From contig JAEEVO010000017.1 in NCBI GenBank assembly GCA_016290905.1, positions 1 through 39,527 on the forward strand: 39,527 nucleotides of DNA, given 5' to 3'. The stretch's first letter is position 1, and the number at the start of each line of letters is the position of its first letter. Below the pieces are notes generated by a model, which saw only the letters and a list, made by a program, of their open reading frames with translations, was not told where the DNA came from and did not search any database. Below are positions 1 through 39,527 of the stretch, piece by piece. This DNA comes from Lachnospiraceae bacterium (lineage in GTDB: Bacteria > Bacillota > Clostridia > Lachnospirales > Lachnospiraceae). The position numbers were made by a program, and so were the translations under genes.

Positions 1-2
1 AA

Positions 3-155
3 ATTGCAAGAAACATTCAGGAAACCTTCAGGGAAAGATGTGGGGCAATAACCTGCAAAGATCTTAAGAAAGTTACTGATGGGAAACCTCTGTGTTCCTG
101 TGAAGAGTGTGTCAGGAATGCAGTGCTCATATATGGGGAGATATTTGGTCTGTGA
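3..155 (+). CDS. C-terminal end of a C_GCAxxG_C_C family redox-type protein (5' partial)
   Basis: The open frame runs in from the left edge and ends at TGA 153-155, leaving 50 residues. The visible part has RCGAITCKDL followed by a Cys cluster (LCSCEEC) and the end AVLIYGEIFGL. This resembles the C-terminal part of the C_GCAxxG_C_C family, small cysteine-rich proteins with a probable redox or metal role in anaerobes. The motif that names the family would lie upstream of the window, so the assignment rests on the tail only. No terminator follows directly. Confidence 0.6.
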   Translation: MARNIQETFRERCGAITCKDLKKVTDGKPLCSCEECVRNAVLIYGEIFGL

Positions 156-208
156 TGAATCAAGATACAGCAAGGTTAAGAAGGCTTTGGTCGGTACATA
201 ATGATAAC

Positions 209-235
209 GGGGACGGTTCTTTTGGAACCGTCCCC
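209..235. repeat. Perfect 11-bp inverted repeat, REP-like hairpin
   Basis: GGGGACGGTTC, five loop bases, then GAACCGTCCCC. The GC-rich hairpin stands alone in the intergenic space. From memory, very similar GGGGACGGTTC hairpins occur as dispersed repeats in clostridial genomes, often near REP-associated (Y1/RAYT) transposases. No such gene is in this window. It has no T-run, so it is not a typical intrinsic terminator. Confidence 0.7.
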
Positions 236-253
236 AATGCATTACCAAAGAAT

Positions 254-282
254 AAGATCCTTCGCTAACGCTCAGGATGACA
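254..282. repeat. Dispersed repeat family A, single arm
   Basis: Reads AAGATCCTTCGCTAACGCTC followed by AGGATGACA. Relatives lie at 8083-8161, 10586-10656, 23731-23799 and 31654-31684, always between genes. It belongs to the common TGTCATyCTGAGCGnAGCGAAG type of intergenic repeat seen in many bacterial genomes. Confidence 0.8.
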
Positions 283-316
283 TAAAAAAGCTCATCTTAA
301 AGCCGGAAATAAGACC

Positions 317-763
317 TTAACAGTCCAGATGATAAATGTAATCTCTTTCTGCTATAAGGATTTCATCATAGGCTTCAAGCTTTTTAATAAGCTCGGAGAT
401 GCCTTCTGCATCGGTATCTTCAGCAAGTGATAATGCGTACATGTTTAATTCTTTGTAGTCGTAGAGAATGCTGAGTCCGAGCTTCTTGAAGATTTTTTTG
501 AGCTTCTTCTTTGAAGCGTTTTCCGATACCGATATTATGACGGTGTTCATGCTGTATTCAGGTTCTACGGGGTCTACATCGATCACATCGTCCGAGGATT
601 TATCGGTGAGGTTTACGATATCCGTAATTTCCGCACTGCCGTCCAGACCTTTATATAAATATACCAGTGAATAGTTTACGGGTGCACCGGGGTAAACAAC
701 CTGTGACTCACATAAAATGCAATAATTCGTACCTGCGACAACCTGCTCTGACAGGACTGCCAA
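317..763 (-). CDS. Second half of a split secreted inhibitor: cystatin-like domain plus I9-like C-terminal domain
   Basis: The 148-residue frame begins at a TTG codon with no well-placed ribosome site. The same frame stays open upstream to the poly(A) tract at 812-828, where it encodes AFNKALNNLVGVSYTPL. That matches KKAFKKFVGSDVTPVAYL ahead of the first domain in the 804-1382 frame. Residues 6-13 read EQVVAGTNY, the stefin/cystatin QxVxG loop. The C-terminal half (VIISVSENASKKKLKKIFKK onward, to AERDYIYHLD) looks like an inhibitor-I9/subtilase-propeptide fold; this is by eye and less certain. It is most likely the back half of one gene with 804-1382, separated by a one-base frame difference in the tract. 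If fused, the protein would be about 355 residues. Confidence 0.65.
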   Translation of the reverse strand: MAVLSEQVVAGTNYCILCESQVVYPGAPVNYSLVYLYKGLDGSAEITDIVNLTDKSSDDVIDVDPVEPEYSMNTVIISVSENASKKKLKKIFKKLGLSILYDYKELNMYALSLAEDTDAEGISELIKKLEAYDEILIAERDYIYHLDC

Positions 764-803
764 AGGTGTGTAGGATACTCCAACAAGATTGTTAAGAGCC
801 TTG

Positions 804-1382
804 TTAAAGGCTTTTTTTTTTTTTTTTTATGCTCTTTGAAACCTTGGGACTTGAAGACTGGAACCAACCTCCGGGAAGATCGTTGATATTTGTTTCGACA
901 TCTGTATCAACTATCTCGTTGATGCTTACTTTACCGCTCAGATCTTCGTATATTGAAACTATGCAGAAGTATTCTTTGGCGTTCGGAACAACGGCCTTGA
1001 TCCTGCATAAGTATAAATGGTTGGTGCCGGCTACTACCTGGCTTGCAAGGTAAGCTACGGGTGTTACATCGCTTCCAACAAACTTCTTAAAAGCTTTCTT
1101 AAATATTTTCTTGCGAGTTTTTGTGAGAGTTGGTGTCTTCGCTTTCTGAAAACCGCCGTCAAGTTCAATCTGCTCGGAGATGAGTTCTGCGTCAACCGTA
1201 CCGGTCTCGATACCGTCGGTTGCCGAATACAGGTATTTTCCGCCTGTGGATAATTCTTCGAGTTCTTCGGCAGTGATCGTCACGGTTTCAAAATCCGGCT
1301 TTTCCTCAGCGTGCCCGGCAACGGGACAGGCCAGCATACTTGCTACCATTGCAGCACCTAAAGCATAAACAAATTTTCTCAT
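804..1382 (-). CDS. First half of a split secreted cystatin-like protein
   Basis: 192 residues with a Sec signal peptide (MRKFVYALGAAMVASMLACP, probable cleavage after AGHA). After it comes a segment rich in acidic residues, then a basic KTRKKIFKKAFKKF stretch, then a cystatin-like domain with SQVVAGTNHLYLCR at about residues 114-127. The QxVxG loop is the papain-binding loop of cystatins, so an extracellular cysteine-protease inhibitor is the best guess. The frame ends SIKKKKKSL and stops just after a 17-A run. With one A fewer it would read into the second cystatin-like domain at 317-763. The start has a good site (AGGAGG, 9 bases upstream). Confidence 0.7.
   Translation of the reverse strand: MRKFVYALGAAMVASMLACPVAGHAEEKPDFETVTITAEELEELSTGGKYLYSATDGIETGTVDAELISEQIELDGGFQKAKTPTLTKTRKKIFKKAFKKFVGSDVTPVAYLASQVVAGTNHLYLCRIKAVVPNAKEYFCIVSIYEDLSGKVSINEIVDTDVETNINDLPGGWFQSSSPKVSKSIKKKKKSL
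812..828 (-). other. 17-nt poly(A) tract (T17 on the + strand) at the frame break
   Basis: The run of 17 T on the + strand reads as 17 A in the coding direction, after AGC AT. With 17 A the frame gives IKKKKKSL and a stop. With 16 A it gives IKKKKKAFNKALNNL and fuses the two domains. Homopolymers of this length are prone to replication slippage, transcriptional slippage and sequencing error; the sequence alone cannot separate these. Confidence 0.85.
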
Positions 1383-1405
1383 TACTAAAATCCTCCTGTG
1401 TTTAT

Positions 1406-1422
1406 GTCAGTTATAATCTGAC
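1406..1422. promoter_or_regulatory. Dyad GTCAG-N7-CTGAC containing a -10-like core
   Basis: The arms GTCAG and CTGAC flank TTATAAT. The centre reads TATAAT on + and TATAAC on -, and lies 24-40 bases upstream of the inhibitor start at 1382. It could be the -10 region and operator of the inhibitor gene, but no good -35 was found on either strand. Confidence 0.4.
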
Positions 1423-1497
1423 TTCTTTGTTTTTTTATTGTTTTCAGATATTAGACGACGTGGAACCGGACCGGGTTCCGAAATTTTTAAACAGCTA

Positions 1498-1526
1498 TTG
1501 AAGAACAGCTGTAAAAATGATATACT
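1498..1526 (+). promoter_or_regulatory. Sigma-A promoter for the secreted FnIII-HAD gene
   Basis: TTGAAG (1498-1503), 17-bp spacer, TATACT (1521-1526), 35 bases upstream of the ATG at 1561. The -35 lies inside a dyad ACAGCT-N10-AGCTGT (1491-1512), a possible operator. A near-palindrome GGAACCGGACCGGGTTCC sits just upstream at 1462-1479. Confidence 0.75.
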
Positions 1527-1560
1527 TTTACCAATAATAAGGAAAGGAGAGATTTTGAAA

Positions 1561-2973
1561 ATGAATAAGATTTTTAAGAAATTCAGTGTCGGTTTGTTGG
1601 CAGTTCTAATGGTTTTGAATGTAGCATTCTTTGATGCTGCCGATGTAGAAGCGGGTGTTATGAAGCAAACTCCGGTTCTGTTTTCTTCAAATGAAGCAAC
1701 GGATCAGGTTTCGGTTGCCAAGCCGGGGATTTCGGTAGCAACTGACGGTGATACGGTAACTCTAACCATTAAAAAAACAGAAGGCGCGGAAGGCTATTTT
1801 ATTTACGCAAGAACCAAGGGTACAAAAGAATATGAATTGGTAGGAGAGTTGAATAAAGCCGGAACAAGGAAAAGAAAGTTTACTATATCCGGTCTTTCAA
1901 ACGGCACATACTACATAAAGGTACAGGCATATGCCGGAACCGCAGCTTCTCAGTTCAGTAAGACAAAAAAGGCAGTAATAAACGTATCCAAGGTTGATGT
2001 TCATGCCGAACTGCTTTCATCATGGGAAGAGGATGCTCCCGCAAAGCAGGCAATAGTATCATATGTGGAAGCCATAACGGATGAAACAAACAAGGATTAT
2101 ATACCTGTCGAGAACCGTATAGCAGTGTTTGATATGGACGGTACGGTATACTGTGAGACGGATCCGAACTATTTCGACCATTTGCTTCTTGCATACCGTG
2201 TTCTGGAAGACGAAAACTATAAAGATATCGCTTCTGAATTTGAAAAGAAGGTAGCAAACGATGTTCTTTATATGAACGAAACAGGCAAGGAACCCCAGAA
2301 TATGTCCGTAAACCACGGAACAGCCGTGGCGTCGTCTTTTAAGGGCTTTACACCTGATGAATTTTATAATTACATCGCAGAGTATAAAAAGACTCCTATG
2401 AACAGCTATTCTAACATGACTTTGGGTGAAGCATTCTACGAACCCATGCTTCAGATAATCGATTTCCTGCAGGCAAACGACTTTAAGGTATATATAGTAA
2501 GCGGCACGGACAGGTTCATAGTGAGGGGGCTTTTGAAGGATTCAAAACTCAACCTTCCCAACAGTCAGCTTATAGGTTCGGATGTGACTCTTGTTTCGGA
2601 CAATCAGGGTGATACCGACGGTCTCAACTATGTATTTACCGATAAGGACAAAGTAGTATTCGGCGGTGAATTTATAGTAAAGAACCTTAAGATGAACAAA
2701 GTAACCGTTATCGTTCAGGAGATAGGCATACAGCCCGTTCTGTCATTCGGTAACAGCACCGGAGACGCCAGCATGGCCGAGTACGTTACTACAAATAACA
2801 AGTACAAGAGTCTTGCCTTCATGCTCTGCTGTGACGATACAGAGCGTGAGAACGGAAACGTTGAGAAGGCAAACAAGATGTACTCACTTTGTGAGCAGTA
2901 TGACTGGGTACCCGTATCCATGAAGAATGACTGGAAGACCATATACGGCGAAGGCGTAGAGAAGATAAAGTAA
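1561..2973 (+). CDS. Secreted HAD-superfamily phosphatase with N-terminal FnIII-like domain
   Basis: 470 residues from ATG 1561, chosen because GGAAAGGAGAG lies just upstream and a signal peptide follows directly (residues 1-31, ending DVEAG). Residues about 55-150 form a fibronectin-type-III-like beta domain (GLSNGTYYIKVQAY). The HAD domain follows: motif I DMDGT with nucleophile D191 and general acid D193, motif II Ser in VSGTDR (S314), and motif IV GNSTGDASM with D402. It should hydrolyse a phosphate ester outside the cell; the substrate is unknown. It resembles the phosphoserine-phosphatase-like branch. The next gene's promoter overlaps its stop codon, so the two need not be an operon. 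Confidence 0.85.
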   Translation: MNKIFKKFSVGLLAVLMVLNVAFFDAADVEAGVMKQTPVLFSSNEATDQVSVAKPGISVATDGDTVTLTIKKTEGAEGYFIYARTKGTKEYELVGELNKAGTRKRKFTISGLSNGTYYIKVQAYAGTAASQFSKTKKAVINVSKVDVHAELLSSWEEDAPAKQAIVSYVEAITDETNKDYIPVENRIAVFDMDGTVYCETDPNYFDHLLLAYRVLEDENYKDIASEFEKKVANDVLYMNETGKEPQNMSVNHGTAVASSFKGFTPDEFYNYIAEYKKTPMNSYSNMTLGEAFYEPMLQIIDFLQANDFKVYIVSGTDRFIVRGLLKDSKLNLPNSQLIGSDVTLVSDNQGDTDGLNYVFTDKDKVVFGGEFIVKNLKMNKVTVIVQEIGIQPVLSFGNSTGDASMAEYVTTNNKYKSLAFMLCCDDTERENGNVEKANKMYSLCEQYDWVPVSMKNDWKTIYGEGVEKIK

Positions 2974-3002
2974 TTGTATTCTTCGGATTTTTGTGGTACA
3001 AT
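2974..3002 (+). promoter_or_regulatory. Sigma-A promoter for the YD-repeat protein
   Basis: TTGTAT (2974-2979), 17-bp spacer, TACAAT (2997-3002). The -35 begins immediately after the preceding TAA stop. The ATG lies 33 bases after the -10. Confidence 0.7.
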
Positions 3003-3035
3003 GACATACAAAAGTAACGGAAAGGAGCTTGCAAT

Positions 3036-4220
3036 ATGAAAACAAAAACAAACAAGATATTTATTAAAACGGCTGTAGCACTCATGTTCGTGCTGTTTGC
3101 CGTTATCTTCGCCGGGAAAAACGACGCAGAGGCTAAAACCACCGATGTAGTTCGTGTTTCTACTCAGAAGGAACTGAACGCAGCTATGAAAAATGCGGAT
3201 GTCGGAACTATAATACTCAGATCTCAGATGTATGGCAGGATTACTATCAAGCGTTCTAAGGCAGCTGCTGAGAAATTCCTGATCGTCGACATGCCGAATG
3301 CTTTAATCGAAAATAAGGCGGTATTTGCTGAAATAGGTATAATAAGAGCCGGAAATTATATTGAAAGCGTTTCGGGAAACAAGATAGTTACTTCTTCCGA
3401 TGCTGTAAGGGGCACTTTTTTCGTAAATAAAGGCAAAAAGATCAAAAGTCTCAAGATACAAAGTGCCTACGGAGATCTTGATTACAGTTATATTTTAAGA
3501 AAGGGTGCCAAAATAAAGGAAGTAAGTTATGTTTATGTCGGAAACGACGCTCCTGTTGAGAGTGCTTACAATAAGAGTAAAAGAACACTTACGTTAGCGT
3601 TTACGGATTCTGCCGACTGCAGCCGCTCTTTTACGGTAAAATATGACAAAAGCGGGCGTGTGACAAGGTTTACCTGTGATTCAAACTGGGTGGAATACAG
3701 TTGTGATTACAAGTTTAAATATGATTCTGACGGAAACATTACAAAAAGAACCGGAAAAGATAATGAGAGCGGAAAGTTTACCGAAACGGTTACTTATTCC
3801 GACGGTAAGAAGCAGAAAGATGTTTTCGAAGGCGCGTATCGTTCAACCCTGCAGATTTATTTTTATGATGAAGACGGAAATTTGATAAAAGTTGAGATCA
3901 CCGGAAAAGATCAGATGGATGGCGAGCCCTTTGATATAGGTTACATCAATGAATATGAATATGATAATGACGGACATCAGACCTACGCAAGATGGGAGGA
4001 TACAGAAACCGGCAATTTCATAGAATATGATTATATTTATAACAAAAAGGAATTCCTGATTAAAAGCATAGGTAACAATTCGGGAAGCGAAACTGTTTAT
4101 ACATATGAATACAACAAGGCAGGAGATCTGCTTAAGGCAAGCAATACCAACGAAGGAACTACCCTTACCACAACCTATGAATATGACAATCTTGGAAATT
4201 TCTTAAAGTCATATTCATAA
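3036..4220 (+). CDS. Secreted protein with YD-type repeats, function unknown
   Basis: 394 residues with a signal peptide (MKTKTNKIFIKTAVALMFVL..., ending DAEAK). The start is supported by GGAAAGGAG upstream. Residues about 40-110 (ELNAAMKNADVGTIILRS...) look like a short beta-solenoid segment. From about residue 190 to the end there are imperfect Y-x-YD-x-x-G-N units (FKYDSDGNI, YFYDEDGNL, YEYDNDGH, YEYNKAGDL, YEYDNLGNF) like those of RHS/YD proteins. There is no RHS core or toxin tail, so it is more likely a small surface beta protein than a polymorphic toxin. A strong terminator follows. Confidence 0.75.
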   Translation: MKTKTNKIFIKTAVALMFVLFAVIFAGKNDAEAKTTDVVRVSTQKELNAAMKNADVGTIILRSQMYGRITIKRSKAAAEKFLIVDMPNALIENKAVFAEIGIIRAGNYIESVSGNKIVTSSDAVRGTFFVNKGKKIKSLKIQSAYGDLDYSYILRKGAKIKEVSYVYVGNDAPVESAYNKSKRTLTLAFTDSADCSRSFTVKYDKSGRVTRFTCDSNWVEYSCDYKFKYDSDGNITKRTGKDNESGKFTETVTYSDGKKQKDVFEGAYRSTLQIYFYDEDGNLIKVEITGKDQMDGEPFDIGYINEYEYDNDGHQTYARWEDTETGNFIEYDYIYNKKEFLIKSIGNNSGSETVYTYEYNKAGDLLKASNTNEGTTLTTTYEYDNLGNFLKSYS

Positions 4221-4247
4221 GTTCAATCGGATTTCACAGATAACGTA

Positions 4248-4287
4248 AAAAACGGAAGAGTGCAGAAAAACTGCCTCTTCCGTTTTT
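4248..4287. terminator. Bidirectional intrinsic terminator
   Basis: AAAACGGAAGAG-T-GCAG, loop AAAAA, CTGC-CTCTTCCGTTTTT. The stem has one bulge and is flanked by A and T runs, so it serves both the gene ending at 4220 (+) and the convergent gene ending at 4303 (-). Confidence 0.9.
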
Positions 4288-4302
4288 GGTGTGATAAATA
4301 TT

Positions 4303-5718
4303 TTATTTTACCCTGCCGGTTAGGATCTCACTGATCTTCTGACCGTTTGTAAGAGTTACGATAATCTTGATCTTAAATGTACCTACGGACTTCCCTTTAA
4401 TCTCACCTAAGGAATATACTCCCATACGATCCTTGTCGGTACATGAGTCGGTGATCTTTACGTTGGATTTTCCGGAAATGATCTTGTATGAAACAGATTT
4501 GATAAGATCGCCCTTGTTTTTGAAGAAAGATACTTCTATACAGTTGTAATGTCCCTTTCTGACATTTAATGAATAATTGTCAAATATTATATACTCGACA
4601 ATATCATCCCATGAATATTGTCCTTTTTTATTGTCGGAATTATCTTTGTCCTTATCCTTGTCTTTATCTTTATCCTTATCGTTGTCTTTGTTATCCTTTG
4701 AGGTATCGTCGTTTTTATCTTTACCGTTGTCCTTTGAATCCGTATCTTTACCGGAGCCTGAAGATCCGCTGTAAGCGGGATTTCCTATGGTGACGGTTTT
4801 ATTTACGTCACTCATTGTTTTGTAATTGAAGGCTTTTTTTGCTATAGGGAATGCATTTGAATATTCCGAAGATTTTAAAGGATCGTCAAGCGTATGCTTT
4901 TCGGAAGGATCGGCAGAATCAAAGTCGGAGCTTCCCATCAGGAAATAATCGTAACAGTATTCCGCACGGCTGTCTTCCGGAGCATCATCAAATGTGAGAT
5001 CGACATAGTACCACTTGTCGCCTAAAGCAACGATATTCCATGCATGTCCTCCGGAATCTCTTCCCGTACCGGCGGTTCCGCCTATGACCTTACATGGTAC
5101 TCCGGCTTCAACCAAAAGCTTATACATACATAAAGCATAGGAGTTACAGAGAGCCTTGCCGTTCGTTATCGCTCCGTACATGGTGGATTCGATATCTTTA
5201 CCGGTATAAGAATACGTGATCAGTTCACATACATAATCGTGGACTGCCATAACCTTCTCATAATTACTGAGACCGTCTAATTTTAGCTTTGAAAGAATAC
5301 CCGGAACCTTTTCGTTGACCTTTTTGGTCTGGGACAGTGTCTCGTAATATTTCAGGTTAAAGTATATGGTGTCGTTCTTATAATACAATTTATGTTTCCC
5401 GGAGTAAAAATCGAGGTTATATGCCAGATAATCGGCGTCATCCGAGGTGGTCGGATCGTCACAGATTACAAGCTCTTTAAAGAAAAAAGAGAAATAGTCA
5501 TCATTTACGACATATTCAATATCCTTTTTGGGGCCTGTATACTTTACGGAAAAACTCTCTTTGCGTTCAGTTCCGTATTTGTTCACGATAACCGCAAGCT
5601 CGTTCAGATTTGATGCTGTAGCGTCGGCAGCTTTAGCTTCGGCAGGTGCTGTGAACAGTGTTATGGATAAACAAATGGCAATCAGAGGTAGAAAATATCT
5701 TAATATTTTGTTTCTCAT
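4303..5718 (-). CDS. Secreted transglutaminase-like (papain-fold) protein
   Basis: 471 residues with a signal peptide ending near APAEAKAAD. The transglutaminase-core domain spans about residues 140-260 with a complete Cys-His-Asp triad: C191 in GKALCNSYAL, H225 in GGHAWNIV and D240 in YYVDLTFDD. Such domains act as cell-wall or protein peptidases, or as cross-linking enzymes. A low-complexity Lys-Asp linker follows at about 315-365 (KDKDKDKDKD), then a C-terminal beta domain of about 100 residues resembling Ig-like surface modules. The protein is probably exported and anchored through this tail. GGAGA precedes the ATG. Confidence 0.85.
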   Translation of the reverse strand: MRNKILRYFLPLIAICLSITLFTAPAEAKAADATASNLNELAVIVNKYGTERKESFSVKYTGPKKDIEYVVNDDYFSFFFKELVICDDPTTSDDADYLAYNLDFYSGKHKLYYKNDTIYFNLKYYETLSQTKKVNEKVPGILSKLKLDGLSNYEKVMAVHDYVCELITYSYTGKDIESTMYGAITNGKALCNSYALCMYKLLVEAGVPCKVIGGTAGTGRDSGGHAWNIVALGDKWYYVDLTFDDAPEDSRAEYCYDYFLMGSSDFDSADPSEKHTLDDPLKSSEYSNAFPIAKKAFNYKTMSDVNKTVTIGNPAYSGSSGSGKDTDSKDNGKDKNDDTSKDNKDNDKDKDKDKDKDKDNSDNKKGQYSWDDIVEYIIFDNYSLNVRKGHYNCIEVSFFKNKGDLIKSVSYKIISGKSNVKITDSCTDKDRMGVYSLGEIKGKSVGTFKIKIIVTLTNGQKISEILTGRVK

Positions 5719-5790
5719 GATAAATCACGTCTCCTTTTATAGTTTCATTTCCGGACGTAAAATGCCGGAGCATTTTAATGCCGGTATCAA

Positions 5791-5819
5791 ATTATACCAT
5801 TTTTTATATCAAAAGACAA
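5791..5819 (-). promoter_or_regulatory. Sigma-A promoter for the transglutaminase-like gene, overlapped by a palindrome
   Basis: Read on the minus strand: TTGTCT (5819-5814), 17-bp spacer, TATAAT (5796-5791). The perfect 16-bp palindrome AAAAGACAAGTCTTTT at 5811-5826 covers the -35, as expected for an operator. Confidence 0.75.
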
Positions 5820-5837
5820 GTCTTTTCATTTTCACGG

Positions 5838-6056
5838 CTATTGCTTCTTTTGTTTATTTCCGACTTTTATGATCAACCATCCTATTATTAAGCAGATCAC
5901 CAATATACCGGCCGCCGTTGCGGCTATGGTAAGCGTTACCGTTGTTATACCGAATCCGAATATTACCGATAACAGCGACGCTATTAAGGAAAGCGTACAT
6001 GCACCGCCTGCTATCGTTATTATCACTCCTAAGAAATGAATAATATGAGTTTTCAT
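5838..6056 (-). CDS. Small membrane protein with two transmembrane helices
   Basis: 72 residues with two hydrophobic segments (about 8-32 and 38-64) and a basic tail GNKQKKQ. The ATG is preceded by AAAAAAGGA. No family recognised. It has its own promoter just upstream and lies in the same direction as the transglutaminase-like gene, which has a separate promoter. Confidence 0.6.
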   Translation of the reverse strand: MKTHIIHFLGVIITIAGGACTLSLIASLLSVIFGFGITTVTLTIAATAAGILVICLIIGWLIIKVGNKQKKQ

Positions 6057-6109
6057 GCTTTAATCCTTTTTTATGTCTGTATTTTTTTAGAACCGGGTCT
6101 CGTCAGGAA

Positions 6110-6138
6110 ATTCTATCATAAATCTTCACGGTCCGCAA
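6110..6138 (-). promoter_or_regulatory. Promoter for the small membrane protein
   Basis: On the minus strand: TTGCGG (6138-6133), 17-bp spacer, TAGAAT (6115-6110), about 54 bases before the ATG at 6056. Confidence 0.55.
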
Positions 6139-6155
6139 CATTTTTGTGTTTATGA

Positions 6156-6215
6156 GAAAATGTGAGCATCATATTGTTACCGGGAAAACGATGAAGGCGT
6201 TTTCTCGGTGACATT
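6156..6215. repeat. Dispersed repeat family B, copy 1
   Basis: Sixty bases matching 33080-33140 with a handful of substitutions. The core is an imperfect palindrome: GTTACCGGGAAAACG, ATGAAG, GCGTTTTCTCGGTGAC. Only these two copies are in the window. Confidence 0.8.
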
Positions 6216-6252
6216 GCCTGGCGTGAGAAAGGCATTAAACCCCTCTACGTGA

Positions 6253-6281
6253 TTGACAGTCATATGCCCAAGTGATATAAT
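6253..6281 (+). promoter_or_regulatory. Full-consensus sigma-A promoter
   Basis: TTGACA (6253-6258), 17-bp spacer, TATAAT (6276-6281), 66 bases upstream of the hydrolase ATG. It is a perfect match to consensus, so the hydrolase-PARG pair is probably well transcribed unless repressed. Confidence 0.9.
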
Positions 6282-6347
6282 ATCAAAGAAGATAATACGT
6301 TTTTCAATAGGATAAATTGTTATAAAAAACAAGGAGAAGCCTTATAT

Positions 6348-7178
6348 ATGAGTCATATAAGAATAAATGACAAAGTAAACTTGTTTTATGAAGAGTACGG
6401 ACAGGGCGATGACTATATCCTGTCTGCCCAGGTCGGTTTTTATCCTAAGGGAATGCAGCAGAAGATGGCTGAAATGGGGTATCACGTGTATTGCATCACC
6501 CTGCGCGGATTTGCCCCTTCGTCTTATGTGGAGGAGGATTACGGAGAAGACTGGTATAACGTGTTTGCGGATGATGTGGTAAGGGTTGCGGATGCTCTTG
6601 GAATAGACAGGTTTACATATATGGGGGCTTCGCACGGAGCCGGTGTCGGCTGGCATCTCATGTTAAGACACCCTGAAAGAGTACTTTCCTTTATTGCAGT
6701 GGTTGCCGGTCCGCATAGTCTTAAGGAAGGAACCATGTCTTACCGGCAGATGCTGGAGCAGGGTATAATCAAGTGCCCACCGCCGTTTGACCCCGAGATT
6801 GATAACGATCCGGCAAGGACGCTCAGGCGTGAACGCAGGGCCGAACATATCAGCCATAACGCCCCTCCCGATCCGAAGGAAAAGGCTATAGACTACGGAA
6901 GACCTCTTATGGGACTTAAGACCGAAGAAAGGCTGCAGGAGGAGCTTAAGAAGATTACGGTTCCTACGCTGCTTATCGGAGGAACGGAAGATCCGATAAG
7001 CAAGATGGAGCTTATGATGCGGACAGCGGAATGCCTTCCGCATTGCAAGCTTGTCATATACTCCAACTGCGGTCACAATATCGATACGGATATTATTGAA
7101 GAGGTTACCGATGAAGCCGACCGCTTCATAAAAACAGTCAGGGAAACCGGACGCTGGTACAGAAAGGTTGAAGAGTAA
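6348..7178 (+). CDS. Alpha/beta-fold hydrolase
   Basis: 276 residues, no signal peptide, so cytoplasmic. It has the nucleophile elbow GASHGAG with S95, an acid in GGTEDP (D215) and the catalytic His in NCGHNID (H243), the full Ser-Asp-His triad of the family. The substrate cannot be read from the sequence; esterase, lactonase or C-C hydrolase are all possible. AAGGAG precedes the ATG. The stop codon lies inside the ribosome site of the next gene, so the two are a translationally linked operon. Confidence 0.85.
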   Translation: MSHIRINDKVNLFYEEYGQGDDYILSAQVGFYPKGMQQKMAEMGYHVYCITLRGFAPSSYVEEDYGEDWYNVFADDVVRVADALGIDRFTYMGASHGAGVGWHLMLRHPERVLSFIAVVAGPHSLKEGTMSYRQMLEQGIIKCPPPFDPEIDNDPARTLRRERRAEHISHNAPPDPKEKAIDYGRPLMGLKTEERLQEELKKITVPTLLIGGTEDPISKMELMMRTAECLPHCKLVIYSNCGHNIDTDIIEEVTDEADRFIKTVRETGRWYRKVEE

Positions 7179-7191
7179 GGAGGATAGGATT

Positions 7192-8034
7192 ATGTCAACT
7201 TATGAAGAGAGGATAGATATTTTTCAGGATACCTTGAACTGGATAAACGAGGATTACGATCTTGCCGATTCGGTAGCGGCAGCGAAAAAGAAGACAACGG
7301 TCTTTTATGAGGATGATTATCCCGATTTCGATCCCCAAAAGGTCAGGGATATGACGGTGACAGTTTCGGAAGACAGAAGCTTTCAGGCGGCAATGAGGCT
7401 GCATAAGGAAAAGCCTGACGCGAAAATTGCAGTGCTGAATTTCGCAAACGCGTTTTATCCCGGAGGCGGAGTGAAAAGCGGGGCGGGTGCCCAGGAGGAA
7501 TGCCTGTGCAGGACTTCTACGCTTTATCCGCTGTTGGACCGTATGACTCTGAGAAGGTCATTCTATCAGCATCACTTTGACCTTAATACTCCGAAGGCTT
7601 CGGATTCTCTTATATATACCGAGGGAGTTGTCATCTGCAAGACGGATACCGACAGCCCCAAAAGAATGCCGAAGGAAGACTGGGTAACGGTTGATGTCAT
7701 AACAATGGCGGCGCCGGATCTTAGGAGCAAATCAAATATCCATGTTCCTTTGGTTGCCGGAGGATCTTATATGAACAATGCCGAGCTTTTCGGTTATCAT
7801 GTAAAGAGAGCAATCCATATGCTGACCTGCGCTGCGGCAAAGAATGCCGATATCCTGGTTCTCGGAGCTTTCGGATGCGGTGCGTTTGAGAATGATCCGG
7901 AGGTTGTGGCCAATGCATATAAAATCGCCCTTCTGGAGTTCCCGCGAGTATTCGATCATATAGAATTTGCGGTATACTGTCATCCGGGCAGGGATGATAA
8001 TTACGAGGTATTTAAGGAATACCTTACCGAGTAA
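7192..8034 (+). CDS. Microbial-type poly(ADP-ribose) glycohydrolase (TIGR02452 family)
   Basis: 280 residues from ATG 7192; AAGGAGG at 7177-7183 decides this start over an in-frame upstream ATG. The PARG signature is complete: FANAFYPGGG (G91-G93), then V-K-S-G-A-G-A, then Q101-E102-E103. These acidic residues bind and cleave ADP-ribose ribosyl bonds. The macrodomain-like fold continues to the C-terminus (VLGAFGCGAFENDP is the phosphate-binding loop). It should remove ADP-ribose from proteins, nucleic acids or small molecules. It is coupled to the hydrolase upstream. A family A repeat hairpin follows at 8083. Confidence 0.88.
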   Translation: MSTYEERIDIFQDTLNWINEDYDLADSVAAAKKKTTVFYEDDYPDFDPQKVRDMTVTVSEDRSFQAAMRLHKEKPDAKIAVLNFANAFYPGGGVKSGAGAQEECLCRTSTLYPLLDRMTLRRSFYQHHFDLNTPKASDSLIYTEGVVICKTDTDSPKRMPKEDWVTVDVITMAAPDLRSKSNIHVPLVAGGSYMNNAELFGYHVKRAIHMLTCAAAKNADILVLGAFGCGAFENDPEVVANAYKIALLEFPRVFDHIEFAVYCHPGRDDNYEVFKEYLTE

Positions 8035-8082
8035 ATATTACTGCTTAAACTTCCGATATGGTTCACAAAATTTGACTTTTTC

Positions 8083-8161
8083 TGTCATCCTGAGGGCTTT
8101 GGCCCGAAGGATCTTGTAAACGGTGACGTTTTTAAGATTCTTCGCTTTGCTCAGAATGACA
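8083..8161. repeat. Dispersed repeat family A, two facing arms
   Basis: The left arm 8083-8115 (TGTCATCCTGAGGG...GAAGGATCTT) and the right arm 8134-8161 (AAGATTCTTCGC...CAGAATGACA) are inverted copies, so the transcript can fold into a long hairpin. It lies between two genes on the same strand and may end or stabilise the upstream mRNA. Confidence 0.8.
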
Positions 8162-8215
8162 TACAGGAAGTTTTAGTTTTGCTTGAAAAATTTTTTGATT
8201 GGGTAGGTAAAAGCT

Positions 8216-9394
8216 GTGAAAAAAGCATCCAAACTGATATTTATTACTATGATAACGATCGCACTGCTGAGTGCATGCGGAAAAAATGAGCAGGAGGATA
8301 AAAAAGTGGATAACAACAACGTAACAGAGGCACCTGAGGAGATGAGCCGGGAGGAAAAGGATAAATTCGCTGCCGGTATCAAGGACGGAGATGAAGATGT
8401 TACCCCAACCGATGAAGTGACTCCCGAAGCAAACCCGACGGGTGAGGTAAGCCCTGAGGCTGCTCCGACGGGAGAGGTTACTCCTGAAGCAACCCCGACG
8501 GGTGAGGTTACCCCTGAGATTACTCCGGCTGAGGATGAAAAGCCGGTCCTTAACGATGAGATTGAAGAGCGTTGTCCCGCATCCTGTGCAACTACCCGTA
8601 AAGATGTGAAATACGGAACATATACCCATGGAACCTACAACTCCACAACCTGCGGAATGGAGAGAGGATACAGCATACTTCTTCCGGCAGATTACACTAC
8701 AGATAAAAAATACCCTGTGCTTTACCTTCTGCACGGTATATTCGGAAATGAGTATTCGTTTTCACAGGATTCCTCAAATAAGATAAAGGAAATCGTAGGA
8801 AATATGGCTGCGGACGGACTGATCGAAGAGACAATAATCGTATGTCCGAATATGTACGCAGCTTCGGATCCTGCACAGCAGCCCGGTTTTGATGCGGAAT
8901 CATGCCTTCCTTACGACAATTTCATAAACGATCTGGTTAATGATCTTATGCCTTTCATAGAGAGCGAGTATTCGGTTCTTACCGGAAGGGAGAATACCTA
9001 TCTTGCAGGCTTTTCAATGGGCGGCAGAGAGACAATTTTCATAACTCTTCAGAGACCGGAGCTTTTCGGTTATGTTTGTGCGATATCGGCAGCACCCGGA
9101 ATTGTAGCCACAAAGGATAAATTCATGACTCATCCCGGCCAGCTGGCAGAAGCTGACGTGAAGTTTGCAGCAAATGCTGTCGTTCCCAATGTTTTCATAC
9201 TGTGCTGCGGTACAAAGGACTCCGTTGTAGGAACTTATCCCAAGTCATATCATGAGCTGCTTGATACGAATGGCGCGGGGCACATCTGGTATGAGATCAA
9301 GGGTGCGGATCATGACAACAATGCTATAAAGAGCGGTCTTTACAATCTGTTTAAGCAGATCGCTTATGACAAGGCAGATAAGGAATCTTTATAA
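8216..9394 (+). CDS. Lipoprotein esterase (CE1/esterase-D type)
   Basis: 392 residues from GTG 8216; the ribosome site is weak. A lipobox LLSAC places the lipidated Cys at residue 21. Residues about 60-115 are a Pro/Thr/Glu linker of 10-residue units (PEAAPTGEVT and variants). The catalytic domain follows with HG in YLLHGIFGNE, nucleophile S267 in GFSMGG, D335 and H366 in GADHDNN. This is the fold of feruloyl and acetylxylan esterases of carbohydrate-esterase family 1 and of esterase D. Surface anchoring and the nearby beta-glucosidase suggest plant-polysaccharide de-esterification; the substrate is inferred. Confidence 0.82.
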   Translation: MKKASKLIFITMITIALLSACGKNEQEDKKVDNNNVTEAPEEMSREEKDKFAAGIKDGDEDVTPTDEVTPEANPTGEVSPEAAPTGEVTPEATPTGEVTPEITPAEDEKPVLNDEIEERCPASCATTRKDVKYGTYTHGTYNSTTCGMERGYSILLPADYTTDKKYPVLYLLHGIFGNEYSFSQDSSNKIKEIVGNMAADGLIEETIIVCPNMYAASDPAQQPGFDAESCLPYDNFINDLVNDLMPFIESEYSVLTGRENTYLAGFSMGGRETIFITLQRPELFGYVCAISAAPGIVATKDKFMTHPGQLAEADVKFAANAVVPNVFILCCGTKDSVVGTYPKSYHELLDTNGAGHIWYEIKGADHDNNAIKSGLYNLFKQIAYDKADKESL

Positions 9395-9423
9395 GCAATG
9401 ATTTGCGGGAGGCTGATATTGAT

Positions 9424-9930
9424 ATGTTAAGGCTCAGACCATATAAAAGCTGTGATGCGGAGAAAATCTCGGAGTGGGTGAAGGACAGGGATGTTTTCAT
9501 GAAATGGGGAGGCTTGCTCTTTGGCGAGTTTCCGATAAACGCCGGTATCATTGATGATAAATACAGGCTGCAAAACGGAGGCTGCACGGAGTCCGACAAC
9601 TTCTATCCGTGGATAGCTTTTGATGACGAAAACGGCGTGGTCGGACATTTTATAATGAGATATATCAACGGTGATAACAGGATACTCCGTTTCGGCTGGG
9701 TTGTCGTTGACGATAAGATCCGCGGGAAAGGCTACGGAACGGAGATGCTTCGTCTCGGGCTCAAATATGCTTTTGAGATCTTAAATGCAGATGTTGTAAC
9801 CATAGGGGTATATGAAAATAACGACAGGGCACATAACTGCTACAAAAAACTTGGGTTTACCGATAAGGAGATTGTGGAGAAAGAACCATGGAACGTTATT
9901 GAAATGGAGATAAAGAAAAGTGGACTTTAA
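9424..9930 (+). CDS. GNAT-family N-acetyltransferase
   Basis: 168 residues. ATG 9424 is chosen because GGGAGG lies about 10 bases upstream; an in-frame TTG at 9403 is upstream of that site. The acetyl-CoA loop is VDDKIRGKGYGTEM (R-G-K-G-Y-G), followed by the typical VYENNDRAHNCYKKLGF. It resembles RimJ/RimL-type enzymes. The target is unknown. Its 3' end overlaps the next gene by 11 bases. Confidence 0.85.
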   Translation: MLRLRPYKSCDAEKISEWVKDRDVFMKWGGLLFGEFPINAGIIDDKYRLQNGGCTESDNFYPWIAFDDENGVVGHFIMRYINGDNRILRFGWVVVDDKIRGKGYGTEMLRLGLKYAFEILNADVVTIGVYENNDRAHNCYKKLGFTDKEIVEKEPWNVIEMEIKKSGL

Positions 9931-10576
9931 GCTTGTTATTTTTGATTTTGACGGAACACTTGCCGATACGAGAAAACTGATTGTCATCTGCAAGCAGGAG
10001 ACTATGAGTGAAATGGGGATCAGGGTATTGAGTGAGGAAGAATGCGCCTCTACTATAGGTCTTTCGGCCGCAACAGGTTTCAAGCAGTCATATCCCGATA
10101 TGTCTGAGGAGATGATCGATAAATGCGTTGCCCTGTACAGAGCCAAATTTGAAGAAAAGAAGCTGGAGATACCTCCGGAGCTGTTTCCGGGAGTTGTGGA
10201 GACACTTGAGGCTTTAATGGAAAAGGGTATAGTCTGTACCATAGCCTCCGCGCGGAATTCAAAGTCATTAAAAGGCTTTCTGTCGATAATGGGTATTGAA
10301 AAGTATTTCCCGTACTCACTGGGCGGAGACGATACCGAGCTCTTAAAGCCGCATCCCGAGCCCGTGTTAAAAACGCTTAAAGATCTGGGGATTCCGGCTG
10401 AGGACACTTTGGTAGTCGGGGATATGCCGTATGATGTGCTGATGGGGAAAAACGCGGGGACATATGCCTGCGGAGTGACTTACGGTAATTCGTCACGGGA
10501 AGAGCTTGTAAGATCGGGTGCTGATTACGTTGTTGATAATATTCAAGATATACTGAACTATTGTTTATCTTTCTGA
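9920..10576 (+). CDS. HAD hydrolase, phosphoglycolate-phosphatase-like
   Basis: 218 residues from GTG 9920, inside the end of the acetyltransferase gene, so probably translated by coupling. Motif I is FDFDGTLAD (D9, D11), then an alpha-helical cap, motif II in CTIASARNS, motif III Lys in LKPHPEP and motif IV VVGDMPYD. This is the Gph/PGP branch with a C1 cap. It could remove phosphate from phosphoglycolate or act on other small phosphate esters. Confidence 0.85.
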   Translation: MDFKLVIFDFDGTLADTRKLIVICKQETMSEMGIRVLSEEECASTIGLSAATGFKQSYPDMSEEMIDKCVALYRAKFEEKKLEIPPELFPGVVETLEALMEKGIVCTIASARNSKSLKGFLSIMGIEKYFPYSLGGDDTELLKPHPEPVLKTLKDLGIPAEDTLVVGDMPYDVLMGKNAGTYACGVTYGNSSREELVRSGADYVVDNIQDILNYCLSF

Positions 10577-10585
10577 GTGTTTATC

Positions 10586-10656
10586 TGTCTCCTGAGTGTT
10601 AGCGAAGGATCTTTATGCATAGGGTTTAAAGATTCTTCGCTTCGCTCAGAATGACA
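10586..10656. repeat. Dispersed repeat family A, two facing arms
   Basis: Left arm 10586-10613 (TGTCTCCTGAGTGTTAGCGA AGGATCTT) and right arm 10629-10656 (AAGATTCTTCGCTTCGCTCA GAATGACA) form an inverted pair like the one at 8083. It follows directly on a stop codon. Confidence 0.8.
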
Positions 10657-10680
10657 TCAACATAATGACACTACAACGGA

Positions 10681-10710
10681 TTGACTAACAGATTAATACT
10701 GAGATAAAAT
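10681..10710 (+). promoter_or_regulatory. Promoter for the GH3 gene
   Basis: TTGACT (10681-10686), 18-bp spacer, TAAAAT (10705-10710), 26 bases before the ATG at 10737. Confidence 0.6.
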
Positions 10711-10736
10711 AAGTACTGATATGAGGAGGTAGAAAA

Positions 10737-13166
10737 ATGAAACTTACGGAACTCGAAAGGAAAAATGCCGGAAGAGTAAGGGGATTGCAGGCCGAATGTA
10801 CCGTACTTTTAAAGAAAAACGGAGATTTTCCGCTTGATGGCCCATGCAGGATAGCTTTATACGGAAACGGGGCAAGAAATACCATGAGGGGCGGAACCGG
10901 ATCGGGCGAGGTTTATTCGCATTTTACCGTTTCGGTGGAGAAAGCGCTTGAAAAAGCAGGCTTTACAATTACCACGAAAAAATGGCTGGACGCTTATGAC
11001 GGTATAGTAAAGAAGAGCAGGACAGCCTTCGTGAACGAGATAAAGGAGAGGGCTAGAAAGAAGCATGTCAGCCCTGTATTTGAAGGTATGGGCGCAGTCA
11101 TGCCGGAGCCTGAATACAACATACCCTTAAGCGGTTCGGGAGATGCAGCGGTTTATGTTCTTTCAAGAATATGCGGAGAAGGTAACGACAGAGTTGCGGA
11201 GAAGGATATCATGCTTACGGATACCGAATGCCGGACCATACTTGAACTGAACAGGAAATTTGATAAGTTTATGCTTGTGCTGAATGTGGGAGGTCCCGTC
11301 GATCTTTCACCCGTTCTTGAAGTAAAAAATATTCTGCTATTGTCACAGCTCGGAGCGCTTACGGGGATAGCTTTTTCAGATATACTCCTCGGTAAGAAGA
11401 CGCCTTCCGGAAAGCTTGCGACCACATGGGTTTCGTGGCCTGAATATCCGGAGCTTTTTGAGTTCGGAGATGCCGACGATACGAGATACAGGGAGGGCAT
11501 ATATGTAGGCTACAGGTATTTTAATACAGTTGGCAGCAAGGTTTTATTCCCGTTCGGATACGGGCTTTCATACACTGATTTTTCTGTGAAGGATACCGGA
11601 GCAGAACTTAACGGCGGAAAAGTGACGGTGGGATTTGAAGTTGAGAATATCGGAAATTACTCCGGAAAAGAAGTGGTACAGCTTTACGTTTCAAAGCCTT
11701 CCGGAAAGCTTGATCAGCCTTCTGCGGTTCTTTCGGGATGGGCAAAAACCGAAAAGCTTGCGCCCAAAAGCAGCACAAAAGTTTCCGTTACCTTTGATAT
11801 GGCCGATATTGCAAGCTTTGATACGGAAAGCAGCAGCTATATACTTGAAAAGGGCGATTATGTTCTGAAATACGGGACCGACAGTGTAAAGCTTACTCCC
11901 TGCGCTATAGTCAGGATAGCTGATGAGATAGTTGTTAAAGAAGTCAGGAAAGCGTTCGGGACACCGGACTTTGAGGATTTTAAACCGGTTAAGGAACAGG
12001 ACGCAGGAAATGAAAAAACGGATATTTCCTTACCTGTACTGGTTTTGGATCCAGAGGCAATAAAAAAAGAAACCGTGGTATATGATGTTGAAACGGTGAT
12101 AGACGATAAGGTTAAGAGCCTTTCGGATGAAGAACTTGTTTATCTTAACATAGGTGCTTATTTCGGAAGCGGAGTAGGCGGGAGCATGATAGGAAATGCC
12201 GGAAGGCTTGTCGCAGGAGCTGCCGGTGAAACTACCGAAAAGCTTCGCAATAAAGGTATCCCGTCGCTTTCGATGGCTGACGGTCCTGCAGGAGTGCGCA
12301 TAAGCAAGAAATACTGGGTTGATGAAACCGGAGCTCATTCTGTCGGGAATACTATGCTTGAAGGCTTGTCGGATTTCCTTCCGAAGCCGGCGGCTTTAGT
12401 CGGGAAATTTTTAAGTTCTTCAAAACCTAAGCGGGGAGCAGAGGTTAAGACACACTATGCGACAGCAATCCCGATCGGTACGGCGCTTGCACAGAGCTGG
12501 AACCTTAAGCTGGTCGAAAAGTGCGGAGACATAGTGGGCAGCGAAATGCAGGAATTCGGTGTACATCTGTGGCTGGCTCCTGCTATGAACATCCACAGGA
12601 ATATCCGTTGCGGAAGAAATTTCGAATATTATTCCGAAGATCCTTTGATAAGCGGCAAGATGGCGGCGGCCATAACCGTGGGAGTACAGAAGCATAGCGG
12701 GTGCGGCGTTACCATAAAGCATTTCTGCGTAAACAATCAGGAGTATAACCGATGCTTTAACAACAGTCTGGTCAGCGAGAGAGCTTTAAGGGAAATATAT
12801 CTTAAGGGTTATGAAATCTGTATCAGGGAGGCACAGCCAAAGACCGTCATGTCTTCCTACAACCTGTTAAACGGCGTTCATACGAATGAACGTAAGGATC
12901 TGCTCGAAGGAGCATTAAGAAACGAATTCGGATTCAAGGGTATAGTCATGACCGACTGGCTGATCGGCTCCGTTCCGAATTGCGGGACAAAACATCCGAA
13001 GTCATGTGCATCAAGAATTGCAGCGGCAGGAGGGGAGATAGTAATGCCCGGCTGCAAGGCAGATCATGATGATATGACAGCCGCGCTTAAGACAGGCTCT
13101 TTGACAAGAAAACAGCTTGAAATAAATGCCACCAGACTTCTTAAAGTTATAAGGTCACTGACGTAA
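10737..13166 (+). CDS. Glycoside hydrolase family 3 beta-glucosidase with permuted domain order
   Basis: 809 residues, no signal peptide, so cytoplasmic. The domain order is reversed relative to usual GH3 enzymes. The C-terminal alpha/beta-sandwich type comes first (about 1-280, with GKLATTWVSW and YREGIYVGYRYFNTVG... FPFGYGLSYT). The fibronectin-like domain follows (about 285-390) and the catalytic TIM barrel comes last (about 460-809). The barrel has SMADGPAGVR, RNIRCGRNFEYYSEDP, the KHF loop and the nucleophile D740 in IVMTDW. This order is known from the beta-glucosidases of Butyrivibrio fibrisolvens and Ruminococcus albus. It probably cleaves imported cello- or other beta-gluco-oligosaccharides. 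AGGAGG precedes the ATG. Confidence 0.92.
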   Translation: MKLTELERKNAGRVRGLQAECTVLLKKNGDFPLDGPCRIALYGNGARNTMRGGTGSGEVYSHFTVSVEKALEKAGFTITTKKWLDAYDGIVKKSRTAFVNEIKERARKKHVSPVFEGMGAVMPEPEYNIPLSGSGDAAVYVLSRICGEGNDRVAEKDIMLTDTECRTILELNRKFDKFMLVLNVGGPVDLSPVLEVKNILLLSQLGALTGIAFSDILLGKKTPSGKLATTWVSWPEYPELFEFGDADDTRYREGIYVGYRYFNTVGSKVLFPFGYGLSYTDFSVKDTGAELNGGKVTVGFEVENIGNYSGKEVVQLYVSKPSGKLDQPSAVLSGWAKTEKLAPKSSTKVSVTFDMADIASFDTESSSYILEKGDYVLKYGTDSVKLTPCAIVRIADEIVVKEVRKAFGTPDFEDFKPVKEQDAGNEKTDISLPVLVLDPEAIKKETVVYDVETVIDDKVKSLSDEELVYLNIGAYFGSGVGGSMIGNAGRLVAGAAGETTEKLRNKGIPSLSMADGPAGVRISKKYWVDETGAHSVGNTMLEGLSDFLPKPAALVGKFLSSSKPKRGAEVKTHYATAIPIGTALAQSWNLKLVEKCGDIVGSEMQEFGVHLWLAPAMNIHRNIRCGRNFEYYSEDPLISGKMAAAITVGVQKHSGCGVTIKHFCVNNQEYNRCFNNSLVSERALREIYLKGYEICIREAQPKTVMSSYNLLNGVHTNERKDLLEGALRNEFGFKGIVMTDWLIGSVPNCGTKHPKSCASRIAAAGGEIVMPGCKADHDDMTAALKTGSLTRKQLEINATRLLKVIRSLT

Positions 13167-13259
13167 AATATTACATTTACTGTTGGAAAATACTGTAGTG
13201 AAATTTATGGGTTTTTGTTTAACACTGTTTACAAATAACTAAAGCGAGGCATTGATAAA

Positions 13260-14339
13260 GTGAAAAACAAGAGATTGGACAGTATAATGCATTTCCTTGT
13301 GCACAACAGCTTTTTGTTTACTGTTATCATCATGGGGTTTGTGCATGCGGTGTTACTCGTGCTTATGATATGCTCGGAAGTAACTCCTTTGTATTATTTT
13401 AATATATTAAGCGTGGTGGTATATATATTCTGTACCATACTGTGTAAGGGCGGCTTTCTTTTACCGGTTTATGTAAGCATCTTTCTGGAAGTTTCCGCAT
13501 ATGCCGTATGTTCTGTGCATTATGTCGGCTGGGACTGTGGTTCGTATCTTTTCCTGTTTTCCATTGTTCCGATAATGATATATTTCGGGAGCATTGTTTT
13601 CAAGGGTTCGAAAAGATGGGCGATCGCAGGGATTCTTACGGTCATTTTCGGAATATTTGTTTACCTGTATGTCGTATACGGTGATGCGGAACCGGTATTT
13701 AAGGTCCCCGATACAATAAGGATGATCCTGATGGTATTTACGACATTTGCCATGTTCTTTTCTGTTGTGTTTTATAATTTCGTATATATCTATTCAAGTG
13801 AGTACGAGGTTACCAATCTTACAAGAAAGAATAAAGAACTGTCTGTTGACGCGCATGTCGACGTGCTTACGGGTCTCCTGAACAGAAGAGGTTTCCTGCC
13901 GATAGTGGCAAATCTCATGAAAGAAAAAGGGGCTAATCATTTCTGTATCGCATTCAGTGATATCGATAATTTCAAACGTATAAACGATTCATTCGGACAT
14001 GACTGCGGAGATGAGGTTTTAAGGCATATATCCGGTATCATAGAGAAGGAGATGAATGGCTGCGAGGTATGCAGATGGGGCGGAGAAGAGTTTATTATCC
14101 TTATGAGGGATTATGACATGACCGTTGCAAAGCAGAAAATGGAGTACATAAGAAAGTGTGTTGAGACAATGCCTACCGTTTTCTACAATAAACATATTGC
14201 GGCAACGGTAACAATAGGTCTCGAAGAATATAAAGAGGATTATAACGAGCCTGTGGATATAATAAAGGTTGCGGACGCACGTATGTATTACGGAAAGCAG
14301 CACGGAAAGAATATACTGATCTTTAAAGATATGGAGTAG
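13260..14339 (+). CDS. Membrane diguanylate cyclase (GGDEF)
   Basis: 359 residues from GTG 13260 (GCGAGG upstream). The first 180 residues hold about six membrane helices with no recognised sensor domain. A short linker leads to the GGDEF domain (DVLTGLLNRRGF is its typical entry), with the active-site motif GGEEF at 274-278. The inhibitory RxxD site five residues before it is absent (CEVCRW instead). It should make cyclic di-GMP at the membrane. The next gene starts 34 bases downstream on the same strand, suggesting an operon. Confidence 0.88.
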   Translation: MKNKRLDSIMHFLVHNSFLFTVIIMGFVHAVLLVLMICSEVTPLYYFNILSVVVYIFCTILCKGGFLLPVYVSIFLEVSAYAVCSVHYVGWDCGSYLFLFSIVPIMIYFGSIVFKGSKRWAIAGILTVIFGIFVYLYVVYGDAEPVFKVPDTIRMILMVFTTFAMFFSVVFYNFVYIYSSEYEVTNLTRKNKELSVDAHVDVLTGLLNRRGFLPIVANLMKEKGANHFCIAFSDIDNFKRINDSFGHDCGDEVLRHISGIIEKEMNGCEVCRWGGEEFIILMRDYDMTVAKQKMEYIRKCVETMPTVFYNKHIAATVTIGLEEYKEDYNEPVDIIKVADARMYYGKQHGKNILIFKDME

Positions 14340-14373
14340 GTACAAAGGACAGAAGACGGGAGAGGTAAGGATT

Positions 14374-16374
14374 ATGAGGCAGAGTTTTACAACATGGCTG
14401 GACAGTCTTTCTTTGTTTTATTGTGAAAGACCGGCGATCACATGCGGGACTACCATGATTTATGAGGATCTGTTTGATGCTTCAAGGCGATGCGCAATGA
14501 TACTCAATCAGGTCGGGGTGCAAAAGGGAGATAAGGTTGAGCTTTGGGCAGCCAACGGAATGGACTGGGTGATCAGTTTCTTCGGGATAGTTATGTCCGG
14601 CGGCGTTGCCGTTTTGATGAATTACGGGATCGGTGCCGAGGAGATAACGAGACAGACCAAGAAGGTTCAGGCCGGATGGGCTATCATTGGGGCAAACAAG
14701 GTTTCCGTTTCGGATAAGTCCGCCGCTGTAAAGGCAGTTGAAAAAGGCGGAGTATTAAGAGAACATGTGATAAATATCGAGAATCTGTGGAGAGCTGCGA
14801 CGGACCTGAGCCAGCCGTTTGATAAAGATGCATTCCGGGATATGACTCTGGGTGACGGAGATGACACCGCAGCAGAGAGTGCAAGCGTCATATTGTTTAC
14901 TTCGGATGCAGCGTCAAAACAGAAGCCGGTACAGCTGTCGACTTCGGCGATACTCAGCAATGTGGATGCCATTTCGACGCTTTTGGCAAGGGATATGACC
15001 GATTCACTGTGCGACGCACTTCCTCTGTTTGACAGCTTCGGTCTTATGATGATGCTTACATGGCTCAGCAAGGGTTATGAGGTTTATATTCTTCCGAATC
15101 CCAAAGCCGAGCAGGTTATGGAAACCATATATTTGAGAAGCATCGCGGGCATTGCTTCAATGGGTGGTTTATACAGTGAACTTGTAAGACTCGGGGATTT
15201 TGAAGATAAGATAGGCGGACTTCTGACCACATGTATAGTTGCGGACGGTTTTACGACGCCTACCGAAATGATGCGTTTTGAGCATTCCTTAAGATACGGT
15301 AAGTTCCTTATCGGATACGGACAGGCCGAAAGTACTGCGCTTGTTTCAATTAATACGGGAAGCGATCCGCTTGAAGTACGTGCTTCTTCAGTAGGGCATA
15401 TACTTCCCGGTACGGAAGTAAAGATCTGGCGTGAGGATACCGGTTTCCTTAAGGACGGGGAAATCGGAGAAATCATCATCAAGGGTCCCGGTATGATGCT
15501 CGGATACTGTGCGGTGCCGAGAACGGAACAGCCCTTTGATACTGACGGATGGCTTCATACGGGAGATCTGGGACGTATAAATGAGTACGGACTGCTTGAG
15601 CTAAAAGGAAGCATTAATGATATTATCATACGCAGCGGCGAGAAGATTTCTCCGATGGAAATAGAAAACGTTCTGACGGAAAATCCCGCAGTACGCGAAG
15701 CCAAGGTTTTCGGGGCACCGCATCCTATCTGGGGAGAGAGCGTAGAGGCCTGTGTCGTTCCGGAGAACGATGATTTCGATATAATGGCAATGCTCGAATA
15801 TGCATGGAAAAAGCTTCCGTCATCGAAGATCCCGTCACATATGTTTTCATATACGGAGTTTCCGAAGATCGATAACGGAAGGATCGATCAGACTACCCTT
15901 AAGGCCGACATGCTGGAAAAGCTTCGCGCTTTATCCATTTCAAGTGCTTTAAGCAAGGGCATAAGTATAATGAACGTTACGGTCGGGAACAGAGTGTTCA
16001 CCATTTCGTCAGTCTGCGGCATGGTCCAGGATTTAGCGGAGCAGCTGTGCTTTAAACGTAAGCAGGTTAACCGTATCCGTCTGGCCGTAGAGGAAATGCT
16101 GACCGAGAGGATAACTAACGCCTATGACGGGGACGGCAGTATAACCATGGAAGTCATTCTTATGCCCCAGTGGTTCAGGATACGCTTTGTCGATTCCGGA
16201 AAAATCTACCGTCTGGATGACAGGGATGCTTCAATAAGCGCAAAGATCATACTGGCAAATGTTGATGCATACAGTTCCGTTATTGATGAAAATGATAAGA
16301 CGGGTTATAATCTCGACTGGCAGTATTCGGACAAATTCGATATCCAGGGCTTCCTTAAGGAACAGGGTTTCTAA
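14374..16374 (+). CDS. AMP-dependent ligase-like protein fused to an RsbW-like HATPase domain
   Basis: 666 residues; GGGAGAGGTAAGG precedes the ATG. Residues 1-515 have the acyl/aryl-CoA-ligase (ANL) fold: HTGD at 395-398 and GEKISPMEIE are present. Key sites differ: the phosphate loop is FTSDAASKQKP (175-185) instead of TSGTTGxPK, the usual YGxTE is GYGQAES, and the catalytic A10 Lys is Arg (NGR, R503). Residues about 530-640 look like an anti-sigma-factor kinase domain (IRLAVEEMLTERITNAY and IRFVDSGKIY), but the N-box Asn is Glu (E578). It may be a low-activity enzyme or a ligand-binding regulator. It sits directly behind the diguanylate cyclase. Confidence 0.75.
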   Translation: MRQSFTTWLDSLSLFYCERPAITCGTTMIYEDLFDASRRCAMILNQVGVQKGDKVELWAANGMDWVISFFGIVMSGGVAVLMNYGIGAEEITRQTKKVQAGWAIIGANKVSVSDKSAAVKAVEKGGVLREHVINIENLWRAATDLSQPFDKDAFRDMTLGDGDDTAAESASVILFTSDAASKQKPVQLSTSAILSNVDAISTLLARDMTDSLCDALPLFDSFGLMMMLTWLSKGYEVYILPNPKAEQVMETIYLRSIAGIASMGGLYSELVRLGDFEDKIGGLLTTCIVADGFTTPTEMMRFEHSLRYGKFLIGYGQAESTALVSINTGSDPLEVRASSVGHILPGTEVKIWREDTGFLKDGEIGEIIIKGPGMMLGYCAVPRTEQPFDTDGWLHTGDLGRINEYGLLELKGSINDIIIRSGEKISPMEIENVLTENPAVREAKVFGAPHPIWGESVEACVVPENDDFDIMAMLEYAWKKLPSSKIPSHMFSYTEFPKIDNGRIDQTTLKADMLEKLRALSISSALSKGISIMNVTVGNRVFTISSVCGMVQDLAEQLCFKRKQVNRIRLAVEEMLTERITNAYDGDGSITMEVILMPQWFRIRFVDSGKIYRLDDRDASISAKIILANVDAYSSVIDENDKTGYNLDWQYSDKFDIQGFLKEQGF

Positions 16375-16419
16375 ATAAAAACTAAAGATATCATTTATTT
16401 GAATGACACTGTTTTAATC

Positions 16420-17439
16420 TCAACGGTTTGCATACATTTTTTCGTAGTAGTTCTTGTATTCACCGGAGATAATGGTTTCCCACCAGGTCTTGTTTTCAAG
16501 ATACCACTTGATGGTTTTCTTTATGCCGTCGGCGAACTTTGTCTCAGGCAGCCATCCGAGCTCATTGTGGATCTTGGTCGGATCGATGGCGTATCTCATG
16601 TCGTGGCCCTTGCGGTCTGTGACATAAGTGATGAGGCTTTCGGGCTTGCCGAGCTCGTGACAGATCATCTTTACGATATCGATGTTCCTCATTTCGTTGT
16701 GACCGCCGATATTGTAAACCTCGCCTACACGTCCTTTATGTATAACAAGGTCGATGGCGCGGCAGTGATCCTCTACATAGAGCCAGTCCCTGACATTTTC
16801 TCCTTTGCCGTATACGGGGAGGGGCTTGTTGTTTAAAGCATTTGCTATCATGAGCGGTATGAGCTTTTCAGGGAAATGATAAGGACCGTAGTTGTTGGAA
16901 CAGCGGCTGATGGAAACAGGCAGTCCGTAGGTTCTGTGATATGCGAGAACCAGAAGATCCGCACCGGCCTTTGATGAGCTGTAGGGGCTTGATGTATGGA
17001 TGGGTGTCTCCTCGGTAAAGAACAGGTCGGGCCTGTCTAACGGAAGGTCTCCGTATACCTCGTCGGTAGATACCTGATGATATCTCTTTATGCCGTATTT
17101 CCTGCAGGCATCCATAAGTACGGCGGTTCCGAGTATATTGGTGGTCAGGAAGATCTCGGGATTATCGATCGAACGGTCAACATGGCTTTCTGCCGCAAAA
17201 TTAACTACCATGTCGGGCTTTTCTTCTTCAAAAAGCTTGTAAACGCCTTCCCTGTTTGTGATATCTTCTTTAACAAATCTGAAATTGGGATTGTCCATGA
17301 CCGACTCCAGGGTCGAAAGATTACCTGCGTAGGTCAGACAGTCAAGACATATGATCCTGTAATCGGGATAAGTGTTTAACATATGGAAAACAAAATTGCT
17401 GCCGATAAATCCGGCGCCACCGGTAACTATAACAGTCAT
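16420..17439 (-). CDS. rfbB: dTDP-glucose 4,6-dehydratase
   Basis: 339 residues, the usual RmlB/RfbB length. NAD-binding GGAGFIG at 7-13, the T125-D126-E127 catalytic group and Y153/K157 (YSSSK) of extended short-chain dehydrogenases are all present, as are SRCSNNYGPY and RDWLYVEDHC. It converts dTDP-glucose to dTDP-4-keto-6-deoxyglucose for rhamnose or other deoxysugars. The other rml genes are not next to it. AAGGAGG precedes the ATG. Its promoter has a MerR-type layout and it is divergent from a MerR-family gene. Confidence 0.93.
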   Translation of the reverse strand: MTVIVTGGAGFIGSNFVFHMLNTYPDYRIICLDCLTYAGNLSTLESVMDNPNFRFVKEDITNREGVYKLFEEEKPDMVVNFAAESHVDRSIDNPEIFLTTNILGTAVLMDACRKYGIKRYHQVSTDEVYGDLPLDRPDLFFTEETPIHTSSPYSSSKAGADLLVLAYHRTYGLPVSISRCSNNYGPYHFPEKLIPLMIANALNNKPLPVYGKGENVRDWLYVEDHCRAIDLVIHKGRVGEVYNIGGHNEMRNIDIVKMICHELGKPESLITYVTDRKGHDMRYAIDPTKIHNELGWLPETKFADGIKKTIKWYLENKTWWETIISGEYKNYYEKMYANR

Positions 17440-17492
17440 AAAAAATCCTCCTTTTTCGGTTGAAAAAATTCGTTTTTTGTATTACAATACCG

Positions 17493-17523
17493 ATTATAAG
17501 GTGTGCCCCAAGGGCACAGTCAA
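17493..17523 (-). promoter_or_regulatory. rfbB promoter with 19-bp spacer and central dyad (MerR-type)
   Basis: On the minus strand: TTGACT (17523-17518), a 19-bp spacer, then TATAAT (17498-17493), 54 bases before the rfbB ATG. The spacer holds the palindrome GTGCCC-TTG-GGGCAC (17503-17517). Overlong spacers with a central dyad are the hallmark of promoters activated by MerR-family proteins, and such a gene starts 47 bases away in the opposite direction. Confidence 0.75.
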
Positions 17524-17569
17524 GCATTTTTTTTAAAATTTTGAAATTTTTTTTGAAAGGACTGAAAAA

Positions 17570-18742
17570 GTGGGAAAAGACGGAGTATATTCTTCCGGGG
17601 AGTTTGCCAAAAAAGCACATGTTACAAAGAAAACACTCAGATATTATAACGATCACGGCTTTCTTAAGCCGTCATTTGTAAGTGAGAGCGGAGCAAGGTT
17701 TTATACCGACAGGGATTTTGAAAAGATACAAAGAATATTGTTTTTGAAGTATCTTGGGTTTTCTCTGGAGGATATAAAAAGTACGGAGCCCGAAAAGGAT
17801 TCGCTTATGACATCCCTGAAACAGCAGCATAACCTGCTTACCGAAAAGATAAACCAGATGAACCTGGTCCGCGAGATACTTGAAAAGACCATGGAGGAGG
17901 TAAAGCAGAGCGGTGAGGCCGACTGGTCCCTGCTGTTAAAAAGGGTGAGTGAGACGGGACTTAAGAAGAGCCTGCTGGAACAGTATGTTGATACTTCGAA
18001 CATTTCGGTAAGGATCAGGCTGCACAGACTTTATTCCCGGAATACCGAAAGATGGTTTGAGTGGATATACGGGAAGTGCGGGATAAAGTCGGGTATGACC
18101 ATCCTTGAGGCAGGATGCGGAAGCGGGGAGTTCTGGCTCGAAAATCTGGAAAGGTTACCCAAAAGGGTAAAGATAATACTTACTGACAATTCCGAAGGCG
18201 TGCTTGATGAACTGCGGACAAGACCTGAGTTTCAGGACAGCCGTTTCTCAATAAGACGTATGGATATAGACGATCCCGATATTAAACGCAATTCGGCAGA
18301 TATCATAATAGCTAATCATGTATTGTTTTATGCATCGGATATACCTAAGACGCTGGAAGGGTTCAAGGTTGGCCTAAAGCCCGGCGGGAAGCTCGTAGCC
18401 AGTACGTATGGGCCGAAGCACATGCATGAGATCAGTGATATGATGAAAAGGTTTGACGACAGGATAATGCTTGCCGCCAAGGATCTGTACGAGATATTCG
18501 GAAAGACAAACGGAGAGGGAATTCTCAGAGGCTTTTTCGACTCGGTAAAATGGGAGGAATATGATGACAGTCTTTATGTCACCGATGAGAATGACCTTGC
18601 CGAATACATCACTTCCTGTCACGGAAACCAGAACCGCTATATCGTTGACAATTACAAGGAATTCAGGAATTTCATACATAATGAGGTGGGAAAAGGTTTC
18701 CATGTAACAAAAGAAGCCGGTATATTTATAAGCAATTTTTGA
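17570..18742 (+). CDS. MerR-family regulator fused to a SAM-dependent methyltransferase
   Basis: 390 residues from GTG 17570 (AAAGGAC upstream). Residues 5-75 form a MerR DNA-binding domain (YSSGEFAKKAHVTKKTLRYY, then the wing with GARFYTDRDFEKI). About 80-125 is the dimerising helix. Residues about 165-390 form a class I methyltransferase with the SAM loop ILEAGCGSGE at 178-187, then LKPGGKLVAST. The regulator may sense SAM or a methyl-acceptor ligand. The dyad between it and rfbB is its likely operator. No other regulator is adjacent. Confidence 0.85.
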   Translation: MGKDGVYSSGEFAKKAHVTKKTLRYYNDHGFLKPSFVSESGARFYTDRDFEKIQRILFLKYLGFSLEDIKSTEPEKDSLMTSLKQQHNLLTEKINQMNLVREILEKTMEEVKQSGEADWSLLLKRVSETGLKKSLLEQYVDTSNISVRIRLHRLYSRNTERWFEWIYGKCGIKSGMTILEAGCGSGEFWLENLERLPKRVKIILTDNSEGVLDELRTRPEFQDSRFSIRRMDIDDPDIKRNSADIIIANHVLFYASDIPKTLEGFKVGLKPGGKLVASTYGPKHMHEISDMMKRFDDRIMLAAKDLYEIFGKTNGEGILRGFFDSVKWEEYDDSLYVTDENDLAEYITSCHGNQNRYIVDNYKEFRNFIHNEVGKGFHVTKEAGIFISNF

Positions 18743-18751
18743 TTTACAATT

Positions 18752-19354
18752 TTATGCTCTGAGAAGCTTATCAAGCTCATCGTGAGCCTGATCGTAGTTT
18801 ACAAAACGGATGCCGTTTATCCCTTCGCGGATGGCGGCATCTATGTTTTTCTGCGTATCATCGATAAAGACGCACTCATCGGGTTTAAGACCGTAAGAGT
18901 TTAAAAGCAGGCGGTAAATGAGCGGGTTGGGCTTGGTGAGTTTAACCTTGTATGAGAGGATACCGCCGTCAAACAGCGGGATAAAGGACACCGATTCCGG
19001 ACACTGGAGCTCAGCTTTACGGGAGAAATTCGAGAGATAATAGATTTTATATCCTTTGCTTTTAAGCTCGTTCAGCCAGGGAAATGTAGTGGGCTTAAGG
19101 CGTACCATTCCTTCTACGTTGTCAAAGGCACGATGCAGTATGTCCGCTATTTCCGGATCGTTTTTTATGAAAAGCTCTATTACTTCTTCATCGGAATAAA
19201 CTCCCTTGTCGAATTCATACCAGGTATCGCACATGACCGACGCACGTCCTATGCGGTTTATCATTTCTTTATCAAAACCTTTGTCTTTTAAGAAATCCTC
19301 CCAGCAGAAATCCGAGAGTACGTTTCCTATATCGAAAATTATGTTTTTTATCAT
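18752..19354 (-). CDS. HAD-superfamily hydrolase, YihX-like
   Basis: 200 residues from the ATG at 19354; GAAAGGA lies 8 bases upstream, which favours it over an in-frame ATG 24 bases earlier. Motif I is IIFDIGNVL, motif II Ser in YYLSNFS, motif III Lys in VKLTKPNP, motif IV VFIDDTQKN. The DIGNVL variant and small alpha cap are typical of the YihX (glucose-1-phosphate phosphatase) subgroup. It ends 9 bases from the convergent methyltransferase gene, with no clear terminator between. Confidence 0.85.
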   Translation of the reverse strand: MIKNIIFDIGNVLSDFCWEDFLKDKGFDKEMINRIGRASVMCDTWYEFDKGVYSDEEVIELFIKNDPEIADILHRAFDNVEGMVRLKPTTFPWLNELKSKGYKIYYLSNFSRKAELQCPESVSFIPLFDGGILSYKVKLTKPNPLIYRLLLNSYGLKPDECVFIDDTQKNIDAAIREGINGIRFVNYDQAHDELDKLLRA

Positions 19355-19399
19355 GAGGGTATCCTTTCGTGGTGACATCTGCTTTGTGATACGTTAGAG

Positions 19400-19428
19400 A
19401 GTATAGCATTACAAGGTAAAATAGACAA
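19400..19428 (-). promoter_or_regulatory. Promoter for the YihX-like gene
   Basis: On the minus strand: TTGTCT (19428-19423), 17-bp spacer, TATACT (19405-19400), about 46 bases before the ATG at 19354. Confidence 0.7.
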
Positions 19429-19462
19429 GTATAAAATAATACGGAAAACAGAACGTTTTTTG

Positions 19463-19491
19463 TTGATTATTACGGGAAAGTATACTATAAT
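19463..19491 (+). promoter_or_regulatory. Promoter for the PT-repeat lipoprotein
   Basis: TTGATT (19463-19468), 17-bp spacer, TATAAT (19486-19491). The leader to the ATG at 19628 is about 130 bases; no riboswitch or terminator was recognised in it. Confidence 0.7.
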
Positions 19492-19627
19492 ATTTTCTAA
19501 TCTTTTTCCCGACATTGATTTCATATGTTTTATGCATGAAGTTTAAAAGGCAGAAGATGGATTTAAGGGATGTTGCTATTGGATAAATAAGACAAAAAAA
19601 GAAGAAAGTATATGAGGAGGGAATATC

Positions 19628-20842
19628 ATGGGCAGACGTATATTTATAATGATACTGATTGCAGCTGTGCTTGTTCTCGGAGGCTGTTCCTCTAAAAGTG
19701 AGGATCAGGGCAATACGGATGTGACCGGAACCGAAAACACAGGAAAAGCAGCTACACCTCAGCCGACCGTTCAGCCGACGGCCGAGCCTGTAAACAATCC
19801 CACAGAAAAACCTGTGATCAGTCCTACGGAATCGGCAGCAGAGTCGGTAAATGATATAACAGAGCCGACTAAAGATCCTACTGAGCAGCCGACTTTAGAG
19901 CCGACAGAACAACCGACTTTAGAGCCTACGGAGCAACCGACTTTAGAGCCTACGGAACAGCCGACCGCGCAGCCTACAGAAGAGCCGACACACCAGCCTA
20001 CAGAAGAGCCGACACACCAGCCTACACAAGAACCGACACAGCAGCCTGTGCCTACATCTGCTGTAAACGTTCCTGAGGACTTTTATGGTTATTATAAGAT
20101 CATATACATTTCCATGAACAATACGGTGCTGTCAAAGGAATATTTCGATATATTTGAAAAATACGGGATATTTGCGGCAACCGCATTTATCAGCGCGGAC
20201 GGGTATGCTGAGTTTAGCTTAGCAATGGATGAGGAAGAACCTGACAGATATTCATTTGACGGTACTTCGTTCAAGAGGCTTAGTGACGGATCTGAGATTT
20301 TATATGTCTATAAGGACGGGATACTGACAACACTTGAAGCGGAAATCGTCGGGAATATAAAGGTCGACTTTGTCAAAATGACAGAGGACGAGATCAATAG
20401 ATTTAAGAAGGGCTTTACCGAAGAAGACTTTGAAAATGCCGTAGGTGAGGCAAATGCTTTGTATGCAAAGAATGCACAGAATAATAACAGCGAGTATCTG
20501 AATTATATTGAAAAAGCAAGACGTGCAGATGATGCTCTGAAATACTCGGAGCTTTATGAGCTTGCACAGATAGCCCTGGTCACCAATGATGTGATCGACA
20601 TGCTTAATGCCGGTCATTCCTACAGGATAATCATGGAGAAGGAGCGGGCAAGACTGCTGGTTGACGGAGTAGATGCGGATGAAGAAGATCCGGTGTACAA
20701 GTTAATAGCCGGATATGTAGGAAACGATTTCCTGTCACAGTATGTGATCCGAGGTTCAAATGCTTCGGAATACATAATTGATATAAGTTCGGATATGAAG
20801 ATAACAAAAACAGTTTCTCCGGATACGGACGATGAAGAATGA
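19628..20842 (+). CDS. Lipoprotein with Pro-Thr repeat linker, function unknown
   Basis: 404 residues with strong AGGAGG upstream. Lipobox LGGC puts the lipidated Cys at residue 20. Residues about 42-145 are a Pro/Thr/Glu/Gln linker with 8-residue tandem units (EQPTLEPT, then EEPTHQPT). The C-terminal 255 residues form a globular domain of mixed sheet and helix (DFYGYYKIIYISMN... at its start) with no recognised family. The linker probably spans the cell wall, exposing the domain. Confidence 0.8.
   Translation: MGRRIFIMILIAAVLVLGGCSSKSEDQGNTDVTGTENTGKAATPQPTVQPTAEPVNNPTEKPVISPTESAAESVNDITEPTKDPTEQPTLEPTEQPTLEPTEQPTLEPTEQPTAQPTEEPTHQPTEEPTHQPTQEPTQQPVPTSAVNVPEDFYGYYKIIYISMNNTVLSKEYFDIFEKYGIFAATAFISADGYAEFSLAMDEEEPDRYSFDGTSFKRLSDGSEILYVYKDGILTTLEAEIVGNIKVDFVKMTEDEINRFKKGFTEEDFENAVGEANALYAKNAQNNNSEYLNYIEKARRADDALKYSELYELAQIALVTNDVIDMLNAGHSYRIIMEKERARLLVDGVDADEEDPVYKLIAGYVGNDFLSQYVIRGSNASEYIIDISSDMKITKTVSPDTDDEE
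19883..20046 (+). repeat. 24-bp tandem repeats encoding the PT linker
   Basis: Units begin at 19883, 19907 and 19931 (Glu-Gln-Pro-Thr-Leu-Glu-Pro-Thr), then a second set coding Glu-Glu-Pro-Thr-His-Gln-Pro-Thr. Units are near-identical in DNA, so the copy number is likely to vary by slippage. Confidence 0.8.
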
Positions 20843-20937
20843 TATTGAAAGGCGCTCATGAAAGCCTGCTTGAAAAGAACGGAAGATATGTCGAGATGTG
20901 GCATGTTCAGGCGGGACGTTACGAGGAAGCGGTATAA
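20839..20937 (+). pseudogene. C-terminal remnant of an ABC exporter ATPase
   Basis: The frame ATG 20839 to TAA 20937 encodes 32 residues: KGAHESLLEKNGRYVEMWHV then QAGRYEEAV. This is the typical last stretch of ABC-exporter ATPase domains (the segment after the H-loop). Nothing upstream in this frame matches the rest of an ABC protein; the lipoprotein ends four bases into it (ATGA). It is most likely the stub of a deleted gene, or less likely a small peptide translated by coupling. Confidence 0.65.
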
Positions 20938-20953
20938 AAGAAAAAAATAATTG

Positions 20954-20982
20954 TTGACAAACCGTAAAGGTTTTGTTATAGT
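20954..20982 (+). promoter_or_regulatory. Promoter for the thrS leader
   Basis: TTGACA (20954-20959), 17-bp spacer, TATAGT (20977-20982). The transcript would start near 20990, just ahead of the T-box leader. Confidence 0.85.
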
Positions 20983-20994
20983 ACTTCTAACATA

Positions 20995-21245
20995 AGAAAA
21001 AGCATTGACGGAAAGAGTAGTTCACTACGAATCATCCAGAGAGGACGGCATTTTGGTGGAAGCCGTTTATGAGGACGGGGGACGAAAACCATTCCTGAGC
21101 TGTAAGGCCGAAATCATAAGTAAGCGTTACCGTATGCCTGCGTTAAAGGATAGGATTTGTTGGAATCTGAAGTTAAAAGTTAAGGTGGAACCGTGCTGAC
21201 GCACCCTTAAGGATCATACGATCCTTGAGGGTGTTTTTGTTTTTC
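20995..21245 (+). promoter_or_regulatory. T-box riboswitch controlling thrS
   Basis: The leader has the T-box element AAGGTGGAACCGTG at 21182-21195, whose UGGAACC pairs with the tRNA acceptor end. The upstream part folds into a long stem I with AGAG and GGTGGAAG elements. An ACC triplet near 21096 could be the Thr specifier codon, though this was not confirmed by folding. The terminator follows at 21202. Uncharged tRNA-Thr should stabilise the antiterminator and allow thrS transcription. Confidence 0.9.
21202..21245 (+). terminator. T-box regulated terminator
   Basis: CACCCTTAAGGATC, loop ATAC, GATCCTTGAGGGTG, then TTTTTGTTTTTC: a 14-bp stem with one mismatch and a T-rich tail, 39 bases before the thrS ATG. 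Confidence 0.9.
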
Positions 21246-21284
21246 TTATGTGCAGAAAAAAATCATTCACAGGAGGAAAAAATT

Positions 21285-23033
21285 ATGAGCAGCGAGAATT
21301 ATTCATTTGAGAACGAAGAGTACAGGAAGATGTACTGGCACACATGTTCACACATCATGGCACAGGCTGTAAAACGTCTTTATCCGGAGGTAAAGCTTAC
21401 AATCGGACCGGCCATTGAAAACGGTTTCTACTACGATTTTGATGCAGACTTTGCATTCAATCCGGAGCATCTCGAAAAAATCGAAGAGGAAATGAAGAAG
21501 ATATGCAAGGAGAATCTGAAGATTGAAAGATCGGAGCTGGCGAGGGAAAAAGCATTGGAGCTCATGAAGGACGAGCCATTTAAGATCGAACTGATCAACG
21601 ATCTTCCGGAGGATGCGGTCATTTCTTTTTACAGACAGGGAGAGTTCATCGATCTGTGTGCCGGACCGCATCTTGATTCGACGGGCAGAGTTAAGGGAAA
21701 CGGGATAAAGCTCTTATCCTGTGCGGCAGCTTACTGGAGAGGTGATTCTAACAGAGAATCGCTTCAGAGGATTTACGGTGTTGCTTATCCGAAAAAAGAG
21801 CAGCTTGACGAGTATCTGGAGAGGCTGGAAGAGGCGAAACGCCGTGATCACAGAAAGCTTGGCAAGGAGCTCGGACTGTATCTGCTTATGGATGAAGGAC
21901 CGGGGTTCCCGTTTTTCCTTCCGAAGGGGCTTATAATAAAGAACACGCTAATAGAGTACTGGCGCGAGGTTCATAAGCGTTACGGATATGTTGAGATCTC
22001 AACGCCGATGATGCTGAACCGTGCACTCTGGGAAAAATCCGGACATTGGACGCATTATAAGCAGAATATGTATACGACGGTCATCGAGGATATGGATTTT
22101 GCGATAAAGCCCATGAACTGCCCGGGCGGAATGCTGGTCTACCGTTCCGAACAGCATTCGTACAGAGAGCTTCCTTTAAGGGTGGGGGAGCTTGGACTTG
22201 TACACAGACATGAGATGTCGGGAACTCTCCACGGGCTTTTCCGTGTACGCTGCTTTACGCAGGATGACGCACATATTTTCATGACATGGGATCAGATGAG
22301 GGATGAGATAAAAAACGTCATAAGGCTTTTTGACGAAGTGTATTCGGTATTCGGTCTGTCCTATGAGATAGAGGTATCGACAATGCCCGAGGATCATATG
22401 GGTGAGGTTGAAATCTGGGATTTCGCAACGGATACGCTTAAGGCAGCCTGTGAGGATATGGGAAAAAGCTATGTGATAAATGAGGGCGACGGAGCTTTCT
22501 ATGGGCCGAAGCTTGATTTCCATCTGTCGGATTCCCTGGGACGTACGTGGCAGTGCGGAACGATACAGCTTGATATGCAGCTTCCGGAGAGATTTGAACT
22601 GGAGTATATCGGCGCAGACGGTAAGAAGCATCGTCCTGCAATGATCCACAGGGTTGTGTTTGGTTCTATAGAGAGATTCATCGGCGTGATCACGGAGCAG
22701 TTTGCGGGAGCGTTCCCGCTCTGGCTTGCACCCGTACAGGTTGAGATACTTCCGGTAACGGATCGTGCTGTAGAATATGCAAAGGGCATTGAAAAAAGGC
22801 TTGATGCTGCAGGATTGCGCGCAGAGGTTGATGAACGTCCCGAAAAGCTCGGATATAAGATAAGGGAGGCTCAGCAGATGAAGGTACCGTATATGGTCAT
22901 AGTGGGAGATAAGGATATGGAAAACAATACGGTATCGATCCGCCACAGAGCAGGAGCAGATCTGGGTGCAATGTCTTATGAGGAGTTTGAAAAAATACTG
23001 GTCAAGGAAAGAGACACGAAGGAGATAAAATAG
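21285..23033 (+). CDS. thrS: Threonyl-tRNA synthetase lacking the N-terminal TGS domain
   Basis: 582 residues from ATG 21285 (AGGAGG upstream); upstream in-frame codons fall inside the terminator tail. The protein starts directly in the editing domain, with HxxxH (H19, H23) and C125-H129 (LCAGPH). The TGS domain of about 60 residues found in longer ThrRS is missing. The catalytic core has MNCPGGM, RHEMSGTLHGLFRVRCFTQD (motif 2) and HRVVFGSIERF (motif 3), then the anticodon-binding domain. It charges tRNA-Thr in the cytoplasm. Confidence 0.95.
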   Translation: MSSENYSFENEEYRKMYWHTCSHIMAQAVKRLYPEVKLTIGPAIENGFYYDFDADFAFNPEHLEKIEEEMKKICKENLKIERSELAREKALELMKDEPFKIELINDLPEDAVISFYRQGEFIDLCAGPHLDSTGRVKGNGIKLLSCAAAYWRGDSNRESLQRIYGVAYPKKEQLDEYLERLEEAKRRDHRKLGKELGLYLLMDEGPGFPFFLPKGLIIKNTLIEYWREVHKRYGYVEISTPMMLNRALWEKSGHWTHYKQNMYTTVIEDMDFAIKPMNCPGGMLVYRSEQHSYRELPLRVGELGLVHRHEMSGTLHGLFRVRCFTQDDAHIFMTWDQMRDEIKNVIRLFDEVYSVFGLSYEIEVSTMPEDHMGEVEIWDFATDTLKAACEDMGKSYVINEGDGAFYGPKLDFHLSDSLGRTWQCGTIQLDMQLPERFELEYIGADGKKHRPAMIHRVVFGSIERFIGVITEQFAGAFPLWLAPVQVEILPVTDRAVEYAKGIEKRLDAAGLRAEVDERPEKLGYKIREAQQMKVPYMVIVGDKDMENNTVSIRHRAGADLGAMSYEEFEKILVKERDTKEIK

Positions 23034-23069
23034 TTTATAAGATCATAGATTCAATACGTTAAGACCGGG

Positions 23070-23098
23070 TTGACATAAGGCCGGAAAAATGCTATAAA
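23070..23098 (+). promoter_or_regulatory. Promoter for the small lipoprotein
   Basis: TTGACA (23070-23075), 17-bp spacer, TATAAA (23093-23098), 48 bases before the ATG at 23146. Confidence 0.8.
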
Positions 23099-23145
23099 AA
23101 AAACAGTTGCGGATGATTGGCAGATCTTTTTGGAAAGGGGTTAAC

Positions 23146-23637
23146 ATGAACAGAAAAAGAAGATTTTTCAGAGGCAGTCTGGCAGCGGTCATATTCTTAT
23201 TTATCCTTATGGCAGCAGGCTGTGATACAAATCCCGGAAATGCTCCTTACGAGCCGGATACGCCGGCACCGGAGGCTCATAAAGGTACGTTTGTGTCCGA
23301 TAACGGAAGCATGTTTTTTGAGGGTGACGGGAAAAAGATAACCATCGACTTTGATGAAGAACTCGCCGGACTGACGGGGCTTCCGGCAGGAAAGAACGAA
23401 GGAACATATGCTTTTTTAAGCGGGGAACTCCCTCCTAACGGAAGTGTTGAAATAAGATATGACGTCGCGCATGAGCTGAGGATAGTCGTGGGAGATAAGT
23501 CGGTCGTACTGAATGTCGGCATCACAGGAGACGGTTCAACATATCAGACCGGGACCAATATCGTAACGGCAGATAAGATACCGCTTGTGATCAAGGTTGA
23601 CGGGAAATATAAGAACTTCGTTTTTGAAAAGAAATGA
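23146..23637 (+). CDS. Small lipoprotein, function unknown
   Basis: 163 residues from ATG 23146 (AAAGGGG upstream). Lipobox MAAGC puts the lipidated Cys at residue 26. The mature part is beta-rich (GTFVSDNGSMFFEGDGKKIT, then YAFLSGELPPNGSVEIRYDV), like small beta-barrel lipoproteins, with no recognised family. It ends 47 bases before a bidirectional terminator. Confidence 0.75.
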   Translation: MNRKRRFFRGSLAAVIFLFILMAAGCDTNPGNAPYEPDTPAPEAHKGTFVSDNGSMFFEGDGKKITIDFDEELAGLTGLPAGKNEGTYAFLSGELPPNGSVEIRYDVAHELRIVVGDKSVVLNVGITGDGSTYQTGTNIVTADKIPLVIKVDGKYKNFVFEKK

Positions 23638-23683
23638 TCCTGTTATATGCAGATTCGATGAAGTGACCTAACTGTTGAATTTA

Positions 23684-23725
23684 AAAGGCAGTTCAATACT
23701 GTGGTTTCAGTATTGAACTGCCTTT
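23684..23725. terminator. Bidirectional terminator
   Basis: AAAGGCAGTTCAATACT, loop GTGGTTTC, AGTATTGAACTGCCTTT: a perfect 17-bp stem. It serves the lipoprotein (+) and the alcohol dehydrogenase (-). Confidence 0.9.
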
Positions 23726-23730
23726 GTTAT

Positions 23731-23799
23731 AAGAGCCTTCGTTTGTGTTCAGGATGACACGAAATGTCAGATGATCCTTCGTTTGTGTTCAGGATGACA
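23731..23799. repeat. Dispersed repeat family A, two arms in tandem
   Basis: Arms at 23731-23759 and 23771-23799 share CCTTCGTTTGTGTTCAGGAT followed by GACA, in direct rather than inverted order, unlike the copies at 8083 and 10586. Confidence 0.8.
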
Positions 23800-23808
23800 G
23801 ATTAAGTA

Positions 23809-24990
23809 TCATCCGAGGCTTGCACGGTAGATTGCGAGCATATCTTCTTCATGAAGGAGCTTTGCGGAACCCATTGCACCGCCGACACCGAGAGCACATT
23901 TGCGTGCCATTTCCTTAAGGTCATCCTCTGTAGCGTTTACTCCGAGTTCTTTTAAGTTGGTAGGCATCTTTATTTCACGATAGAATGCCTCAACGGCTTC
24001 AATACCTTTTAATGCAGTTTCTTCGTCTGAACCGGTATCTGCAACTCCCATTACGTTTATTGCAAATTTTTTGAATCTGGGAAGACAGTCTTTGTATACG
24101 TATCTTGCCCAGCTGCCCCAGATGGCTGCGAGGCCGGCACCGTGAGCTACGTCATAAAGACCACCGAGCTCATGTTCGAGCTTGTGAGTCATCCAGTCGC
24201 CGCCGTCGTTACCGCATCCGGTAAGTCCGTTATGGGAAAGGCTTCCCGCCCACATAACCTCGGCTCTTGCATCATAATTCTTCGGATCCTTTACAAGTAT
24301 CAGGGCGTTTTCCTTAACGGTCCTTAACAGACCTTCGGCTAAGGAATCGGTAATCTCCATGTTACCGCCGTTTGTAAAATATCTTTCCATTGTGTGCATC
24401 ATGATATCGGTACATCCGCAGGCTGTCTGATAATTGGGAAGCGTCATAGTAAGCTCGGGATTAAGTATGGCAAATCTGGGCCTGCAGTAATCACTTGAAT
24501 ATCCGCGCTTAACAAGTCCGTCTTCCTTGGTGATAACGGAGGAATCGCTCATTTCGCTGCCGGTTGCGGCCAATGTAAGAACGACTCCCAAAGGAAGACA
24601 AGATTCTGCTTTCTTCTTGTAGTCATAGAGATCCCATACATCGCCCTCGTTCGTAACGCCGTATCCTATGGCTTTGGCCGAGTCGATGGCGCTTCCGCCG
24701 CCTACCGCAAGCAGAAAGTCGACATTTTCTTTTTTACAGAGCTCTATGCCTTCATATACAAGACTGAGATGCGGATTGGGAACGGCTCCTCCGAGAGTAA
24801 CATAGGAGATGCCGGCTTCATCAAGAAGATCGGTAACCTTCTTTAAAAGTCCCGAGCGGACAACGCTTCCTCCACCGTAATGGATGAGGACCTTTTTGCC
24901 GCCGAATTCCTTTATAAGCTCTGCTGTCTTAAGTTCGGTTCCTTTACCGAACAGCACCTTTGTAGGTGTATAATACTTGAAATTAAACAT
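23809..24990 (-). CDS. Iron-type alcohol dehydrogenase, butanol-dehydrogenase-like
   Basis: 393 residues; AGGAGGT precedes the ATG. NAD(P)-binding GGGS motifs (IHYGGGSVV, VGGGSAIDSAKAI) and the metal site (DIMMHTMERYF, HKLEHELGGLYDVAHGAGLA) are those of group III iron-dependent alcohol dehydrogenases. The closest type by eye is the NADPH-dependent butanol dehydrogenase BdhA/YqhD. It reduces aldehydes in fermentation or detoxification. It is divergent from the MATE gene. Confidence 0.9.
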   Translation of the reverse strand: MFNFKYYTPTKVLFGKGTELKTAELIKEFGGKKVLIHYGGGSVVRSGLLKKVTDLLDEAGISYVTLGGAVPNPHLSLVYEGIELCKKENVDFLLAVGGGSAIDSAKAIGYGVTNEGDVWDLYDYKKKAESCLPLGVVLTLAATGSEMSDSSVITKEDGLVKRGYSSDYCRPRFAILNPELTMTLPNYQTACGCTDIMMHTMERYFTNGGNMEITDSLAEGLLRTVKENALILVKDPKNYDARAEVMWAGSLSHNGLTGCGNDGGDWMTHKLEHELGGLYDVAHGAGLAAIWGSWARYVYKDCLPRFKKFAINVMGVADTGSDEETALKGIEAVEAFYREIKMPTNLKELGVNATEDDLKEMARKCALGVGGAMGSAKLLHEEDMLAIYRASLG

Positions 24991-25033
24991 GTTTACCTCC
25001 TCTATGTGTCACTATAGTTGTCATAATACTATG

Positions 25034-25062
25034 ATATAATAACAGATAAAAAATGCAACCAA
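25034..25062 (-). promoter_or_regulatory. Possible promoter for the alcohol dehydrogenase
   Basis: On the minus strand: TTGGTT (25062-25057), 17-bp spacer, TTATAT (25039-25034), about 44 bases before the ATG at 24990. A weaker match than others in the window; no Rex-type TTGTGA dyad was seen. Confidence 0.45.
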
Positions 25063-25102
25063 TATTTTTATACAAGAAATGTAGTTTATTGTAAGCTGTT
25101 TC

Positions 25103-25131
25103 TTGACTGGAGAGAGTGCGAGTGTTATAAT
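25103..25131 (+). promoter_or_regulatory. Promoter for the MATE gene
   Basis: TTGACT (25103-25108), 17-bp spacer, TATAAT (25126-25131), 34 bases before ATG 25165. Confidence 0.85.
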
Positions 25132-25164
25132 AGAGCGGATTTTTGCAAATGGAGTGTTTTGATC

Positions 25165-26532
25165 ATGCCGATAGAAAAAAATTTTACTGAAGGAAAAATA
25201 TTGGGACCGCTCATGAAGTTTGCGCTTCCCGTAATGTTTGCCATGTTCCTGCAGGCAATGTACGGAGCAGTGGACCTTTTTGTCGTAGGTAAGTTTGCAA
25301 CTCCCGAGGATGTCTCGGCAGTTTCGACAGGTTCCCAGATCATGCTTACGCTTGGAAATCTCATAATCAGTCTTGCCATGGGTACGACCATTTATTTCGG
25401 TCAGCAGATAGGAATGGGAAATGCAAAAAAGGGTGGTGCGATCATCGGTGCGAGCATTGCGCTGTTTGCAACGATAGGAATGGCGACGTCGGTGATAATA
25501 CCGATTTCGGCGAACGGTATTGCAACGATAATGAAGGCTCCCGAAGATGCTTTTTCGAAGACTGTCGATTACATAATGATATGCGGGGCCGGAATGCTGG
25601 CTATCGTTTCCTATAACCTGATAGGAGCGATCTTTAGGAGCATGGGAGATTCAAAGACACCTTTGATGACGGTTGCGATAGCATGTGGATTTAACATTGC
25701 GGGAGATCTTGTACTCATAGCGGGTTTCGGGCTCGGCGCAAAGGGAGCGGCGATAGCGACGGTTGCCGCACAGCTTTTGAGTGTGGTTTTCTCAATGCTG
25801 ATAATCAGGAAAAAAGAGTTTCCGTTTGAATTTAATATAAAGATGATAAGATTTGACGGAGAGATAATAGGAAGGGTACTGAAGCTGGGAGTCCCGATAG
25901 CGCTTCAGGATTTCCTTGTGGGAATATCCTTCCTTGTGCTGCAGGCCATAGTGAACAGCCTCGGGGTTACGGCTTCGGCGGGAGTCGGAGTGGCACAGAA
26001 GGTATGCGGTTTCATCATGCTTGTGCCCGGCTCGTTCATGCAGTCCATTTCCGCATTTGTAGCTCAGAATATCGGAGCGGGAAAGACGGACAGGGCTTTG
26101 AAGGCTCTGAAAAGCACGATTGCCGTCTCTTTCATTTTCGGTGTAGCAATGTTTGCGTTTGCCTTCTTTAAGGGTGATCTGCTCACGGGGCTTTTTGCAA
26201 AGGATGAGGAAGTCATCCTTGCAGGCGCGGAGTATTTAAAAGCCTATGCCATTGATTGTCTGTTCACATGCTTCCTTTTCTGTTTCATAGGTTTTTACAA
26301 TGGCAGGGGAAACACTGCATTTGTAATGACTCAGGGTCTGATCGGAGCTTTTGCGGTACGTATCCCGGTAAGCCTTATAATGTGCAACTGGGAGCCGGTT
26401 TCGCTTTTCCATATAGGACTTGCAACTCCCTGTTCGACGGTTGTCCAGATAGTGCTTTGCTTTGGATTCTATGCTTTGATCAAGAAAAAAGGGACTTCGG
26501 TTGCGGTGATGTCGAAAGTAAACGGTGAATGA
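25165..26532 (+). CDS. MATE-family multidrug/cation exporter
   Basis: 455 residues from ATG 25165, chosen for GGAG 10 bases upstream. It has about 12 membrane helices in two halves, with the typical MATE opening (ILGPLMKFALPVMFAMFLQA then MYGAVDLFVVG) and LRS/MGDSKTP and GVAQKV segments. It exports organic cations or drugs in exchange for Na+ or H+; the substrate is unknown. A small gene starts one base after its stop. Confidence 0.9.
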   Translation: MPIEKNFTEGKILGPLMKFALPVMFAMFLQAMYGAVDLFVVGKFATPEDVSAVSTGSQIMLTLGNLIISLAMGTTIYFGQQIGMGNAKKGGAIIGASIALFATIGMATSVIIPISANGIATIMKAPEDAFSKTVDYIMICGAGMLAIVSYNLIGAIFRSMGDSKTPLMTVAIACGFNIAGDLVLIAGFGLGAKGAAIATVAAQLLSVVFSMLIIRKKEFPFEFNIKMIRFDGEIIGRVLKLGVPIALQDFLVGISFLVLQAIVNSLGVTASAGVGVAQKVCGFIMLVPGSFMQSISAFVAQNIGAGKTDRALKALKSTIAVSFIFGVAMFAFAFFKGDLLTGLFAKDEEVILAGAEYLKAYAIDCLFTCFLFCFIGFYNGRGNTAFVMTQGLIGAFAVRIPVSLIMCNWEPVSLFHIGLATPCSTVVQIVLCFGFYALIKKKGTSVAVMSKVNGE

Positions 26533-26533
26533 G

Positions 26534-26818
26534 ATGAACGGACATGATGACTGGATAAGAGCCAAGGAAAGGCTTGTGGGGTCGATCGCTGAGCTTGGAT
26601 TTCCGAGGGAACTGGGCGAGGAGGTCGCCAGACAGCTCGGAGGCATCAAGGCTATGGAAAGAATGACGGCGTATCTTGGTTACGTAAAGCCGCGGAGCGC
26701 AGAAATAATAGTTGACGAGATGCTTGCAATATGCAGTGAGATAGATACATGGAGAAAAAAGAAAGAAGCAGAGGAGGCAAATGCCGCCTATACCGATATG
26801 CTTAATGATAGATTTTAA
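26534..26818 (+). CDS. Small helical cytoplasmic protein coupled to the MATE gene
   Basis: 94 residues from ATG 26534, one base after the MATE stop (a GTG at 26525 would overlap it). Helical, with LGFPRELGEEVARQLGGIKA, AYLGYVKPRSAEIIVDEMLA and a charged C-terminus WRKKKEAEEANAAY. No family recognised. The position suggests translational coupling and a role linked to the exporter. A strong terminator follows. Confidence 0.75.
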   Translation: MNGHDDWIRAKERLVGSIAELGFPRELGEEVARQLGGIKAMERMTAYLGYVKPRSAEIIVDEMLAICSEIDTWRKKKEAEEANAAYTDMLNDRF

Positions 26819-26844
26819 TCATAGGACTGTCTGTCCGGCAGGAA

Positions 26845-26880
26845 AAGAGTGAGGTGCTTTTTACCTCACTCTTATTTTTT
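26845..26880 (+). terminator. Intrinsic terminator after the MATE operon
   Basis: AAGAGTGAGGT, loop of seven bases, ACCTCACTCTT, then ATTTTTT: a perfect 11-bp stem. Confidence 0.92.
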
Positions 26881-26916
26881 GGAATTGTTAGATTACTGTT
26901 TTTGTTATAGAAATAA

Positions 26917-26945
26917 TTGACTTAAGACTCGAAATTTGCTATAAT
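26917..26945 (+). promoter_or_regulatory. Promoter for the sensor kinase operon
   Basis: TTGACT (26917-26922), 17-bp spacer, TATAAT (26940-26945), 67 bases before ATG 27013. Confidence 0.88.
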
Positions 26946-27012
26946 TAATCAAGTATTATTTGAATTTCTCACATAATTTTACATAACAGATCCTTAAGAA
27001 AGGAGCTGCAAA

Positions 27013-30000
27013 ATGAAAAAGACAAGAATAAAAAGCGGAAAAAGGATAAATATTTTCCAGGTATTTAAAAGACTAAAGACGGGACAGAAGATTTTGTATG
27101 TACTTTGGCCTCTTGTTCTTATCATACTTCTTACTCAAAATTTTTTCGCTTTCCAAAAACTTGGAGATTACCAGATAGATTCCATAACGCATGATATTAC
27201 TCTGCATATGCAGGCGGAGTTTGAAAAATACCTGCTCCCTGTAGAAACCCTGATAAACGGACTTGCAACAAATGTTGAGAGCAGGATGGATAATGGGGCT
27301 GGTGCTGCGGAAATAGAAAATTATCTTGTAGAACAGACTGAGCTTATGACCGGGGAATTTTCAAAGGATTCCACAGGTCTTTACGGGTATATCAACGGAA
27401 CATATATTGACGGGGCGCACTGGGTACCGCCCGATGACTATGATCCGGAAAAGAGAGACTGGTATATAGAGACTTTGGCAGCCGGAAAAAGGGTAGCTTA
27501 TGTTTCGCCTTATATAGATATGATGACCGGAGATTCCAGTGTGACTGTCTCAAAGCTGTTAAAGGACGGGAAAAATGTTATTGCTCTTGACCTTAAGGTT
27601 GATTCTCTCCAAAGAATTGTTGACAGGATGATGTCCGAATCAATCGCCGATGCTCATAAAGAGGAAGATTTCGAAGATTCTATAGGGCAGACAAAAGGAA
27701 AATATGTCATGATACTTGACAAGAGCGGTAAAATAGTAGTTCATACTGACAGAGCATTCGGAGGACAGAATATTCGTGAGATAGCTATTGAACCGTTTAC
27801 GTCGATAGCAAAAAATATACTTGATGAAAACAAAAGCATATTCAGGATAAAATATGACGGAACTACCGACTCACTTACAGTTATAAGCCTTAATGATGAC
27901 TGGTATGCTGTTTCGGCTGTCGATTATGATGATACATTCGGAAGAGTTATCAGGAATACGATTTATACTGCGGTTATTTCCGTGGTAGTCATTGTGCTTT
28001 TGACTATAGCTTTGTTCAATGCGGCTTCATATGCCATGAAGGCAGAGGACGACAGGAGAAATACCGGCGCTCTGTCGGGAATATATGCGGCTGTATATAA
28101 GATACATCCCAAAGAGGATATCTATGAAAGGATACAGGGTACCTCGAAAAAGGTTAACAGTGTAGTACCTCAGGCGGGAAATAACGCGCAGGAGTACTTT
28201 TATGATTCTCTGAAGATAACGACAAACGGCGAAAATATGGACAAATTACGGGAATTTGTCGACATGAGCACGCTTGACGTCCGTTTGAAGGATTGTAAAT
28301 CAATTACCATGGAGTATATAAATACCCAGAATAAATGGTGTCGGGAGCGATTCGTTGTAGCGGAGAGGGATGATGACGGAAGCATAGATACAGTTCTCTG
28401 GGTTGTTGAGGAGATTGATGCCGAAAAACGTTCAAGAGAAGAACTTATAAAGTATTCGAATGAACTGGAGGAGGCCTGGGAGAAAGCCGAGGAGGCAAGA
28501 TTTGAGGCTGAAAATGCCAACAAGGCAAAGAGTGATTTCCTCGCAAATATGTCTCATGAGATTCGTACGCCTATCAATACCGTACTGGGACTTGATACCA
28601 TGATCTTAAGAGAGAGCGGTGATGAGCAGATAAGAAAATATGCCCTTAATATACAGAACGCCGGACAGAGCCTTCTCTCGATCATAAATGATATCCTTGA
28701 TCTTTCCAAGATTGAATCGGGAAAGATGGATATAGTACCGGTTGATTATGATGTGGCAAGCCTGATTAATGATGTGAGCAATATGATAATGCCCAAGGCT
28801 GATACAAAGGGGCTGGAGTTTGAGCTTAAGATCGATCCCGGAATACCGAGCAGATTGTTCGGTGATGATGTGCGTATCAGACAGATACTGATAAATCTGC
28901 TTACGAATGCAGTAAAATACACCAATACCGGAACGGTAACCCTGGCCATAAACGCGGAGAACAGGGAAGACGAAACGATGCTCACCTGTTCCGTAACGGA
29001 TACCGGTATCGGTATTGCTAAAGAAGATCTTAATAAGCTTTTTGAAGCCTTTGTACGTATAGAAGAAAAGAGAAACCGTAATATTGAAGGAACAGGACTT
29101 GGGATCAATATCGTATCAAATCTCCTTAACCTTATGGACAGTCATCTGGAGGTTGAGAGTGAATACGGTAAAGGTTCCGAATTCCGGTTTACGATAAGCC
29201 AGAAGGTTATAGATACAGAGCCGATCGGAGATCTGGAAAAGAGGATAAGGGATCACGCTGTTGAATACAGTTACGAAACAGGATTTATCATCCCGGATGT
29301 CAACCTGCTCGTGGTAGACGACAATGAAATGAACCGCTATGTGTTCAGGTCCCTGCTTAAAGATATGGAATGCAATATAGATGAGGCCGACAGGGGTTAT
29401 AAGTGTCTTGAACTTGTTAAAGACAAAAAGTACGATATCATCTTTATGGATCATATGATGCCCGAGATGGACGGTATAGAGACATTCCATAAGCTCAGGG
29501 AAATGAAGGATTCACCCAATGTTGATACACCGGTTATCATACTTACGGCAAATGCCATAACGGGTGCTAAGGAAATGTATCTTTCCGAAGGCTTTGATGA
29601 TTTCCTGACGAAGCCCATAGTACCCGAGAAGCTGGAGAAGCTGATAGACGAGCTGATACCCGCCGAGCGTAAGAAGCCCGTACACAGAAAAGCAGATAAT
29701 CCCAAAGCCGAAAATCCGTCTTCCGATGAATTGCCGGCAGTTGAAGGCGTGGACTGGGATTATGCGCTGCTTAAGCTTAAAAAGACAGAAATCCTTAAAG
29801 GCGTGATCAAAGACTTCCGTCTGATGGCCAATCCGGAAATGAAAGCTTTAAAAGACATGTACGATAAGGTATTGACTAATGATGACAATGACGGTTATAA
29901 TGATTATCGTATCAAAGTACATGCAATGAAGAATTCTGCGGCAATGTGCGGCGCGCTTCAGGTTTCGTCTCTTGCAAGAGTATTGGAATTTGCGGCAAGG

Positions 30001-30363
30001 GATTTGGATAAGGACACAATGATTGCTGTGATGCCCGTGTTTGAACGTGAATGGCAGAAGCTTAAAAAGCTTCTTGATGATGCATTTGCGAGTGAAGCGG
30101 AGAAAGGAACTGCCTCGGAAGGTTCCGCCGGGGATGTCGGAGAAGCGGACAAGGTAATTGACAGGGGGCTTTTCGCACAGTATCTTGAAACCCTCGGCGG
30201 GGCCATGGAAGAGCTTGACACCGATACAGCCGACGCCATAATGGAGGAGCTGGCGGGATACCGGTTTGAACCCGAAGAACAGGAGATAATCGAACAGTTG
30301 ATGGTAGCAGTTAAGAATCTGGATATTGACGCATCGGCAGAACTGATCGCTAAGCTTAGATAA
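27013..30363 (+). CDS. Hybrid sensor histidine kinase: Cache, PAS-like, HisKA, HATPase, REC, HPt
   Basis: 1116 residues; AAAGGAGC precedes the ATG. A membrane helix at about 28-48, an extracytoplasmic Cache-type sensor (about 50-320, with PEKRDWYIETLAAGKRVAYV), a second helix (about 320-345), a PAS-like domain (350-480) and a short coiled coil. Then HisKA with phospho-His H515 (SHEIRTP), HATPase (NLLTNAVKYT, DTGIGI, GTGLGI), a receiver with D813 (FMDHMMPEMDG) and a C-terminal HPt with H970 (KVHAMKNSA). A complete phosphorelay is thus in one protein. The ligand is unknown; Cache domains often bind amino or organic acids. The response regulator follows 18 bases on. Confidence 0.93.
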   Translation: MKKTRIKSGKRINIFQVFKRLKTGQKILYVLWPLVLIILLTQNFFAFQKLGDYQIDSITHDITLHMQAEFEKYLLPVETLINGLATNVESRMDNGAGAAEIENYLVEQTELMTGEFSKDSTGLYGYINGTYIDGAHWVPPDDYDPEKRDWYIETLAAGKRVAYVSPYIDMMTGDSSVTVSKLLKDGKNVIALDLKVDSLQRIVDRMMSESIADAHKEEDFEDSIGQTKGKYVMILDKSGKIVVHTDRAFGGQNIREIAIEPFTSIAKNILDENKSIFRIKYDGTTDSLTVISLNDDWYAVSAVDYDDTFGRVIRNTIYTAVISVVVIVLLTIALFNAASYAMKAEDDRRNTGALSGIYAAVYKIHPKEDIYERIQGTSKKVNSVVPQAGNNAQEYFYDSLKITTNGENMDKLREFVDMSTLDVRLKDCKSITMEYINTQNKWCRERFVVAERDDDGSIDTVLWVVEEIDAEKRSREELIKYSNELEEAWEKAEEARFEAENANKAKSDFLANMSHEIRTPINTVLGLDTMILRESGDEQIRKYALNIQNAGQSLLSIINDILDLSKIESGKMDIVPVDYDVASLINDVSNMIMPKADTKGLEFELKIDPGIPSRLFGDDVRIRQILINLLTNAVKYTNTGTVTLAINAENREDETMLTCSVTDTGIGIAKEDLNKLFEAFVRIEEKRNRNIEGTGLGINIVSNLLNLMDSHLEVESEYGKGSEFRFTISQKVIDTEPIGDLEKRIRDHAVEYSYETGFIIPDVNLLVVDDNEMNRYVFRSLLKDMECNIDEADRGYKCLELVKDKKYDIIFMDHMMPEMDGIETFHKLREMKDSPNVDTPVIILTANAITGAKEMYLSEGFDDFLTKPIVPEKLEKLIDELIPAERKKPVHRKADNPKAENPSSDELPAVEGVDWDYALLKLKKTEILKGVIKDFRLMANPEMKALKDMYDKVLTNDDNDGYNDYRIKVHAMKNSAAMCGALQVSSLARVLEFAARDLDKDTMIAVMPVFEREWQKLKKLLDDAFASEAEKGTASEGSAGDVGEADKVIDRGLFAQYLETLGGAMEELDTDTADAIMEELAGYRFEPEEQEIIEQLMVAVKNLDIDASAELIAKLR

Positions 30364-30381
30364 CAAGGATGGGGTGACATT

Positions 30382-31188
30382 ATGAAGAAGAAAATATTAC
30401 TGGTTGGAAAGATTTCAGAGATTTTGGGCAGCATTCATGAGACACTGGATGCCGAATTTGATGTGCAGCTTTGCTCTCCCCAGCTTAATACCGTGGCAGG
30501 AATGGTAAAGGTGCTTCGTCCTTCGGTAATGCTTGTTTGTACGATAGGGGTTTACGATCTTGATCATGACTTTACGAGCTGGATAAACCAGAATTACGTA
30601 AATATGCCTGTGATTTTCATAGCCAAGAAGGATGATATTGATGAGATAAAGAAGAAGTGCTTTACCGACAGATATACTTTTCTTAGTACACCCATAAACC
30701 TTGAGACTATCTTTAAAACCTGCAAGAGAATAATTGACAGGGTAGGAGATATTGTAGAAATTGAGAAACCTGCCAATAAAAGCGAGAATCAGATAGTGGA
30801 AGAGAAGAAGAAACAGATCCTTACCATCGATGATTCACCCATTGTATTAAGATATGTAAAGAACATACTGAAAGATGAGTATGACATACTCCTGGCAACA
30901 AGCGGAGATATGGGTATCAAGAAGGCAAAGGAGGTAAAACCGGATCTTATTCTTCTTGATTATGAGATGCCGGTGATGGACGGGCACGAGGTTTTCCTTA
31001 ATCTGAAGGTTGATGAAGAAACCGAGAATATCCCGGTAATGTTCCTTACAAGTGTTTCGGATACCGATAAGGTGAAGGAAGTACTTAATCTGCATCCGGC
31101 AGGATATATCTTAAAACCGATTGATGCCGATCAGCTGCTCGGTAAGGTACATAAGGTGCTGGGGGAAGACTGGCAGATTATAAAGTAA
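30382..31188 (+). CDS. Two-receiver response regulator with a degenerate first receiver
   Basis: 268 residues in an operon with the kinase. Residues 1-125 have receiver-like fold and length, but the acidic pocket (VGK instead of DD) and the acceptor Asp (LVCTIG instead of LLD) are missing. Residues about 143-268 are a normal receiver: TIDDSP, D193 in LLDYEMPVMDG, and K245 in LKPID. There is no DNA-binding or enzymatic output domain, so output is probably by protein contact, as in CheY-like or phosphorelay intermediates. Confidence 0.88.
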   Translation: MKKKILLVGKISEILGSIHETLDAEFDVQLCSPQLNTVAGMVKVLRPSVMLVCTIGVYDLDHDFTSWINQNYVNMPVIFIAKKDDIDEIKKKCFTDRYTFLSTPINLETIFKTCKRIIDRVGDIVEIEKPANKSENQIVEEKKKQILTIDDSPIVLRYVKNILKDEYDILLATSGDMGIKKAKEVKPDLILLDYEMPVMDGHEVFLNLKVDEETENIPVMFLTSVSDTDKVKEVLNLHPAGYILKPIDADQLLGKVHKVLGEDWQIIK

Positions 31189-31208
31189 TAATATTTAAAG
31201 GCATTTTT

Positions 31209-31249
31209 AAACGCAAAACCCGGGATGACCTGTGGTTTTGCGTTTTATA
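31209..31249 (+). terminator. Terminator after the kinase-regulator operon
   Basis: AAACGCAAAACC, loop of 13 bases, GGTTTTGCGTTT, then TATAC: a 12-bp stem with a short T run. Confidence 0.75.
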
Positions 31250-31310
31250 CTATTTCATGTTATCAATTTAATTGATAACTGAGCATAAATTGTTTTTATT
31301 ATAAAACCTA

Positions 31311-31339
31311 TTGACATAGTAGGTAATATGTGTTATAAC
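31311..31339 (+). promoter_or_regulatory. Promoter of the metY leader
   Basis: TTGACA (31311-31316), 17-bp spacer, TATAAC (31334-31339). The leader transcript to the metY ATG is about 450 bases, long enough for the attenuator at 31450-31634. Confidence 0.88.
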
Positions 31340-31403
31340 TGGTACATCAGATGAAACAAGACCGATCACATAGAGCTGATCCAAACAGGAAGCGTCTGAT
31401 ATC

Positions 31404-31466
31404 ATGAGTGTAAGAAAATGTAAGATTTGTGGAAAGGAGGCGCTAAGATATGACAGATACATATAA
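31404..31466 (+). CDS. Possible short ORF with a CxxC motif in the metY leader
   Basis: ATG 31404 to TAA 31466 encodes 20 residues, MSVRKCKICGKEALRYDRYI, with AGGAAG 11 bases upstream. It overlaps the start and ribosome site of the Cys-Cys leader ORF at 31450 in another frame. It could tune translation of that leader or be chance. Confidence 0.35.
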   Translation: MSVRKCKICGKEALRYDRYI

Positions 31467-31572
31467 GAAAACTTATGTCATGTGTTGCCCACGAATGCAA
31501 AACTCCCGGGCAGAAAGTATGGCCGGGGCGTTCGATGAATATTTCATGCGCCTCGTAACTGAACGATGTTGA
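31450..31572 (+). CDS. Leader peptide A with Cys-Cys codons, upstream of metY
   Basis: 40 residues starting MTDTYKKTYVMCCPRMQNSR and ending in Cys, with a strong site GGAAAGGAGG 9 bases upstream. Cys12-Cys13 are coded TGT-TGC at 31483-31488. About 15 bases beyond lies CTCCCGGGCA (31503-31512), which can pair with TGCCCGGGAG (31602-31611), the 5' arm of the following terminator. A ribosome stalled at the Cys codons would leave CTCCCGGGCA free. No homologue is known to me; the role is inferred from layout. Confidence 0.7.
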   Translation: MTDTYKKTYVMCCPRMQNSRAESMAGAFDEYFMRLVTERC

Positions 31573-31634
31573 TCTTTAGAGAACACGATCTTCAAGCCAT
31601 TTGCCCGGGAGCAGTTATGTCTCGGGCTTTTTTT
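31503..31634 (+). promoter_or_regulatory. Attenuator A: alternative pairing and terminator before metY
   Basis: Terminator: GCCCGGGAG (31603-31611), nine-base loop, CTCGGGC (31621-31627), then seven T. Alternative: CTCCCGGGCA (31503-31512) with TGCCCGGGAG (31602-31611), ten perfect pairs. The two share the 31603-31611 strand and exclude each other. A further stem at about 31521-31553 lies between them. Expected logic: low Cys-tRNA stalls the ribosome, the antiterminator forms and metY is read. Confidence 0.7.
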
Positions 31635-31653
31635 AAAGAAGAGATCAGATGAT

Positions 31654-31684
31654 AAAGGATCCTTCACATACGCTCAGGATGACA
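31654..31684. repeat. Dispersed repeat family A, one arm plus a partial
   Basis: AAAGGATCCTTCACATACGC then TCAGGATGACA at 31654-31684, and a shortened GGACGTCAGGATGACA at 31687-31702. It lies between the attenuator and metY, so it is transcribed in the leader. Confidence 0.75.
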
Positions 31685-31791
31685 AAGGACGTCAGGATGA
31701 CAAAAAACCGATAATAATGAAGAAAAAGAAAGAAAAACCAAATAATAAAAAATACAGAACAATAACAGAGAATAAAAAGGAGATAGATATT

Positions 31792-33072
31792 ATGAGCAAT
31801 TACAAGTTTGAGACATTACAGTTACACGTAGGACAGGAGCAGGCAGACCCCGCAACAGATTCACGTGCGGTACCGATTTACCAGACAACATCTTATGTAT
31901 TCCATAACAGCAAGCATGCGGCAGACAGATTCGGACTTGCAGATGCGGGAAACATTTACGGAAGACTTACTAATTCGACACAGGATGTTCTTGAAAAGAG
32001 AATTGCAGCTCTTGAAGGCGGCAGCGCAGCTTTGGCACTTGCATCCGGTGCGGCAGCAATAACATATACAATTGAAGCTTTGGCAGCAAACGGCGGCCAT
32101 ATCGTAGCGCAGAAGACAATCTACGGCGGAAGCTACAACCTGCTTGCACATACACTTCCCCAGTACGGGATTGAGACCACATTTGTTGACGCACATAACC
32201 TTAAAGAGGTTGAGGCAGCGATCAAAGACAATACAAGAGCCATCTATCTTGAGACTTTAGGAAATCCCAACAGCGATATACCGGATGTAGATGCTATTTC
32301 CGAGATAGCTCACAAGTACGGACTTCCCGTAGTAGTTGACAATACTTTTGGTACTCCTTATCTTTTCAGGGCTTTTGAGCATGGCGCAGATATCGTGGTT
32401 CATTCGGCTACAAAATTTATAGGTGGACACGGGACCACACTTGGTGGTATAATCGTTGAGTCCGGTAAGTTCAACTGGAAGGCAAGCGGTAAGTATCCGA
32501 ATATCGCAGCTCCCAATCCAAGCTACCATGGAGTATCTTTCTACGATGTGGTTGGACCTGCAGCTTTCGTTACATTTATCAGAGCTATCCTTCTTCGTGA
32601 TACCGGCGCTACCATTTCTCCTTTCAATGCATTCCTGTTACTTCAGGGCATTGAGACACTTTCCTTAAGACTTGACAGACATGCAGAGAATACAAAGAAG
32701 GTAGTTGAGTTTTTAAAGAATCATCCCAAGGTTGCAAAGGTAAATCATCCTTCGCTTCCCGATCATCCCGATCATGAGCTTTATAAAAGATACTTCCCCA
32801 ACGGTGGTGGATCGATATTTACATTCGATATCAAAGGCGGAAAGGAAGAGGCATGGAAGTTCATCGATAACCTTAAGATATTCTCACTTCTTGCCAATGT
32901 AGCAGATGTAAAGAGCCTGGTTATCCATCCTGCAACAACCACTCATTCACAGCTTTCGGAGGAAGAACTTTTAGATCAGGGTATCACCCAGAGCACGATC
33001 AGACTTTCAATAGGTACTGAGCATATCGATGATATCATCGCAGACCTTGAAAACGGATTCGCAGCAGTGTAA
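31792..33072 (+). CDS. metY: O-acetylhomoserine sulfhydrylase
   Basis: 426 residues from ATG 31792 (AAGGAG upstream); the in-frame A-rich stretch from 31717 lacks a ribosome site. The PLP lysine is K208 in HSATKFIGGHG. TLQLHVGQEQ at the start, IYGRLTNST and EGIETLSLR-type segments match the Cys/Met-metabolism PLP family of the 430-residue MetY/Cys25 class, longer than cystathionine lyases. It makes homocysteine from O-acetylhomoserine and sulfide, or cysteine from O-acetylserine. It shares the leader-controlled transcript with cysK. Confidence 0.92.
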   Translation: MSNYKFETLQLHVGQEQADPATDSRAVPIYQTTSYVFHNSKHAADRFGLADAGNIYGRLTNSTQDVLEKRIAALEGGSAALALASGAAAITYTIEALAANGGHIVAQKTIYGGSYNLLAHTLPQYGIETTFVDAHNLKEVEAAIKDNTRAIYLETLGNPNSDIPDVDAISEIAHKYGLPVVVDNTFGTPYLFRAFEHGADIVVHSATKFIGGHGTTLGGIIVESGKFNWKASGKYPNIAAPNPSYHGVSFYDVVGPAAFVTFIRAILLRDTGATISPFNAFLLLQGIETLSLRLDRHAENTKKVVEFLKNHPKVAKVNHPSLPDHPDHELYKRYFPNGGGSIFTFDIKGGKEEAWKFIDNLKIFSLLANVADVKSLVIHPATTTHSQLSEEELLDQGITQSTIRLSIGTEHIDDIIADLENGFAAV

Positions 33073-33102
33073 CAAAACTAAAGATGCGTAGCATCGTTTT
33101 GT
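33071..33102 (+). other. Hairpin between metY and cysK
   Basis: AACAAAAC-TAAA-GATGC-GTA-GCATC-GTTTTGTT folds into a stem with one asymmetric bulge. It lacks a T-run past the stem and runs into repeat B, so it may stabilise or process the mRNA rather than end it. Confidence 0.55.
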
Positions 33103-33140
33103 TACCGAGGAAACGCTGAAGGCGTTTTCGAGGTGACATT
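33080..33140. repeat. Dispersed repeat family B, copy 2
   Basis: Matches 6156-6215; core GTTACCGAGGAAACG, CTGAAG, GCGTTTTCGAGGTGAC. It ends 29 bases before the cysK ATG. Confidence 0.8.
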
Positions 33141-33169
33141 AATTAATAAAAAGAAAGAAGGATATTATT

Positions 33170-34099
33170 ATGTCAAACATTTATAAGGGAACATTAGGAT
33201 TAATAGGAAATACTCCGCTTGTTGAAGTAACAAACATTGAAAAGGAACTCGGACTTGAGGCAACAGTACTTGTTAAGCTTGAATACTTTAATCCCGCAGG
33301 AAGCGTTAAGGATCGTATCGCAAAGGCCATGATCGAAGACGCAGAGAAGAGGGGAGTTTTAAAGGAAGGCTCCGTTATCATCGAGCCCACCTCCGGTAAT
33401 ACCGGTATAGGTCTTGCAGCTATTTCGGCTGCAAAGGGATATCGCATCATCCTTACAATGCCTGAGACCATGAGCGTTGAGAGAAGAAACATTCTTAAGG
33501 CATACGGTGCAGAGATAGTTCTTACCGAAGGCGCAAAGGGTATGAAGGGTGCTATCGCAAAGGCTGAAGAGCTTGCCAAGGAAATCGAGGGCAGCTTTAT
33601 CCCCGGACAGTTCGTAAATCCCGCAAACCCCGCAATCCATAAGGCAACAACAGGTCCCGAGATCTGGAATGATACAGACGGAAAAGTTGATATCTTCATC
33701 GCAGGCGTAGGCACAGGCGGAACACTTACAGGTGTCGGCGAGTATCTCAAGGAGAAGAATCCCGATATAAAGATAGTTGCATTGGAACCCGAGGATTCAC
33801 CCGTTCTTTCGGAAGGAAGAAGCGGTGCACATAAGATCCAGGGTATTGGAGCCGGATTTGTTCCAGACGTCCTTAACACAAAAATCTATGATGAAATCTT
33901 TAAGGCTCCTGGTCAGAATGCATTTGATACCGCAAAGCTCCTGGCAAAGAAGGAAGGTATCTCCGTAGGTATTTCCTCAGGTGCAGCACTTTACGGTGCA
34001 ATAACACTTGCACAGCGTCCCGAGAACAAGGGTAAGACAATTGTTGCACTGCTTCCCGACAGTGGTGACAGATATTATTCAACAGCATTATTCTCTTGA
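33170..34099 (+). CDS. cysK: Cysteine synthase A
   Basis: 309 residues, the usual CysK length. PLP lysine K47 in [11 protein letters not shown], the substrate loop [11 protein letters not shown] and the phosphate-binding [12 protein letters not shown] are all present. It makes cysteine from O-acetylserine and sulfide in the cytoplasm. AAAGAAGGA precedes the ATG. It follows metY by 97 bases with no separate promoter seen. Confidence 0.95.
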
Positions 34100-34108
34100 A
34101 AAAGTTGC

Positions 34109-34146
34109 GTAAGGCCTCCGACATGTAAAAGTGCCGGGGGTCTTAC
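34109..34146 (+). other. Hairpin after cysK
   Basis: GTAAGGCCTCCGACA, loop, TGCCGGGGGTCTTAC: a 15-bp stem with a few mismatches. It is followed by AAAAAG, not T, so read-through into leader B is possible. Confidence 0.6.
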
Positions 34147-34172
34147 AAAAAGAAGAATTGGAGACAATGATT

Positions 34173-34268
34173 ATGAAAACTAACGGCAGACAGGATTATT
34201 CATATTTAAGCGGCATAAGCTTCATGTGTATGTGTTGTTATACATATGAGGTCTGTTGCCGTGTGTAA
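34173..34268 (+). CDS. Leader peptide B, cysteine-rich, upstream of the SsuA-like gene
   Basis: 31 residues: MKTNGRQDYSYLSGISF, then MCMCCYTYEVCCRV. Five Cys codons (residues 19, 21, 22, 28, 29), so about one residue in six. GGAGACA lies 8-14 bases upstream of the ATG. An intrinsic terminator starts 38 bases after the stop codon. The run of Cys codons ahead of a terminator, upstream of sulfur-uptake genes, fits a cysteine-sensing attenuator leader. It has no known homologue to me. Confidence 0.75.
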   Translation: MKTNGRQDYSYLSGISFMCMCCYTYEVCCRV

Positions 34269-34333
34269 AACTGTATTCCTGTAATTATATATTACAATGT
34301 GGATGATCAGGCACGGCGGTGCCTGATTTTTTT
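34256..34333 (+). promoter_or_regulatory. Attenuator B: terminator with competing pairing
   Basis: Terminator: ATCAGGCAC (34306-34314), loop GGCG, GTGCCTGAT (34319-34327), then a T run: nine perfect pairs. Competing pair: TTGCCGTG (34256-34263, inside codons 29-31 of the leader) with CACGGCGG (34312-34319), eight pairs including two G-U. A ribosome paused at Cys19-22 leaves TTGCCGTG free; one that reaches the stop codon covers it. Confidence 0.7.
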
Positions 34334-34350
34334 ATGCAAGGAGGAGATTT

Positions 34351-34422
34351 ATGGAACGGTACTTATCTGCCGGAGGTTTGATAGAATGTCAAAGCAGGTT
34401 AAAATGCCGAGAACAGTATTGA
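34351..34422 (+). CDS. Short ORF behind attenuator B
   Basis: ATG 34351 to TGA 34422 encodes 23 residues (MERYLSAGGLIECQSRLKCR, EQY) with a very strong AAGGAGGAG eight bases upstream. Two Cys. No family recognised. It may be a second leader peptide or the remnant of an older gene start. Confidence 0.45.
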   Translation: MERYLSAGGLIECQSRLKCREQY

Positions 34423-34479
34423 ACAATGAAAAAGAAAAAGCAGGAAAACAACAAAATAAAAAAACAGGAGAAAACAATC

Positions 34480-35502
34480 ATGAAATTAAGAAAATTATTT
34501 GCATTAATATTATCAGCAGCACTTATATCGGTTTCAGTTACAGCTTGCGCTAAGGAATCAAATGCGGGCACAAAGGAAACGGAGAGTCTTAAGACCATAA
34601 GGGTCGGATACATGACGGGAATGCCGGACCAGTATGCAGGATATATCGGAACCGAACAGGGAATATTTGAAAAGCACGGGATCAAGATAGAGTCAAGCGA
34701 ATACGCTGCAGGAATCAACACGGTTGACGCAATAGCAACAGGAACGGTTGATATCGGACTTCTTGCTGATTATGCAGCGGTCAACCGCATAGGAAACACT
34801 CTTGATGCAACCAATCTTGTAATATTTTCCGAACTTGCTCTTTCGGAGCCGAACATCGGCGGTCTGTATGTAGCACCTCAGTATGCAAACGATCTCAAGT
34901 CACTTGACGGAAGCGAGGGCTGGATCACTCAGATAGGAACCGTATGGGAATATTACAACTGGCAGTCACAGAATTATATCGGTATCGATCCCGAAAAGCA
35001 GAAGATCGTTCAGACCGATTCAAAACAGACATCACTTGCACTTGCGGCACAGGGAAATGCTTCGGCCATCGTTGCTCATGGCGCAGACGGAAGACGCTTT
35101 GCAGAGCAGGGCTGGGTACTTGCAGTTTCATCAAAGGATATGGGAGTTAAGACCGGTATTTATCTTGTAACCACGAGAGAGTTCCTGGCAAATAACAGTG
35201 ATCTCATTGCAAATTATCTGAAGGCTCTCAATGAGAGCATAGACTATATATCGGCAAATACGGAAGAATCAGCAGTCAAGGCAGAAGCAAAATTCGGCGT
35301 ATTAAAGGATGACTTTGTTATTGCATGGAAATCATATAATTTTGAACTCGGATTTACCGAAGCAGGTGCAGAACATCTTGAAAAAGTCGGAGCATGGGCT
35401 CTTGAACACGGGAAATACGGCAAGGCATACGATATCCGCAAGTTCATAGATACTTCCGCAGCAGAAAAGGCAATCCCCGATAAGGTTACGATCAAAAAAT
35501 AA
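34480..35502 (+). CDS. SsuA/NMT1-type substrate-binding lipoprotein (sulfonate or sulfate-ester uptake)
   Basis: 340 residues from ATG 34480 (CAGGAG 9 bases upstream); an in-frame ATG at 34426 has no ribosome site and would bury the signal peptide. Lipobox VTAC gives the lipidated Cys near residue 23. The mature part opens IRVGYMTGMPDQYAGYIGTE and continues with DAIATGTVDIGLL, typical of the SsuA/TauA/ThiY periplasmic-binding fold. The ABC permease and ATPase are not in the window and may lie downstream. Context (sulfatase, AprA-like, Cys leader) points to an organosulfur ligand. Confidence 0.85.
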   Translation: MKLRKLFALILSAALISVSVTACAKESNAGTKETESLKTIRVGYMTGMPDQYAGYIGTEQGIFEKHGIKIESSEYAAGINTVDAIATGTVDIGLLADYAAVNRIGNTLDATNLVIFSELALSEPNIGGLYVAPQYANDLKSLDGSEGWITQIGTVWEYYNWQSQNYIGIDPEKQKIVQTDSKQTSLALAAQGNASAIVAHGADGRRFAEQGWVLAVSSKDMGVKTGIYLVTTREFLANNSDLIANYLKALNESIDYISANTEESAVKAEAKFGVLKDDFVIAWKSYNFELGFTEAGAEHLEKVGAWALEHGKYGKAYDIRKFIDTSAAEKAIPDKVTIKK

Positions 35503-35516
35503 AAGGAGGTGTTCGG

Positions 35517-36797
35517 ATGTCTGATCTTGCAAAGGCAGCTACAGAACTGTATGAATACGGTTTTGCTTTGGTGGTAACCGAAGCAACACACTATGGTTCC
35601 GATGACAAGGGAATAACCCATTTTCGGGAGTTCCCCACGGAGAAAAACAAAAAAGTCGTTAGACTGAATATGGATACATTGTATTCGCTCGCATGGACAC
35701 AGCTTGCAAGAACGCCATATGTGGTTCATATTCCTAAGATAACAGAACGTTATTATCTTTTCCCGATAATGGACGCATATACCAACGTGGTCGAGTCGAT
35801 CGGAACACGTACTCCGGAGAGAGCCGAGGGAGATTATCTGCTTATACTGGAAGGTGAAGATATCCCCAAAGGTTATGAAAACCACAGGATAATACGTCTT
35901 AAAAACTCACTCAATGCAGTTCTGCTCCGTATCGAAACAAGAGGTAAGGCTGATTATGGTTTTGTAAACAGTCTTCAGGACAGGTTTGTTTTTAAGCCCT
36001 TGTATGAAGACAGGATAAAATCTTCGGAACATGAAGCACCGGAATCTCCGGTTGCATTTACCGCAGGCCTGAGTGCCGAAGAATTTTTCAAACTGTTCGC
36101 GAAGCTTTCAAAAGAAAATCCGATAGCTGATGAAAGGTATGTAAAATACTTTGAGCTTTTCGGATATGACAGGGAAAACGGAAGCTTTGCTTTTGAAAAT
36201 CTTTCGGAAGAACAGAAGGAAGCGCTTGAGCAGGGGCGTATCAATGCTCTTGATATCTTAAGAAAAGGAATAAGAAGCGATAAATACGGTGTGCGAAAAA
36301 GAGGCTGGCTGTCAATTACCGGCGGTATAGGAAATTATGGTGATGACTATCGCCAACGTGCACTGACGGCATACGGCGGATGGGGTGCGAATCTAATAGA
36401 GGACAGCGCGTATGTTGCAGGATTTGGTGATGATGACGGGGAGAGATTTTCAAACCGTCATTCATACAGACTCCATTTCGCGCCTGACGGATATCCTCAC
36501 GCCGCAGTGTTCTGGTCGATCACTCTTTACGGAGAACCGAGTATGTATCCGGCCGCAAATTCTATTGATCGATTTGCGATAAATTCTTTCGATCTGGAAA
36601 ACGGGAATGTATCGAAAAACGAGGATGGTTCTTTGGATATATATATTTCAAAGGACGCTCCCGAAGGCGAGACTGCAAGAAACTGGCTCCCCGCTCCACA
36701 GAATGAGGAACATTTTTCACTTACGATAAGGATATATTATCCTGATGAGATAACAATACGCGGACAGTGGGATCCTCCGTCGATAACAAAAATATGA
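35517..36797 (+). CDS. DUF1254/DUF1214 domain protein
   Basis: 426 residues, no signal peptide; AAAGGAGGTG precedes the ATG. The N-terminal half has VRLNMDTLYSLAWTQL and YLFPIMDAYTNVVESIGTRT (DUF1254). The C-terminal half has YRLHFAPDGYPHAAVFWSIT and LDIYISKDAPEG (DUF1214). The biochemical role of this pair is not established. It lies between a sulfur-compound binding protein and an alkylsulfatase, with 14- and 13-base gaps, so it probably acts on or with the same substrate. Confidence 0.88.
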   Translation: MSDLAKAATELYEYGFALVVTEATHYGSDDKGITHFREFPTEKNKKVVRLNMDTLYSLAWTQLARTPYVVHIPKITERYYLFPIMDAYTNVVESIGTRTPERAEGDYLLILEGEDIPKGYENHRIIRLKNSLNAVLLRIETRGKADYGFVNSLQDRFVFKPLYEDRIKSSEHEAPESPVAFTAGLSAEEFFKLFAKLSKENPIADERYVKYFELFGYDRENGSFAFENLSEEQKEALEQGRINALDILRKGIRSDKYGVRKRGWLSITGGIGNYGDDYRQRALTAYGGWGANLIEDSAYVAGFGDDDGERFSNRHSYRLHFAPDGYPHAAVFWSITLYGEPSMYPAANSIDRFAINSFDLENGNVSKNEDGSLDIYISKDAPEGETARNWLPAPQNEEHFSLTIRIYYPDEITIRGQWDPPSITKI

Positions 36798-36810
36798 GGT
36801 AAATATTATT

Positions 36811-38820
36811 ATGAGCAATATAATTCTGAACAATGAGGTCAAAGGTGCATCTGAAGAGACGTTGAAAAGAAACAGGAGAGCAGCCGAGGAGCTCGGACTT
36901 GATCTGAATGATACTGTCAACAGTGAGCTTGAGCTTGCGTATCAAAACCGGATACTGCCTCTTGATGATTACAAGGTGACGGCAGAAGACGGAAGCGTTG
37001 TCTTTGATCTTACGCAATATTCATTTTTCAAACAGAAGGCAGCTGCCGAGACCGTAAATCCCAGTCTATGGTTGAACGGTAAGTCAAATTACGCGGCAGG
37101 GGTATTTGAGGTTTTAAAAGATAAGATTTATCAGGTTCGCGGACTCGATATTGCGAATTTTACGATCGTAAGGAGTAAGACCGGGTGGATAGTTCTTGAT
37201 ACCACATCCTTCCCCGAGGTAGCCGCTGTATCTTTGAAGTTACTGAAACAGGCTATAGGAGAAAATATTAAAGATAATATCAGAGCCGTGATAATCAGTC
37301 ATTCCCACGGAGATCATTTCGGAGGAATTGCCGGAACGGTTGATGAAGATAAGGTCGGGAAGCTGTCGGATGGAAAGATCCCGATAATCGTACCGGCAGG
37401 GTTTGATGAAGAAACGGTTAAGGAAAATGTTTTTGCAGGACATGCCATGAGCGTGCGTGCGAGATATCAGTTTGGTGTAGGTATTCCCGCCGGCGTAAGG
37501 GGAAAGGTGTCGGCCGGTATTGGAATCCCGGGCGGCAGAGGCAGATTTTCATATATCCGTCCTACCGATTTCATAACAGAGGATTCCGTACTCGATATAG
37601 ATGGTCTAAAGGTTGAGTTCCAGCTTACTCCGGGTACCGAGGCGCCTGCGGAAATGAATAATTATTTCCCGGAATACAGGGCATTTTGGGCTGCCGAGAA
37701 TTGCTCCGGATCACTTCACAATCTTTATCCGATCCGAGGGGCACAGCTTCGTGACAGCGCGGCATGGTGGAGATTCACTCAGATCGCGCTTGAAAAATAC
37801 GGAAGAAATTCCGATGTTGTATTTCAGGCACATAATCATCCGCATTACAATACTCCCGAAAACCCTGAGGGAGTTGTGGAATACCTGAGGAACAATTCAG
37901 CCATATACAAGCTGATCCATGATCGGACACTTCTTTTGGCCAATCTGGGCAAGACCGCAAAAGAAACGGCAAAGCTTATAACGATCCCGGAAAAACTGAA
38001 GAAGGCGTGGTATATCAGACCGTATTACGGTTCGCTGCAGATAAACTCGCGCGCAGTTTATACCAAGTATCTCGGTTTCTGGAACGGAGATCCGAATGAG
38101 ATCGATCCGCTTACCGAGAAAGAAGAGGCTGAGCTTTTCCTCAGATATGCGGGCTCAGAGGAACATGTTCTGGAGCTGGCCGAAGAGGATCTTGCAAACG
38201 GTAAATACGAACAGGCTGCAAAGGCGGCAGGCTATGTGGTTTTCGCAAATCCCGGAAATCTGAAGGCACGTTATATCGAGGCAGACGCGTTCGAACAACT
38301 CGGATATCGTGCAGAATCGAGTGTATGGAGAAACGCATATTTAAGCGGAGCGCATGATCTGCGTGAACGTAAAACCGATGATCCGCTTAAGAACATTGTA
38401 TTAAAAGAAAATATCGTTTCCAAGCTGTCTCCGCGCATGCTTCTCGATTATCTCGGTATTGTCGCCGACGGTAGAAAAATAGCGGATGAAAATACTAAAT
38501 TCCGTCTTAACGTAGTGGATGCAAGAGCTGACGGTGATACGGATTACAAGGGAAAGAAGGTTAAAAAGGTTTCAGAGTTTTCGGTACATATCTATTACGG
38601 AACCGTTTTGTATTATGAAGGTCATACCGATGAAGAATTACCTGAGATCACGGTTCCCGAGGAGAAGCTTCCGCTGATACTCAACACGGAGAGCAATGCA
38701 ATCTTTGAGGCCGCGGAAACAGATATACCCGAGGTTATTGAAACCATAAGAAGCGCTGTTATCAACATACGGAAAGAAGCCTATTTCCCGATGGTAGAAG
38801 CTAATACGAGAGAATTATAA
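36811..38820 (+). CDS. SdsA-type alkylsulfatase (metallo-beta-lactamase fold)
   Basis: 669 residues; GAGGTAA precedes the ATG. The metal site SHSHGDHFGG gives H164, H166, D168 and H169. The SdsA-type segment EMNNYFPEYRAFWAAENCSG, SLHNLYPIRGAQLRDSAAWW is clear, followed by AHNHPHYN, the helical dimer domain (YIRPYYGSLQINSRAVYTKY) and an SCP2-like C-terminal domain. The Pseudomonas SdsA1 relatives hydrolyse alkyl sulfates to alcohol and sulfate and are exported. This one has no signal peptide, so it should act in the cytoplasm on imported sulfate esters. Confidence 0.9.
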   Translation: MSNIILNNEVKGASEETLKRNRRAAEELGLDLNDTVNSELELAYQNRILPLDDYKVTAEDGSVVFDLTQYSFFKQKAAAETVNPSLWLNGKSNYAAGVFEVLKDKIYQVRGLDIANFTIVRSKTGWIVLDTTSFPEVAAVSLKLLKQAIGENIKDNIRAVIISHSHGDHFGGIAGTVDEDKVGKLSDGKIPIIVPAGFDEETVKENVFAGHAMSVRARYQFGVGIPAGVRGKVSAGIGIPGGRGRFSYIRPTDFITEDSVLDIDGLKVEFQLTPGTEAPAEMNNYFPEYRAFWAAENCSGSLHNLYPIRGAQLRDSAAWWRFTQIALEKYGRNSDVVFQAHNHPHYNTPENPEGVVEYLRNNSAIYKLIHDRTLLLANLGKTAKETAKLITIPEKLKKAWYIRPYYGSLQINSRAVYTKYLGFWNGDPNEIDPLTEKEEAELFLRYAGSEEHVLELAEEDLANGKYEQAAKAAGYVVFANPGNLKARYIEADAFEQLGYRAESSVWRNAYLSGAHDLRERKTDDPLKNIVLKENIVSKLSPRMLLDYLGIVADGRKIADENTKFRLNVVDARADGDTDYKGKKVKKVSEFSVHIYYGTVLYYEGHTDEELPEITVPEEKLPLILNTESNAIFEAAETDIPEVIETIRSAVINIRKEAYFPMVEANTREL

Positions 38821-38892
38821 AAGAAGGCGTTTCTTAAAAGAAAAACTTGATCTGCTTCTTAATGATAAGTCAGATCGATAAAGGAAAAGATA

Positions 38893-39527
38893 ATGGATCA
38901 TAAGGTTATTGAATCAGATGTATTGATAATAGGCGGAGGGACTGCAGGCTGCTATGCCGCAATAAAGCTTGCAGAGACCTCCGACCTGACAATAGCTATA
39001 GCGGAGAAGGCCGATATAAGGCGCAGCGGTTGTTTGGCAGCAGGAGTAAATGCATTAAATGCTTATATTACCGAAGGCCATGAACCTATGGACTATGTAA
39101 GATATGCCTCGCTAGATGCTGACGGTATCGTAAGGGAAGATCTTCTTCTTGATATCTGTGAAAGACTGAATGAAGTCACTCATGATATGGAAAAAAGGGG
39201 ATTGACTATCCTGAAGGATGAAAACGGGAAATATGTTTCAAGAGGATGGAGAAATCTTAAGATAAACGGGGAAAACATAAAACCCATACTTGCCGGTGCT
39301 GTAGCGGCCCATGACAGGATAAGCGTTTACAATCATGTTAACATTACCGATTACAGATCTTCCGGGAAAAGAATATGCGGAGCATACGGATTCGGAGTAA
39401 ATGACGGATTGTTTTACGAATTCCGTTCCAAAGCGGTTCTTATTGCCACGGGAGGGGCTGCGGGGATATATAGGCCCAATAATCCCGGTGAGAACTCACA
39501 TCAGATGTGGTATTGTCCGTTTAATAC
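38893..39527 (+). CDS. FAD-dependent AprA-like (adenylylsulfate reductase alpha / SdhA-family) flavoprotein, 3' partial
   Basis: 211 residues are visible from ATG 38893 (AAAGGAAAAG upstream) to the window edge. The Rossmann FAD motif is VLIIGGGTAGCYAA, followed by EKADIRRSGCLAAGVNALNA and GWRNLKINGENIKPILAGA, which resemble AprA-type flavoproteins more than succinate dehydrogenases. It fits reduction of APS or sulfite-generating intermediates to feed sulfide to metY and cysK. The iron-sulfur partner (AprB-like) would lie beyond the edge. Confidence 0.82.
   Translation, partial: MDHKVIESDVLIIGGGTAGCYAAIKLAETSDLTIAIAEKADIRRSGCLAAGVNALNAYITEGHEPMDYVRYASLDADGIVREDLLLDICERLNEVTHDMEKRGLTILKDENGKYVSRGWRNLKINGENIKPILAGAVAAHDRISVYNHVNITDYRSSGKRICGAYGFGVNDGLFYEFRSKAVLIATGGAAGIYRPNNPGENSHQMWYCPFN

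Follow-up and report, generated by a model that had tools for sequence, protein, structure and literature searches.

The classical amino-acid attenuators, of the trp, his and leu type, are systems of the enterobacteria. Leaders with cysteine codons have been reported as polycysteine leader ORFs in mycobacteria (Canestrari 2020, cited in PMC13236596) and as cys leaders in actinobacteria, where no conserved terminator hairpin was seen and Rho was proposed (PMC1262725), and in Rhodobacterales the uORFC-8-2 motif, located before cysS, is predicted to function by ribosome-mediated attenuation (PMC8632094). A histidine leader precedes hisS paralogues in bacilli, and the authors of that study were aware of no prior leader peptide system beyond the Proteobacteria and Actinobacteria, ermC excepted (PMC2965389). 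For clostridia and Bacillales, the cysteine-related systems described are Cys T-boxes, S-boxes and CymR, and several clostridial cysK and cysP2 genes suggest that additional mechanisms of cysteine control may exist in clostridia (PMC2940859). The open-licence literature that we searched describes no Cys-codon leader attenuators for Clostridia.

A candidate for such a leader, here termed leader B, lies between cysK and a set of organosulfur genes in a stretch of 39,527 nucleotides from a Lachnospiraceae bacterium (the window; GenBank assembly GCA_016290905.1, contig JAEEVO010000017.1). We consider it likely, with a probability of roughly 0.78, that leader B attenuates transcription by a ribosome-mediated mechanism responsive to the supply of Cys-tRNA; translation, the ribosome stall, the response to cysteine and the common transcript are all inferred, and there are no expression data.

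Leader B, its operon and its homologue

A preliminary description, made from the sequence alone, had named a 31-codon ORF with a ribosome site and five Cys codons, a nine-pair terminator and a strand competing with it; all of these held, at the same positions, while the 1:2 hairpin, the homologue within the genus, the second short ORF beyond the terminator and the further Cys leader before metZ (leader A) were absent from that account (Table 1). Read from ATG 34173 to TAA 34266-34268, the ORF specifies MKTNGRQDYSYLSGISFMCMCCYTYEVCCRV, with Cys at codons 19, 21, 22, 28 and 29. An alternative ATG at 34167 would add two codons, and the start at 34173 is preferred because the homologue in genome G022 keeps this ATG alone, at equal spacing from GGAG. 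The antiterminator strand is complementary to CACGGCGG (34312-34319), in the 5' half of the terminator, and codons Cys19-22 fall within the 5' arm and loop of the 1:2 hairpin. Computed energies of the three stems are -25.6 kcal/mol for 1:2, -20.4 kcal/mol for the 2:3 duplex and -15.0 kcal/mol for 3:4. Leader B thus fulfils two criteria for ribosome-mediated attenuators, namely a short ORF with a ribosome site and clustered Cys codons, and an intrinsic terminator between that ORF and the structural genes.

Table 1. Coordinates of leaders, RNA elements and genes in the window
Feature	Positions	Strand	Remarks
Palindrome ACCTA-N9-TAGGT over promoter -35	31306..31324	+	TTGACA 31311-31316, TATAAC 31334-31339
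Leader A	31450..31572	+	40-codon ORF MTDTYKKTYVMCCPRMQNSRAESMAGAFDEYFMRLVTERC, before metZ-cysK; Cys codons 31483-31488; AAGGAGG ribosome site
Leader A 1:2 structure	31491..31535	+	31491-31498 with 31528-31535, strand 2 enclosed
Leader A antiterminator strand 2	31503..31512	+	CTCCCGGGCA, pairs with 31602-31611
Leader A intrinsic terminator	31602..31634	+	GCCCGGGA...TCTCGGGC + T7
metZ, O-acetylhomoserine sulfhydrylase (homocysteine synthase)	31792..33072	+	TIGR01326 above cut-off
cysK, cysteine synthase A	33170..34099	+	TIGR01139 above cut-off
Leader B	34160..34268	+	GGAG 34160-34163 plus 31-codon ORF 34173-34268
Leader B 1:2 hairpin	34212..34260	+	34212-34215 with 34257-34260; 34219-34232 with 34239-34252
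Leader B antiterminator strand	34256..34263	+	TTGCCGTG; identical in G022
Leader B intrinsic terminator	34306..34333	+	ATCAGGCAC-GGCG-GTGCCTGAT (34306-34327), nine pairs, six more T up to 34333
Second short ORF	34351..34422	+	MERYLSAGGLIECQSRLKCREQY; homologues in G022 and G012
NMT1/SsuA-like substrate-binding lipoprotein (SBP)	34480..35502	+	PF09084; SsuA_fam match below cut-off only
DUF1254/DUF1214 protein	35517..36797	+	
Alkyl-sulfatase-like metallo-beta-lactamase protein	36811..38820	+	PF14863, PF00753

Between cysK and leader B we found no terminator and no promoter better than chance. The window copy is therefore probably read from the metZ-cysK promoter and would act inside the operon, a correction to its position as first described, and leaders A and B likely share this one operon, with the common transcript inferred. 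A very stable hairpin without a U-run (34109-34146) also occupies the interval. At the metZ-cysK promoter, the palindrome ACCTA-N9-TAGGT is the single match in the window, against 0.02 expected, and a close variant is present in 44 of 186 loci, many of which overlap or were collected for matching that pattern. We infer that it is probably a repressor site, perhaps of a CymR/Rrf2-type repressor; the palindrome alone is seen, and there are no binding data.

The preliminary description had set the leader against the T-box, S-box or CymR control usual for clostridial cysteine genes. An Rfam scan of both leaders returned no family at threshold, T-box and S-box included; a CymR-type site remains possible at the promoter palindrome. 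The same scan finds a T-box elsewhere in the window (20996-21211), upstream of an ORF that we take to be threonyl-tRNA-synthetase-like, so that T-boxes are present in this genome. None of three leader peptides has an NCBIfam match.

In a DNA search of 99 genomes, four matched leader B. Besides the window's own genome these are G022, which belongs to the same genus and matches at 77% over 180 bases, and two further genomes with 24-base matches. G022 is a Lachnospiraceae MAG from water-buffalo omasum, and its leader B block lies on contig JAFYYN010000065.1. The aligned core covers 127 bp at 84% identity and takes in the second half of the leader and the sequence up to and including the terminator. 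The leader's first half lacks conservation, and 10 of the 12 codons changed in meaning fall within codons 2-16 (of all 31 codons, 15 are identical and 4 synonymous). Kept are Cys19, 21, 22 and 29 (CMCC included), the antiterminator strand, all three pairings (-20.5, -15.0 and -13.0 kcal/mol for 1:2, 2:3 and 3:4) and the terminator; Cys28 is replaced by Phe, and Ser16 by Cys. One C-G pair of the 1:2 stem is compensated to U-A, and a C to U change in the terminator is accommodated as G-U in the terminator stem as well as in the antiterminator pairing, covariation nevertheless being unproven for leader B because only two rows exist. An outcome named at the outset as refuting attenuation, that the Cys codons or the two pairings would prove unconserved in relatives, was looked for and was not met, on the evidence of this one relative. 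Leader B was found in 2 of 24 genus genomes, many of them incomplete, with three weak peptide matches (E 0.2-0.3) left uninspected; it is absent at three SBP operons examined outside the genus and at one SBP copy in genome G012.

The G022 block is preceded by a siroheme-synthase-like gene (NAD_binding_7) and followed by a homologous uptake operon that comprises a sulfate-type ABC ATPase, a TauC/SaoP-like permease, an SBP that shares 52% identity with that of the window, a further protein that matches neither Pfam nor NCBIfam, and an arylsulfotransferase-like protein. Just upstream of the leader lie a promoter-like TTGACA/TATAAT pair and the ACCTA-N9-TAGGT palindrome. This setting bears on a rival reading in which the hairpin merely terminates the metZ-cysK operon, the Cys-rich ORF being there by coincidence. 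The location about 200 bases past cysK and the frequency of terminator-like sites by chance speak for it. Against it, the G022 block comes after the siroheme-synthase-like gene and not after cysK, yet again stands before the uptake operon, and it keeps the Cys codons and the competing strand; we regard a plain operon terminator as very unlikely.

The second short ORF begins MERYLSAGGLIEC in the window and reads MKRHLSAGGLINC in G022 (locus L044) and MHRYYSTGGMTGC in G012 (locus L113), each of these two ending at a stop. Its segment LSAGGLI is preserved between the window and G022 through synonymous changes, and the ORF and the SBP co-occur in the same 3 of 24 genus genomes; in G012 it precedes the SBP without an attenuator. 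Three outside matches to its pattern among genomes of the family were judged to be chance.

Chance controls, ribosome position and the proposed switch

Short ORFs with at least five Cys plus CxCC numbered 2 of 5971 in 20 dinucleotide-shuffled windows; the real window holds 359 ORFs 20-50 aa long, and five or more Cys occur in six of them. The strength of the antiterminator pairing was equalled at the ORF end in 7 of 2000 shuffles and anywhere in leader B in 14 of 500, and the 1:2 hairpin was equalled in none of 500. The terminator by itself is weak evidence, because the scan expects 1.3 terminator-like sites per shuffled region.

Two models relate folding to ribosome position. In the equilibrium model, where only RNA downstream of the ribosome is allowed to fold, antitermination in the window leader reaches its maximum (0.50) with the ribosomal A site at Cys21, the second Cys of CMCC, and is zero from the Tyr after CMCC up to the stop codon, where the terminator stands at 1.00. 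For G022, Cys21 is merely a local peak (0.33), codons 2-8 being higher (0.75-0.76). In the emerging-RNA model, where the 3' arm of the terminator is still emerging, pairing of strand 2 with strand 3 in the window is 0.93-1.00 at Cys21 and 22 and 0.98 falling to 0.32 at Cys19, and in G022 it is 0.79-1.00 at the Cys codons; such pairing never occurs near the stop, yet is present at several codons upstream of the Cys codons. Since strand 2 is also free before them, the Cys codons are the last permissive stall sites and not the sole ones. The pause logic first proposed, with the strand freed at Cys19-22 and masked at the stop, agrees in part with the fold of the window leader and less well with that of G022. 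A weakness conceded there, that a stall at Cys28-29 would favour termination, is softened because Cys28 is Phe in G022, whose additional Cys sits farther upstream; it still counts against the model.

We propose that with ample cysteine the ribosome would reach the stop codon and cover the antiterminator strand, or the 1:2 hairpin would re-form; the 3:4 hairpin would then assemble, and transcription would stop ahead of the organosulfur genes. When Cys-tRNA is scarce, the ribosome would stall at Cys19-22 and block the 1:2 hairpin, the antiterminator strand would pair with the 5' half of the terminator, and polymerase would read through. The window's attenuator B would in this way act within the metZ-cysK operon, and leader A, at the operon head, would follow the same logic with a Cys leader unrelated in sequence.

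Leader A and family A

The 5' arm of the leader A terminator is complementary to CTCCCGGGC inside its ORF. With a 371-base region around this leader as query, matches at E <=0.01 came from 18 of the 24 genus genomes, piecewise, as promoter box, leader core and terminator. Of 42 sites inspected (40 retrieved loci plus one each in L113 and L114), 22 carry a leader, which together with the window gives 23 family A leaders in at least 13 of the 24 genomes, mostly before sulfur genes. The genes that follow are metZ-cysK; cystine/methionine-type uptake genes (SBP_bac_3 plus NlpA, MetN-like); an M20 peptidase with cysK; and JAB/ThiF-rhodanese genes, with family searches on downstream genes run for L154, L151, L162 and L156 only. 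The translated Cys attenuator inferred here, initially thought unusual, is not a solitary case, a second family being spread through the genus. The core TGY-CGA-ATG-N6-TCCCGGG does not occur in L001, L002 and L044, the loci of leader B, and this pattern misses some diverged family A members too. In viral contigs, the family A core gave a single match, inside coding sequence, dismissed as chance.

The other 20 inspected sites comprise ten with the promoter box or a close variant but no leader (L166, L167, L168, L170, L176, L178, L179, L181, L184 and L185), each before what we take to be a cysteine-desulfurase-like gene; six with the box before other genes, again leaderless; and four that are partial, weak or unclear (L164, L172, L175 and L183). 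The first ten hint, as a possibility, at one repressor for cysteine and iron-sulfur genes. One of the six is metZ-cysK of genome G018 (L180), which has a promoter box only and no leader. In genome G004, the ORF before metZ at L175 contains CGA-ATG, but its Cys codons all follow that motif and a clear terminator is lacking, and L164 retains just the element's terminator, ahead of a GST_C-domain gene; both may be partial or degenerate family A elements and were excluded from the leader count. The window's own genome also carries a diverged family A leader before a JAB-like gene (L165, contig C106), in which strand 2 and its partner are replaced by ACATATAATATG / CATATTATATGT.

The analysed set comprises 21 of the 23 leaders, L158 and L159 being left out as near copies of L156 and L157. 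Every one of the 21 has a Cys no more than two codons ahead of CGA-ATG, and in 18 a Cys codon directly adjoins that motif, counts that partly reflect selection because members were picked by eye for Cys in this position. A loose ribosome-site pattern is matched by 19 of 21, the other two beginning too close to the edge of the scored stretch. The variants MCCRM, MCCCRM, MCWCRM, MCCPRM, MCCYRM, CMCMCRM and YMCRM differ by whole codons, which indicates translation. These observations weigh on the alternative that the RNA binds a protein or metabolite in the manner of a riboswitch, the ORF being a by-product of a conserved RNA. In its favour, the core is conserved chiefly as RNA, 12 of 31 leader B codons differing in meaning, and all 21 family A members carry CGAATG unchanged; against it, ribosome sites and frames are retained, the extra codons are whole, and no Rfam family reaches threshold. 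We hold this reading, too, to be very unlikely.

In 18 of 21 family A members, strand 2 begins 13-16 bases downstream, counted from the first base of the last Cys codon (range 9-19 over the set), and 13-16 bases is about the reach of the footprint of a stalled ribosome. For 20 of 21 members, no more than 2 of 300 shuffles equal the antiterminator duplex (13 of 300 in L169), and a terminator is present in all 21, taken as the best-scoring hairpin without a shuffle control. The 1:2 hairpin is less distinctive, equalled by at most 10 of 200 shuffles (beating 95%) in only 6 of 21; for the window's leader A the count is 4 of 200. In alignment A5 (20 rows; L153, a near copy of L152, omitted), 92.9% of cells in the 2:3 helix are paired and 4 of 10 pairs are changed on both sides, with 0 of 500 shuffles and slid controls at 22-56%. 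The alternative set of 1:2, inner stem and terminator is 90.4% paired, with seven pairs changed on both sides (1, 3 and 3 per helix) and slid controls at 29-54%; helix 1 (1:2) itself has 89.7% of cells paired and its one pair so changed. As the rows are related, family A shuffle counts are not probabilities, and A5 is a sequence alignment with a one-column shift of some rows at the terminator and at a second antiterminator helix, which was left uncounted. A third criterion, alternative mutually exclusive stems with compensatory changes, is thus fulfilled in family A by 20 related rows, leader B having two rows and one compensatory pair. When folding is computed at equilibrium and the ribosome is treated as a block, 12 of 21 members show antitermination above 0.5 for a ribosome at the last Cys codon; two to nine codons further on, 20 of 21 lie below 0.1, and with the ribosome at the stop codon 14 of 21 have a terminator value above 0.5.

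A further rival accepts a translated attenuator and holds that Met codons (FMCMCC) are sensed jointly with Cys or instead of it. Met alternates with Cys in leader B, L154 and L157 (CMCMC); L154 lies upstream of a cystine/MetQ-type binding protein and a MetN-like ATPase, L157 merely resembling it; and in genome G141 msrA- and metQ-like genes follow a leader rich in Met, MMMSMMCMCM. Against this, all 21 family A members retain Cys, not Met, within the pair of codons that precedes CGA-ATG, and beyond these control codons a ribosome no longer leaves strand 2 free. Joint Met sensing is accordingly graded unlikely, and the sensing of Cys-tRNA remains the preferred reading. The G141 leader, from a different genus of the family, reads MSSNRIERKEMAVMMMSMMCMCMHIHGSFVVP (L064 1464-1562) and has a terminator with a matching antiterminator, the sequences themselves being different. 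It is conceivably a methionine attenuator, the downstream genes being those we take to be msrA- and metQ-like. Its match (E 3.2e-5 per genome among 397 genomes) is suggestive and no proof of homology, the terminator wins at every codon in the equilibrium model, and a search for relatives gave one near-identical copy (G464) and eight other loci whose short ORFs looked like chance.

The G141 leader came from a search of 397 family genomes with model R1, in which 31 had a match at E <=1, the window's own genome included, and the match in G141 was taken to be a real leader. The R1 matches aligned at L065-L069 looked like chance, the remaining matches were not individually inspected, and within the genus six weak matches outside the window's genome and G022 likewise looked like chance. 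A broad pattern, TGYATGTGYTGYT, matches 274 of the 397 genomes and is useless as a census because none of 30 new loci examined had a convincing leader. The exact pattern MCMCC[YF]x[YF] gave 20 loci in genome contigs, that of G022 alone convincing, and 'MCKGMSCICH' before cysD in L113 is an out-of-frame reading of what we take to be a ferredoxin-like gene.

What is shown for these leaders is the ORF, the Cys codons, the possible pairings, conservation in one relative and covariation in family A. The attenuation reading of the preliminary description is supported by this evidence; direct conservation of leader B is thin, and the stronger support is that from family A.

Significance and comparison with known systems

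The Cys leaders are a concrete candidate for the additional clostridial cysteine control suggested in PMC2940859. If our reading is true, leader-peptide attenuation would be a regulon-wide device in a genus of Clostridia, where such leaders have rarely been described, and the 21 analysed family A members provide a starting model for finding others. In a bolder version, which we find as easy to doubt as to accept, this one Lachnospiraceae genus would control much of its sulfur metabolism by translated attenuators rather than by T-boxes and S-boxes, using at least two unrelated Cys-counting leader families. Some of these leaders would alternate Cys with Met codons and so respond to both sulfur amino acids, one operon would have two leaders in succession, and the whole would be layered on a common promoter operator.

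The Cys T-box, S-box and CymR systems serve the same pathway, T-box and S-box being unmatched at these leaders. With the classical trp, his and leu attenuators, the leaders described here share a short ORF with control codons, three mutually exclusive stems and an intrinsic terminator; they differ in their Cys codons, in their occurrence in Lachnospiraceae before sulfur genes, and in the apparent placement of leader B within an operon. The actinobacterial and mycobacterial leaders likewise place Cys codons ahead of cys genes, but in contrast to those of PMC1262725, an intrinsic terminator and antiterminator exist in the Lachnospiraceae leaders. The uORFC-8-2 motif resembles them in its tandem Cys codons within the first stem and its terminator at the end, while being alphaproteobacterial and confined to the single target gene cysS. 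The histidine leader of bacilli is, as here, a regular leader peptide of the Firmicutes, although for a different amino acid. The mechanism is thus of a known kind, described for mycobacteria and predicted for cysS of Rhodobacterales, and it is likely that what appears new is the occurrence of two Cys-leader families, one of regulon size, in one genus of Clostridia.
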